41,267 nt of DNA, from NCBI RefSeq assembly GCF_016653405.1, contig NZ_NHSN01000005.1, forward strand, positions 1 through 41,267. The letters run 5' to 3'. The notes under the pieces were generated by a model that saw only the letters and a program-made list of their open reading frames with translations, was not told the DNA's origin and made no database searches. Positions 1-41,267 of the stretch are shown piece after piece (the stretch's first letter is position 1; each line of letters opens with the position of its first letter). Made by a program: the position numbers and the translations under genes. The DNA comes from Halorhodospira halophila (lineage in GTDB: Bacteria > Pseudomonadota > Gammaproteobacteria > Nitrococcales > Halorhodospiraceae).

Positions 1-1
1 C

Positions 2-178
2 CCCGCCCCGGGCACGGGCGAGGTCAGCACCCTGCTGCTCGTCGCGGGGATCGCCCCGGCGGCGCTCAAGCTCGCGGCCATGGGGCTGATGTGGGACTTT
101 CCGGTGGACGAGATCCGCCACGAAGCGCTGCAGCGGCGCATCGCCGAGCGCCGCGCGGCGGACGCCGCCGCGGGGTAG
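2..178 (+). CDS. C-terminal fragment of a membrane transporter, probably GPH/MFS family
   Basis: The open frame enters from the left edge and stops with TAG at 176-178, leaving 58 codons. The visible part has a hydrophobic segment (STLLLVAGIAPAALKLAAMG) followed by an Arg/Glu-rich tail with WDFPVDEIRHEALQRRIAER. A last transmembrane helix followed by a short amphipathic tail of this form resembles the C-terminus of glycoside-pentoside-hexuronide:cation symporters of the major facilitator superfamily. That assignment rests on pattern memory only. The start and most of the protein lie outside the window. The next gene, nadA, is convergent and its stop lies 21 bp away. Confidence 0.45.
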   Translation, partial: PAPGTGEVSTLLLVAGIAPAALKLAAMGLMWDFPVDEIRHEALQRRIAERRAADAAAG

Positions 179-199
179 CCACCGCGCCGGGCGTGCCGG

Positions 200-1273
200 T
201 CAGGCGTCGCCGGTGCCGAGGACCTGCCGGGCCCGCTCGGCGGCGAAATCGAGCATACGGTTGAGCGAGCGCCGCGCCCCGGCTGCCACCCCGGGATCCA
301 CGGTGACCTGCGGCTCACCGGCCTCGAGCGCCGCCGCCAGGCTGCGCAGCCCGTTCATGGCCATCCACGGGCAGTGAGCGCAGGAGCGGCAGGTGGCGCT
401 GCGCCCGGCGGTGGGCGCCTCGATGAGCGTCTTGTCCGGGGCAGCCTCGTGCATCTTGTGGAAGATGCCGGCGTCGGTGGCAACGATGAAGGTGTCGGCC
501 TCCATCTCGGCCACGGCACGGATCAGCTGCGAGGTGGAGCCGACCACGTCGGCCTGCTCGACCACCGCCGCCGGCGACTCCGGGTGGACCAGCACCCGGG
601 CCCCGGGGTGCGCCTGGCGCATATCGGCCAGCTCCAGGCCGCGGAACTCCTCGTGGACGATGCAGCTGCCATCCCAGAGCAGCATGTCCGCACCGGTCTG
701 GCGCTGCACGTAGTCCCCCAAGTACTTGTCCGGCGCCCAGAGGATCTTCTCGCCGCGCTCGTGCAGGTGGGCCACCACGTCCACGGCGATGCTCGAGGTC
801 ACCACCCAGTCGGCGCGGGCCTTCACCGCCGCGGAGGTGTTGGCGTAGACCACCACCGTGCGATCCGGGTGCTGATCACAGAACGCCGCAAACTCGTCGG
901 CCGGACAGCCGACATCCAGCGAGCAGGTGGCCTCGAGATCCGGCATGATCACCCGCTTGTCCGGGGTGAGGATCTTGGCCGTCTCGCCCATGAAGCGCAC
1001 GCCGGCGACGGCCAGCATGGAGGCCGGATGTTCGGCGCCGAAGCGGGCCATCTCCAGCGAGTCGGCGACACAGCCGCCGGTCTCGTCGGCCAGCCGCTGC
1101 AGCTCGGCGTCGGTGTAGTAGTGGGCGACGAGCACCGCATCGCGCTCGCGCAGGAGCGCGCGGATGCGCTCGCGCAGCGCCTCGCGCTCATCGGCGCTGA
1201 GCGTCTCGTCGGCGGTGAACGCCTCGGGACGGAAATAGCGGGTGGACGGCTCGATGACGGAGGGATCCGACAT
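200..1273 (-). CDS. nadA: Quinolinate synthase NadA
   Basis: NadA condenses iminoaspartate with dihydroxyacetone phosphate to make quinolinate, the second step of de novo NAD synthesis, in the cytoplasm. The 357-residue protein has the family's usual length. It shows the substrate motif [18 protein letters not shown] (about residue 48), [12 protein letters not shown], the Cys motif CSLDVGCP (about 117), a middle Cys in [11 protein letters not shown] and the C-terminal [15 protein letters not shown]. One Cys from each region would ligate the catalytic [4Fe-4S] cluster. The ATG at 1271-1273 is preceded by a modest GAGG-like ribosome site. It is the last gene of a minus-strand run after the RND pump and the CinA-like gene, 32 bp downstream of the latter. 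nadB and nadC are not in the window. Confidence 0.95.
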
Positions 1274-1305
1274 GGGCTCAGGACCTCGATGGGTAACGCA
1301 GGGGA

Positions 1306-2112
1306 TTATGGGGTTGGACCGTTGCCAGCGCCGGGAGTTGCGTCGGCTACCGGCTCCCAGCCGTAGCCAGCGGCCTCGAGTTCGCGGGTGAGCGCCTCCA
1401 GCGCCTCGGTGGCCCGCGGCGCCGGCCCGCGCACACCGAGCTCGACCTCGAAGCCGCGCTCGCGGCCGCCACCCGGCAGGCAGGAGATGCGCAGATCCGG
1501 GTACGCGGCGGTGAAGCGCTCAAGGAGCGGGATCATCGCCCCCTCGCGCGCCCCGGGGACACGCACCGCGCGCTGCAGCGTGCGCCCCGGCGCCTGCAGG
1601 TGGGCGTAGTGGGTGTCCAGCACCCACTCCACCATGGGCCAGGCCATGCGCGGGAAGCCGGGGACGAAGTGGTGGTCGCCCCAGGAGAAGCCCGCCACCC
1701 GGTTGACCGGGTTGGGGATCATCCAGGCGCCGGCGGGAAACTCCACCATGCGCAGGCGCTGCTCGGTGGTCTCGGCACCGAACTGCTCGCGCATGGCCGC
1801 CTCGGCCTCGGGGTGGCGCTCCAACGGCCGTCCCACCGCCTCGGCGCAGCACTGCCGGGTGCGGTCGTCGGGAGTGGCGCCGATGCCGCCGAAGCTGAAG
1901 ACGATGTCGCCCCCGGCGAAGGTCTCGCCCAGGGTGCGGGTCAGCAACTGCGGGTCGTCACCGATCAGCCGTGCCCAGGCGAGCTCCAGCCCGCGGGCGT
2001 CGAGCCGCTCGATCACCGCCTCCATGTGCCGATCACGGCGCCGGCCGGTGAGCAGCTCGTCGCCGATGATCAGGGCCCCGAACCGGGGCGTATGGTCCGC
2101 ATGCTCGGTCAT
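1306..2112 (-). CDS. CinA N-terminal-type molybdopterin-binding-fold protein
   Basis: This 268-residue protein carries the MoCF_biosynth/CinA N-terminal fold. [17 protein letters not shown] lies near the N-terminus, [16 protein letters not shown] at about residue 75, and [10 protein letters not shown] and [10 protein letters not shown] follow. The CinA C-terminal amidase (PncC) domain is absent, so only the COG1058 part is present. Stand-alone members of this family have been linked to ADP-ribose/NAD-related hydrolysis or molybdopterin binding. The adjacency to nadA is compatible with an NAD-related role, but that is inference. The start is set by the ATGA overlap with the RND pump stop (ATG at 2110-2112, TGA at 2109-2111), which implies translational coupling. 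An upstream in-frame Met at 2133 would lie inside the pump gene and is less likely. Confidence 0.8.
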
Positions 2113-5100
2113 GGCGTTGTACCGTACCGCCACCGCGTCACCCCGGCAACCGCGTCTTCATAGATGCGCAGCAGCGCCGGCATCAGGAACAGCACGATAC
2201 CCGTGGCCCCGGCCAGACCGAAGGCGATGGCCGCCGCCATGGGGATGAGGAACTGCGCCTGTACCGACTGCTCGGCGAGCAGCGGCAACAGCCCGCCGAT
2301 GGTGGTCAGCGAGGTGAGGATCATCGCCCGCAGGCGCTGGCAGGAGGCCTCGGCCAGGGCCTCGACCACCGGTGTGCCGTCATTGCGGATCTGCTTGTAG
2401 AACAGCGTCAGGATGATGGCGTTGTTCACGGTGATGCCGGTCAGGCCGAAGAGGCCGAAGAGCGAGAGCAGGGTCAGGTCGAGCCCCATGACCCAGTGGC
2501 CGACCAGCGCCCCGACCAGCCCGAAGGGGATCACCGACATCACCAGCAGCGGCCAGCCGTAGGAGGCGAAGACCCACGCCAGGATCAGGTAGATCAGCCC
2601 CAGGGCGAAGAACAGCCCGCGCTGCATATCGGCCAGGGTCTCGTCCTGGAAGTCCGCCTGCCCGCCGAACTCGGCGGCCACGCCGTAACGCTCGGTGAGT
2701 TCCGGCAGGACATTCTCGCGCAGATCGGCGCGGATCTGCCCGGTGTTGGCCACCCGGTCGTCCACGTCGCCGGTCACACTCACGGCCAGCTCGCCGTTGT
2801 GGTGGCGCACCACCTCGAAACCACGGCGCGACTCGATGGTGGCCACGCTCTCCAGCGGTACCAGATCCCCGTCGGGCAGGCGGATCTGCAGATCGGTCAC
2901 CGCCGAGAGATCGCGGCGCTCGGCCAGCGGCTGGCGCAGGCGCACCTCCACCTCGTCACGGCCCTGGTGGTAGACCTGGGCCAGCTCGCCGGCGAAGGCA
3001 TCGCGCACCTGCCGGCTGACCGCCTCGGTGGTCAGCCCCAGGGCCCGGCCTTCGGCGGTGAGACGGTACACCCACTGCTCCTGACCGTAGGGCAGGTCGT
3101 CGTCGATGCTGCCCAGCCCCGGATAGCGGTGCAGCACCTGGCGCAGCTCGTCGGCGGCCGCCCGCAGGGTGCCCGGATCCCCCTGGGTCAGGCGGACGTC
3201 GATGTCCTCGCCGGGCGGGCCGGCGCTGCGCTCTCGGATGACCAGCCGCTCCAGACCGGGACGCTCGGTGATGCGCTCCTCCCAGGCGTTCATCAGATCG
3301 GTGTTGCGGACGTCACGATCCTCCGGCGAGATCAGCTCCACGGCGATGCTGCCGTAATGATCGCCACGGTTGGCGTCCTGGGCGTCGCGGGCCTGCATCT
3401 CGCCGTAGCGCACGGTGTGGGTGCGCACCAGCCGCTGCTCGGAGAGCGCCTCGTCGGCGGCGTGGAGCTGGCGCTCCATGTCGGCCAGGAAGGCCTCCAC
3501 CCGCTCCGGCGGCGTGCCCGGCGCGAAGCCGACGTTGGCGTGCAGCACCGTCCCCTCGGGCTCGGGGAAGAAGGTGAACTCGATCCGACCACCAACCACC
3601 AGTCCCACCGCCGCCACCAGCAGCGCCACCGCCGACGAGACCGTGGTCCAGCGCCACTCCACCGCCCGGGTGATGCCGCGCCGGTAAGCCCCCTCGCGGA
3701 AACCGTGGAAGCCGCTGTCCACCCAGCGCCGGAAGCGGCTCGGCTCGCGCCCGCGCTGATCGCCCTCGAAGGAGCGGCGCAGGTGCCCGGGCAGGACGAT
3801 GAAGGCCTCGATCAGTGAGGCGATGATCACGCAGATCACCACCAACGGGATGTCGAAGAGGATATTGCCCATCACCCCGCTGATCGCCATCAACGGGATG
3901 AACGCCGCCACCGTGGTCAGCGAAGAGGCCATCACCGGGGCGAGCATGTCCCGCGCGCCGCCGGCGGCGGCCTCCCCCGGCGATTCGCCGCGCTGGAAGC
4001 GGGCCACGCCGCGCTCTCCGACCACGATGGCGTCGTCGACGATGATCCCCAGGGTCATGATCAGCGCGAAGAGGCTCATCATGTTGATGCTGCCGCCCAC
4101 GCCCCAGAGCACCACCAGCGCGGTGAGGAAGGCGGCGGGGATGCCCACCGTCACCCAGAACGCCACCCGGGCGGTGAGGAAGGTGAAGAGGATGGCCACC
4201 ACCAGCAGCAGCCCGGCCAGGCCGTTGCTGACCAGCAGGCCGATGCGTTCGCTGATCAGCTCCCAGAATTCGTCGTAGACGGTGAGCTCGAGCCCCTCGG
4301 GCAGGGTCGGCGTGACATCGTCGTACCAGGCCTCGAGGATGGCCGCCGCCCCCAGGGCGTCCTCGCCCTCGGCGCGCTGGACGTAGAGTTCGATGGCGGT
4401 GTCCTCGCCCAGGCGGAAGTCCACCTGGCCGTCCCGGGCACGGCGCTCGATCTGCGCCAGGTCGCTGAGCAGCAGCGGCTGGCCATCGCCGTCGGTGATC
4501 TGCAGATCGCGGAACTCCTGCACGCCGCGGCGCTGCTCGAGGCTGCGCAGCTGCCGGGCGATATCCGCCTCGCCGGCCTCGCCGCCGGGCAGATCGGTGC
4601 TCTCGGCGTCGATGGCAGCCCCCAGGTCGCCGAAGGTCAGCCCGGAGTCGAGCAGCACGTGCTGCTCGACCTCGATGGCCGTCTCCAGATCCGGCATGCC
4701 GGTGACCTCGACATTGGCCACCCCGCGGCGCAGCAGGTCGTCCTCGAGCTCACGCGCCCAGGCGCGCATGCTCGATGGCGGGGCATCGCCGCTGAGCACC
4801 ACGCGGGCCACCGGGTCGAACTGGGTGATGCGCCGGATGGTCGGCTCCTCGGCCTCCTCCGGGAGGTTGCGCACGGCGGCGACGCGGTCCTTGACGTCCT
4901 CCACCGTGTCGGCCATGTCGGTGCCCTGGAAGAACTCGAGGCTGATGTTGCTGACGCCGTCCGCCGAGCGCGACTGCATCTCACGCAGCCCCTGGACGTC
5001 GCGCACGGCGTCCTCCAGGGGGGTGGTGACCGAGTCGGCGACGTCCTCGGCGGTGGAGCCCGGCCACTGCACCTGCACGGTGACCACGTCGAGCTCGAAG

Positions 5101-5231
5101 CTGGGGAAGAACTGGGTGTTGAGCTGGCTGACGGCGTAGAAGCCGCTGATGAACATCAGCGCCAGCACCAGGTTGGCCGCTACCGGGTGCTCCGCCAACC
5201 AGCGCAGCGCGTCTCGCCGCTGCTCGACCAT
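2109..5231 (-). CDS. RND-family inner-membrane efflux transporter (AcrB/MexB-like)
   Basis: The 1040-residue protein has standard RND length. It has an N-terminal membrane helix (about 14-34), a first periplasmic porter domain, and a block of helices from about 330 to 480 containing MTLGIIVDDAIVVGE, whose Asp pair matches the proton-relay Asp residues of TM4. A long cytoplasmic loop, a second periplasmic domain and a second helix block (about 860-1030, with FGLTGITVNNAIIL) follow. It would be a proton-driven exporter working with the adaptor encoded immediately upstream (stop codon 3 bp before this ATG). No TolC-like outer-membrane channel is nearby, so it probably shares one encoded elsewhere. 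The substrate cannot be told from sequence. Its stop overlaps the next gene. Confidence 0.92.
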   Translation of the reverse strand: MVEQRRDALRWLAEHPVAANLVLALMFISGFYAVSQLNTQFFPSFELDVVTVQVQWPGSTAEDVADSVTTPLEDAVRDVQGLREMQSRSADGVSNISLEFFQGTDMADTVEDVKDRVAAVRNLPEEAEEPTIRRITQFDPVARVVLSGDAPPSSMRAWARELEDDLLRRGVANVEVTGMPDLETAIEVEQHVLLDSGLTFGDLGAAIDAESTDLPGGEAGEADIARQLRSLEQRRGVQEFRDLQITDGDGQPLLLSDLAQIERRARDGQVDFRLGEDTAIELYVQRAEGEDALGAAAILEAWYDDVTPTLPEGLELTVYDEFWELISERIGLLVSNGLAGLLLVVAILFTFLTARVAFWVTVGIPAAFLTALVVLWGVGGSINMMSLFALIMTLGIIVDDAIVVGERGVARFQRGESPGEAAAGGARDMLAPVMASSLTTVAAFIPLMAISGVMGNILFDIPLVVICVIIASLIEAFIVLPGHLRRSFEGDQRGREPSRFRRWVDSGFHGFREGAYRRGITRAVEWRWTTVSSAVALLVAAVGLVVGGRIEFTFFPEPEGTVLHANVGFAPGTPPERVEAFLADMERQLHAADEALSEQRLVRTHTVRYGEMQARDAQDANRGDHYGSIAVELISPEDRDVRNTDLMNAWEERITERPGLERLVIRERSAGPPGEDIDVRLTQGDPGTLRAAADELRQVLHRYPGLGSIDDDLPYGQEQWVYRLTAEGRALGLTTEAVSRQVRDAFAGELAQVYHQGRDEVEVRLRQPLAERRDLSAVTDLQIRLPDGDLVPLESVATIESRRGFEVVRHHNGELAVSVTGDVDDRVANTGQIRADLRENVLPELTERYGVAAEFGGQADFQDETLADMQRGLFFALGLIYLILAWVFASYGWPLLVMSVIPFGLVGALVGHWVMGLDLTLLSLFGLFGLTGITVNNAIILTLFYKQIRNDGTPVVEALAEASCQRLRAMILTSLTTIGGLLPLLAEQSVQAQFLIPMAAAIAFGLAGATGIVLFLMPALLRIYEDAVAGVTRWRYGTTP

Positions 5232-5234
5232 CGC

Positions 5235-6512
5235 CTAGCGGCTCTCCGCTTCGACGCGCACGCGCAGCCCATCCGTGGCCTGCGGGATCTGGGTGGTAAC
5301 GATCTGCGTGCCGGCATCGATCTCCGGGGCGCGAACCAGCGCCCCCCGGCCCCCGTCGGGGCGCCGCGCCTCGCCCAGGCGCTGCACCTCGATGCCGCGT
5401 AGGCGCTTGGCCTCCTCGTCCTCCTCGATGACGTAGAGCCGCTCGGTGCCGTAGAGCGCCTCGTAGGGCACCACCAGCGTGCCCGGCTCCGGGGGCAGCT
5501 CCAGCATCACCTCGGCAAAGCGATCCAGGGCGACCTCGTCGTGGCGCTCCTCGACGGCGAAGATCGCCTCGACCCCGCCGCGCTCCCGGGGGGTGTGCCC
5601 GGCCAGCCGGTCCAGCTCCAGGGCGAGCCCGCGGCCGTCCACCAGGGCCTCACCGTACACCCCGGTGTCAGCGGCGCGGGCCCGATAGAGGGCCCCGATG
5701 CGCGTGGTGGGGATCTGCACCCGGACCTCCAGCTCGCCGGTGTCGTAGAGGCCGACGAGTTCGCTGCCCGGGCTCACTCGATCGCCCCGGCCCACGGCCA
5801 CCGCCCTGACCCGGCCGTCGAAGGGGGCACGCACCTCGGTGCGGCGCACGTCGCGCCGGGCCTGGTCGCGGGCCGCCTCCGCACTGTCGCGCCGCGCCTC
5901 GGCCACGGCCAAGCGCTCCTCGGCGTCGTCCACCGCCTGTTGCGCCCGGATCACCGCCTGGCGCTGCCGCTCCCGGGCCTCCTCGGCGTCGTCGAGTTCC
6001 GAGGGCGAGGCGGCGTTGTCGGCCACGAGCTCCTCGAGCCGCGCCACCCGCCGCTCATCGATGGCCAGCAGCGCCTTCTCGGCCTCGAGATCCTCGCGGT
6101 CCGCCGCAACCGCGCGGCGCTCCTGGCGCAGTGCGGCCTCCTGCTCGTCGAGATCGGCCTGACGCTGGCGCAGGGTGTCACGCAGTTCACCGTCGTCCAG
6201 GCGCACCAGCAGCTCGCCGGCCTCCACCACGCGGCCGTCGCGCGCCCGGACCTCGGCGACGTCGGCCTCCACCGCGGACTTGACGGTGACATCCGAGGGC
6301 GACTCGATATAGCCGAACAGGCGCAGCAGCGGCTGGTGGACGCCGGGCTCGGCGCGCTCGGTGGCGACCACCCACGAGGGTTCGGTGGGCTCCTCGGCAG
6401 GCGGATCGGGGCGGGTCCAGACCAGCGCCGCCAGCACCAGCACGGCCGCCAGCAGCACCACCACGGGCGCAGCGACCCCCCAACCCTTGCGCAGCAACGA
6501 ACGTAACGGCAC
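5235..6512 (-). CDS. RND efflux periplasmic adaptor (membrane fusion protein)
   Basis: This 425-residue protein has one N-terminal membrane anchor (about residues 11-32, WGVAAPVVVLLAAVLVLAAL). A split lipoyl-like domain follows (VEADVAEVRARDGRVVEAGELLVRLDD). Next come a long Glu/Arg/Ala-rich coiled-coil hairpin (about 105-220), the second lipoyl half (VRAPFDGRVRAVAVGRGDRVSPGSELVGLYD) and beta-barrel segments. This is the HlyD/AcrA adaptor layout that links the inner-membrane pump to an outer-membrane channel. The start is GTG at 6510-6512, with a purine-rich AAGGAAGG ribosome site about 7 bases upstream. The gene ends 3 bp before the pump gene, so the two are an operon. It begins 51 bp after the desulfidase gene and could be read with it. 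Confidence 0.9.
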   Translation of the reverse strand: MPLRSLLRKGWGVAAPVVVLLAAVLVLAALVWTRPDPPAEEPTEPSWVVATERAEPGVHQPLLRLFGYIESPSDVTVKSAVEADVAEVRARDGRVVEAGELLVRLDDGELRDTLRQRQADLDEQEAALRQERRAVAADREDLEAEKALLAIDERRVARLEELVADNAASPSELDDAEEARERQRQAVIRAQQAVDDAEERLAVAEARRDSAEAARDQARRDVRRTEVRAPFDGRVRAVAVGRGDRVSPGSELVGLYDTGELEVRVQIPTTRIGALYRARAADTGVYGEALVDGRGLALELDRLAGHTPRERGGVEAIFAVEERHDEVALDRFAEVMLELPPEPGTLVVPYEALYGTERLYVIEEDEEAKRLRGIEVQRLGEARRPDGGRGALVRAPEIDAGTQIVTTQIPQATDGLRVRVEAESR

Positions 6513-6563
6513 GCAGCCCTTCCTTTTCGTCTCGAATGTCGTGGAGCGACCCCGGCCGCCCGG

Positions 6564-7562
6564 TCAGACCTGATTGAGCAGCGCCAGTTCCGGCGGGCTC
6601 CAGTAGAGATAGAACTGCCGCTCCACGTAGGGATCCGGCCAGTGGCGGAAGTGGTGGCGCAGCAGCGTCACCGGCACGATCAGCGGCACCATGCCGGTGC
6701 GGTACTGCTCGATGACGTCCACGACCTCCTGCTTGTCCGCCGGATCCAGCTCCCGCTTGAGGTAGCCGAGCAGGTGATAGAGCACGTTGGCGTGCCGCCC
6801 CCGGGTGGCCGGCCGGGCCAGCGCCGCCATGAACGCCTCGATGTAGGCCTCGGCCACGGCCTCCAGCGGCCGCTCGCCCAGCGTCGAGACCAACCGCCCG
6901 AGCGCGCGCATGCGCTGGTCGTCGTGGGCCATGAGCAACAGCTTGTGCTCGGCGTGGAAGTCCACCAGGGCCTTGCGCGTCAGACCCGCCTCGACCAGGC
7001 GCTGCCAACGGTAGTAGCAGAAGACCCGACAGACAAAGCCCTCGCGCAGGGCCGGATCATTGAGCCGGCCCTCCTCCTCGACCGGCAGCAGCGGATTCGT
7101 CTCCATCAGTGTCCGCGCGTAGGCGCCACGGCTTGAGAACCCGGCCGGATGGCCGTCGGGCTTATACACCTTGACCCGCTCCATGCCGCAACTCGGCGAC
7201 TTGGACTTGAGGATATAGCCGCTGAGCCAGTGCAGCTCACGCCCCTTCTCGCGGCCGTAGGCCTCCATGGCCTCGGTGACGTCGGTCTGCCGGTCACGCA
7301 CACCACTCACCCGCACCCGCTCGTCCTCGGCCTGCTCCAGGCGGATGGGCGGCCGCGGGGTGGGCAGCCCGATGGCCACCTCGGGGCAGACGGGCACGTA
7401 GCGGAAGTAGCGCGAGAGCGCCTCGGTCACGAAGGGATTGCGCTTGTGGCCGCCGTCGTAGCGCACCTCCTCGCCGAGCAGGCAGCTGCTCACGCCGACC
7501 GGTATGCGTGGCTCTGGCTCTTGGGCACCATCCTCCCGGTTCTGCTCACTCTCCCGACTCAT
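6564..7562 (-). CDS. TudS (DUF523)-DUF1722 fusion, RudS-like thiouridine desulfidase
   Basis: The N-terminal DUF523/TudS domain shows GVSSCLLGEEVRYDGGHKRN, VCPEVAIGLPTPR and LKSKSPSCGMERVKVY, whose Cys residues would hold a [4Fe-4S] cluster. The C-terminal half is the DUF1722 (YbgA) domain, with ADKQEVVDVIEQYRTGMVPLIVP near its end. TudS proteins are thiouracil desulfidases. The TudS-DUF1722 architecture has been described as RudS, which removes sulfur from 4-thiouridine in tRNA. In other gammaproteobacteria this gene often sits beside photolyase; no photolyase is visible here. I chose the ATG at 7560-7562 (GGGAG just upstream, 332 aa). An in-frame ATG at 7583 would add 7 residues but lies inside a TGTACA repeat. 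Placement just downstream of that repeat suggests light- or stress-linked control, which is inference. Confidence 0.85.
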   Translation of the reverse strand: MSRESEQNREDGAQEPEPRIPVGVSSCLLGEEVRYDGGHKRNPFVTEALSRYFRYVPVCPEVAIGLPTPRPPIRLEQAEDERVRVSGVRDRQTDVTEAMEAYGREKGRELHWLSGYILKSKSPSCGMERVKVYKPDGHPAGFSSRGAYARTLMETNPLLPVEEEGRLNDPALREGFVCRVFCYYRWQRLVEAGLTRKALVDFHAEHKLLLMAHDDQRMRALGRLVSTLGERPLEAVAEAYIEAFMAALARPATRGRHANVLYHLLGYLKRELDPADKQEVVDVIEQYRTGMVPLIVPVTLLRHHFRHWPDPYVERQFYLYWSPPELALLNQV

Positions 7563-7575
7563 GATCTCCCTGGGT

Positions 7576-7593
7576 TTGTACATCTTTTGTACA
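7576..7593 (-). promoter_or_regulatory. Tandem TGTACA repeat upstream of the desulfidase gene (candidate operator)
   Basis: Two palindromic TGTACA hexamers lie at 7577-7582 and 7588-7593, exactly 11 bp apart. On the coding (minus) strand they read TGTACAAAAGA then TGTACAAACCC. They end 14 bp before the chosen start codon. One-turn spacing of direct repeats is a known binding mode of B12-dependent MerR-family light regulators (CarH/LitR), and homologues of this gene in other gammaproteobacteria can belong to light-responsive gene sets. No such regulator gene is in the window. The repeat is seen directly; the regulator is a guess. Confidence 0.45.
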
Positions 7594-7598
7594 GCATT

Positions 7599-8336
7599 CT
7601 AAACGTCCTGTGCCGGCCCCGCACCCACACTGCGCTCGATGGCACGGCGCAGCGCCTCCATGTCCGGGACCATGAGGCAGTCGGGCACGCCGTCCGGCGG
7701 CTCCGGCGGGCCGTGACGGCACATCAGCGCCGCCTGCATACCCGCGGCCAGGGCGCCGGCGGCGTCGGTGTGCGGATCATCACCGACGTGCAGGACCTCC
7801 CCCGGCGGTACCCCGGCACGCTCACAGGCCAGGGCGAAGATCGCCGGCTCCGGCTTGGGGATGTCAATATCCACGCCGCGCACCACGAAGTCGACGCAGG
7901 GCCCCAGCGCCGTACGGTAGACATCGGCGTTGCCGTTGGTGATCACGCCGATCCGAAAGCGCGCCGAGAGCTCGCGCAGCGCCGGCAACACCTCGGGGAA
8001 CGGGGCCACCCGGGCCTGCCGCGCCTCGAGAAAGACGGCAAAGGTCTGCTCCACAAAGCGCTCCGCGGCCGTCCCATCGATCCCGCAGCAGCGGGCGATC
8101 TCGGCCATGGTGGCACGGCGCAGGGTGGTCGCGTTACGCGTCAGCTCAGGCCGCGCGGCGGCGAGTTCGCGGCGGAGCTGGCGCATGCGATCGGGATCGA
8201 AGCGCTCGGCCACCACCGGGTAGGCTTCGCGCAGGTAGTCGTGCAGGGTCTGCTCGGCCGCCGCGAGCACGTCCTCGACGGACCACAGGGTGTCGTCGAG
8301 ATCGAAGGTCAGCGCCCGCAGCGGTGCCCGGATCAT
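7599..8336 (-). CDS. HAD-superfamily hydrolase (phosphatase)
   Basis: The 245-residue protein shows haloacid-dehalogenase motifs in order: motif I LTFDLDDTLW near residue 9 (nucleophile Asp in DxD), a helical cap, motif II GVITNGNADV (about 129), the motif III Lys in DIDIPKPEPAIF, and motif IV VLHVGDDPHTDAAGA. It most resembles subfamily I phosphatases such as the YjjG/YigB-type nucleotide or FMN phosphatases. The substrate cannot be fixed. The start overlaps the dnaQ stop as ATGA (ATG at 8334-8336), so the two genes are translationally coupled. A longer frame running upstream inside dnaQ is only the shadow of dnaQ. Confidence 0.88.
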   Translation of the reverse strand: MIRAPLRALTFDLDDTLWSVEDVLAAAEQTLHDYLREAYPVVAERFDPDRMRQLRRELAAARPELTRNATTLRRATMAEIARCCGIDGTAAERFVEQTFAVFLEARQARVAPFPEVLPALRELSARFRIGVITNGNADVYRTALGPCVDFVVRGVDIDIPKPEPAIFALACERAGVPPGEVLHVGDDPHTDAAGALAAGMQAALMCRHGPPEPPDGVPDCLMVPDMEALRRAIERSVGAGPAQDV

Positions 8337-9064
8337 GAGCCGGCCGCCTCTTCGCCGCCGCCCGCCCGGCGCCACAGCGCCGGGCCACCGCAGGTCGCCT
8401 CGATCCGCTGGAGCAACTGCTCGTGGGCCTCGCGCTCCAGCTCGCCCGATTCCGGGACGCGCAGTCGCGGCCGCTCCGGGGACAGCCGCTGGATCGGCTC
8501 GGCGCCGCCCGGCTCCAGGCCCTCGCCGTCCAGGGAGAGCTTGCCCTGGCCACCGGTCATGGCCAGGTAGACCTCGGCGAGCAGCTCGGAGTCGAGCAGC
8601 GCGCCGTGGAGTTCGCGCCGCGAGCCGTCCACGCCGTAGCGCTTGCACAGCGCGTCGAGGCTGCAGCGCTGCCCCGGATGCATGCGCCGCGCCAGCTGCA
8701 GCGAATCGGTGACGGTGCAGTAGTCCTCGAGTTGCCCCCACGCCGGCCCCAGACGGGCCAACTCGGCGTCGATGAAGCCGACGTCGAAGGGGGCGTTGTG
8801 GATGATCAGCTCGGCATCCCGGACATAGTCGACGAAGCGCCGGGCGATGTCGGCGAAACGCGGCTTGTCCGCCAGGAAGCGGTTCGACAGGCCGTGAACG
8901 TTCTCCGCGCCCTCGTCCACCGCCCGATCGGGATTGAGGTACTCGTGGAAGTTGTTGCCGGTCAGCCGCCGGCGCTCGAGTTCCACGCAGCCGATCTCGA
9001 TGATGCGGTGCCCCTCGGCGGGGTCCATGCCAGTGGTCTCGGTGTCGAGCAGGATCTGCCGCAT
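8333..9064 (-). CDS. dnaQ: DNA polymerase III epsilon subunit (3'-5' proofreading exonuclease)
   Basis: The 243-residue protein has the DEDDh exonuclease motifs. These are Exo I ILLDTETTGMDPAEGHRIIEIG at the N-terminus (catalytic DxE), Exo II LIIHNAPFDVGFIDAEL (about 97) and Exo III with HGALLDSELLAEVYLAMTGG (His and Asp, about 155). A C-terminal tail that would bind the polymerase alpha subunit follows. The length matches DnaQ. The ATG at 9062-9064 lies at the start of the gap shared with the divergent nifE operon. The more usual rnhA neighbour is missing; a HAD hydrolase is coupled downstream instead. Confidence 0.93.
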   Translation of the reverse strand: MRQILLDTETTGMDPAEGHRIIEIGCVELERRRLTGNNFHEYLNPDRAVDEGAENVHGLSNRFLADKPRFADIARRFVDYVRDAELIIHNAPFDVGFIDAELARLGPAWGQLEDYCTVTDSLQLARRMHPGQRCSLDALCKRYGVDGSRRELHGALLDSELLAEVYLAMTGGQGKLSLDGEGLEPGGAEPIQRLSPERPRLRVPESGELEREAHEQLLQRIEATCGGPALWRRAGGGEEAAGS

Positions 9065-9136
9065 GGCTCGGGTCCCGGGTACTTTGCAACGATTCCAAAT
9101 AGTCTGCGGTGCGCCCTATCCCGGGTCAACGCAGGT

Positions 9137-9152
9137 TGTGCGAAAGGGCACA
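9137..9152 (+). promoter_or_regulatory. NifA upstream activator sequence for nifE
   Basis: TGT at 9137-9139, ten bases, ACA at 9150-9152: a perfect TGT-N10-ACA NifA site. It ends 94 bp upstream of the sigma-54 promoter at 9247, within the usual 80-150 bp range for looping activation. It lies between dnaQ and nifE. Confidence 0.8.
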
Positions 9153-9246
9153 CGATAACGCCCGCCCGTCGGATTTGCGACACGCGCGCGCCGCTCGCCG
9201 CCCGGTCACCGCCCGGCACAGGGCGGCGGCGACCGCGGACCGGGCG

Positions 9247-9262
9247 TGGCACGCGCCTTGCT
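9247..9262 (+). promoter_or_regulatory. Sigma-54 (-24/-12) promoter of the nifE operon
   Basis: TGGCAC at 9247-9252, a 5-base spacer, then TTGCT at 9258-9262, matching TGGCAC-N5-TTGC. The GG and GC doublets are 12 bp apart. Transcription would start about 9273, 30 bases before the nifE ATG. Confidence 0.88.
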
Positions 9263-9302
9263 GCACTGCGGGCAAGCCACCCACGACCGGAGCTGCCCGC
9301 CC

Positions 9303-10700
9303 ATGCGCAACCAGGAGATCGCCGCTCTGCTCGACGAGCCGGGCTGCGCCCACAACCAGGGGTCGAAGTCCGGCTGCGCACGTCCCACCCCCGGGGCCGC
9401 CGCCGGCGGCTGCGCCTTCGACGGCGCCCAGATCACCCTGCTGCCGGTGGCCGACGCCGCCCACATCGTCCACGGCCCCATCGGCTGCGCCGGCAGTTCC
9501 TGGGATAACCGCGGCACCCGCTCCACCGGGCCCACCCTGTGGCGCATCGGCATGACCACCGACCTCAGCGAGCAGGACGTGATCATGGGCCGGGGCGAGG
9601 CGCGGCTGTTCCACGCCATCAAGCAGGCCGTGGACGAACACGCCCCGGCGGCGGTGTTCGTCTACAACACCTGCGTACCGGCACTCACCGGCGACGACCT
9701 CGAGGCGGTGTGCGGCAGCGCCGAGCGCCGCTGGGGCACGCCAGTCATCCCGGTGGACTGCGCCGGATTCTACGGCAGCAAAAACCTGGGCAACCGCATC
9801 GCTGGCGAGGCGGTGGTCCGGCACATCGTCGGCACCCGCGAGCCGGAACCGGTGCCGGCAGAGGACCAACCGGCGGACCGCCAGATCCACGACGTAGGCC
9901 TGATCGGCGAGTTCAACATCGCCGGCGAATTCTGGAACGTCCTGCCGCTGCTCGACGAGCTCGGCCTGCGCCTGCTCGGCAGCCTATCCGGCGACGCCCG
10001 CTACCACGAGCTGCAGACCCTCCACCGGGCCGAGGCCAACATGCTGGTCTGCTCCAAGGCTTTGCTGAATGTGGCGCGCACCCTGGAGGAGCGCTACGGC
10101 ATCCCGTATTTCGAGGGCAGCTTCTACGGCGTCGCCGACACCTCCGCCGCCCTGCGCGGCTTCGCCCGGCTGATCGACGACCCGGCACTGACCGAGCGCA
10201 CCGAGCAGGTCATCGCCCGCGAGGAGGCCCGCGCCGATGCCGCGCTGGAGCCCTACCGCGAGCGCCTGCGCGGGCGCCGCGCCCTGCTCTATACCGGCGG
10301 CGTGAAGAGCTGGTCGGTGGTCTCGGCGCTGCAGGATCTGGGCATGGAGGTGGTCGCCACCGGAACGCGCAAATCCACCGAGGCGGACAAGGCGCGTATC
10401 CGCGAGCTGATGGGCGAGCAGGCGCAGATGCTCGATAGCGGCGCGCCGCGGACGCTGATCGACACCGTCCGCGCCCACGAGGCCGACGTGCTCATCGCCG
10501 GCGGACGGAACATGTACACCGCGCTGAAGGCGCGCATCCCGTTTCTGGACATCAACCAGGAGCGCCCCCACGCCTACGCCGGCTACACCGGCATGGTGGA
10601 GCTGGCCCGCCAGCTGTGCCGCAGCATCGAGAGCCCCATCTGGCCCCAGGTGCGTGAACCGGCGCCCTGGGAACGGCAGGAAGGGAGGACCGGGCCATGA
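9303..10700 (+). CDS. nifE: Nitrogenase FeMo-cofactor scaffold subunit NifE
   Basis: NifE pairs with NifN (NifE2N2) to form the scaffold on which NifB-co is turned into FeMo-co. The N-terminal stretch [14 protein letters not shown] and [41 protein letters not shown] and the later [19 protein letters not shown] are typical of NifE rather than NifD. The protein is 465 residues. I chose the ATG at 9303 because it sits 30 bases after the predicted sigma-54 start site. A longer frame beginning at 9246 would start inside the promoter. The end overlaps nifN (ATGA, ATG at 10697). The operon continues with nifX and a DUF269 gene. Confidence 0.96.
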
Positions 10701-12064
10701 CCCGCATCGAACGATCCACCAGCCCGCTGAGCGTCAACCCGCTGAAGGCCAGCCAACCGGTGGGTGGCACCCTCGCCACCCTCGGCTTCCGCGGCGCCGT
10801 GCCGCTGCTCCACGGCGCCCAGGGCTGCACGGCCTTCGGCAAGGTCTACTTCGTGCGCCACTTCAACGAGCCGATCCCGTTGCAGACCACGGCCATCGAC
10901 CCGATCAGCGCGGTGCTCGGCGCCGACGATAACGTCCTCGGCGCCCTGGATACCCTGTGCAGCAAGTCCGCGCCGGCGCTGATCACGCTGCTGACCACCG
11001 GGCTCTCGGAGGCCGAGGGTACGGACATCGAACGACTGGTGCGCACCTTCCGCAGCGAGCACCCGGAGCACGCCACCACCGCCGTGGTGCCGGTGAACAC
11101 GCCGGATTTCGTCGGCAGCTTGGCCAGTGGCTACGCGGCCACGGTGGAGGCGGTCATCGAACACCTGGTCCCCGCCGAGGGCACCCGCCCCGGCCGGGCA
11201 CCGCGGCGGGTCAACCTGCTGCTCTCCGACGCCGTCTCGCCCGGGGATGCCGAGGCGCTGTGCGAGTTGCTCGAGGCCTTCGGCCTGGAGCCGGTGGCCA
11301 TCCCCGACCTGGGGGCCTCCATGGACGGCCACCTGGACGACGACGATTTCAGCCCGATCACCACCGACGGGACGCCGCTGGAGGCGCTGCGTGGCTGCGG
11401 CGACGCCGCCGCCACGGTGGTCGTGGGCGCCTCGCTGAACCGCGCGGCGGACCGGCTGCGCGAGCGCACCGGGGTCCCCGACTACCGCTTCGAGCACCTG
11501 ATGGGCCTGCACGCCACGGACCGACTGGTTATGGTCCTGTGCGCCATCGCCGACCGCACCGCCCCGCCACCACGCATCCAGCGCCAGCGTCGGCAGCTGC
11601 AGGACGCCCTGCTCGACACCCACTCGGTGCTCGGCACCACGCCGGTGGGCGTGGCCACCGAGGCGGACCTGCTCGCCGGGCTGACCACCCTGCTCCACGA
11701 CGCCGGCGCCGAGGTGACCACCGCCGTGGCCCCGGAGCGCTCGCCGGTGCTCGACGCCATACCGGCGCGCCGGGTGCATATCGGCGACCTGGAGGCGCTG
11801 GAGCACCACGGCCGCGAGGACGGCGTGGAGCTGATCCTCGGCAGCGGCCACGCCGCCGCCACCGCCGGCCGGCTGGGGGTGCCCATCGTGCAGTGCGGCT
11901 ACCCCATCTGGGAGCGGGTCGGGCTGCACACCCGCCCCCGGGTGGGCTACCGCGGCAGCCGCGACACCCTCTTCGAGCTGGCCAACACCCTCCTCGAGCA
12001 TCGCGAGGTGCACGGCGACGTGCGCCCCTACCGCTCGATCTACCGCAGCGCCGATATCGCCTGA
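10697..12064 (+). CDS. nifN: Nitrogenase FeMo-cofactor scaffold subunit NifN
   Basis: The 455-residue protein is the NifK-like half of the NifE2N2 scaffold. [69 protein letters not shown] and [22 protein letters not shown] are the usual NifN landmarks, and [17 protein letters not shown] is near the C-terminus. The ATG overlaps the nifE stop by 4 bp, fitting equal synthesis of the two partners. It is followed 9 bp later by nifX. Confidence 0.95.
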
Positions 12065-12073
12065 GGAGCCGTG

Positions 12074-12559
12074 ATGACTGTCCGTCACTTAAGGATCGCC
12101 GACGGGGAGGGGCTGGAACCCGCCCACCAGGGCTCGGTGCGCATCGCCTTCGCCACCGCCGACCGGCACACCGTGGACCAGCACTTCGGGCTGGCCAGCG
12201 GCTTCGCCATCTACCAGGTGGGGTGTTCGGGCACCCGGCTGCTGGAGGTGGCCGACATCGAGGAGCCGGCCGACGCGGCGCCGGACTGCGACCGCCTGGC
12301 ACCGCGCCTGCAGGTCGTCGAGGGCTGCGCCGCGCTCTACTGCAACGCCATCGGCGCCCCGGCCGTGCGACGGCTGCTCACACAGGGGTGCCAGCCGCGC
12401 AAGGTCTCCCACGGCACCGCCATCGACACCGTGCTGGGCACCCTGATCGCGCAGTTGCGCGAGCGCCCGCCGGCCTGGCTGAGCCGGGCCCTGCGCGGCG
12501 AACCGGCCGGCGAGGCCCGTTTCGACGCCATGGAGGCCACCGGCTGGTGGGCCGACTGA
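12074..12559 (+). CDS. nifX: NifX, NifB-co/FeMo-co precursor carrier
   Basis: This 161-residue protein belongs to the NifX/NifB-C-terminal/NafY cofactor-binding superfamily. VRIAFATADRHTVDQHFGLASGFAIYQV opens the domain, and YCNAIGAPAVRRLLTQGCQPRKVSHGT lies in its second half. NifX carries NifB-co and a FeMo-co precursor between NifB and NifE-NifN. The ATG at 12074 follows GAGGAG at a sensible spacing. A GTG three bases earlier would be too close to that site. Its place after nifN is the conserved order. A second member of the family is encoded at 15945-16649. Confidence 0.92.
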   Translation: MTVRHLRIADGEGLEPAHQGSVRIAFATADRHTVDQHFGLASGFAIYQVGCSGTRLLEVADIEEPADAAPDCDRLAPRLQVVEGCAALYCNAIGAPAVRRLLTQGCQPRKVSHGTAIDTVLGTLIAQLRERPPAWLSRALRGEPAGEARFDAMEATGWWAD

Positions 12560-12589
12560 CCAGCTGCAGCCAACCAGGGAGGAACCCCC

Positions 12590-13099
12590 ATGTGGACCTG
12601 GAACCCGCAGGACGAGCAACCCGAAACCACCGCCACCGCGCAGGTCCTGGACGATCAGGATCCCGCCCTCGAGACACCGTTCATCCGTGAGCTGCTCCGC
12701 CAGGTCCGTGCCACGGACACCTTCGGGGCGTGGGAACACTACAGCGATGCGGCGGTCATCGATCCGTTCATCCTCACCCCCGAGCGCAAGCGCGCCATCC
12801 CCGTGGTCGCCGACCCCGACGGCGAAACGGTCAACCGGGTGCGCACCTTCTACAACGCCGTGTCCGCGCGGATCGAGGCGCGCAGCGGGGTGATGGCGGT
12901 GCCGGTGATCAACCTCAGCCACGAAGGCTTCGGCCGCGCCTTCGTGCTTGCCGGCAAGCTGGTGGTCGTCGACAAGCCGCTGCGCGACGTCCACCGCTTC
13001 GGCTTCGCCAGCACCGAGAAGCTGGTCAGCCGCGGCGAGCGCCTGGTCGACGGGGCGGTGGCCCTGATCGAGCGCTTCCCGGAGGTGGCCCGAGCCTGA
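12590..13099 (+). CDS. NifX-associated nitrogen fixation protein (DUF269 family)
   Basis: The 169-residue protein matches the DUF269 family that follows nifX in many diazotrophs. Recognisable parts are TPFIRELLRQVRATDTFGAWEHYSD, the acidic DPFILTPERKRAIPVVADPD, and HEGFGRAFVLAGKLVVVDKPLRDVHRFGF. Its exact role is unknown; conservation of place suggests FeMo-co assembly or stability. A strong GGAGGAA ribosome site lies just before the ATG. It is the last gene of the nifENX operon. The small DUF683 and ferredoxin genes that often come next are absent. Confidence 0.9.
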   Translation: MWTWNPQDEQPETTATAQVLDDQDPALETPFIRELLRQVRATDTFGAWEHYSDAAVIDPFILTPERKRAIPVVADPDGETVNRVRTFYNAVSARIEARSGVMAVPVINLSHEGFGRAFVLAGKLVVVDKPLRDVHRFGFASTEKLVSRGERLVDGAVALIERFPEVARA

Positions 13100-13168
13100 A
13101 TCCCGCGCGGCCGGACCGACGGACTATACTCCGCTGGGGGGTTCGACCCCGTAATGGAGGATAGCCCG

Positions 13169-14032
13169 ATGGCTCATTCATGGTTGCGCACCGCCGGTGC
13201 TGCGCTGCTCATTGCCCCGCTGGCGGCCACCGCCGGCCAGGAGATCCGCATCGGCTGGACGGCCTGGGCCGACGCGGAGTTCGTCACCCGGATCGCCGAA
13301 CGGCTGCTCGAGGAGCGCTACGACGTCGACGTCGAACTGGTCCAGACCGACATCGCGCCGCAGTACACCGGCATCGCCCGCGGCGACCTGGACTTGATGC
13401 TGATGTCGTGGCAGCCGATCACCCACGAGGACTACATCGAGCGCTACAGTGACGACCTGCTCGACCTGGGCGTGCTCTACGGCGACGCCCGCCTGGGCTG
13501 GGTGGTGCCGCGCTGGCTGTACGAGGACGGACTGACCAGCATCGATCAGCTCAATGAGGAGCGCTGGCAGGACGCGCTCGACGGGACCATCCAGGGCATC
13601 GACCCGGGCGCCGGGCTGATGCGCCTGTCCCACGAGGCCATCGAGACCTACGGGCTGGATTATACGCTGATCGAGGCCAGCGACGCCGGCATGACGGCCT
13701 CGCTGGACCGGGCCGCGCGCCGCGACGAGCCCATCGTGGTCACCGGCTGGAGCCCGCACTGGAAGTTCGGCGCCTACCAGCTGGCGTTCCTCGACGATCC
13801 GAGGGGCGCGCTTGGCGGCGCGGAGACCATCCACGCCCTCGCCCGCCTCGGCTTCGACGAGGACCATCCGCAGATCGCCGCCTTCATCGGCTGCATGGAC
13901 TACGACCTGGAGATGCTCAACGACTACCTGTTCATCGGTCGGGACGAGTCCACCGAGGCCGCCGTCGACCGCTTCTTCGAGCAGGAGACCGAGCTCATCA
14001 GCGCCTGGGCCGCCTGCGCCACCGAGCAGTAA
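13169..14032 (+). CDS. Glycine betaine/proline-type ABC transporter substrate-binding protein (OpuAC family), orphan
   Basis: The 287-residue protein has a cleavable signal peptide (HSWLRTAGAALLIAPLAATAG). The mature part then starts QEIRIGWTAWADAEFVTRIAERLLE. TDIAPQYTGIARGDLDLMLMSWQP and VTGWSPHWKFGAYQLAFLDDP are characteristic of OpuAC/ProX-type binding proteins for quaternary amines, where Trp residues form the betaine cage. I chose the ATG at 13169 because GGAGG sits 8 bases upstream; an ATG at 13154 lacks this. No permease or ATPase gene is beside it. A possible -10 box TATACT is at 13125-13130, without a clear -35. Betaine uptake fits a halophile, but its position among nif genes may be accidental. 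Confidence 0.85.
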   Translation: MAHSWLRTAGAALLIAPLAATAGQEIRIGWTAWADAEFVTRIAERLLEERYDVDVELVQTDIAPQYTGIARGDLDLMLMSWQPITHEDYIERYSDDLLDLGVLYGDARLGWVVPRWLYEDGLTSIDQLNEERWQDALDGTIQGIDPGAGLMRLSHEAIETYGLDYTLIEASDAGMTASLDRAARRDEPIVVTGWSPHWKFGAYQLAFLDDPRGALGGAETIHALARLGFDEDHPQIAAFIGCMDYDLEMLNDYLFIGRDESTEAAVDRFFEQETELISAWAACATEQ

Positions 14033-14052
14033 ACCCGCCCCACCGACCCTGC

Positions 14053-14076
14053 CCCTGCCGGATCCCTCCGGCAGGG
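14053..14076. terminator. Perfect hairpin between convergent genes, likely bidirectional terminator
   Basis: CCCTGCCGGA (14053-14062), loop TCCC, TCCGGCAGGG (14067-14076): a perfect 10-bp GC-rich stem. It lies 21 bp after the binding-protein stop and 15 bp before the stop of the opposite Usp gene. There is no T-tract on either side, so it may be a factor-assisted rather than a canonical intrinsic terminator. Confidence 0.65.
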
Positions 14077-14090
14077 CTCCGGAGCAGCGC

Positions 14091-14975
14091 TCAGTCCCCG
14101 TCCTCGAACCCGGGGGCGTCGTCGCGGACCAGCAGCAGATCCGTGGACACCTCCCGCAGCAGCCGTGCGGCAACGCTGCCGAGCAGCATGTTCGCCCAGC
14201 GGCCACGCCCGTGGTTGCCCATCACCACCACATCGGCGCCCAGCCCGCCCAGGGCCTCGAGCAGGATCGTGGCCGGATAGCCGGCGTGCACCTCCAGGTG
14301 CACCTCGTCGGCGCCCAGCCCCTCGTCCCGGGCGAACGATTCCAGGTCGGCCCGCGCCTCGTCCATCCAGCGCGTCTGCTGCTCCTGGATGTAGCTATCG
14401 CCGATGCCGGCAGCGCGCATGCGATCCAGCTCGGCGGTATCCACCACATAGAGCAGGTGCAGCTCGGCCGCCGGGAAACAGCGCCGCGCGTACTGAAGCG
14501 CCGCCCGCGAGCAATCCGAGAAATCGACGCCCACAGCAACGCGCCGATACGGCGCATCGGAGTCGCGCCGGACCACCAGCGTCGGCGTCCGTGCGTGGCA
14601 AACCAGCTGCTCGGCGGTGGTGCCCAGGATCCAGTCGCGCACGTACTGCCGGCCGTGGGCACCGACGACCAGCAGGTCGGCGCCGCCCTCGTCCGCGGCG
14701 TAGACCACCTCGCCGATCACATCCCCGATCAGGACCCGGGGCTGCGCGCGGTGGCCCGGGGTCCCGGACTGGAGCTGCTGCTCGGCGGCGGCCTGGAACA
14801 CCCCTTCCCGATCCGGCGAGCCGCTGAGCGCGCGCAGCCCCGGCGCGTCGCTTTCGATGACGTGGACCGCCTCCAGCGTGGCGTCCCAGGCCTCGGCCAA
14901 CTGTACGGCGCGGCGCCCGGCCCGCCCGGCGCGTTCCGACAGGTCGCTGGCGAAGACGATTTTCTGCATGCTCAT
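14091..14975 (-). CDS. Universal stress protein, two tandem UspA domains
   Basis: The 294-residue protein is a head-to-tail duplication of the Usp fold. Domain 1 (about 1-145) starts MQKIVFASDLSERAGRAGRRA and ends with LLVVGAHGRQYVRDWILGTTAEQLVCHARTP. Domain 2 (about 148-290) starts RRVAVGVDFSDCSRAALQYA and contains VVMGNHGRGRWANMLLGSVAARLLREV. Both carry the G-x2-G-x9-GS/GT-like ATP-binding signature, so nucleotide binding is likely. The ATG at 14973-14975 has a GAGGGAG site 6 bases upstream; a second ATG two codons later is possible. It is flanked by convergent or divergent genes and appears monocistronic. Confidence 0.9.
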   Translation of the reverse strand: MSMQKIVFASDLSERAGRAGRRAVQLAEAWDATLEAVHVIESDAPGLRALSGSPDREGVFQAAAEQQLQSGTPGHRAQPRVLIGDVIGEVVYAADEGGADLLVVGAHGRQYVRDWILGTTAEQLVCHARTPTLVVRRDSDAPYRRVAVGVDFSDCSRAALQYARRCFPAAELHLLYVVDTAELDRMRAAGIGDSYIQEQQTRWMDEARADLESFARDEGLGADEVHLEVHAGYPATILLEALGGLGADVVVMGNHGRGRWANMLLGSVAARLLREVSTDLLLVRDDAPGFEDGD

Positions 14976-15090
14976 GACGGCTCCCTCGATCGCATCCGGC
15001 AGAATCCGGCCAAAGGTCCGGTGCAGCGGGCCTCGGCGCTTGCCCGCGCACCGGTCTCATCCTTAGATTGTGGCACCATGACACGCGAGT

Positions 15091-15128
15091 GCGGGAGCCA
15101 CAGCGGGGCAACACGCCGCAGCTCCCGC
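15091..15128 (+). other. Inverted repeat in the leader of the 15160 gene
   Basis: GCGGGAGC (15091-15098) and GCTCCCGC (15121-15128) form an 8-bp stem with a 22-base loop. It ends 31 bases before the ATG of the small membrane protein. It could be a leader structure, an operator or a weak terminator. The rest of the 184-bp gap between the Usp and membrane-protein genes shows no clear promoter to me. Confidence 0.35.
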
Positions 15129-15159
15129 GGAACCCGGTATCCGAGAGGAGCCTTTACCC

Positions 15160-15525
15160 ATGCTTCAGAAGGAACACACGCGCCTCGAGCTCGTCACCTT
15201 CCTGGTGGCGGTGGCCACCGGCGTGCCCGGCGCCGTCGCGGCCTCGGCCGGCGCCTACTGGTTCGGCGGGATCCTGATGGCGATCATGGCCCTGGCCCTG
15301 TTCATTTTCGTCATCCCCGGCATCGCCGCCAAGCTGCCGCCGGCCGGGCAGGCCCTGCCCGCAGCCCTTCTGCTGATCCTCGGCCTGTGGATGATGGCGA
15401 CGGTGGGCGAGGGGCTAAGCTTCCTCGGCTTCATCGCCATGGTGGTAGCCGTGGGCACCGTGCTCATGCCCTTCTACCTGATCGCCCTCGGCGGGCGGGC
15501 CTTCCACCTCAAGCAGCAGCGCTGA
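15160..15525 (+). CDS. Small integral membrane protein of unknown function
   Basis: I do not recognise a family. The 121-residue protein has a charged start (MLQKEHTRLE) and four hydrophobic stretches at about 11-32, 35-55, 62-82 and 85-110. It ends in a basic tail (FHLKQQR), so it is probably a four-helix inner-membrane protein. A ribosome site (GAGAGGAG) precedes the ATG, and codon use is like its neighbours. It stands alone between the divergent Usp gene and the convergent ferredoxin gene, with hairpins on both sides. Nothing in the sequence links it to nitrogen fixation. Confidence 0.7.
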   Translation: MLQKEHTRLELVTFLVAVATGVPGAVAASAGAYWFGGILMAIMALALFIFVIPGIAAKLPPAGQALPAALLLILGLWMMATVGEGLSFLGFIAMVVAVGTVLMPFYLIALGGRAFHLKQQR

Positions 15526-15534
15526 ATGTCAACG

Positions 15535-15577
15535 ACCCCGCGGGACGGCGTCCCCCCCTGCCGCCGCCCCGCGGGGT
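15535..15577. terminator. Hairpin between convergent membrane-protein and ferredoxin genes
   Basis: ACCCCGCGGG (15535-15544) pairs with CCCGCGGGGT (15568-15577), a perfect 10-bp stem with a 23-base loop. It lies in the 73-bp gap between two convergent stop codons, the expected place for a shared terminator. There is no T-run. Confidence 0.55.
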
Positions 15578-15598
15578 ATCCGACCCGCCCTGCGCGGA

Positions 15599-15883
15599 TC
15601 AGGCCGGTTTCAGCGTGACATCCCCGAGGATCTGCGCCTGGCAGGCGATGCGCTGCTGCTTGCCCGCAAAGTGCTCGCGTAGCAGCTTCTGCTCCACCTC
15701 CGAGGGCGCGCTCAGGTTCTCTTCTCCGTCGAGCACCTTGCACAGACAGGTGCCGCAGTCCCCCTCGCGGCAGCCGTAGACAATCCCCGAGCCGACCTTC
15801 TCGGACAGCTCGATGATCCGGGTTCCCGCCGGCGCGCTGACGGTCAGATCGATATCCTTGAACGTTACCTGGGCTCTTGGCAT
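15599..15883 (-). CDS. [2Fe-2S] plant/adrenodoxin-type ferredoxin in the nif cluster
   Basis: This 94-residue protein has the ferredoxin pattern Cys38-x4-Cys43-x2-Cys46 and a distant Cys81 (GCREGDCGTCLC then IACQAQI), which binds one [2Fe-2S] cluster. I took the start at MPRAQVTF (15883) because AAGGAG lies 9 bases upstream. The longer frame to 15967 has an unrelated basic extension. It is the last gene in the nifHDK-ferredoxin-nifY direction, 61 bp after the NifY-like gene. A role as an electron carrier to nitrogenase or in protective conformational binding (as for Shethna-type proteins) is possible; the sequence alone does not decide. Confidence 0.88.
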   Translation of the reverse strand: MPRAQVTFKDIDLTVSAPAGTRIIELSEKVGSGIVYGCREGDCGTCLCKVLDGEENLSAPSEVEQKLLREHFAGKQQRIACQAQILGDVTLKPA

Positions 15884-15944
15884 CCCGTGAACTCCTTGTG
15901 GCTTATGGTTGGATTCTATTGCTGGCCCCGTCCGGTAACCGGCC

Positions 15945-16649
15945 TCACGGCGCGACCCGCGCCGCACCTTCTCCGGCCATCAGCCGGGCCAGCCACGGCG
16001 GCGGGCGCTCGGCCAGGGCGGCGCGAAGCTCGTCCATGTGCGCCGCGGCCGCTCCCCCGGCGTCGCGCCTCATGGGAAAGACCCCGGCGTTGACCACCTT
16101 GGCCGCCGCCGGGCCGCCGATCGAGCAGCAGTACAGCACGTGGCAGTCGGCGATCAGCGCCACCCGGGCCGCGATGCGGTCGTCGCGCCGGGTGCCGCTG
16201 CCAGTGACCGCCTCGGCCACCGGCCGGACCTCGGCAAGCCGGCAGCCGGCGGCACCGACTTCGTAGATGAGGAACCGGGCGCAGGCGCCGAAGTGACCAT
16301 CCAGCTCACCGCCGCTGTTCGAGGCGCAGGCGACCCGGATGGTCCCCTCTGGCGACGGACCCGTCTCCGGCTCGGGGACCGGCTCTGGTGCCGCCTCTTC
16401 GCCGTGCAGGGCCCGGCAGGCGGCCTCCAGCCGCTCCGCCGGGGCCTGCTGAACGGCCTCCAGGTGGTGGGCCCCGCCGGCGTCGCGCAGCCCCCGGGGG
16501 GTCACCCCGGCGAGCTTCTCGGCGCTCAACGGTGCCCCGAGCAGCCCGGTCAGCACCCGCACCAGCTGCGATACGTCGAGCTCCGGGAGCTCGCGCGCCG
16601 CCAGCCCGATGCGCAGGGCCAGTTCCGGTTGCAGTGACGCATCCTGCAT
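15945..16649 (-). CDS. NifY/NafY-like dinitrogenase cofactor-binding protein
   Basis: The 234-residue protein has two parts. The N-terminal helical domain (about 1-100, LALRIGLAARELPELDVSQLVRVLTGLLG and AEKLAGVTPRGLR) resembles the N-terminal domain of NafY/NifY that contacts apo-dinitrogenase. A Pro/Glu-rich linker follows. The C-terminal NifX-like domain (about 120-225) has IRVACASNSGGELDGHFGACARFLIYEV and LYCCSIGGPAAAKVVNAGVFPMR. NifY/NafY binds apo-NifDK and FeMo-co to help insertion. I chose MQDASLQP at 16649 because GGGAGGAGA precedes it. A longer frame to 16838 overlaps the ferredoxin gene. It sits downstream of nifK and the ferredoxin, where nifY is often found. Confidence 0.85.
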   Translation of the reverse strand: MQDASLQPELALRIGLAARELPELDVSQLVRVLTGLLGAPLSAEKLAGVTPRGLRDAGGAHHLEAVQQAPAERLEAACRALHGEEAAPEPVPEPETGPSPEGTIRVACASNSGGELDGHFGACARFLIYEVGAAGCRLAEVRPVAEAVTGSGTRRDDRIAARVALIADCHVLYCCSIGGPAAAKVVNAGVFPMRRDAGGAAAAHMDELRAALAERPPPWLARLMAGEGAARVAP

Positions 16650-16663
16650 GCCGTCTCCTCCCT

Positions 16664-16864
16664 TCAGTCGGCGGGGACGATGCACTCGTCCACCTCGCAG
16701 ACCTCCTCGCAGCGGGGCATCTCGAAATGCCCCTCGCACTCGGTGCAGCGGTCCGCGATGATCTCGTAGAGGCCCATCTTGTTGCGCTTGATGGCCGCCT
16801 CCGGGCACTCCGGCTCGCAGTCGCCGCAGCTGGTGCACAGTTCCGGATCGATCTTCATGGCCAT
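16664..16864 (-). CDS. 2[4Fe-4S] ferredoxin, Alvin type
   Basis: The 66-residue protein carries two [4Fe-4S] motifs. The first is Cys10-x2-Cys13-x2-Cys16-x3-Cys20-Pro. The second is Cys40-x2-Cys43-x8-Cys52-x3-Cys56 with an enlarged eight-residue insertion (EGHFEMPR), followed by an extra Cys61. That insertion and C-terminal extension are typical of the Allochromatium vinosum (Alvin) ferredoxin class, known for very low potentials. It lies 16 bp after nifK and would be a natural electron donor to NifH, charged by the Rnf complex encoded nearby. GAGGAGG lies about 7 bases before the ATG at 16864. Confidence 0.93.
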   Translation of the reverse strand: MAMKIDPELCTSCGDCEPECPEAAIKRNKMGLYEIIADRCTECEGHFEMPRCEEVCEVDECIVPAD

Positions 16865-16880
16865 GCTCTTTCCTCCTCGA

Positions 16881-18452
16881 TCACCGGACCAGGTCGTAGT
16901 TGAAGTCGGTGACCCCCATGTGACGGGTCTCCTCGTCGAGCCGGGCGAGCACCTCGTTGACGATGGTGGTGAGGATGTACATCGCCCCCTCGTAGCCCCA
17001 GATGCTGTTGCGGTGCAGGTGATGCCGGTCGAAGATCGGGAAGCCGAGGCGGATCAGCGGCACCTCGAACTCCTTGCCCTTGTAGAGGGTGTCGCGCTGG
17101 ATGAACTTCCCGTAGGAGTTGCCGATCATGAAATCCGGCTTGTCGGTGAAGCACAGCGAGCGCATGTGCCAGAGATCCTTGCCGACGTAGACCTGGGCGC
17201 TCTCGCCGTACGGGGTCTGCTCGAGCATGGCGCGCATGGCCTTGCCCCAGCGCTTATTGGCGTTGTGGCAGAGCACGTGGCGCGGCTCGGCGCCGAGTTC
17301 GGTGAGGAACCGGGTCATGCCCATGACGAAGTCCGGATCCCCCCACAGGGCGAAGCGCTTGCCGTGCAGCCACTGGTGGGAGTCGGTCATCATATCCACC
17401 AGCCGCCCGCGCTCGAGCTCCAGGGACTCGGGGATCGGCTTGCCGGTGATCTGCGAGACCTTCATCAGGAAGTTGTCGGTTCCCTCGAGGCCGATGGGCA
17501 CCTGAACCTCGGGGCAATCGTGCTTCCAGGTCTGCTTGATGTACTTCTTGGTCTTGGTCAGCATCCACGGCTGGAGCAGCAGGGTGTCCAGCGCATTGGG
17601 GGCGTCACGGACCTCGTCAATCGGCGTCCCACCGGCGTACATCCGGTATTCACCGTCGGCCGGGGTGTCGAGCACCTCGGTGGGATCGCAGAGCAGCGAG
17701 GCCTCCACGCCCATCTCGCCCAGGGCGCGCTTGAGCCAGCGGTAGCTGCCCAGGTAGGTCTCGAAGCCAGGCACCAGGTTGACCTTGCCGTTGCTGCCCG
17801 GCTGCTTGTCCTCCATCTCGTTGATGGTGAAGTAGCGGGCAATGCCCTCGAACATGCCGTCCCAGCCGGTGACGTGGCTGCCGACGAAGCTCGGCGTGTG
17901 CGCAAAAGGCGTGGGCACTTCCTGCGGCAGATACCCCTCGTCCTTGGCGTTGCCGATGAAGGCGTTGAGGTCGTCGCCGATGACCTCGGCCATGCAGGTG
18001 GTGGAGACGGCGATCACCTCGGGCTGGTAGATCTGGTAGGCGTTCTGCAGCCCCTGGTTCATGTTCTTGTGCCCGCCAAAGACCGCGGCATCCTCGGTCA
18101 TGGAGTCGGAGACACAGGCCACCGGCTCCTTGAAGTGGCGGTTGAAGTAGGTCCGGAAGTAGGCCACACACCCCTGGGAACCGTGGACGTAGGGCAGCGT
18201 CTTCTCGAACCCCAGCGAGCAGAGCACCGCCCCGAGGGGCTGACAGACCTTACCCGGATCGACGGTCAGCGCCTCGCGCGAGAAGTTCAGCTGCTGGTAC
18301 TCCTCGGTGGTGGTCCACTCGAAGGTCTCGTCGATCTTCGCCGCGTCGACGCCCTCCTCCTGCTCCCGGCGCTTGCGGCTGAGGACCTGTTGGTAGTCGT
18401 CATCCCGGAACAGCGGGTAGCACGGCTTGATGGCTTCGGTGTCTTCGTTCAT
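16881..18452 (-). CDS. nifK: Nitrogenase MoFe protein beta subunit NifK
   Basis: The 523-residue beta subunit of the alpha2-beta2 dinitrogenase holds half of the P-cluster. Its ligands are at Cys70 (GKVCQPLGAVLCSLGF), Cys95 (HGSQGCVAYFRTYFNRHFKEP) and Cys153 (STTCMAEVIGDDL), the same numbering as the Azotobacter enzyme. The N-terminal extension (about 60 residues) is the long, Mo-type form. SDSMTEDAAVFGGHKNMNQGL and the C-terminal PIFDRHHLHRNSIWGYEGAM are present. It starts 90 bp after nifD ends and is followed closely by the ferredoxin gene. No key residue is missing. Confidence 0.98.
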   Translation of the reverse strand: MNEDTEAIKPCYPLFRDDDYQQVLSRKRREQEEGVDAAKIDETFEWTTTEEYQQLNFSREALTVDPGKVCQPLGAVLCSLGFEKTLPYVHGSQGCVAYFRTYFNRHFKEPVACVSDSMTEDAAVFGGHKNMNQGLQNAYQIYQPEVIAVSTTCMAEVIGDDLNAFIGNAKDEGYLPQEVPTPFAHTPSFVGSHVTGWDGMFEGIARYFTINEMEDKQPGSNGKVNLVPGFETYLGSYRWLKRALGEMGVEASLLCDPTEVLDTPADGEYRMYAGGTPIDEVRDAPNALDTLLLQPWMLTKTKKYIKQTWKHDCPEVQVPIGLEGTDNFLMKVSQITGKPIPESLELERGRLVDMMTDSHQWLHGKRFALWGDPDFVMGMTRFLTELGAEPRHVLCHNANKRWGKAMRAMLEQTPYGESAQVYVGKDLWHMRSLCFTDKPDFMIGNSYGKFIQRDTLYKGKEFEVPLIRLGFPIFDRHHLHRNSIWGYEGAMYILTTIVNEVLARLDEETRHMGVTDFNYDLVR

Positions 18453-18542
18453 TGCGCTTCCTCCAGCTGCGCCGCGCTGCGGGCACGGCGCCTTGCCCTG
18501 TTCGGGCGGGCCGGCTGAGCGGCCCGCCCCTGGCTGAGATGG

Positions 18543-20009
18543 TCAGGCCGCCTTGGAGGCCGGCTCGCCGGTGGCCTTCCACGGCGGGGTCATGCGGTCC
18601 CAGACCGGGTTGTTGAGGGTCATGTCCATATCCCGGGCAAAGATCGCGAAGCCGTCGTAGCCGTGATACGGCCCGGAGTAGTCCCAGGAGTGCATCTGCC
18701 TAAACGGCAGACCCATCTTCTGGAACACGTACTTCTCCTTGATCCCGGCGGCCACCAGGTCCGGCTGGACCCGCTCGATGAAGCGCTCCAGCTCGAAGGC
18801 GTTGGCGTCGTCGTAGACCAGCGTCCCCTCCTTGAGCTCGGGGTAGGTGCGGTCGTAGTCGTCGTCGTGGGCGAACTCGTAGCCGGTGCCGAGCACCTCC
18901 ATGCCCAGGTCCTCGTAGGCGCCGATGACGTGGCGCGAGCGCAGACCGCCGACGTAGAGCATCACCTTCTTGCCCTCCAGCCGCGGCCGGTACTTGGCGA
19001 TCACCGCGTCCATCATCGGCTGGTACTTGGCGATGACGGCCTCGGCGTTGGCCTGGATGGTCTCGTCGAACCGGGCAGCGATCTCGCGCAGGCTCTGGGC
19101 GATGCGCGTCGGACCGAAGAAGTTGAACTCCATCCACGGGATGCCGTGGGTCTTCTCCATGTGCTCGCAGATGTAGTTCATGGAGCGGTAGCAGTGCAGG
19201 AGGTTGAGCTGCACCTTGGGCGTGTTCTCCATCTCGGCCAGGGTGCCGTCGCCGGACCACTGGGCAACCACGTTCAGGCCCATCTCCTCGAGCAGGATGC
19301 GCGAGGCCCAGCAATCGCCGCCGATGTTGTAGTCACCGACGATGGCCACGTCGTAGGGCCCGGCCTGGTGGCCGTCGCCGTCGCGGTTCTCCAGGACGTG
19401 GTCGCGGATGGTGTCGTTGGCGATGTGGTGGCCGAGGGACTGCGAGACCCCGCGGAAGCCCTCACAGCGCACCGGGATAACCGGCTTACCGAGGCGCTCG
19501 GTGGCCTGACGGCCCACCGAGTCGATGTCGTCGCCGATCAACCCGACGGGGCACTCCGACTGCACGGTGATGCCCTTGTTGAGCGGGAAGAGCATCTCGA
19601 CTTCGTCGATGATCTTCTCGAGCTTCGGGTCACCGCCGAAGACGATGTCCCGCTCCTGGAAGTCGGAGGTGAAGTTGATGGTGCCGAAGGTATCCACGCC
19701 GGTGTGGCCGGTGTAGTAATTGCGACGGCCGGCCCGCGAGAGCTGGCCGCAGCCCACCGGGCCGTGGGAGATGTGCACCATGTCCTTGATCGGCCCCCAG
19801 ACCACGCCCTTGGAGCCGGCGTAGGCGCAGCCGCGCTGGGTCATGACCCCGGGCACCGACTTGCGGTTGGAGGTCACGCACTTGCTCGGCTGCTGGTCGG
19901 CCCCGACGGCGGCCAGGTGCTTGGCGCGCTCCTCGCGGGTAGCCTCGGGATAGACCTCGAGGACCTCCTCGATCAGCGCCTGGGCCTCGTCCTGCGTCAT
20001 GCTGCTCAT
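18543..20009 (-). CDS. nifD: Nitrogenase MoFe protein alpha subunit NifD
   Basis: The 488-residue alpha subunit carries FeMo-co. P-cluster ligands are Cys61 ([13 protein letters not shown]), Cys87 ([20 protein letters not shown]) and Cys153 ([13 protein letters not shown]). FeMo-co ligands are Cys273 ([14 protein letters not shown]) and His440 ([19 protein letters not shown]). [12 protein letters not shown] and the general length mark the Mo enzyme rather than V- or Fe-only forms. I chose MSSMTQDE at 20009, 13 bp after the nifH stop with a GGGGAGA site. The frame continuing to 20117 overlaps nifH and is spurious. Confidence 0.98.
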
Positions 20010-20022
20010 TGGCTCTCCCCCT

Positions 20023-20901
<879 letters not shown>

Positions 20902-20958
20902 TTAATCCCTCCTGACCGATGGTTACGTCGGCCGCCTCAGCGGCTCGCACCCGGGTTT

Positions 20959-20974
20959 TGCAACCGGCGTGCCA
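20959..20974 (-). promoter_or_regulatory. Sigma-54 (-24/-12) promoter of nifHDK
   Basis: On the minus strand the sequence is TGGCAC-GCCGG-TTGCA, a full match to the -24/-12 consensus. The start of transcription would be near 20948, giving a leader of about 50 bases before the nifH ATG at 20898. Confidence 0.92.
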
Positions 20975-21163
20975 GCAGGGGGCAACGACGGACCCGCTGC
21001 GCCGAAGGTGACCCGCCGCGTTTACGCAACCCGTTGATCCAAAAGACTTATAGGAAGACCAAGAACGATCAGCAAAGAAAGGGCGAACACCCCCGGGGGC
21101 CCGGCCCGACGATCCGGGACGGCCCGCAGGCCCGTGGCAAGTCCGACATGATCGGCGGGGGGT
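20975..21163. other. Spacer between the nifH promoter and its NifA site; no gene seen
   Basis: This stretch separates the -24 element from the NifA site by about 190 bp. I see no convincing reading frame. The part around 21037-21088 is noticeably richer in A and T than its surroundings, which would suit IHF-induced bending, but I found no clean IHF consensus. The rest is GC-rich with a run of C and G near 21091-21106. Confidence 0.4.
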
Positions 21164-21179
21164 TGTCGGGGAGCGGACA
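21164..21179 (-). promoter_or_regulatory. NifA upstream activator sequence for nifH
   Basis: TGT at 21164-21166, ten bases, ACA at 21177-21179. The site is an extended palindrome, TTGTC-N8-GACAA. It lies about 190 bp upstream of the nifH -24 element, at the far end of the usual range. It is also just downstream of the mini-ORF at 21218-21313. Confidence 0.8.
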
Positions 21180-21217
21180 AGGGGAAGAACCGCTCCCCGA
21201 CCGACAGGAGAGATGCT

Positions 21218-21313
21218 TCAGTGCTCGCTGAAGACGGCGGTGTGACCGCGGTCGCTGAAGGCGAGGACCTGGTAGGGCTCATCCGGCTGGCCGGGGATTC
21301 ACTTGCGTCGCAT
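21218..21313 (-). CDS. Candidate mini-ORF interrupted by an in-frame TGA, unknown function
   Basis: From ATG at 21311-21313 the frame reads MRRK, then TGA, then 26 more codons (IPGQPDEPYQVLAFSDRGHT, then AVFSEH) and a final TGA at 21218-21220. AGGAG sits 8 bases before the ATG and a sigma-54-like promoter 55 bp upstream, so initiation looks real. In the 26 codons after the TGA, 24 end in G or C, as in real genes here, and the peptide composition is ordinary. The two other minus-strand frames look like shadows. I do not recognise a family. It may be a decayed gene, a sequencing error, a UGA-recoded (selenocysteine) peptide, or a four-residue leader peptide. Confidence 0.35.
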
Positions 21314-21368
21314 CGCCCCTGCTCCTCATCGACAGGTTGTGTGGCACCGGTCGTCATTATTGATCGAA

Positions 21369-21384
21369 CGCAATCCGGATGCCA
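21369..21384 (-). promoter_or_regulatory. Sigma-54-like promoter upstream of the mini-ORF
   Basis: The minus strand reads TGGCAT-CCGGA-TTGCG, with the GG and GC doublets 12 bp apart as required. The only departure from the core consensus is T for C at the last base of the -24 box. It lies 25 bp past the stop of the SIR2-like gene and about 55 bp before the mini-ORF ATG. I found no TGT-N10-ACA site in the 150 bp upstream of it. Confidence 0.55.
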
Positions 21385-21409
21385 CCCCCTCCGACGGGAC
21401 GAGCGACGC

Positions 21410-22297
21410 TCAGGCGCGTTGGGGTGACGAGGCGACGCCGACGGCCCGCGCCGCCAGATCGCGGGCGCAGGCCTCGATCACGGTCACGCCGTGTCGGGCG
21501 AGATAGCGCCGCTCCTTGCCGGCCGTGGCGGGCAACAACGCCCAGCCCTTGGGCTCGCCGGCCTCCTGGGTGATCTCGGTGAAGAGCATGCGCTCGGTAT
21601 CCCGGGTGAAGCGAACCCCGAGACTCAGGTAGCGCACGCCCCGCCGCCGCTCCTTGAGGAACCGCGGCAGGGCAAAGCCGCCCATCAGTTCGGTGAGGTA
21701 GTCCACAAAATCGGCGTCCGAGGCAACGAAGCTCGGCTCGGGCCGGGGCGACCCCAGGGGCTTGAACAGGATCGGACCCGCCGGCGACGGCGGCGACTCG
21801 GCCGCCTCGTCGTGGAGCTCGTGGTAGCCGATGCTGTCGTGCCGGAAGACCCGATAGCGTCGCCCGCCAGTGACCCGTGCGACGCCCTGAACCAGCAGGT
21901 GCGGGGTGCCGGCCCAGGCGTCCTGGAGCTGGGTATCCCGGTTGAGATCCACCACCCAGGCCGGCCGCTGCTGCGCCAGCCAGTCGATCACCGGCGCCCG
22001 GGTCCAGGGGACCTCGCCGAAGCAGGTCCGCAGAAAACGCTCCAGATAGGGGCGTCCGTGATCCTGCTCGACCTTCATCGCCGCCCGCGAGAACTCGTGC
22101 ATCAGCACCGGCGACATCGGCTTGCCCTGATTCAGCGCGAGGATCAGCCGCTCGTTGTCTGCCGGCATGGCATCGCCGGTCTCCGGGTGACACGCCCCGT
22201 CCAGCGCGCCCGGCCCGAGCACCGGGACGACGCTGCCGTCGGCGAAGCCGTGGGTCCAGCGGCGGATACGCTCGTCATCCAGTCCCGGATGGCTCAT
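21410..22297 (-). CDS. nif-operon protein with weak SIR2-like features, unknown function
   Basis: The 295-residue protein begins MSHPGLDDERIRRWTHGFADG and then SVVPVLGPGALDGACH. This Gly-rich segment recalls the nucleotide-binding loop of SIR2-like proteins, and SIR2-family proteins are reported near nif genes in some gammaproteobacteria. Other visible parts are WLAQQRPAWVVDLNRDTQLQDAW, RYRVFRHDSIGYHEL, GPILFKPLGSPRPEPSFVASDADFVDYL and WALLPATAGKERRYLARHGV. This overall order (loop, Asp-rich middle, KPLGS..SDADF) is like SIR2_2 domain proteins. Its first codons overlap the nifZM end by 23 bp, and GGGAGGGGAG precedes the ATG, so it is co-translated with nif maturation genes. No function can be stated; NAD binding is a guess. 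Confidence 0.6.
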   Translation of the reverse strand: MSHPGLDDERIRRWTHGFADGSVVPVLGPGALDGACHPETGDAMPADNERLILALNQGKPMSPVLMHEFSRAAMKVEQDHGRPYLERFLRTCFGEVPWTRAPVIDWLAQQRPAWVVDLNRDTQLQDAWAGTPHLLVQGVARVTGGRRYRVFRHDSIGYHELHDEAAESPPSPAGPILFKPLGSPRPEPSFVASDADFVDYLTELMGGFALPRFLKERRRGVRYLSLGVRFTRDTERMLFTEITQEAGEPKGWALLPATAGKERRYLARHGVTVIEACARDLAARAVGVASSPQRA

Positions 22298-23240
22298 GGT
22301 TCTCCCCTCCCTGGCCGGCCCGCGCCCGATCCCGTTGGACCTGGCGGGCCCGCTTTTCCTGCAGGGCCCCGCGGATCCGCTCGCGCAGCTCGTCATCCAG
22401 CGGGGCAACGTCGGGCGGGTGCACGGTCTCGCAGAGGAGCACGTGCAGACCCATCGCCGTTTCCACCGGGCCGCGCACCTCGCCGGCGGCCATCTCGAAC
22501 AGGGCCGCGTCCAGCTCCTCATGCAGCTGCCCCCGCGCCACCCGGCCCACCAGCCCGCCGTGCAGGGCGCTGGGGCACTCGGAGTGGCGCTCGGCGGCGG
22601 CGGCAAAGCCCCGCGGGTCGTCCGCCAGCTTCCCGGCCAGCTTCTCCGCCCGCGCCCAGGCCCGCTGCCGGGTATTCTCCGGGAACTCGTCGTTGATGGT
22701 GATCAGAAGATGGCGCACGGTGCGCGTCTCGTCCCGCTGGAAGCGCTCCGGATGCTCGCGGTAGAAGCGCTCCACGTCCTCGTCGGTGACCTCCGGCACC
22801 TCGGCGGCCAGCGGCGCCAGGGCGTGCTCCGGAACCTGCAGCGTACGCCCCGGGAAGCGGACCTGGTAGGCCGGCCCGGTGCGTGCATCGCGCAGGACGC
22901 GGATGATCTCGCCCACCGCACCCGGCTCGGCCACCACCTCGCCATGGACGGCGAGCCGCCGCGTGGGCGTGACACGGTCGCGAAACTCGAAGCGGGTCTC
23001 CACCCAGTGGCTGGCTGCATCCATGAGCTCCTCCTCGCGACAGCCGACCATGCGGTCCTGATCCAGAAAGAAGACGCTGTAGACGATCTGATCCTGCAGG
23101 AAGGTCCCCACATCACGGACGTAACCCACGCTCCCCCGGGGGACGAGCAGCTCACCGCGGGCCACGCCGGGGTAGGTGCCGTCGTTGCGGATGTTGCGCG
23201 CCACCCGCACCGCCGCGCCGATCCGGAACCGCGGCAGCAT
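22275..23240 (-). CDS. NifZ-NifM fusion protein
   Basis: The 321-residue protein joins two nitrogenase maturation factors. Residues about 5-75 are a NifZ domain (RIGAAVRVARNIRNDGTYPG, then PRGSVGYVRDVGTFLQDQIVYSVFF). Residues about 87-145 are a second NifZ-like repeat (GEVVAEPGAVGEIIRVL, then YQVRFPGRTLQVPEHAL). Residues about 150-300 are a NifM-type parvulin prolyl isomerase (RTVRHLLITINDEFPENTRQ, HGGLVGRVARGQLHEELD and GLHVLLCETVHPP). NifZ acts in P-cluster formation and NifM in NifH folding, and they are usually separate neighbouring genes. The ATG (23238-23240) overlaps the nifW stop by one base. Confidence 0.87.
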   Translation of the reverse strand: MLPRFRIGAAVRVARNIRNDGTYPGVARGELLVPRGSVGYVRDVGTFLQDQIVYSVFFLDQDRMVGCREEELMDAASHWVETRFEFRDRVTPTRRLAVHGEVVAEPGAVGEIIRVLRDARTGPAYQVRFPGRTLQVPEHALAPLAAEVPEVTDEDVERFYREHPERFQRDETRTVRHLLITINDEFPENTRQRAWARAEKLAGKLADDPRGFAAAAERHSECPSALHGGLVGRVARGQLHEELDAALFEMAAGEVRGPVETAMGLHVLLCETVHPPDVAPLDDELRERIRGALQEKRARQVQRDRARAGQGGENHEPSGTG

Positions 23241-23575
23241 CAGCCGAATCCTCCACGGCCGATTCGAGCCACCGGGACCTCGCCGCTCGCCCCCCGGGCC
23301 ACCTGCCGGTGGATGCGCAGCGCGGCCTGGCTGCGGGCGTCGGAGCCGACGAAGTCGTCGTGGGCGCGTTGCAGCAGTGCCCGGGCCTGCCCCTCGGCCT
23401 CATCGGGTGTCGCCGGCGGCTCGGCGCTGGCGTAGTCGTGGAAGCGCTGCAGGATATGCAAGCGGTAGACCCGCAGCAGCTGTGGATCGTAGGCCACGCC
23501 GAGGCCCTCGAACCACGCCTCCGCGCCCTCCAGGCCCTCCTCGTTTTCCGGTTCCAGTGGCTCCAACCACTTCAT
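23240..23575 (-). CDS. nifW: Nitrogenase-stabilising/protective protein NifW
   Basis: The 111-residue protein fits NifW: LEGAEAWFEGLGVAYDPQLLRVYRLHILQRFHDY near the N-terminus and ALLQRAHDDFVGSDARSQAALRIHRQV towards the C-terminus. NifW binds the MoFe protein and helps its maturation or protects it from oxygen. I took MKWLEPLE at 23575 because it follows nifV by 11 bp with a GAGGAGG site; the frame continuing to 23806 lies inside nifV. The stop overlaps the start of nifZM. Confidence 0.92.
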   Translation of the reverse strand: MKWLEPLEPENEEGLEGAEAWFEGLGVAYDPQLLRVYRLHILQRFHDYASAEPPATPDEAEGQARALLQRAHDDFVGSDARSQAALRIHRQVARGASGEVPVARIGRGGFG

Positions 23576-23586
23576 GGCAACCTCCT

Positions 23587-24732
23587 CTACACCTCGACGG
23601 CATCCTCGGCGGCCGCGGCCGCCCCTTGCGCCACCAGCGCACGCAGCTCCGCGGCACTGGGGGCACGCTTGTGAGTGACACTCCAGCGGCGGATCAGCGG
23701 CAGCAGCGCCCGGGCCTGCTCGCGGTCCAGGCTCACCCCGGCCTCGCGGCACGCCGCCTGGACCCCGCGGGTGCCGGAGTGCTTGCCGAGGACGAGCTCG
23801 TGGCACCGCCCGACCTCGTCCGGATCCAGACCCTGGTAATTGCGGGCGTCCTTGAGCAGCCCGTCCACGTGGATCCCGGCCTCGTGGCTAAAGACACCGG
23901 CGCCGACCACGCTCTTGCCCCAGGGCACCGGCCGGCCCGAGGCGGCCTCCACCAGTGCCGCGACACCGGTCAGGCCGGCGGCGTCGACCCCGGTGGTCCG
24001 GTCACAGAGCCGATGAAGCGCCAGGGTCACCTCCTCGAGCGCGGCGTTGCCGGCACGCTCGCCCAGCCCGCAGACGGTGGTGTTGACGTGGGTGGCGCCG
24101 CCGCGGACGGCGGCCAGGGTGTTGGCCGTGGCCAGACCGAAGTCGTCGTGGGCGTGCATCTCCAGCTCCAGGCCGGTGACCGCGCGCAGGCGCTGGAAGA
24201 GCTGGTGGACCGCGAACGGCTCGGCGATGCCGACCGTATCCGCGATGCGCAGCCGGCGCGCCCCGGCCGCCTCCGCACAGTGCGCGACCTCGACGAGGAA
24301 ATCGGGATCGGCGCGGGTGGCGTCCTCGCCGCCGACACTCACCGCCAGCCCTTCGGCCCGCGCCCGCCGCACCCATGCATCGATCCGACCCAGCACCCAG
24401 CGGCGGTCGCGGCCGAGCTTGTGCGCAATCTGCTGATCCGAGACCGGGATAGAGCCGTCCACCCCCCAGACCCCCAGCCCGACACACGCCCGCAGGTCCG
24501 CCTCGCGCATGCGCGCCCAAACCAGCAACCGCGCCGACAGCCCGGCGGACACCAGGGCCCGGATGTCGGCCCGCTCCTCGGGCCCCATGGCCGGGATGCC
24601 CACCTCCAGCTCGGGCACGCCGATCCCGTCGAGCGCCGCGGCGATGGCACACTTCTCCGCGCGGGTGAAGGCCACGCCGGCGGACTGTTCGCCGTCGCGC
24701 AAGGTCGTATCGTCGATCACCACCGCGCCCAT
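23587..24732 (-). CDS. nifV: Homocitrate synthase NifV
   Basis: The 381-residue TIM-barrel enzyme condenses acetyl-CoA with 2-oxoglutarate to give R-homocitrate, the organic ligand of FeMo-co. Motifs are [22 protein letters not shown] at the N-terminus (metal-binding Asp), [19 protein letters not shown] (the HxH metal motif, about 193), [18 protein letters not shown] and [17 protein letters not shown] in the C-terminal region. It lies between nifQ and nifW, so it is NifV rather than a leucine or lysine pathway isopropylmalate/homocitrate synthase. The ATG (24730-24732) overlaps the nifQ stop by one base. Confidence 0.93.
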
Positions 24733-25325
24733 CACTCCTCCGGCCCGAAGCACTCGGCGAAATCGCTGCAGGCGTCGCAGGACGGCGCCCGGCACGTATA
24801 GATTCCGGTCTCTTCACACAACCGCTTGTACAGGAACTTCTTCCACTTCATGTCGCGGTCGTTCAACGCACAGAGCGCGGGGAAGGCGTCTTCCATCAAC
24901 GCCGTGAGCTCCCCACGGGAGCGCAACCCCAGGTCCTGCCAGAGATGATCCCGGCCCAGACAGCCGGCGGCGACGATGCGCGCCAGCCAGCGCTCCGAGC
25001 GATCGGCGCCGCGGCGGTAGCGAAGCAGCAGGTCGGCGACATCCGCCTGCTCGTCGGCCAGCGGTTGCGAGAGCGTCGTCGGCTCGGGGAACGGGGTCAC
25101 CGCGCCCACACTGGGAAAGTGGCGGCCCATCATGGCCACGTACTCGCCCGGCTCCAGACCCATCCACGCCGGCAGGACGCTCTCGCCGCTGAGCCAGGCG
25201 GCCACCAGCCGGCCCAGCGCGCGATCATTGGGCAGGCCGGTGGCCTCGGCCAACAGCCCGCCGCAGGTGTAGGGGGCAAAGACCCGCCCATCGGGCTCGG
25301 GCGGCAGCGAATGGGTGCGGTTCAT
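24732..25325 (-). CDS. nifQ: Molybdenum-donating protein NifQ
   Basis: The 197-residue protein ends in the NifQ cluster motif Cys178-x4-Cys183-x2-Cys186-x5-Cys192 ([16 protein letters not shown]). This binds a Mo-Fe-S cluster that donates molybdenum to NifE-NifN/NifH during FeMo-co synthesis. Upstream are [21 protein letters not shown] and [13 protein letters not shown], typical of the family. I chose [10 protein letters not shown] at 25325, whose ATG overlaps the nifB stop as ATGA. A frame beginning at 25487 lies within nifB. It is cotranscribed and translationally coupled with nifB and nifV. Confidence 0.93.
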
Positions 25326-26377
25326 GGCGTACCCTCCTCTTCCCGCAGCTGCTCCTCCAACTCCTGCCAGGTGGCCTGCTGGCGTCGGCGCACGGCCTCC
25401 GGATCCAGCGACCGGCCCGCTACCCGGGCCCGGCTGAACTCCGCCCCGCGGTCCTCGCCGATCAGCCCGGCGGCATCGGCACGGCACTGCTGGCAGTGGC
25501 TCATCACGGCGATATCACTGGCGCAGGCGGCCCGCAGGCCGAGCAGCTCGGCGTCGCTCGGGCCGCGCTGGCCGATTTCGCCGAAGTAGGTGCCGTGGCT
25601 GGGGTCGGAGATCAGGGGCATGACGTTGTGCAGGAACGCCCCGCGCTGGCGGACCGCCCGGGAAACGACAGGTAGATGCTGATGGTTGATCCCGGGGATG
25701 GCCACCGAGTTGACCTTGACCAGCACGCCGCGGGCGGCCAGCGCCTCGATGCCGGCGAGCTGGCGCTGCACGAGGATCCGGGCGGCTTCCAGGCCACGCC
25801 GGCGCCGGTGCTCAAAGAGGATCGAGGGGTGGATGCGCGCGCCGATCTCCGGGTCGATGGCGTTGACCGTCACCGTGACGTGCTCCACCTCGAGGGCCAC
25901 CAGATCGTCCACGTAGTCGGGCAGCGCCAGGCCGTTGGTGGACAGGCACAGGCGCAGCTGGGGAGCCACCTCGCGGATGCGCTCGAAGGTCTCGAAGGTG
26001 CGGCGCGGGTTGGCCAGGGCGTCGCCCGGTCCGGCGATGCCCACCACCGACAGCTGCGGGATTTCATGGGCCACCGCCAGGGTCTTGGCCGCGGCCTCCT
26101 CCGGAGTGAGCACCTCGGAAACCACGCCGGGGCGGGACTCGTTGGCGCAGTCGTACTTGCGATTGCAGTAGTTGCACGAGAGGTTGCACCCCGGGGCAAC
26201 GGCCACGTGCAGCCGCGCGAAGTGGTGGTGGGCACGCTCGGAGTAGCAGGGGTGGTCCCGGACCTTGGCGCGCAGCGCCTCGGGCAGGTGCTCGAGCCCG
26301 TCGCCGGGCGCCCCCTCGCCACCGACGCCGGGGCAGCCGGCGGCGGGGTCGCAGGTGGTGGAGCCGGATGCGTCCAT
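25322..26377 (-). CDS. nifB: FeMo-cofactor biosynthesis radical-SAM protein NifB, short form
   Basis: NifB makes NifB-co, the 8Fe-9S-carbide core of FeMo-co. The radical-SAM motif is Cys64-x3-Cys68-x2-Cys71 (APGCNLSCNYCNRKYDC). HPCYSE (Cys44) and the C-terminal SHCQQCRADAAGLIGEDRG supply ligands for the two K-clusters. VVGIAGPGDALANP, CLSTNGLALP and VNSVAIPGINHQHL are also present. It is 351 residues and stops soon after the last Cys motif, so it lacks the NifX-like C-terminal domain found in most proteobacterial NifB. The start at 26377 follows GGAGGGAGA. A longer frame to 26560 crosses the promoter. It is the first gene of nifBQVW-ZM-SIR2. Confidence 0.95.
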   Translation of the reverse strand: MDASGSTTCDPAAGCPGVGGEGAPGDGLEHLPEALRAKVRDHPCYSERAHHHFARLHVAVAPGCNLSCNYCNRKYDCANESRPGVVSEVLTPEEAAAKTLAVAHEIPQLSVVGIAGPGDALANPRRTFETFERIREVAPQLRLCLSTNGLALPDYVDDLVALEVEHVTVTVNAIDPEIGARIHPSILFEHRRRRGLEAARILVQRQLAGIEALAARGVLVKVNSVAIPGINHQHLPVVSRAVRQRGAFLHNVMPLISDPSHGTYFGEIGQRGPSDAELLGLRAACASDIAVMSHCQQCRADAAGLIGEDRGAEFSRARVAGRSLDPEAVRRRQQATWQELEEQLREEEGTP

Positions 26378-26433
26378 TGTCTCTCCCTCCGTCGGGACCG
26401 GAGCCGCGCTCCGGTCGGGCCTGCCCGCTCTTC

Positions 26434-26449
26434 TGCAAACCTCGTGCCG
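26434..26449 (-). promoter_or_regulatory. Sigma-54 (-24/-12) promoter of the nifB operon
   Basis: The minus strand reads CGGCAC-GAGGT-TTGCA, a match except for C instead of T at the first base. Transcription would start near 26423, about 45 bases before the nifB ATG. Confidence 0.85.
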
Positions 26450-26510
26450 GATCACGGGAGCGGCCAACCGCCCGTCTCGCCGTGCCTCCCGCCGCGGCAT
26501 TCGCCGCGCG

Positions 26511-26526
26511 TGTCGCAAACCCCACA
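26511..26526 (-). promoter_or_regulatory. NifA upstream activator sequence for nifB
   Basis: TGT at 26511-26513, ten bases, ACA at 26524-26526. It is 61 bp upstream of the -24 element and 38 bp from the nifA stop. A near-miss (TGT-N10-ACG) lies at 26535-26550. Confidence 0.75.
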
Positions 26527-26564
26527 CAGCCGCGTGTCGCGTCCGCCACGCCGCCAGCAACGGC

Positions 26565-28142
26565 TCATAGGCTCTTGACCGGGATGTCGAGGGTCTTGAT
26601 CCGGTAGGCGATCTGCCGCGGCGTCATGCCCAGCAACCGCGCCGCCTTGGCCTGCACCCAACCGGTGCGCTCCAGCGCGGCGATGACCCGCTCGCGCTCG
26701 TCCAGGTTCGGGTCGTTCGGGTCCGGGGCCGCCGGCCCGGCGGGCAGCACCCCGCCCTCGACGGCCGGCGAGCCGTCCTCGGGGATCCCAGCCAGGATCA
26801 CGGCCTCCTGGTCGATGCGGCCGTCCTCGCTCATGATCGCCGCCCGCTCCAGGGCGTTCTCCAGTTCGCGAACATTGCCCGGCCAGTGGTAGCGCATCAG
26901 CGTGCGGATGGCGTCGTCGGAGATCTCCAGCGCCCGCTCCTGGTTGCTGGCGATGCGCCCGACGAGGAACCGGACCAGCTCCGGGATGTCCTCGAGGCGC
27001 TCGCGCAGCGCCGGCATGGTGATGGTCATCACGTTGAGCCGGTAGTAGAGGTCCTCGCGGAACTCCCCGGCGGCCACCGCCGCCTCCAGATCGCGGTTGG
27101 TGGCGGCGAGCACGCGCACGTCCACCCGCCGGGTCCGGGTGCTGCCCACCCGCTCGAACTCCCCCTCCTGCAGGACCCGCAGCAGCTTCGCCTGGAAGGC
27201 CGGGGAGATCTCGCCCATCTCATCGAGGAAGATGGTGCCGCCGTCGGCCTGCTCGAAGCGCCCCACCCGGCTCTGCACAGCGCCGGTGAAGGCGCCTTTC
27301 TCGTGGCCGAAGAGCTCGCTCTCGAGCAGGCTGTCGGGCAGCGCCGCGCAGTTGAGCTTGACAAAGGGCGCGTCGGCCCGGGGCGAGTTGTAGTGGATGG
27401 CGTTGGCCAACAGCTCCTTGCCGGTGCCGGACTCACCGCGCAGCAGCACCGTAGTGCTCCACTGCGCCACCCGACGCACCTGCTCGAAGACCCGGCGGAT
27501 AGCCGGGGTCCGGCCGATGACGTTCTCGAAGCCGTAGCTCTCCTGCACCTCCCGGCGCAGGCGGTCGCGCTCATCGACGATGGCCGCCTGCTCACGGTCA
27601 ACCTCGGTGGCCAGGCGGACCGTCTGTGCGACCAGGTTGGCGACCATCTGCATGAACCGAGAGCGCTCGGCCAGCAGCGCGCCCTCGTCGGCGGCGGGCT
27701 GGGCGGCGAGTACGCCCACCGGCGGGTCCTGCTCGCCGGGGCCGTTGATGGGTACACCGATGAACGGCAGATCCGGATCGTAGAGGCCGAGCCGATCGAG
27801 GAAGCGCGGCTCCTCGGAGATGCGCCGCACGATCAGCGGCTCGGCGTGATTGAGGATCTCGCCAACGATCCCCTCGCCCGGCCGGTAGGCGACCTCATTG
27901 GCGGGGCTCTGCCCATACAGCGCGCGCACGATGGTCTCGCGGCGGACGGGGTCGCGCAGGGCGACCATCCCGGAGTGCATATCGGCGTGCTCGTGGAGCA
28001 CCTCCAGGACGGCCTGAAGGCTCTCGCGCAGGTCGAGACTGCGCGAGAGCACCCGGCTGACCTGGTACAGCGCCTCGAGCTGGGCCTCGACCAGTTCGGC
28101 CCGGGCGCGTTCTCGGGGGCCGACGGACGTGGGGTTCTCCAT
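26565..28142 (-). CDS. nifA: Nif-specific sigma-54 activator NifA
   Basis: The 525-residue regulator has an N-terminal GAF domain (about 25-180), a Q-linker-like helix and an AAA+ domain. The AAA+ domain has Walker A GESGTGKE (236-243), the sigma-54-contact loop GAFTGA (283-288), Walker [11 protein letters not shown] (301-310) and [13 protein letters not shown] Fis-type HTH ([28 protein letters not shown]) lies at the C-terminus. It should bind the TGT-N10-ACA sites in this window and drive nifE, nifH, nifB and rnfA. The linker between the AAA+ and HTH domains ([14 protein letters not shown]) has no Cys pair, unlike oxygen-sensing alphaproteobacterial NifA; that form normally depends on NifL, which is not here. 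The ATG has GGAGGGGAG upstream, and a palindromic element starts 21 bp before it. Confidence 0.93.
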
Positions 28143-28162
28143 GAATACTCCCCTCCGCTAGG

Positions 28163-28410
28163 TGCATCGGTTTTGGCTGGCCCAGATGGGGTCAGGGGGC
28201 CCCAAGGCGTCATTGAACGCGCCGAGCATCGCAGCCCCGGCAGGGGTTCGGCGCGAACCTTTACGGGTTCGCGCCGATCAGCGCGCAGCCACAGCGAAGC
28301 GTGTTCTGCGCGCGGCCCTGCCGGGGTGAGAAGCGCAGGAGACCCGCAGGGCGCGTTCGTCAGACGCCTTGGGGCCCCTGACCCCATCTGGGCCAGCCAA
28401 AACCGTTGCA
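28163..28410. repeat. 248-bp palindromic, MITE-like element between nifA and rnfA
   Basis: The outer arms are 28163-28211 and 28363-28410. They are complementary over about 48 bases with one mismatch and one single-base gap, and include GGTTTTGGCTGGCCCAGATG on the left and its complement on the right. Symmetry continues inward (GAACGCGCC against GGCGCGTTC, CCCCGGCAGGG against CCCTGCCGGGG). The core holds a perfect 12-bp hairpin (28248-28277, TCGGCGCGAACC, loop TTTACG) and an 8-bp hairpin GCGCGCAG/CTGCGCGC (28281-28313). TGCA is found at both ends. It encodes no protein that I can see. The form resembles a non-autonomous inverted-repeat element, or a paired REP/REPIN-like unit. It must contain or displace the nifA promoter. 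Confidence 0.8.
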
Positions 28411-28450
28411 ACTCCCGTTCCAGACAGCCGGCGAACCGTCGACCCCCGTT

Positions 28451-28466
28451 TGTCGCGTTTCTCACA
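28451..28466 (+). promoter_or_regulatory. NifA upstream activator sequence 1 for rnfA
   Basis: TGT at 28451-28453, ten bases, ACA at 28464-28466. It shares the extended start TGTCG with the second site, whose TGT lies 40 bp downstream (about four helical turns). Confidence 0.75.
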
Positions 28467-28490
28467 GTGGTTCACGGAAGGTGATGCTTT

Positions 28491-28506
28491 TGTCGTCTGT
28501 GCCACA
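28491..28506 (+). promoter_or_regulatory. NifA upstream activator sequence 2 for rnfA
   Basis: TGT at 28491-28493, ten bases, ACA at 28504-28506. It lies 91 bp upstream of the -24 element. Two phased sites suggest strong, cooperative NifA control of the rnf operon. Confidence 0.75.
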
Positions 28507-28597
28507 TCGGTGCAACGGCACCTCTTTGGTGCAAATGGGCGAGGTTCGGACGGGATGACGCGGGGTTGCGGGACCGTGGTGCTCAAAGGGTACCGGC

Positions 28598-28612
28598 TGG
28601 CACGGCTGATGC
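28598..28612 (+). promoter_or_regulatory. Sigma-54 promoter of the rnf operon
   Basis: TGGCAC (28598-28603), a 5-base spacer, then ATGC (28609-28612). GG and GC are 12 bp apart; only the first base of the -12 box departs from TTGC. Transcription would begin near 28624, about 35 bases before the rnfA ATG. Confidence 0.8.
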
Positions 28613-28658
28613 TTGACCCGTAGCGAACGCCGCCGACGGGCCGGGAAAGGGAAAGAGG

Positions 28659-29243
28659 ATGACGGAATACCTGCTACTGCTGCTCGGCGTCGCCCTAGTG
28701 AACAATGTGGTCCTGACCCAGTTCCTGGGGCTGTGCCCGTTCATGGGTGTGTCGAACCGACTGGATACCGCCCTGGGCATGGGCCTGGCCACCACCTTCG
28801 TACTCACGTTGGCGGCGGCGGCCGGGTGGGTGATCGAGCACGCCCTGCTCATCCCCCTGGACCTGGAGTTCCTGCGCATCCTCAGCTTCATCCTCGTCAT
28901 CGCCGGGACCGTGCAGTTCACCGAGATGGCCGTCGCCCGGGTCAGCCCCGCCCTGCACCAGGTTCTGGGCGTCTTCCTGCCGCTGATCACCACCAACTGC
29001 GCCGTGCTCGGCGTGGCCCTGCTCAACATCCAGGAAGCGCACACGTTCGCCGAGAGCCTGGTCTTCGGCGTCGGAGCGGCGCTCGGTTTCACGCTGGTTC
29101 TGGTCCTGTTCGCCGGCCTGCGCGAGCGGCTGGCCACGGCGGCGGTACCGGCCGCCTTTGCCGGTGCCCCCATCGGCTTCGTGGTCGCCGGGCTGCTGTC
29201 GCTGGCGTTCATGGGACTGACCGGACTGCCCGAAGGAGGGTGA
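28659..29243 (+). CDS. rnfA: Rnf electron-transport complex subunit RnfA
   Basis: This 194-residue integral membrane subunit is homologous to NqrE. It has six predicted helices, with the conserved [20 protein letters not shown] in the first and [13 protein letters not shown] in the fourth. These two segments carry the Cys residues that in the Rnf/Nqr structures hold an intramembrane iron-sulfur cluster between RnfA and RnfE. It is the first gene of the operon, with AGAGG before the ATG. The sigma-54/NifA control elements upstream tie it to nitrogen fixation, as for the rnf1 genes of Rhodobacter and Azotobacter. Confidence 0.95.
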
Positions 29244-29247
29244 GGCG

Positions 29248-29793
29248 ATGTATGCAGCGATGCTGGTTCTGACCGGGATGGCGCTGGTGATCGGGTTCCT
29301 GCTGGCCGTGGCCGCGCAGTATCTAAAGCCGCCGCCGGACGAGACCGCCGAGGAGGTGGAGCGCGTCCTGCCCGGTACCAACTGCGGCCAGTGCGGCCTG
29401 CCCGGCTGCAGCGTCGGCGCCCGGGCCGTGGCCGCCGGCGAGCTGCCGGTGAACTTCTGCCCGCCCGGCGGTCGCGCCGTGGCCGAGGAGATTGCCCGGA
29501 TCACCGGGCAGCCGCTGGTCCTGGAAGACGGCGACGACGGCGTCCGCCGGGTGGCGCGGGTCACCCGCGAGGACCTGTGCACCGGCTGCCTGAAGTGCAT
29601 CAAGGCCTGCCCCACCGATGCGGTCATCGGCGCACCCAAGCAGATCCACGGGGTATTGCCCGAGGCGTGTTCCGGCTGCACGGCGTGCATCGACGTCTGC
29701 GCCACCGGCGCGCTGGAGATGGTCCCGGAGCCGGTCACCCTGGCCAATTGGCGCTGGCCGCGACCGACGGAGGCCTGCGACCGTGCTGCTTAG
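29248..29793 (+). CDS. rnfB: Rnf complex iron-sulfur subunit RnfB
   Basis: The 181-residue protein has an N-terminal membrane anchor (about 5-27). It then has the RnfB four-Cys motif GTNCGQCGLPGC with NFCPPGG, and two ferredoxin-like [4Fe-4S] motifs, CTGCLKCIKACPTDAV and CSGCTACIDVCATGAL. RnfB is the subunit that exchanges electrons with soluble ferredoxin; here the likely partners are the ferredoxins encoded beside nifK. The length is typical of proteobacterial RnfB. The start is 4 bp after the rnfA stop, and the end overlaps rnfC by 11 bp. Confidence 0.95.
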   Translation: MYAAMLVLTGMALVIGFLLAVAAQYLKPPPDETAEEVERVLPGTNCGQCGLPGCSVGARAVAAGELPVNFCPPGGRAVAEEIARITGQPLVLEDGDDGVRRVARVTREDLCTGCLKCIKACPTDAVIGAPKQIHGVLPEACSGCTACIDVCATGALEMVPEPVTLANWRWPRPTEACDRAA

Positions 29794-31303
29794 CAAACCA
29801 AAGATCATCCGCGGCGGCGTACGCACCGAGTCGCGCAAGCAATCCACCGCAGAGGCCCCGCTGGAACCCCTGCGGGCCGGGCAGCGGCTCTACGTCTCGC
29901 TGGCCCAGCACATCGGCGCGCCCGCCCTGCCGGCGGTCGCACCGGGCCAGGACGTCGCCAAGGGGCAGTGCATCGGCACGCCGGAAGCCGGCCTCTCGGC
30001 CGCCGTCCACGCCCCCACCTCGGGCCGGGTGGTGGCCATTGACCGCCATCCGGCGCCGCACCCCTCGGGGCTGACCGTCCCCACCGTGATCATCGAACCC
30101 GACGGCGAGGAGCGCTGGGCGCCGCAGCTGCCGGACCCGATGACCGCGCCGGCCGGGCAGCTCGACCCTACGGCCATCGCCACCCGGGTGGCCGAGGCGG
30201 GCATCGTCGGCATGGGGGGCGCCGCCTTCCCGGCGGCGGTCAAGCTCGGCGCCGGGCAGCCGGTGGCCACCCTGATCCTCAACGGCGGTGAGTGCGAGCC
30301 GTACCTGACCTGCGACGACCGCCTGATGCGCGAGCGCGCCGCCGGGATCATCGACGGCGCCCAGCTGATGGCCCGCGCCCTGGGAGCCGAGCGCACCGCC
30401 ATCGGGGTCGAGGACAACAAGCCGGAGGCCATCCACGCCCTGCGCCGCGCCACCGACGCCCTGGGCGGCCCCGACGTGGTGCCGGTACCGAGCCTCTGGC
30501 CCCAGGGCTCGGAAAAACACCTGATCTACACGCTGACCGGCCGCGAGGTGCCCGCCGGGGCGCGGGCGGCGGATATCGGCGTGGTGGTGCACAACGTCGG
30601 CACCGCCTACGCCGTCCACCGCGCCGCCCGCCACGGCCGGCCGCTGATCAGCCGTCCGATCACCGTCGGCGGCGGCGCCGTGGCCGAGCCGACGAACTTC
30701 GAGGTGCCCCTGGGTCTGCCGCTGCAGGCCCTGCTCGAGGCGGCCGGCGGGCTGCGCGAGGACCCGGCCCGGGTGCTCGCCGGCGGTCCGATGATGGGCC
30801 AGGTGGCCCCGCTGGAGGCCGGCGTGGCCAAGGGCACCAACGGCGTCATCGCCCTGACCGCCGCGGAGATCCGCGAGGCCGAAGGGCGCCCCTGCATCCG
30901 TTGCGGGCGCTGTGTCGATGCCTGCCCGATGGGGCTGATGCCCTTCGAGATCGCCAACCGCGCCGCCGCCGGCGACGTCGACGGCGCCGCGGCCAGCGGC
31001 CTGATGGACTGCCTGACCTGCGGTTCCTGCGCCTACGTCTGTCCCTCGGCGCGGCCGCTGGTCCAGCTCTTCCACCACGCCCGGGGTCAGCGCGCCGAGC
31101 AAGCCGCCGCCAAGGAGCGCAGCGAACTGCAGCGGCGCATGGCCGAGCAGCGGGCGGAGCGCCAGCGACGCGAGCAGGAACGCAAGAAGGCCGCCGCCGC
31201 GGCCCGCCGCCGCCAGCGGGCGCAGCAGAAGGCCGCCGGCGGCGATTCGGAAAGTCCAGCCCAGGAGCAGCCGCAAAACGAGGAGAAGGAGACTCAGACG
31301 TGA
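29783..31303 (+). CDS. rnfC: Rnf complex NADH-oxidising subunit RnfC
   Basis: The 506-residue peripheral subunit is thought to bind NADH and FMN. It shows the N-terminal KIIRGGVRTESRKQST, a lipoyl-like region, VGMGGAAFPAAVKL, LILNGGECEPYLTCDDRLM and GPMMGQV. Two [4Fe-4S] motifs, CIRCGRCVDACPMGLMP and CLTCGSCAYVCPSARPL, follow. The tail (about 440-506) is a short Arg/Lys/Glu-rich coiled coil rather than the long repeat tail of the E. coli protein. I chose the GTG at 29783 because GGAGG lies 9 bases upstream and the conserved N-terminus begins there. Its stop overlaps the rnfD start as GTGA. Confidence 0.94.
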   Translation: MLLSKPKIIRGGVRTESRKQSTAEAPLEPLRAGQRLYVSLAQHIGAPALPAVAPGQDVAKGQCIGTPEAGLSAAVHAPTSGRVVAIDRHPAPHPSGLTVPTVIIEPDGEERWAPQLPDPMTAPAGQLDPTAIATRVAEAGIVGMGGAAFPAAVKLGAGQPVATLILNGGECEPYLTCDDRLMRERAAGIIDGAQLMARALGAERTAIGVEDNKPEAIHALRRATDALGGPDVVPVPSLWPQGSEKHLIYTLTGREVPAGARAADIGVVVHNVGTAYAVHRAARHGRPLISRPITVGGGAVAEPTNFEVPLGLPLQALLEAAGGLREDPARVLAGGPMMGQVAPLEAGVAKGTNGVIALTAAEIREAEGRPCIRCGRCVDACPMGLMPFEIANRAAAGDVDGAAASGLMDCLTCGSCAYVCPSARPLVQLFHHARGQRAEQAAAKERSELQRRMAEQRAERQRREQERKKAAAAARRRQRAQQKAAGGDSESPAQEQPQNEEKETQT

Positions 31304-32373
31304 GCGAGCTGGTTGCCGGCCCCCACACCCGGGCCCCGCTGAGCCTGCCCACCCTGATGCGCCAGGTGCTGCTCGCCGCAGCACCCGCCACCGCCTTCGG
31401 GGTGTGGCTCTACGGCTGGCCGGCCCTCAATCTGCTGCTGATCACCCTGGTCACCGTGGTGGCCGCCGAGGCCGCCTGCCTGCGCGCGGCCGGACGCCCG
31501 GTACGCAGCGGCGTGGGTGACAGCTCCGCGCTGGTCGCCGGCTGGATCCTGGCCATGAGCCTGCCGCCCTGGGCGCCGTGGTGGATCGGTGTGATCGGCG
31601 GACTGCTGGCGGTGATCCTGGGCAAGGGGGTCTTCGGCGGCACCGGGCAGAACCTCTTCAATCCCGCCATGGTCGCCCGCGTTGCCCTGCTCATCGCCTT
31701 CCCGGTGGAAATGACCCGCTGGGTGGAGCCGGCCCCCCTGGGCTCGGCAACCGCCCCCGGCTTCCTGGAATCGCTCGGGATCACCTTCGCCGGCGCTGCT
31801 GACTGGGACGCGGTCACCGGCGCCACCACCCTCGACACGGCGCGCACCGCCGTCACCGAGGGGCAGAGCATCGAGACCGCCCTGCCCGAAGCCTACCAGC
31901 CGGCGCTGGCCCTGCTCGGCTACGCGCCGGGCAGCCTGGCGGAGGGCTCGGCACTGCTGCTCGCCCTGGGCGGGCTCTACCTGATCTACCGGCGGGTGAT
32001 CGCCTGGGAGATCCCGGTGGTCATGCTCGCCACCCTGGCGCTGCTCGCCAGCGCCTTCCACCTGATCGACCCGGATCGCTACGCCGATGCCGGCGTCCAT
32101 ATCCTGGCCGGTTCGACCCTGCTGGCGGCCTTTTTCATCGCCACCGACCCGACCACCTCGCCGGCCACCACCCTCGGCCGTGCGGTCTTCGCCGCCGGCT
32201 GTGCGCTGATCGTCTGGGTGGTGCGCACCTACGGCGGCTACCCGGAGGCCACCGCCTTCGCGGTGCTGCTGATGAACGCCTTCACCCCGCTGATCGACCA
32301 CTGGATCCGCCCCCGGGTCTACGGCCGGACCCGGCTGGGCGCGCCGCTGAGCACGGACCGGGAGGGCCCATGA
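31300..32373 (+). CDS. rnfD: Rnf complex membrane flavoprotein RnfD
   Basis: The 357-residue membrane subunit is related to NqrB. It has about ten hydrophobic segments; GGTGQNLFNPAMVARVALL is a family signature. The Thr in DAVTGATTLDTART is the expected site of covalent FMN attachment. The start is GTG at 31300, overlapping the rnfC stop, with AAGGAG upstream. The end overlaps rnfG by 4 bp. It forms part of the ion-translocating core. Confidence 0.94.
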   Translation: MSELVAGPHTRAPLSLPTLMRQVLLAAAPATAFGVWLYGWPALNLLLITLVTVVAAEAACLRAAGRPVRSGVGDSSALVAGWILAMSLPPWAPWWIGVIGGLLAVILGKGVFGGTGQNLFNPAMVARVALLIAFPVEMTRWVEPAPLGSATAPGFLESLGITFAGAADWDAVTGATTLDTARTAVTEGQSIETALPEAYQPALALLGYAPGSLAEGSALLLALGGLYLIYRRVIAWEIPVVMLATLALLASAFHLIDPDRYADAGVHILAGSTLLAAFFIATDPTTSPATTLGRAVFAAGCALIVWVVRTYGGYPEATAFAVLLMNAFTPLIDHWIRPRVYGRTRLGAPLSTDREGP

Positions 32374-33041
32374 GCACGCCGGAGCGCCCCAGCTACCAGC
32401 AGCGCACCGCCTACCACGTCACCCTGCTCGGCATGGTGGCCCTGCTCAGCAGCGCCGCGCTGGTCATTGCCGACCTGCAGACCCGCGAGCCGATCGAGGC
32501 GGCCCGCGAGCGCCAGCTCGGCGAGCGCATCGCCCAGGTCACGCCGGTACACAGCGCCGCCGACGCCCCGCTGGAGCGCACCGTCACCGTCGAGCACGAC
32601 GGCCGCCGACACACCGGCTGGCAGCACGTGGAGGGCGATGCAGTAACGGCGGTGGCGCTGGAGAGTCAGGCCCAGGGCTACGGCGGCACCATCCGGGTGA
32701 TCGTCGGCATCGACCGCGACGGCGAAATCCTGGCCGCACGCGTCACCGAGCACCGGGAGACCCCGGGGCTCGGCGACGACATCGAGGCCGAACGCTCCGA
32801 CTGGATCGACGCCTTCGAGGGGCGCTCCCTCGGCGATCCCCCCGAAGAGGCTTGGGCCGTGGAGAAGGACGGCGGCGAGTTCGACCAGTTCACGGGTGCG
32901 ACCATCACCCCGCGGGCGGTGGTCGAGGCCGTCCACGCCGCCCTGCACGCCTTCGAGGCCCACCAGGACCGGCTGCTCGACCCCCGCGCCGGCCGCCAGC
33001 GGACCGCCGATGGCGCAACCGAGGAGACCGACGATGGCTGA
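32370..33041 (+). CDS. rnfG: Rnf complex subunit RnfG (covalent FMN)
   Basis: The 223-residue protein has one N-terminal membrane helix (about 16-35) and a periplasmic FMN-binding domain. GYGGTIRVIVGIDRDGEILAARVTEHRETPGLGDDIE and the flavin-attachment motif FTGATITPRAVVEAV (Thr) are clear. It accepts electrons on the outer face of the membrane and is homologous to NqrC. It overlaps rnfD by 4 bp (ATGA) at its start and rnfE by 8 bp at its end. Confidence 0.94.
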   Translation: MSTPERPSYQQRTAYHVTLLGMVALLSSAALVIADLQTREPIEAARERQLGERIAQVTPVHSAADAPLERTVTVEHDGRRHTGWQHVEGDAVTAVALESQAQGYGGTIRVIVGIDRDGEILAARVTEHRETPGLGDDIEAERSDWIDAFEGRSLGDPPEEAWAVEKDGGEFDQFTGATITPRAVVEAVHAALHAFEAHQDRLLDPRAGRQRTADGATEETDDG

Positions 33042-33729
33042 CACCGATGCCGGACTCGCCGACCGGGAAGCACCCGCCCCCGAGGGCCGCTGGCGGCGCA
33101 TCGCCCGTGAGGGGCTTTGGGACAACAACGTGGTCTTCGCTCAGCTGCTGGCCCTCTGCCCGCTGCTGGCGGTGACCTCTACCGCCACCAACGGTCTGGG
33201 GTTGGGTCTGGCCACGCTGTTCGTGATGGTGCTCGCAGCGGTGCTGGTCTCCACCCTGCGCGGGCTGATCACCGACCCGGTGCGCATCCCGGTGTTTATC
33301 CTGCTCATCGCCACCCTGGTCACCGTGGTGGATCTGTTCATGGAGGCCCACCTCAACCCCCTCTACCAGGCGCTGGGGCTGTTCATCCCGCTGATCGTGA
33401 CCAACTGCGCCATCCTGGCCCGGGCCGAAGTCTTCGCCTCGCGCCATCCGCCCGCCGAGGCCGCCTTTGACGGACTGATGATGGGCCTGGGCTTCACCGC
33501 CATCCTGGTCGTTCTCGGCGGCGTGCGCGAGCTGCTCGGCGCCGGCACCCTGTTCGACCAGGCCGGGCTGATGCTCGGGGATGCCTTCGCTTTCCTGGAG
33601 ATCACCGTCTTCCCTGATTACCCCGGCTTCCTGCTCATGGTGCTGCCGCCGGGGGGCTTTATCGCGTTAGGATTTCTGATGGCCGGCAAGCGGCTGCTGG
33701 ATCGACGCCGGGAGGCACAGACGACATGA
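33034..33729 (+). CDS. rnfE: Rnf complex subunit RnfE
   Basis: This 231-residue six-helix membrane protein is paralogous to RnfA and homologous to NqrD. LWDNNVVFAQLLALCPLLAVTSTATNGLG and LGLFIPLIVTNCAILARAEVFA are the conserved Cys-bearing segments that pair with those of RnfA. I chose MADTDAGL at 33034, with GAGGAG upstream. The frame starting at 32896 lies inside rnfG. It overlaps rnfH by 4 bp. Confidence 0.94.
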   Translation: MADTDAGLADREAPAPEGRWRRIAREGLWDNNVVFAQLLALCPLLAVTSTATNGLGLGLATLFVMVLAAVLVSTLRGLITDPVRIPVFILLIATLVTVVDLFMEAHLNPLYQALGLFIPLIVTNCAILARAEVFASRHPPAEAAFDGLMMGLGFTAILVVLGGVRELLGAGTLFDQAGLMLGDAFAFLEITVFPDYPGFLLMVLPPGGFIALGFLMAGKRLLDRRREAQTT

Positions 33730-34022
33730 GCGAGCACGAGGCGCAGAACGACCCCCTGCAGGTCTCGGTGGCCTACGTCGAGGGCAGTGAGCACTTCTGG
33801 CGCTGCCTGCAGGTGCCGGCGGGGACCACCGCCGCGCAGGCCGTGGCACAGAGCGGCCTGCAGCAGCGCTTCCCGCACCTGGAGCTGAGCGCGCTCAAGC
33901 TCGGCGTCTTCGCCAAGCCGGTCAAGGCTGATCGGGTTCTCGAGAACGGCGACCGCGTGGAGGTCTACCGGCCGATCACCGCCGACCCGGAGGCCCTGGC
34001 CGGCGAAGAGGCGGATTCATGA
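33726..34022 (+). CDS. rnfH: RnfH family ubiquitin-like protein
   Basis: The 98-residue soluble protein has the beta-grasp RnfH fold: LQVSVAYVEGSEHFWRCLQVPAGTTAAQAV, LKLGVFAKPVKADRVLENGDRVEVYRPI. RnfH is found at the end of rnf operons and also beside ratA toxin genes. It is reported to be needed for nitrogenase-linked Rnf function in Rhodobacter, but its biochemical role is unclear. The overlap of 4 bp at both ends (with rnfE and the rseC-like gene) shows it is translated with the complex. Confidence 0.9.
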   Translation: MSEHEAQNDPLQVSVAYVEGSEHFWRCLQVPAGTTAAQAVAQSGLQQRFPHLELSALKLGVFAKPVKADRVLENGDRVEVYRPITADPEALAGEEADS

Positions 34023-34456
34023 GCGGCTGCCTGGAGCGCGAGGCGGTGGTCATCGAGACCCGCGGCGATCAGGCCCGGGTCCACGCCGACCGGCCGGCGG
34101 CCTGTGGCGCCTGCAAGGCGCGCGGGGCCTGCGGCGCGCAGCTGCTGGACCGCCACCGCGGGGCGCGGGGCGTGTGGGTGCGCAACGCCATCGGCGCCCA
34201 CGCCGGCGAGGCGGTGGTGGTCTCGGTGCCTACCGGCGCCCTGCTCGGCGGCGCCCTGGCCGTTTACCTGCTGCCGCTGGCCGGCCTGCTCGGCGGCGCC
34301 CTGCTCGCCGACGCCGGACTCGGCGCCGGCACCCCGGGCACCGTGGCCAGCGCGGCGGCGGGTCTGGTGGCTGGACTACTGGCCGCACGGCGTCTGCTGC
34401 AGCGTCGCCGCAGCCCAACCGGGCAACTGAGCCTGCGCCGCCCCGGCAGCGCCTAG
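34019..34456 (+). CDS. RseC/MucC-like SoxR-reducing-system protein
   Basis: The 145-residue protein fits RseC. It has an N-terminal Cys-rich soluble part (LEREAVVIETRGDQARVHAD, then AACGACKARGACGAQLL), two central membrane helices (about 72-92 and 103-123) and a basic C-terminal tail. RseC works with Rsx/Rnf complexes in reducing SoxR in E. coli. Here it closes a nif-controlled rnf operon, so it more likely assists Rnf itself; that is inference. It overlaps rnfH by 4 bp. Its TAG stop shares bases with the stop of the opposite gene (CTAG at 34453-34456). Confidence 0.82.
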   Translation: MSGCLEREAVVIETRGDQARVHADRPAACGACKARGACGAQLLDRHRGARGVWVRNAIGAHAGEAVVVSVPTGALLGGALAVYLLPLAGLLGGALLADAGLGAGTPGTVASAAAGLVAGLLAARRLLQRRRSPTGQLSLRRPGSA

Positions 34457-35193
34457 AAGCGCAGGCGGACGCCGACACGCCCGCCGCGATTGCGCGACTC
34501 CTCGTACTCGAAGACGCCGTCAAAGAGTCCCTCCACCAGCTCGACACGGGCGCTCAGGGTCAGGCGACCATTGCCGATGCGCAGCAGACGCTCCTCGGGA
34601 TCGTCCGGGTCGTCCATGCCCAGGTAGTAGGCGTAGTGGGCGTCCACGCTCCAGCGCCTGGAGAGCGGTCGCTGCACACCCAGCCCCACGGTGGCACCGG
34701 CCCGGCGGTCCTCCCGGCAGGCGTCGTCGTCGTCTTCCTCACACTTTTCGAGGTTGCGCCGCTCGCGGGCGGCCGCAGCGTACACGTCCGTTCCGGCCAC
34801 CACGTCGCTCCGATGCCAGCCCAGGCCGAAGGCGTAGTGCTCCAGGGCGGCGCGGGTATCTTCGGCGTCCCCGCCCCCCAGGCAGTCGCCGACGCAGGCA
34901 TCCGTGCCCAGATAGTCGAAGTAAAGAAAACCGCCCGCGGCGGACTGCCAGGAGGCGCGCAGGTGGCCGCCGATGGCCCGGCGGTAGTCGATGGCCTCAG
35001 CGTCCGGATCCCCCTCCGGGCGGACGCTCAGCGAGCCGTCGAAGACGACCTGGGCAAAGGCCAGCTGGACGTAGCTCTGCGGTCGTTGCTCCTCGGCGGC
35101 GGCCGGCGCCACCCCGAGGACGAGGAGCAGCGCCCAGGCGATGCCTGCCCGAGCCCGGCTCGGGCGTGATTGCGGGTTGTCGCTTGCTCGCAT
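34453..35193 (-). CDS. Putative outer-membrane beta-barrel protein, unknown function
   Basis: I do not recognise a named family. The 246-residue product starts at MRASDNPQ (35193) with a signal peptide (ARAGIAWALLLVLGVAPAAA, cleavage before EEQ). Alternating hydrophobic/polar strands rich in Tyr, Gly and Trp follow (SYVQLAFAQVVFDGSL, GGFLYFDYLG, HYAFGLGWHRSDVV, ATVGLGVQ, SVDAHYAYYLGM). It ends with a C-terminal Phe (RVGVRLRF), as in outer-membrane barrels. Two acidic loops contain Cys pairs (DACVGDC, KCEEDDDDAC) that may form disulfides. The ribosome site is weak. A longer frame to 35412 lacks the signal peptide at its start and overlaps the next gene. The strong acidity suits a halophile. 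Confidence 0.7.
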   Translation of the reverse strand: MRASDNPQSRPSRARAGIAWALLLVLGVAPAAAEEQRPQSYVQLAFAQVVFDGSLSVRPEGDPDAEAIDYRRAIGGHLRASWQSAAGGFLYFDYLGTDACVGDCLGGGDAEDTRAALEHYAFGLGWHRSDVVAGTDVYAAAARERRNLEKCEEDDDDACREDRRAGATVGLGVQRPLSRRWSVDAHYAYYLGMDDPDDPEERLLRIGNGRLTLSARVELVEGLFDGVFEYEESRNRGGRVGVRLRF

Positions 35194-35264
35194 CCGGGAA
35201 CCGGCCCACGCGTCGGGGTGAGTACGGAACCTAACCGCTCGTCCGCGGCGATTCAACGCCTGCC

Positions 35265-36041
35265 TCAGCGGCCGATCTGCAGGACGTCGCCGCCACGCAG
35301 CAGTTCGCAGTGCACCCCGGCGGCAGCGGCCTGCTCGCGCAGCTCCTCCTCGATATGCGCCGCCGCACCGGGTTTGAGGTGCGTGACCCACACCCGCACG
35401 CCTGCGGGCCAATGCCGTAGTTCTTCAACGAGCTGCGCCGGGGTGTAGTGGCCCACCTGGCGGGCCAGCGACTCCAGAGCATCGGGGAAGGCGCACTCGA
35501 TGATCAGGGCATCCGGCATCCCCAGCTCTTCAAGCCGCTCACGCAGCGCCGGCGAGGCACCGGTATCGCCGCTGAAGACAAGGCTGCCGCTGCCATCCTC
35601 GATGCGATAGCCCACAGCCGGGACGCTGTGCCGCGCCGGCAGCGGCGTGATGTGGAACGCACCGAGGATCAAAGCCTGAGCGGAGGGCAGCGGCTCGAAG
35701 ACAAGCACCGGCTCCTGCGGGGTGGGGATGGCGGTGAAATCCGGCCATAGGACGCCGTTGAACAGGTGCTCGCGCAATACGTCGAGTGTCGGCGCCGGCG
35801 CATGGACCCGGATGGGCGGGGTGCCGTCACCGATACGGGCGTCGGCCATCAGCCCCAGGTAGGCGGTGTGATCCAGATGGGCGTGGGTCAGCAGCACATC
35901 GCGGATGCCGCCGAGCTCCGCGGCGGTCAGGTCGCCGACGCCGCTGCCGGCGTCGACGAGCAGCCAGCCGTCCACCAGAAAGGCGGTGGTGCGCAGCCCC
36001 TGGCCGATTCCGCCACTCGTGCCCAGCGCGCGCAGCTCCAT
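35265..36041 (-). CDS. Metallo-beta-lactamase-fold hydrolase, cyclic-nucleotide phosphodiesterase class II-like
   Basis: The 258-residue protein has the MBL metal motifs LLTHAHLDHTAYLG (HxHxDH, about 50), an ARHSVPAVGYRIEDG segment (His), FSGDTGASPAL (Asp) and VTHLKPGAAAHI (His). The spacing and the PARHSVPAVGYRI context match class II 3',5'-cyclic-nucleotide phosphodiesterases (PDE1/CpdP type) rather than beta-lactamases. There is no signal peptide. It lies near a class III adenylate cyclase gene (38872-40884), which would make a cAMP synthesis/breakdown pair, though they are not in one operon. Substrate not proven by sequence. Confidence 0.8.
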   Translation of the reverse strand: MELRALGTSGGIGQGLRTTAFLVDGWLLVDAGSGVGDLTAAELGGIRDVLLTHAHLDHTAYLGLMADARIGDGTPPIRVHAPAPTLDVLREHLFNGVLWPDFTAIPTPQEPVLVFEPLPSAQALILGAFHITPLPARHSVPAVGYRIEDGSGSLVFSGDTGASPALRERLEELGMPDALIIECAFPDALESLARQVGHYTPAQLVEELRHWPAGVRVWVTHLKPGAAAHIEEELREQAAAAGVHCELLRGGDVLQIGR

Positions 36042-36090
36042 CGCCCCTCCGGTGGTTTCGGGTCGCCGCCCGGGACGACCCGAGGGTCAC

Positions 36091-36852
36091 TCAGCCTTTG
36101 CGGCGCAGGACCCAGATCTCCAGCAGCGACCACTCCTCGCCAGGATAGTTCTCCTGCTCGAGCTGCGACATGCGCCGGTGGCGCGAGGCCATGCTGCCGA
36201 CGAACTCGAAGCGCTCGAGGAGCATGCGCTTGGTGGCGTCGGCCTTCTCCAGGGCGAAGGGATTGAGGAAGTTGACCAGCATGTACCCCTCCCCCTGCTT
36301 GCTGGCAAAGGCGTCGAGGATCTTCTTGATGGCCTCCGGCTCCAAGTAGACCAGCGCGGCGGTGGAGATGACCACATCGGCCTCGGCCATGGTGCGCTCC
36401 ACGGCCTGCTGCGTCTCGGCCGGCGGGGCGTTAAGGTCGGCCTCGATGGTCTCGTCGTAGATACCGGCCTGCTTGCCGTAGGCGAGCGCACTGCCGGAGA
36501 TGTCGATCCCGGTGACGCGCGCGGGGAAGCGGCGCTCGGCCTCGATGTTCAGCGCGGCGTCGCGATCGCGCCAGTTGTGGCGGATGGCCTCGAAGTCCAT
36601 GCCGTACAGGGTGGCCATGGTGGTGTTGCCGAAGCAGGCGCACAGGTCCACGAAGTTCACCGGCTGGCCACCGGCGGTCTGCTTCTCGACCCAGGGCAGG
36701 ATCAGGCGATCGAAGGTCTGGCGATTGAAGTTATCGGAGACGTAATCGAGGGCGTCGAGGATCTGTTCCTTGAAAGGAACCGGGGAGTCGGCGATGTAGA
36801 TATCGTCGAAGTGCTGTTTCTTTTCGTCGGTCTTGACACCGGTGTCGCTCAT
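36091..36852 (-). CDS. Class I SAM-dependent methyltransferase, substrate unknown
   Basis: The 253-residue protein shows a Rossmann methyltransferase core. VNFVDLCACFGNTTMATLYG at about 65 is motif I with Cys replacing part of the usual Gly-rich loop, VTGIDISGSALAYGKQAG is motif II, ADVVISTAALVYLEPEAIKKIL is motif IV and GYMLVNFLNPFAL is motif V. The N-terminal YIADSPVPFKEQILDALDYVSDNFNRQTFDRLILPWVE looks like a substrate cap. I do not recognise the specific family. It is 49 bp upstream of the phosphodiesterase-like gene on the same strand, so the two may be cotranscribed. AAGGGAGAA precedes the ATG. Confidence 0.75.
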   Translation of the reverse strand: MSDTGVKTDEKKQHFDDIYIADSPVPFKEQILDALDYVSDNFNRQTFDRLILPWVEKQTAGGQPVNFVDLCACFGNTTMATLYGMDFEAIRHNWRDRDAALNIEAERRFPARVTGIDISGSALAYGKQAGIYDETIEADLNAPPAETQQAVERTMAEADVVISTAALVYLEPEAIKKILDAFASKQGEGYMLVNFLNPFALEKADATKRMLLERFEFVGSMASRHRRMSQLEQENYPGEEWSLLEIWVLRRKG

Positions 36853-37014
36853 GCGGGCTTCTCCCTTTCGCTGATTTGCGGCGTATCCTCCCGCTGAGGC
36901 CCCCGCGGGTCAAGCCGGACACCGCCCGGCACGACACCGCGGACCATTGTGTTCAGGAGCCTGCGCGCGTACCTTTCCCACAGGGAGAGTCCGACAGAAT
37001 GCTCAGGAGGGACG

Positions 37015-37209
37015 ATGGAATTCGACACGCTCGGTGGCAAGCTGGCGCTGGTTGGCCTGACCGGTGTGGCCTTCGCCGTTCTCTACATGCTGTTCATCGC
37101 GATCGCCGTCGATCCGCGGCTGATCTCGATGGACTGGCTGGTGGTCTCGGTTCTGGCGGGTGCCGGATGCAGCTACCTGATCTACCAGTACAAAGGCATC
37201 ATCAAATAG
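37015..37209 (+). CDS. Small two-helix membrane protein, unknown function
   Basis: The 64-residue product (MEFDTLGGKLALVGLTGVAF and onward) has two hydrophobic segments (about 10-31 and 40-57) joined by a short polar loop, VDPRLISMDW. It ends with YQYKGIIK. AGGAGG lies 4 bases before the ATG at 37015, which is why I prefer it to a longer frame from 36949. It is 43 bp ahead of the HD-GYP gene and could be its operon partner. No family recognised. Confidence 0.6.
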   Translation: MEFDTLGGKLALVGLTGVAFAVLYMLFIAIAVDPRLISMDWLVVSVLAGAGCSYLIYQYKGIIK

Positions 37210-37252
37210 AGCGCACCGGGGCCGTCCGGATCGACTGCGCCGGAGCGTTGCC

Positions 37253-38869
37253 GTGAGCGATGCGTACGAGCCGCCGCTGACCGAGCAGCGCCTGGCGCAG
37301 CTCCTGGAAATCGGTGTAGCCCTGTCTGCAGAACAGGATACCGACCGACTGCTCGAGCGCATCCTCAGCGGTGCCCGGGCGCTCACCTCAGCCGACGCCG
37401 GAACCGTCTACCGGGTACGCGACGGGCAGCTTCACTTCAACACCGTCCACAACGACACCCTCGAACTCCACCTCGGCGGCACATCGGGACGCCCGATCGA
37501 CTTTTCGCCCCTGCCGCTGTACCTCGAAGACGGCACCCCGAACACCCGCAATGTGGCGGCGTACGCCGCGGTCCACGGGCAAACCGTGCGCATCGACGAC
37601 GCCTATGACGCGCAGGGGTTCGACTTCTCCGGCACCCGGGCGGTGGACGCACGCACCGGCTACCGGTCGCAGTCGTTCCTGACCGTACCGCTGCGGGACC
37701 ACGAGCAGACCGTGATCGGCGTGCTGCAGCTCATCAACGCCGTGCGCGACGGCCAGACCGTGCCCTTCTCGCCGCGCGATGCGCGCATTGCCGAATCGCT
37801 GGCCTCCCAGGCCGCCATCGCCCTGACCAAGCAGGGTCTGATCGATGCCCAGCGCCAGCTGTTCGAATCGTTCACCGAAGTCCTGGCGCGGGCCATCGAC
37901 CGCAAGAATCCGACCACCGGCCGCCACTGCGAGCGCGTCCCGCAGCTGACGCTGATGATCGCCGACGCCGCCTGCCGGACCGCGCAGGGCCCATTGGCGG
38001 ATTACCGGCTCAGTGCCGAGGAGCACGAGGAGCTGCGCCTGGCCGCCTGGCTCCACGACTGCGGCAAGGTCACCACCCCCGAGGCGGTGGTGAACAAGGC
38101 GACCAAGCTCGAACGCCAGACGGACACCATCGAGGAGGTGGCCACCCGAGCCGCCGTCGTCCGCCAGGAAGCGGAGGCCACGCGGCTGCGCCGGCATCTG
38201 AGCGGCGGCAGCCAAGAGGCGAACCAAGCGGACACCGATTACCGGACGCTCTGCCAGCGCCTGGACGACGACCTGACCTTCCTGCGCAGTGCCAACATCG
38301 GCGGCGAGGCCATGGACGACGCCGCGCGCGAGCGGGTGGCGGCCATCGCCGACGCCTACAGCTGGACGGACGCCGCAGGCCATCGACAGCCTCTGCTCAC
38401 CGCCGGGGAGATTGAACACCTGCAGATCCGTCGCGGCACGCTCAGTGACGCCGAGATGGAACAGATGCGCGACCACGTCCGCGTCAGCCGCGAGATGCTC
38501 GATCAGCTGACCTACCCGCGCCATTTGCAGCGGGTGCCGGAGATCGCCTCGCAGCACCACGAGCGCATGGATGGCGGCGGTTACCCCGAGGGCATCACCG
38601 GGGCACAGATGAGCCGACGGGCCCGGATGATGGCGCTGGCCGACGTCTTCGAGGCCCTGACCGCCGCCGACCGCCCCTACAAGCCAGGCAAAAAGCTCAG
38701 CGAGGCGGTGCGCATCATGGGCTTCATGACCCAGGACGGCCACTTCGACCCGGAGCTCTTCGACGTGTTCATCCGCGAGGGCGTCTACCGCGACTACGCC
38801 CGGCACTTCATGCACCCCGAGGCCATCGACGAGGTCGACGAGGCCGCCATCCCCGGCTACCGGCCGTAG
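37253..38869 (+). CDS. GAF and HD-GYP domain protein, probable cyclic-di-GMP phosphodiesterase
   Basis: The 538-residue soluble protein has an N-terminal GAF sensor domain (about 15-190, ending in SFLTVPLRDHEQTVIGVLQLIN). A helical linker and an HD-GYP domain (about 210-500) follow. The HD motif is AAWLHDCGKVTTPEAVVNK (about 263) and the GYP motif is IASQHHERMDGGGYPEGI (about 432), with ADVFEALTAADRPYKPGKKLSEA after it. These are the metal and substrate residues of cyclic-di-GMP hydrolases. There is an insertion between HD and GYP containing LRRHLSGGSQEAN. The start is GTG at 37253 with GGAG 7 bases upstream. It ends 2 bp before the cyclase gene, so the two form an operon. Confidence 0.9.
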   Translation: MSDAYEPPLTEQRLAQLLEIGVALSAEQDTDRLLERILSGARALTSADAGTVYRVRDGQLHFNTVHNDTLELHLGGTSGRPIDFSPLPLYLEDGTPNTRNVAAYAAVHGQTVRIDDAYDAQGFDFSGTRAVDARTGYRSQSFLTVPLRDHEQTVIGVLQLINAVRDGQTVPFSPRDARIAESLASQAAIALTKQGLIDAQRQLFESFTEVLARAIDRKNPTTGRHCERVPQLTLMIADAACRTAQGPLADYRLSAEEHEELRLAAWLHDCGKVTTPEAVVNKATKLERQTDTIEEVATRAAVVRQEAEATRLRRHLSGGSQEANQADTDYRTLCQRLDDDLTFLRSANIGGEAMDDAARERVAAIADAYSWTDAAGHRQPLLTAGEIEHLQIRRGTLSDAEMEQMRDHVRVSREMLDQLTYPRHLQRVPEIASQHHERMDGGGYPEGITGAQMSRRARMMALADVFEALTAADRPYKPGKKLSEAVRIMGFMTQDGHFDPELFDVFIREGVYRDYARHFMHPEAIDEVDEAAIPGYRP

Positions 38870-38871
38870 CC

Positions 38872-40884
38872 GTGCCGCACACCCTGCGCAGCCGCCTCGC
38901 CCCGCTAACGATCGGCGTGCTGCTCCTGGCCCTGGTGGTGACCGCCACCCGCGGCGACTGGCCGCCGGTGCGCGCGACGGTGGAGGCCGCCGAGCAGCTG
39001 ATCTACGACCAACGACTGATCTGGTCGCAGCGCACCGGGCTGGACGCCCACGACGAGGTCGAGATCGTCATCGTCGATATCGATGAGCGCAGCCTCGGGC
39101 GCGTCGGCCGCTGGCCGTGGCCGCGGAGCACCGTGGCCGAGCTGCTCGAGGCGCTTTGGGCCGCCGGGGCCGTGGTGGTCGCCTTCGACATCGTCTTTGC
39201 CGAACCCGAGCACAATCCGGCGGAGCAGGTGGCCCGCGGGGTGGACGACCCGGCGCTGCGTGAACGCGTCGGTGAACTCGCTCCGCGATTCGACGGCGAT
39301 CGCCGCCTGGCCGAGCAGCTGGAGCGCGGCGACTCGGTGCTCGGCTTCTTCCTGCACCACGACGAGACCACCAGCCATACCGGCAGGCTCCCCGATCCGG
39401 CACCGGGGCTGGATCCGGCGACTGGCGACTCCACGGTCATCCACCGCTTCGACGCCTACACCGGCAACCGCCCCGCCCTCCAGCAGGCCGCCACAAGCGG
39501 CGGCGCCTTCAGCATTGTCCCCGACAGCGACGGTGTGGTGCGCCGGGCGCCACTGCTGCTCGGCCACGGCGAGAAGGCGTACCCGAGCCTCGCGCTGGAG
39601 ACGGCACGGGTCTACCAGCTCCTGGACAGTCTGCGAGTCGAGACAACGCGTATCGGCGACTACAACGCCGTGGCGGCGGTGGGGCTCGGCGCTGCCCGCC
39701 TGCCCACGGATGCCCGGGGCCAGGCCCTGATCCCCTATCGCGGTCCGCAGGGCAGCTTCCCCTCGATCAGTGCCGCAGACCTGCTGACCGGCGATGTGGA
39801 CGATGGAATCCTGGAGGGCGCCATCGTCCTGGTGGGTACCAGCGCCATGGGCCTCTACGACATGCGCGCCACCCCGATGCAGGCAGCCTTTCCGGGCGTC
39901 GAGATCCACGCCAACTTGCTCGCCGGCATCCTCACCGACGACCTGCCCCGGGAGCCGGCCTGGGTCGAGGGCGCCGACCTGCTGGCCACCCTGGTAGCCG
40001 GGCTACTCGCCGCCGGCCTGCTGCCCTTTCTCGGGCCGCTCGCCACGCTGGCGGTCACCGCCGCCCTGCTGGCCGCAATCCTGGGCGCGAACCTGTGGGC
40101 CTGGGCCCAGTGGGACCTGGCCCTGGGCGCCACCGCCCCGCTGGCTGCCGTGCTGCTCATCGGTGCCGGCAACCTCTCCTGGGGGTTCCTCTTCGAGTAC
40201 CGGCGTCGTCAACAGCTGCGCCAGCGCTTCGGCGAGTACGTCCCGCCGGAACTGGTCGCCCGCATGGCCGAAGCCCCGGGCTCCTATACCCAGACGGGCG
40301 AGACGCGGGAGATCACGGTGCTCTTCGCCGACATCCGCGGCTTCACCACGCTCTCCGAACAACTCGACGCCGCGGCGCTGCGCGAACTGCTCAACCGCTT
40401 CTTCACGCCCATGACCCGGGTCATCTTCGAGCACGGCGGGACCATCGACAAGTACGTGGGGGATCTCATCATGGCCTTCTGGGGCGCCCCGCTCGACGAC
40501 CCGGAGCACCGCCGCAATGCGGTCGCCGCGGCGCTGGCCATGCAGCGCGAGGCGACCCGGCTGCGCGAGGAACTGGCCCGCGAGGGGCTGCCGGCGATCG
40601 AGATCGGCGTCGGCCTGAACTCCGGGCCGGCGGCCGTCGGCGACATGGGCTCGGCCTACCGTCGGGCGTACACGGCCCTGGGCGACACCGTCAACCTGGC
40701 CTCCCGGGTGGAGGGGCAGACCAAGACATACGGCGTTGGCGTACTCGTCACCGAGCACACCCGCACCGGGCTGGAGGCGGTGTACCGGTTCCGTGAGGTC
40801 GATCGGGTGCAGGTCAAGGGGCGCGAGGAGCCGGTCACCCTCTACGAGCCAATTGACGCGCCCCAACCACCTGCAAAAACCTGA
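38872..40884 (+). CDS. CHASE2 sensor-class III adenylate/guanylate cyclase
   Basis: The 670-residue protein has an N-terminal signal-anchor helix and a periplasmic CHASE2 domain (about 40-370, with VIVDIDERSLGRVGRWPWPRS and AAFPGVEIHANLLAGIL). Two or three membrane helices (about 375-440), a linker with QRFGEYVPPELVARMAE and a cyclase catalytic domain (about 475-660) follow. Catalytic landmarks are VLFADIRGFTTLSEQLD (first metal Asp), DKYVGDLIMAFWGAP (second metal Asp), GDTVNLASRVE and the late VKGREEPVTLYE. Class III enzymes of this build usually make cAMP. The start is GTG at 38872. The neighbouring HD-GYP gene and an MBL-fold phosphodiesterase gene suggest a second-messenger locus. Confidence 0.92.
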   Translation: MPHTLRSRLAPLTIGVLLLALVVTATRGDWPPVRATVEAAEQLIYDQRLIWSQRTGLDAHDEVEIVIVDIDERSLGRVGRWPWPRSTVAELLEALWAAGAVVVAFDIVFAEPEHNPAEQVARGVDDPALRERVGELAPRFDGDRRLAEQLERGDSVLGFFLHHDETTSHTGRLPDPAPGLDPATGDSTVIHRFDAYTGNRPALQQAATSGGAFSIVPDSDGVVRRAPLLLGHGEKAYPSLALETARVYQLLDSLRVETTRIGDYNAVAAVGLGAARLPTDARGQALIPYRGPQGSFPSISAADLLTGDVDDGILEGAIVLVGTSAMGLYDMRATPMQAAFPGVEIHANLLAGILTDDLPREPAWVEGADLLATLVAGLLAAGLLPFLGPLATLAVTAALLAAILGANLWAWAQWDLALGATAPLAAVLLIGAGNLSWGFLFEYRRRQQLRQRFGEYVPPELVARMAEAPGSYTQTGETREITVLFADIRGFTTLSEQLDAAALRELLNRFFTPMTRVIFEHGGTIDKYVGDLIMAFWGAPLDDPEHRRNAVAAALAMQREATRLREELAREGLPAIEIGVGLNSGPAAVGDMGSAYRRAYTALGDTVNLASRVEGQTKTYGVGVLVTEHTRTGLEAVYRFREVDRVQVKGREEPVTLYEPIDAPQPPAKT

Positions 40885-40983
40885 AACTTTTTATTCTTCC
40901 AATTTCAGTCCGGCTCGCTTAGCTTAACCGTAAGGGCGCCAAGGTTAACCCCTTCCTCCAATGCTGCGACGGGATGGCTGGGC

Positions 40984-41267
40984 ATGATCAAACGCACCGG
41001 GCTCTGCGCCCTCTCCCTTCTGTTCGGTTCCAACCTCGTCCAGGCAGAGCCCGATCCCCCGGATACGGGGATCGAAATCGAGTCCGGGGATACCCTGTGG
41101 GACCTGGCCGCCGAACACCTCGGCAACCCACTGCTCTACCCGTGGATCTGGCAGGCCAACCCGACCATCGCGGATCCGGCCCGTATCCGCTCCGGCGACC
41201 GTTCGGTTCCAACCTCGTCCAGGCAGAGCCCGATCCCCCGGATACGGGGATCGAAATCGAGTCCGGG
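40984..41267 (+). CDS. LysM-domain periplasmic protein, N-terminal part, frame broken at window edge
   Basis: From ATG at 40984 there is a signal peptide (IKRTGLCALSLLFGSNLVQA). A LysM domain follows (IEIESGDTLWDLAAEHLGNP, then YPWIWQANPTIADPARIRSGD), which binds peptidoglycan or chitin-like glycans. After SGDR (about 41200) the frame enters a copy of its own start region in a different phase (SVPTSSRQSPIPRIRGSKSS), so the predicted protein beyond that point is not LysM. Proteins of this type often precede dprA. The rest of the gene is outside the window or lost to the duplication. Confidence 0.75.
   Translation, partial: MIKRTGLCALSLLFGSNLVQAEPDPPDTGIEIESGDTLWDLAAEHLGNPLLYPWIWQANPTIADPARIRSGDRSVPTSSRQSPIPRIRGSKSSP
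41022..41088 (+). repeat. 67-bp direct repeat, copy 1 (inside LysM gene signal-peptide region)
   Basis: The 67 bases at 41022-41088 recur without a mismatch at 41201-41267. This copy is in the natural reading frame of the LysM gene, covering the end of the signal peptide and the start of the LysM domain. Confidence 0.95.
41201..41267 (+). repeat. 67-bp direct repeat, copy 2 (at window end)
   Basis: This is an exact second copy, offset by 179 bp from the first. Because 179 is not a multiple of three, the LysM gene is read in a wrong phase here. The copy runs to the last base of the window, so its true length is unknown. Confidence 0.95.

Follow-up and report, generated by a model that had tools for sequence, protein, structure and literature searches.

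A palindrome upstream of nifA in Halorhodospira halophila is one copy of a dispersed structured repeat with arms private to each locus

What is a long, multi-hairpin palindrome doing directly in front of nifA, the master regulator of nitrogen fixation, in Halorhodospira halophila? It lies in a 41,267-nucleotide stretch of contig NZ_NHSN01000005.1 (hereafter the window), between two genes whose identities as nifA and rnfA were borne out by NCBIfam models (Table 1). An initial annotation, made from the letters alone, had placed the palindrome at 28163-28410 and read it as a MITE or paired REP-like unit, as DNA that either carries the nifA promoter or has separated nifA from it, or as a structured RNA leader controlling nifA. 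The palindrome is real, and its coordinates and structure hold: the arms are complementary at 49 of 52 columns, with two mismatches near the outer end and one gap, the symmetry goes on inward of the arms, where the interior forms further helices, and the perfect 12-bp hairpin is present in the core. The spacing holds too, with the nifA ATG (28142) 20 bp from 28163 and the first NifA-type site (28451) 40 bp from 28410. When the element was folded as RNA, both strands gave an extreme energy (-204.7 kcal/mol for the + strand, -206.6 for the - strand, z about -15.5), and none of 200 shuffled sequences was as good on either strand. The innermost part of the left arm (GGCGTC/GACGCC) is common to a few copies of the repeat family described below; the right arm, by eye, is like the promoter-side sequence of the relative G006.

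Table 1. Features of the nifA-rnfA region, in window coordinates.
Feature	Position	Strand	Remark
nifA	26565..28142	-	TIGR01817
DNA from promoter -12 end to nifA ATG	28143..28406	-	about 250 nt predicted leader
Left private arm, nifA side	28160..28211	+	49/52 columns complementary to 28363-28413
Conserved structured core of the repeat family	28213..28360	+	covariance models R1, R2
Perfect 12-bp hairpin within core	28248..28277	+	halves 28248-28259/28266-28277
Right private arm, promoter side	28363..28413	+	outer end overlaps -12 element of nifA sigma-54 promoter
Predicted nifA sigma-54 promoter TGGAACGGGAGTTGCA	28407..28422	-	11/12 consensus positions
NifA-type upstream site TGT-N10-ACA, outside element	28451..28466	.	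motif presumed
Second NifA-type upstream site, outside element	28491..28506	.	motif presumed
Predicted rnfA sigma-54 promoter	28598..28613	+	11/12 consensus positions
rnfA	28659..29243	+	TIGR01943

Searching the element against its own genome (G000) returned 25 matches at E <= 1 and, besides the self match and its own mirror match, all of them fall in the element centre. Using a covariance model built from 33 cores (R1), we found 19 copies in this genome, which bears out the initial reading as a dispersed repeat, and members in nine of the 54 genomes of the order, own included; the others hold 17 (G009), 15 (G006), eight (G003), seven (G004), six (G010), four (G005), two (G013) and one (G001). 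A broader model (R2), built from 29 cores that came partly from loci the R1 search had found in the same genomes, found matches in 50 of the 369 genomes sampled from the class (the own genome counted) and in 41 of 272 genera, with the best nine candidates per genome scored. In the same sample R1 matched 23 of 369 genomes, with the best seven candidates per genome scored; both models were roughly calibrated for these class-wide searches. The core of the family is a multi-helix hairpin of about 115-170 bp with fixed unpaired motifs. The element at nifA is firmly identified as a dispersed structured repeat, a single member of a non-coding family that is old and dispersed in Gammaproteobacteria. 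The family is unlikely to stem from an assembly fault, because it is also present in G006, a relative whose genome is a single contig. Some contigs end directly at a copy of the repeat (L008, L014, L016, L018, L161, and L163-L165), which seems to break assemblies.

The family does not correspond to anything named in the resources searched. A permissive Rfam scan of window positions 27500-29000 gave no match at gathering score and two sub-threshold matches, and among nine distant loci only a tRNA matched. We found no name for the family in literature holding the core or hairpin sequences (subscription literature was outside the scope of this search), the three papers returned being biomedical judging from their titles, and no relevant paper among literature titles on Halorhodospira together with palindromes or repeats. 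A pattern scan of genome contigs gave no match for a 26-mer of the arm and 21 matches for a core pattern; four of these fall in a single Ectothiorhodospiraceae MAG, and the other 17 are singletons from different taxa, which we take for chance matches. Across the wider Gammaproteobacteria, the same core is often found without long arms (arm scores 10-26). In this armless state it often has a shared CCCG or CCCT end before it and a second hairpin, GGTTACTTTTCTTT...AAAGAAAAGTAACC, after it, and it often occurs as head-to-head pairs. Loci with this second form of the core, which lacks private arms, often stands in head-to-head pairs and is often followed by a TTTCTTTTGGTTACTTTTCTTT-type hairpin, are L263, L265-L267, L269-L271, L278-L282, L286-L291, and L297-L317; they span many gammaproteobacterial families, and no name was found for this form either. 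At L302:411-1627, L307:438-1648, and L317:1501-2908, two opposite cores stand about 0.9-1.2 kb apart around an orphan reading frame, one of the frames matching DUF4760 and two having no Pfam match; this might be a gene-cassette arrangement.

Helix P2 of the core has many double-sided changes, with as many as four kinds of Watson-Crick pair at one position and three G-U among 290 cells in a 29-sequence alignment, and the 33-core alignment holds 34 G-U cells versus 11 A-C cells, 28 of the 34 in three column pairs. Over 68 copies, the + strand of the core folds lower by 3.7 kcal/mol on average, with fewer G-U pairs (145 versus 190), so the strand-stability test was mixed. The unpaired motifs of the core are invariant, and together with the strand-biased stability they would fit a functional RNA or a protein target.

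The flanks of the core were examined by comparing the left flank of each copy with its own reverse-complemented right flank. From 79 model matches, 11 were removed as second or duplicate copies in a locus or as truncated matches, and three of the remaining 68 copies had too little flank, which left 65 for the test. The own-arm score was at least 40 in 60 of the 65 copies (median 74), while a control shifted 350 bp further out reached a maximum of 28 over 62 sites, and mismatched left and right flanks from the same genome scored at least 40 in five of 681 pairs, all five in G009. The arms are thus copy-specific, private to each locus. By genome, private arms were found at all copies in G010 (6/6), G013 (2/2), G132 (6/6), and G141 (3/3) and at one of two in G256. 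The core does not automatically lead to arm growth, since many genomes of the wider family have the core without long private arms. A G4-N(0-4)-TG-N(0-2)-C4 motif, chosen post hoc and seen in Halorhodospira-type copies (e.g., L009, L088, L101, and L260), is present, always in one orientation, in eight of 50 left arms, where about 0.06 would be expected, an indication that some of the arm sequence derives from the element and not from the flank. Two copies in G132, L274 and L275, have the same core and arms, agree over almost the whole left outer flank, and differ further right; they look like a recent duplication that took the arms along.

How common such arms are away from the core was gauged in a sample of 396,001 readable bases from G006 plus the window. 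Three inverted repeats in this sample scored at least 40, and all three contain this family's core, which in one of them is reduced and was recognized by reading and by a weak model match (E 4.6e-5); a fourth, top-scoring row and one match in the shuffled control were runs of N. The locus L197:11716-11969 is a two-tier palindrome with perfect 37-bp outer arms, an asymmetric middle, and long inner arms, and its core is reduced, with the middle hairpins gone.

To follow the arms through time, we used ortholog pairs with both flanks matched, 12 between G000 and G006 and five between G000 and G004; L257/L198 (one flank, inverted) and L006/L090 (inconsistent match) were left out of the former. Over 18 pairs, that is, these 17 and one G006-G004 pair, arm identity was 0.94 within a copy, 0.83 between species on the same side, and 0.67 between unrelated arms. 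Summed over 17 pairs (one of the 18 has no arm zone), 132 changes were mirrored in the two arms versus 63 confined to one arm, a count biased toward mirrored changes by the choice of a zone with an arm match of at least 85% and affected by the poor alignment of strongly diverged arms; the better-aligned pairs only gave 66 mirrored and 47 one-arm changes. One-arm changes outnumber mirrored ones in seven of the 17 pairs, mostly close ones, and four G000-G004 pairs show nine mirrored and 10 one-arm changes. This excess in close pairs is expected of mutation followed by later homogenization, and it is also less striking than the total. In some pairs, such as L012/L091, a block has been replaced in both arms together. 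Arm mismatches, counted in 33 of 39 copies, comprised 20 G-U, 22 A-C, and 54 transversions versus 1564 matches, and therefore neither strand tolerates G-U pairs as an RNA stem under selection would be expected to. There is good support for the arms evolving in concert at the level of DNA. One candidate for directional copying, from right to left in the outer arm of L017, was dropped as the sister arms match about equally (20/27 versus 20/26), and MAFFT alignments of the empty sites of L002, L005, and L013 were too diverged to show an ancestral arm.

The core, too, has changed relative to its surroundings, being inverted with respect to the flanks in seven of the 12 G000-G006 pairs and in one of the five G000-G004 pairs. 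These inversions could be partly an assembly effect, since the assemblies of G000 and G004 consist of many contigs and the arms measure 30-50 bp, so that assembler error could yield some of them; the mirrored divergence of the arms is free of this weakness. L013 and L154 agree in core orientation with respect to the far flanks, but the sequence enclosed by the outer arms looks inverted, as though one inversion had occurred inside another. Template switching is known to homogenize the arms of inverted repeats and to invert the spacer between them, as described in the available part of PMC8604942, and the copies studied here show the same two changes, arms changing together and spacers inverting. 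The inversions described in that part of PMC8604942 involve 2-5 bp spacers in yeast genes, whereas the present family has, at many loci, a core of about 150 bp enclosed by arms of 30-50 bp. The core in this lineage sits at the tip of a long inverted repeat private to each locus; by such a mechanism, a polymerase meeting the hairpin would switch template and copy one arm from the other, leaving the arms nearly identical, and the same switching could invert the core. We infer that template switching is the best available mechanism for keeping the arms nearly identical, because the mirrored arm divergence, the core inversion, and the absence of a G-U excess in the arms all fit it. Nematomorph mitochondrial palindromes are likewise long perfect inverted repeats for which template switching has been proposed to explain concerted arms (PMC6649704); they lie in coding mitochondrial DNA, and the passages available from that source mention no conserved core repeat such as the one found here.

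Comparison with known repeats upheld one half of the initial reading as a MITE or REP-like unit, the dispersal, and went against the other, since it is the center and not the ends that is conserved, the arms are copy-specific, and no Y1/RAYT transposase accompanies the repeat in this genome. Terminal inverted repeats common to the copies, as expected of a MITE, were not found, given the five of 681 mismatched pairs scoring at least 40 versus 60 of 65 own pairs. ERIC, Correia, and NEMIS are MITE-like repeats of 100-250 bp that are dispersed, form a strong hairpin, and have common ends and usually target duplications; the present family is alike in size, dispersal, and hairpin and differs in its copy-specific terminal arms. 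The outer ends of the element could not be fixed because the arms are private, and the aligned empty sites in relatives are too diverged to define a target-site duplication. The sole transposase family sought, Y1_Tnp (PF01797), had no match in G000, G004, or G005 and one fragment below cut-off in G006; it occurs without the repeat in G002 (five matches) and G008 (six matches) and together with it in G001, G003, G009, and G010. RAYT mobilization in this genome was rejected, no Y1 transposase having been found. REP/BIME elements with RAYT are, in the parts of the sources available, likewise intergenic, palindromic, and dispersed in Gammaproteobacteria, and the inverted pairs in the wider family are a further likeness (PMC2817692, PMC3733652); Halorhodospira is not named in PMC3733652. 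REPs, as described in the available part of PMC2817692, measure 20-40 bp and the palindrome is itself the repeated unit, unlike the present core of about 150 bp with its private arms and no Y1-type gene, and the core alignments that we read show no GTAG-type head, in a core of about 115-170 bp. Bacterial stem-loop repeat families are likewise repeated intergenic stem-loops, concentrated 3' of genes, and their abstract mentions neither private arms nor arm turnover (PMC1590033).

Placement was counted for 40 copies in three related genomes, of which 24 lie between convergent, 11 between tandem, and five between divergent gene pairs, with genes called heuristically and not taken from annotation and with orthologs in the three genomes not independent. 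The nifA copy is among the five divergent placements, three of which represent a single orthologous locus. When 17 own-genome copies were tested, 12 proved to have an ortholog in G006 by both flanks and are therefore old residents; their retention may reflect selection. Of 13 cores from this genome, seven resemble another copy there more closely than their own ortholog (in two of the seven the ortholog has a shortened core), a sign that copies have exchanged sequence or that the repeat has spread anew.

At nifA itself, all seven genus members compared, own included, have a sigma-54 promoter match in the nifA-rnfA gap, on the same strand in each (nine to 11 of 12 positions; G004 and G008 left out). 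From the end of this match to the putative nifA start codon there are 43 nt in G001, 46 nt in G005, and 264 nt here, because the element is interposed. By this comparison, the nifA copy appears to have entered the stretch between the conserved promoter match and the ribosome-binding site, which stays outside the hairpin. The element has thus not separated nifA from this promoter match, which lies immediately upstream, and carries no more of it than the -12 end that it overlaps, contrary to the two alternatives proposed at first. As the element lies just downstream of this match, most of it would probably be transcribed as the nifA leader, whose start we place by presumed sigma-54 promoter geometry. 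The TGT-N10-ACA sites at 28451 and 28491 we take to be NifA-type. Elsewhere in the window, full 12/12 sigma-54 promoter matches were noted at 20959-20974 (-) and 9247-9262 (+).

The element is missing from the nifA locus in five of six relatives compared (G001, G002, G003, G005, and G007), where the searches list no core match, and the sixth, G006, has a shortened, inverted remnant with decayed arms. A role as a conserved nifA regulator is not supported by this sequence comparison, because five relatives lack the element there and the remnant in the sixth is decayed and inverted. Of the proposed structured RNA leader controlling nifA, the leader survives as a predicted position and the control does not; nor is the element a single-copy sequence conserved at nifA with compensatory change, and its arm mismatches have no G-U preference. 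Its absence in five relatives speaks for a passenger, with an effect on expression possible, and most likely the nifA copy is a passenger that is tolerated and affects nifA expression modestly at most.

Taking these results together, we consider it probable that a dispersed core sits at the tip of private arms that template switching homogenizes, inverting the core as well, and that the nifA copy is a tolerated passenger in the leader. Selection could instead act on arm perfection itself, were the repeat a bidirectional 3'-end element (a terminator or mRNA 3' protection) kept at convergent gene pairs. The 24 of 40 heuristic placements that are convergent and the 12 of 17 copies with a two-flank ortholog in G006 are what such an element would show, and its symmetry would make orientation irrelevant, in line with the inversions. 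We nevertheless regard it as unlikely, given the five of 40 divergent placements, nifA included, the lack, by eye, of a T-run immediately following the arms in those sequences that were read, and the mirrored block changes, hard to reach by compensatory point mutation and again unaccompanied by a G-U excess. A related proposal, that the core was inserted into the loop of pre-existing long terminator hairpins, so that the arms are old terminators, seems very improbable to us: the 396 kb sampled contain no long inverted repeat without the core, a result on which the proposal was rejected, and orthologous sites carry different arms in different species, self-complementary in each. The convergent placements speak for it here as well, and at the L019 site a short hairpin is visible by eye in G006, but none is in the more distant G001, G003, and G005.

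Selection on the RNA fold, with the element as a structured regulatory leader of nifA, has in its favor that the element is predicted to lie in the leader, downstream of a conserved sigma-54 promoter match, together with the extreme folding energy and the conserved unpaired core motifs. It is improbable in view of the five relatives without the element at nifA and the decayed remnant in G006, of the same core at some 18 other places in this genome, mostly between convergent genes (heuristic), and of arms without a G-U excess and a sequence without an Rfam match at gathering score. We give an equally low chance to a still mobile element that, on hairpin-primed insertion, copies the target flank in inverted form, the arms being made only once. 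Insertion of this kind would account for private arms at nearly every copy and for the cores closer to a paralog than to their ortholog (seven of 13, two with a shortened core in the ortholog), and the L006 site in G006 lacks the core and the right arm and has, by eye, one left-arm-like stretch. That empty-site alignment, however, is short and GC-rich, no Y1 transposase was found in G000, G004, or G005, and 12 of 17 own copies are at orthologous G006 sites and yet their arms often differ there.

On the preferred reading, with template switching maintaining the arms and nifA hosting a passenger, the odd nifA leader is explained without invoking a regulator, and such palindromes carry the warning that they can break or mis-orient draft assemblies. 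We also consider, as a doubtful extension, that the core acts as a "palindrome maker": this conserved DNA hairpin would rewrite its flanks into private perfect inverted repeats and repeatedly invert itself, perhaps via a dedicated host or element factor at the unpaired core-arm bulge. If this were true, there would be a naturally invertible leader before the master regulator of nitrogen fixation. The family is a widespread repeat, still unnamed in the resources searched, and it offers dozens of natural loci at which the upkeep of palindromes by template switching could be measured across species, with the conserved core as a marker.
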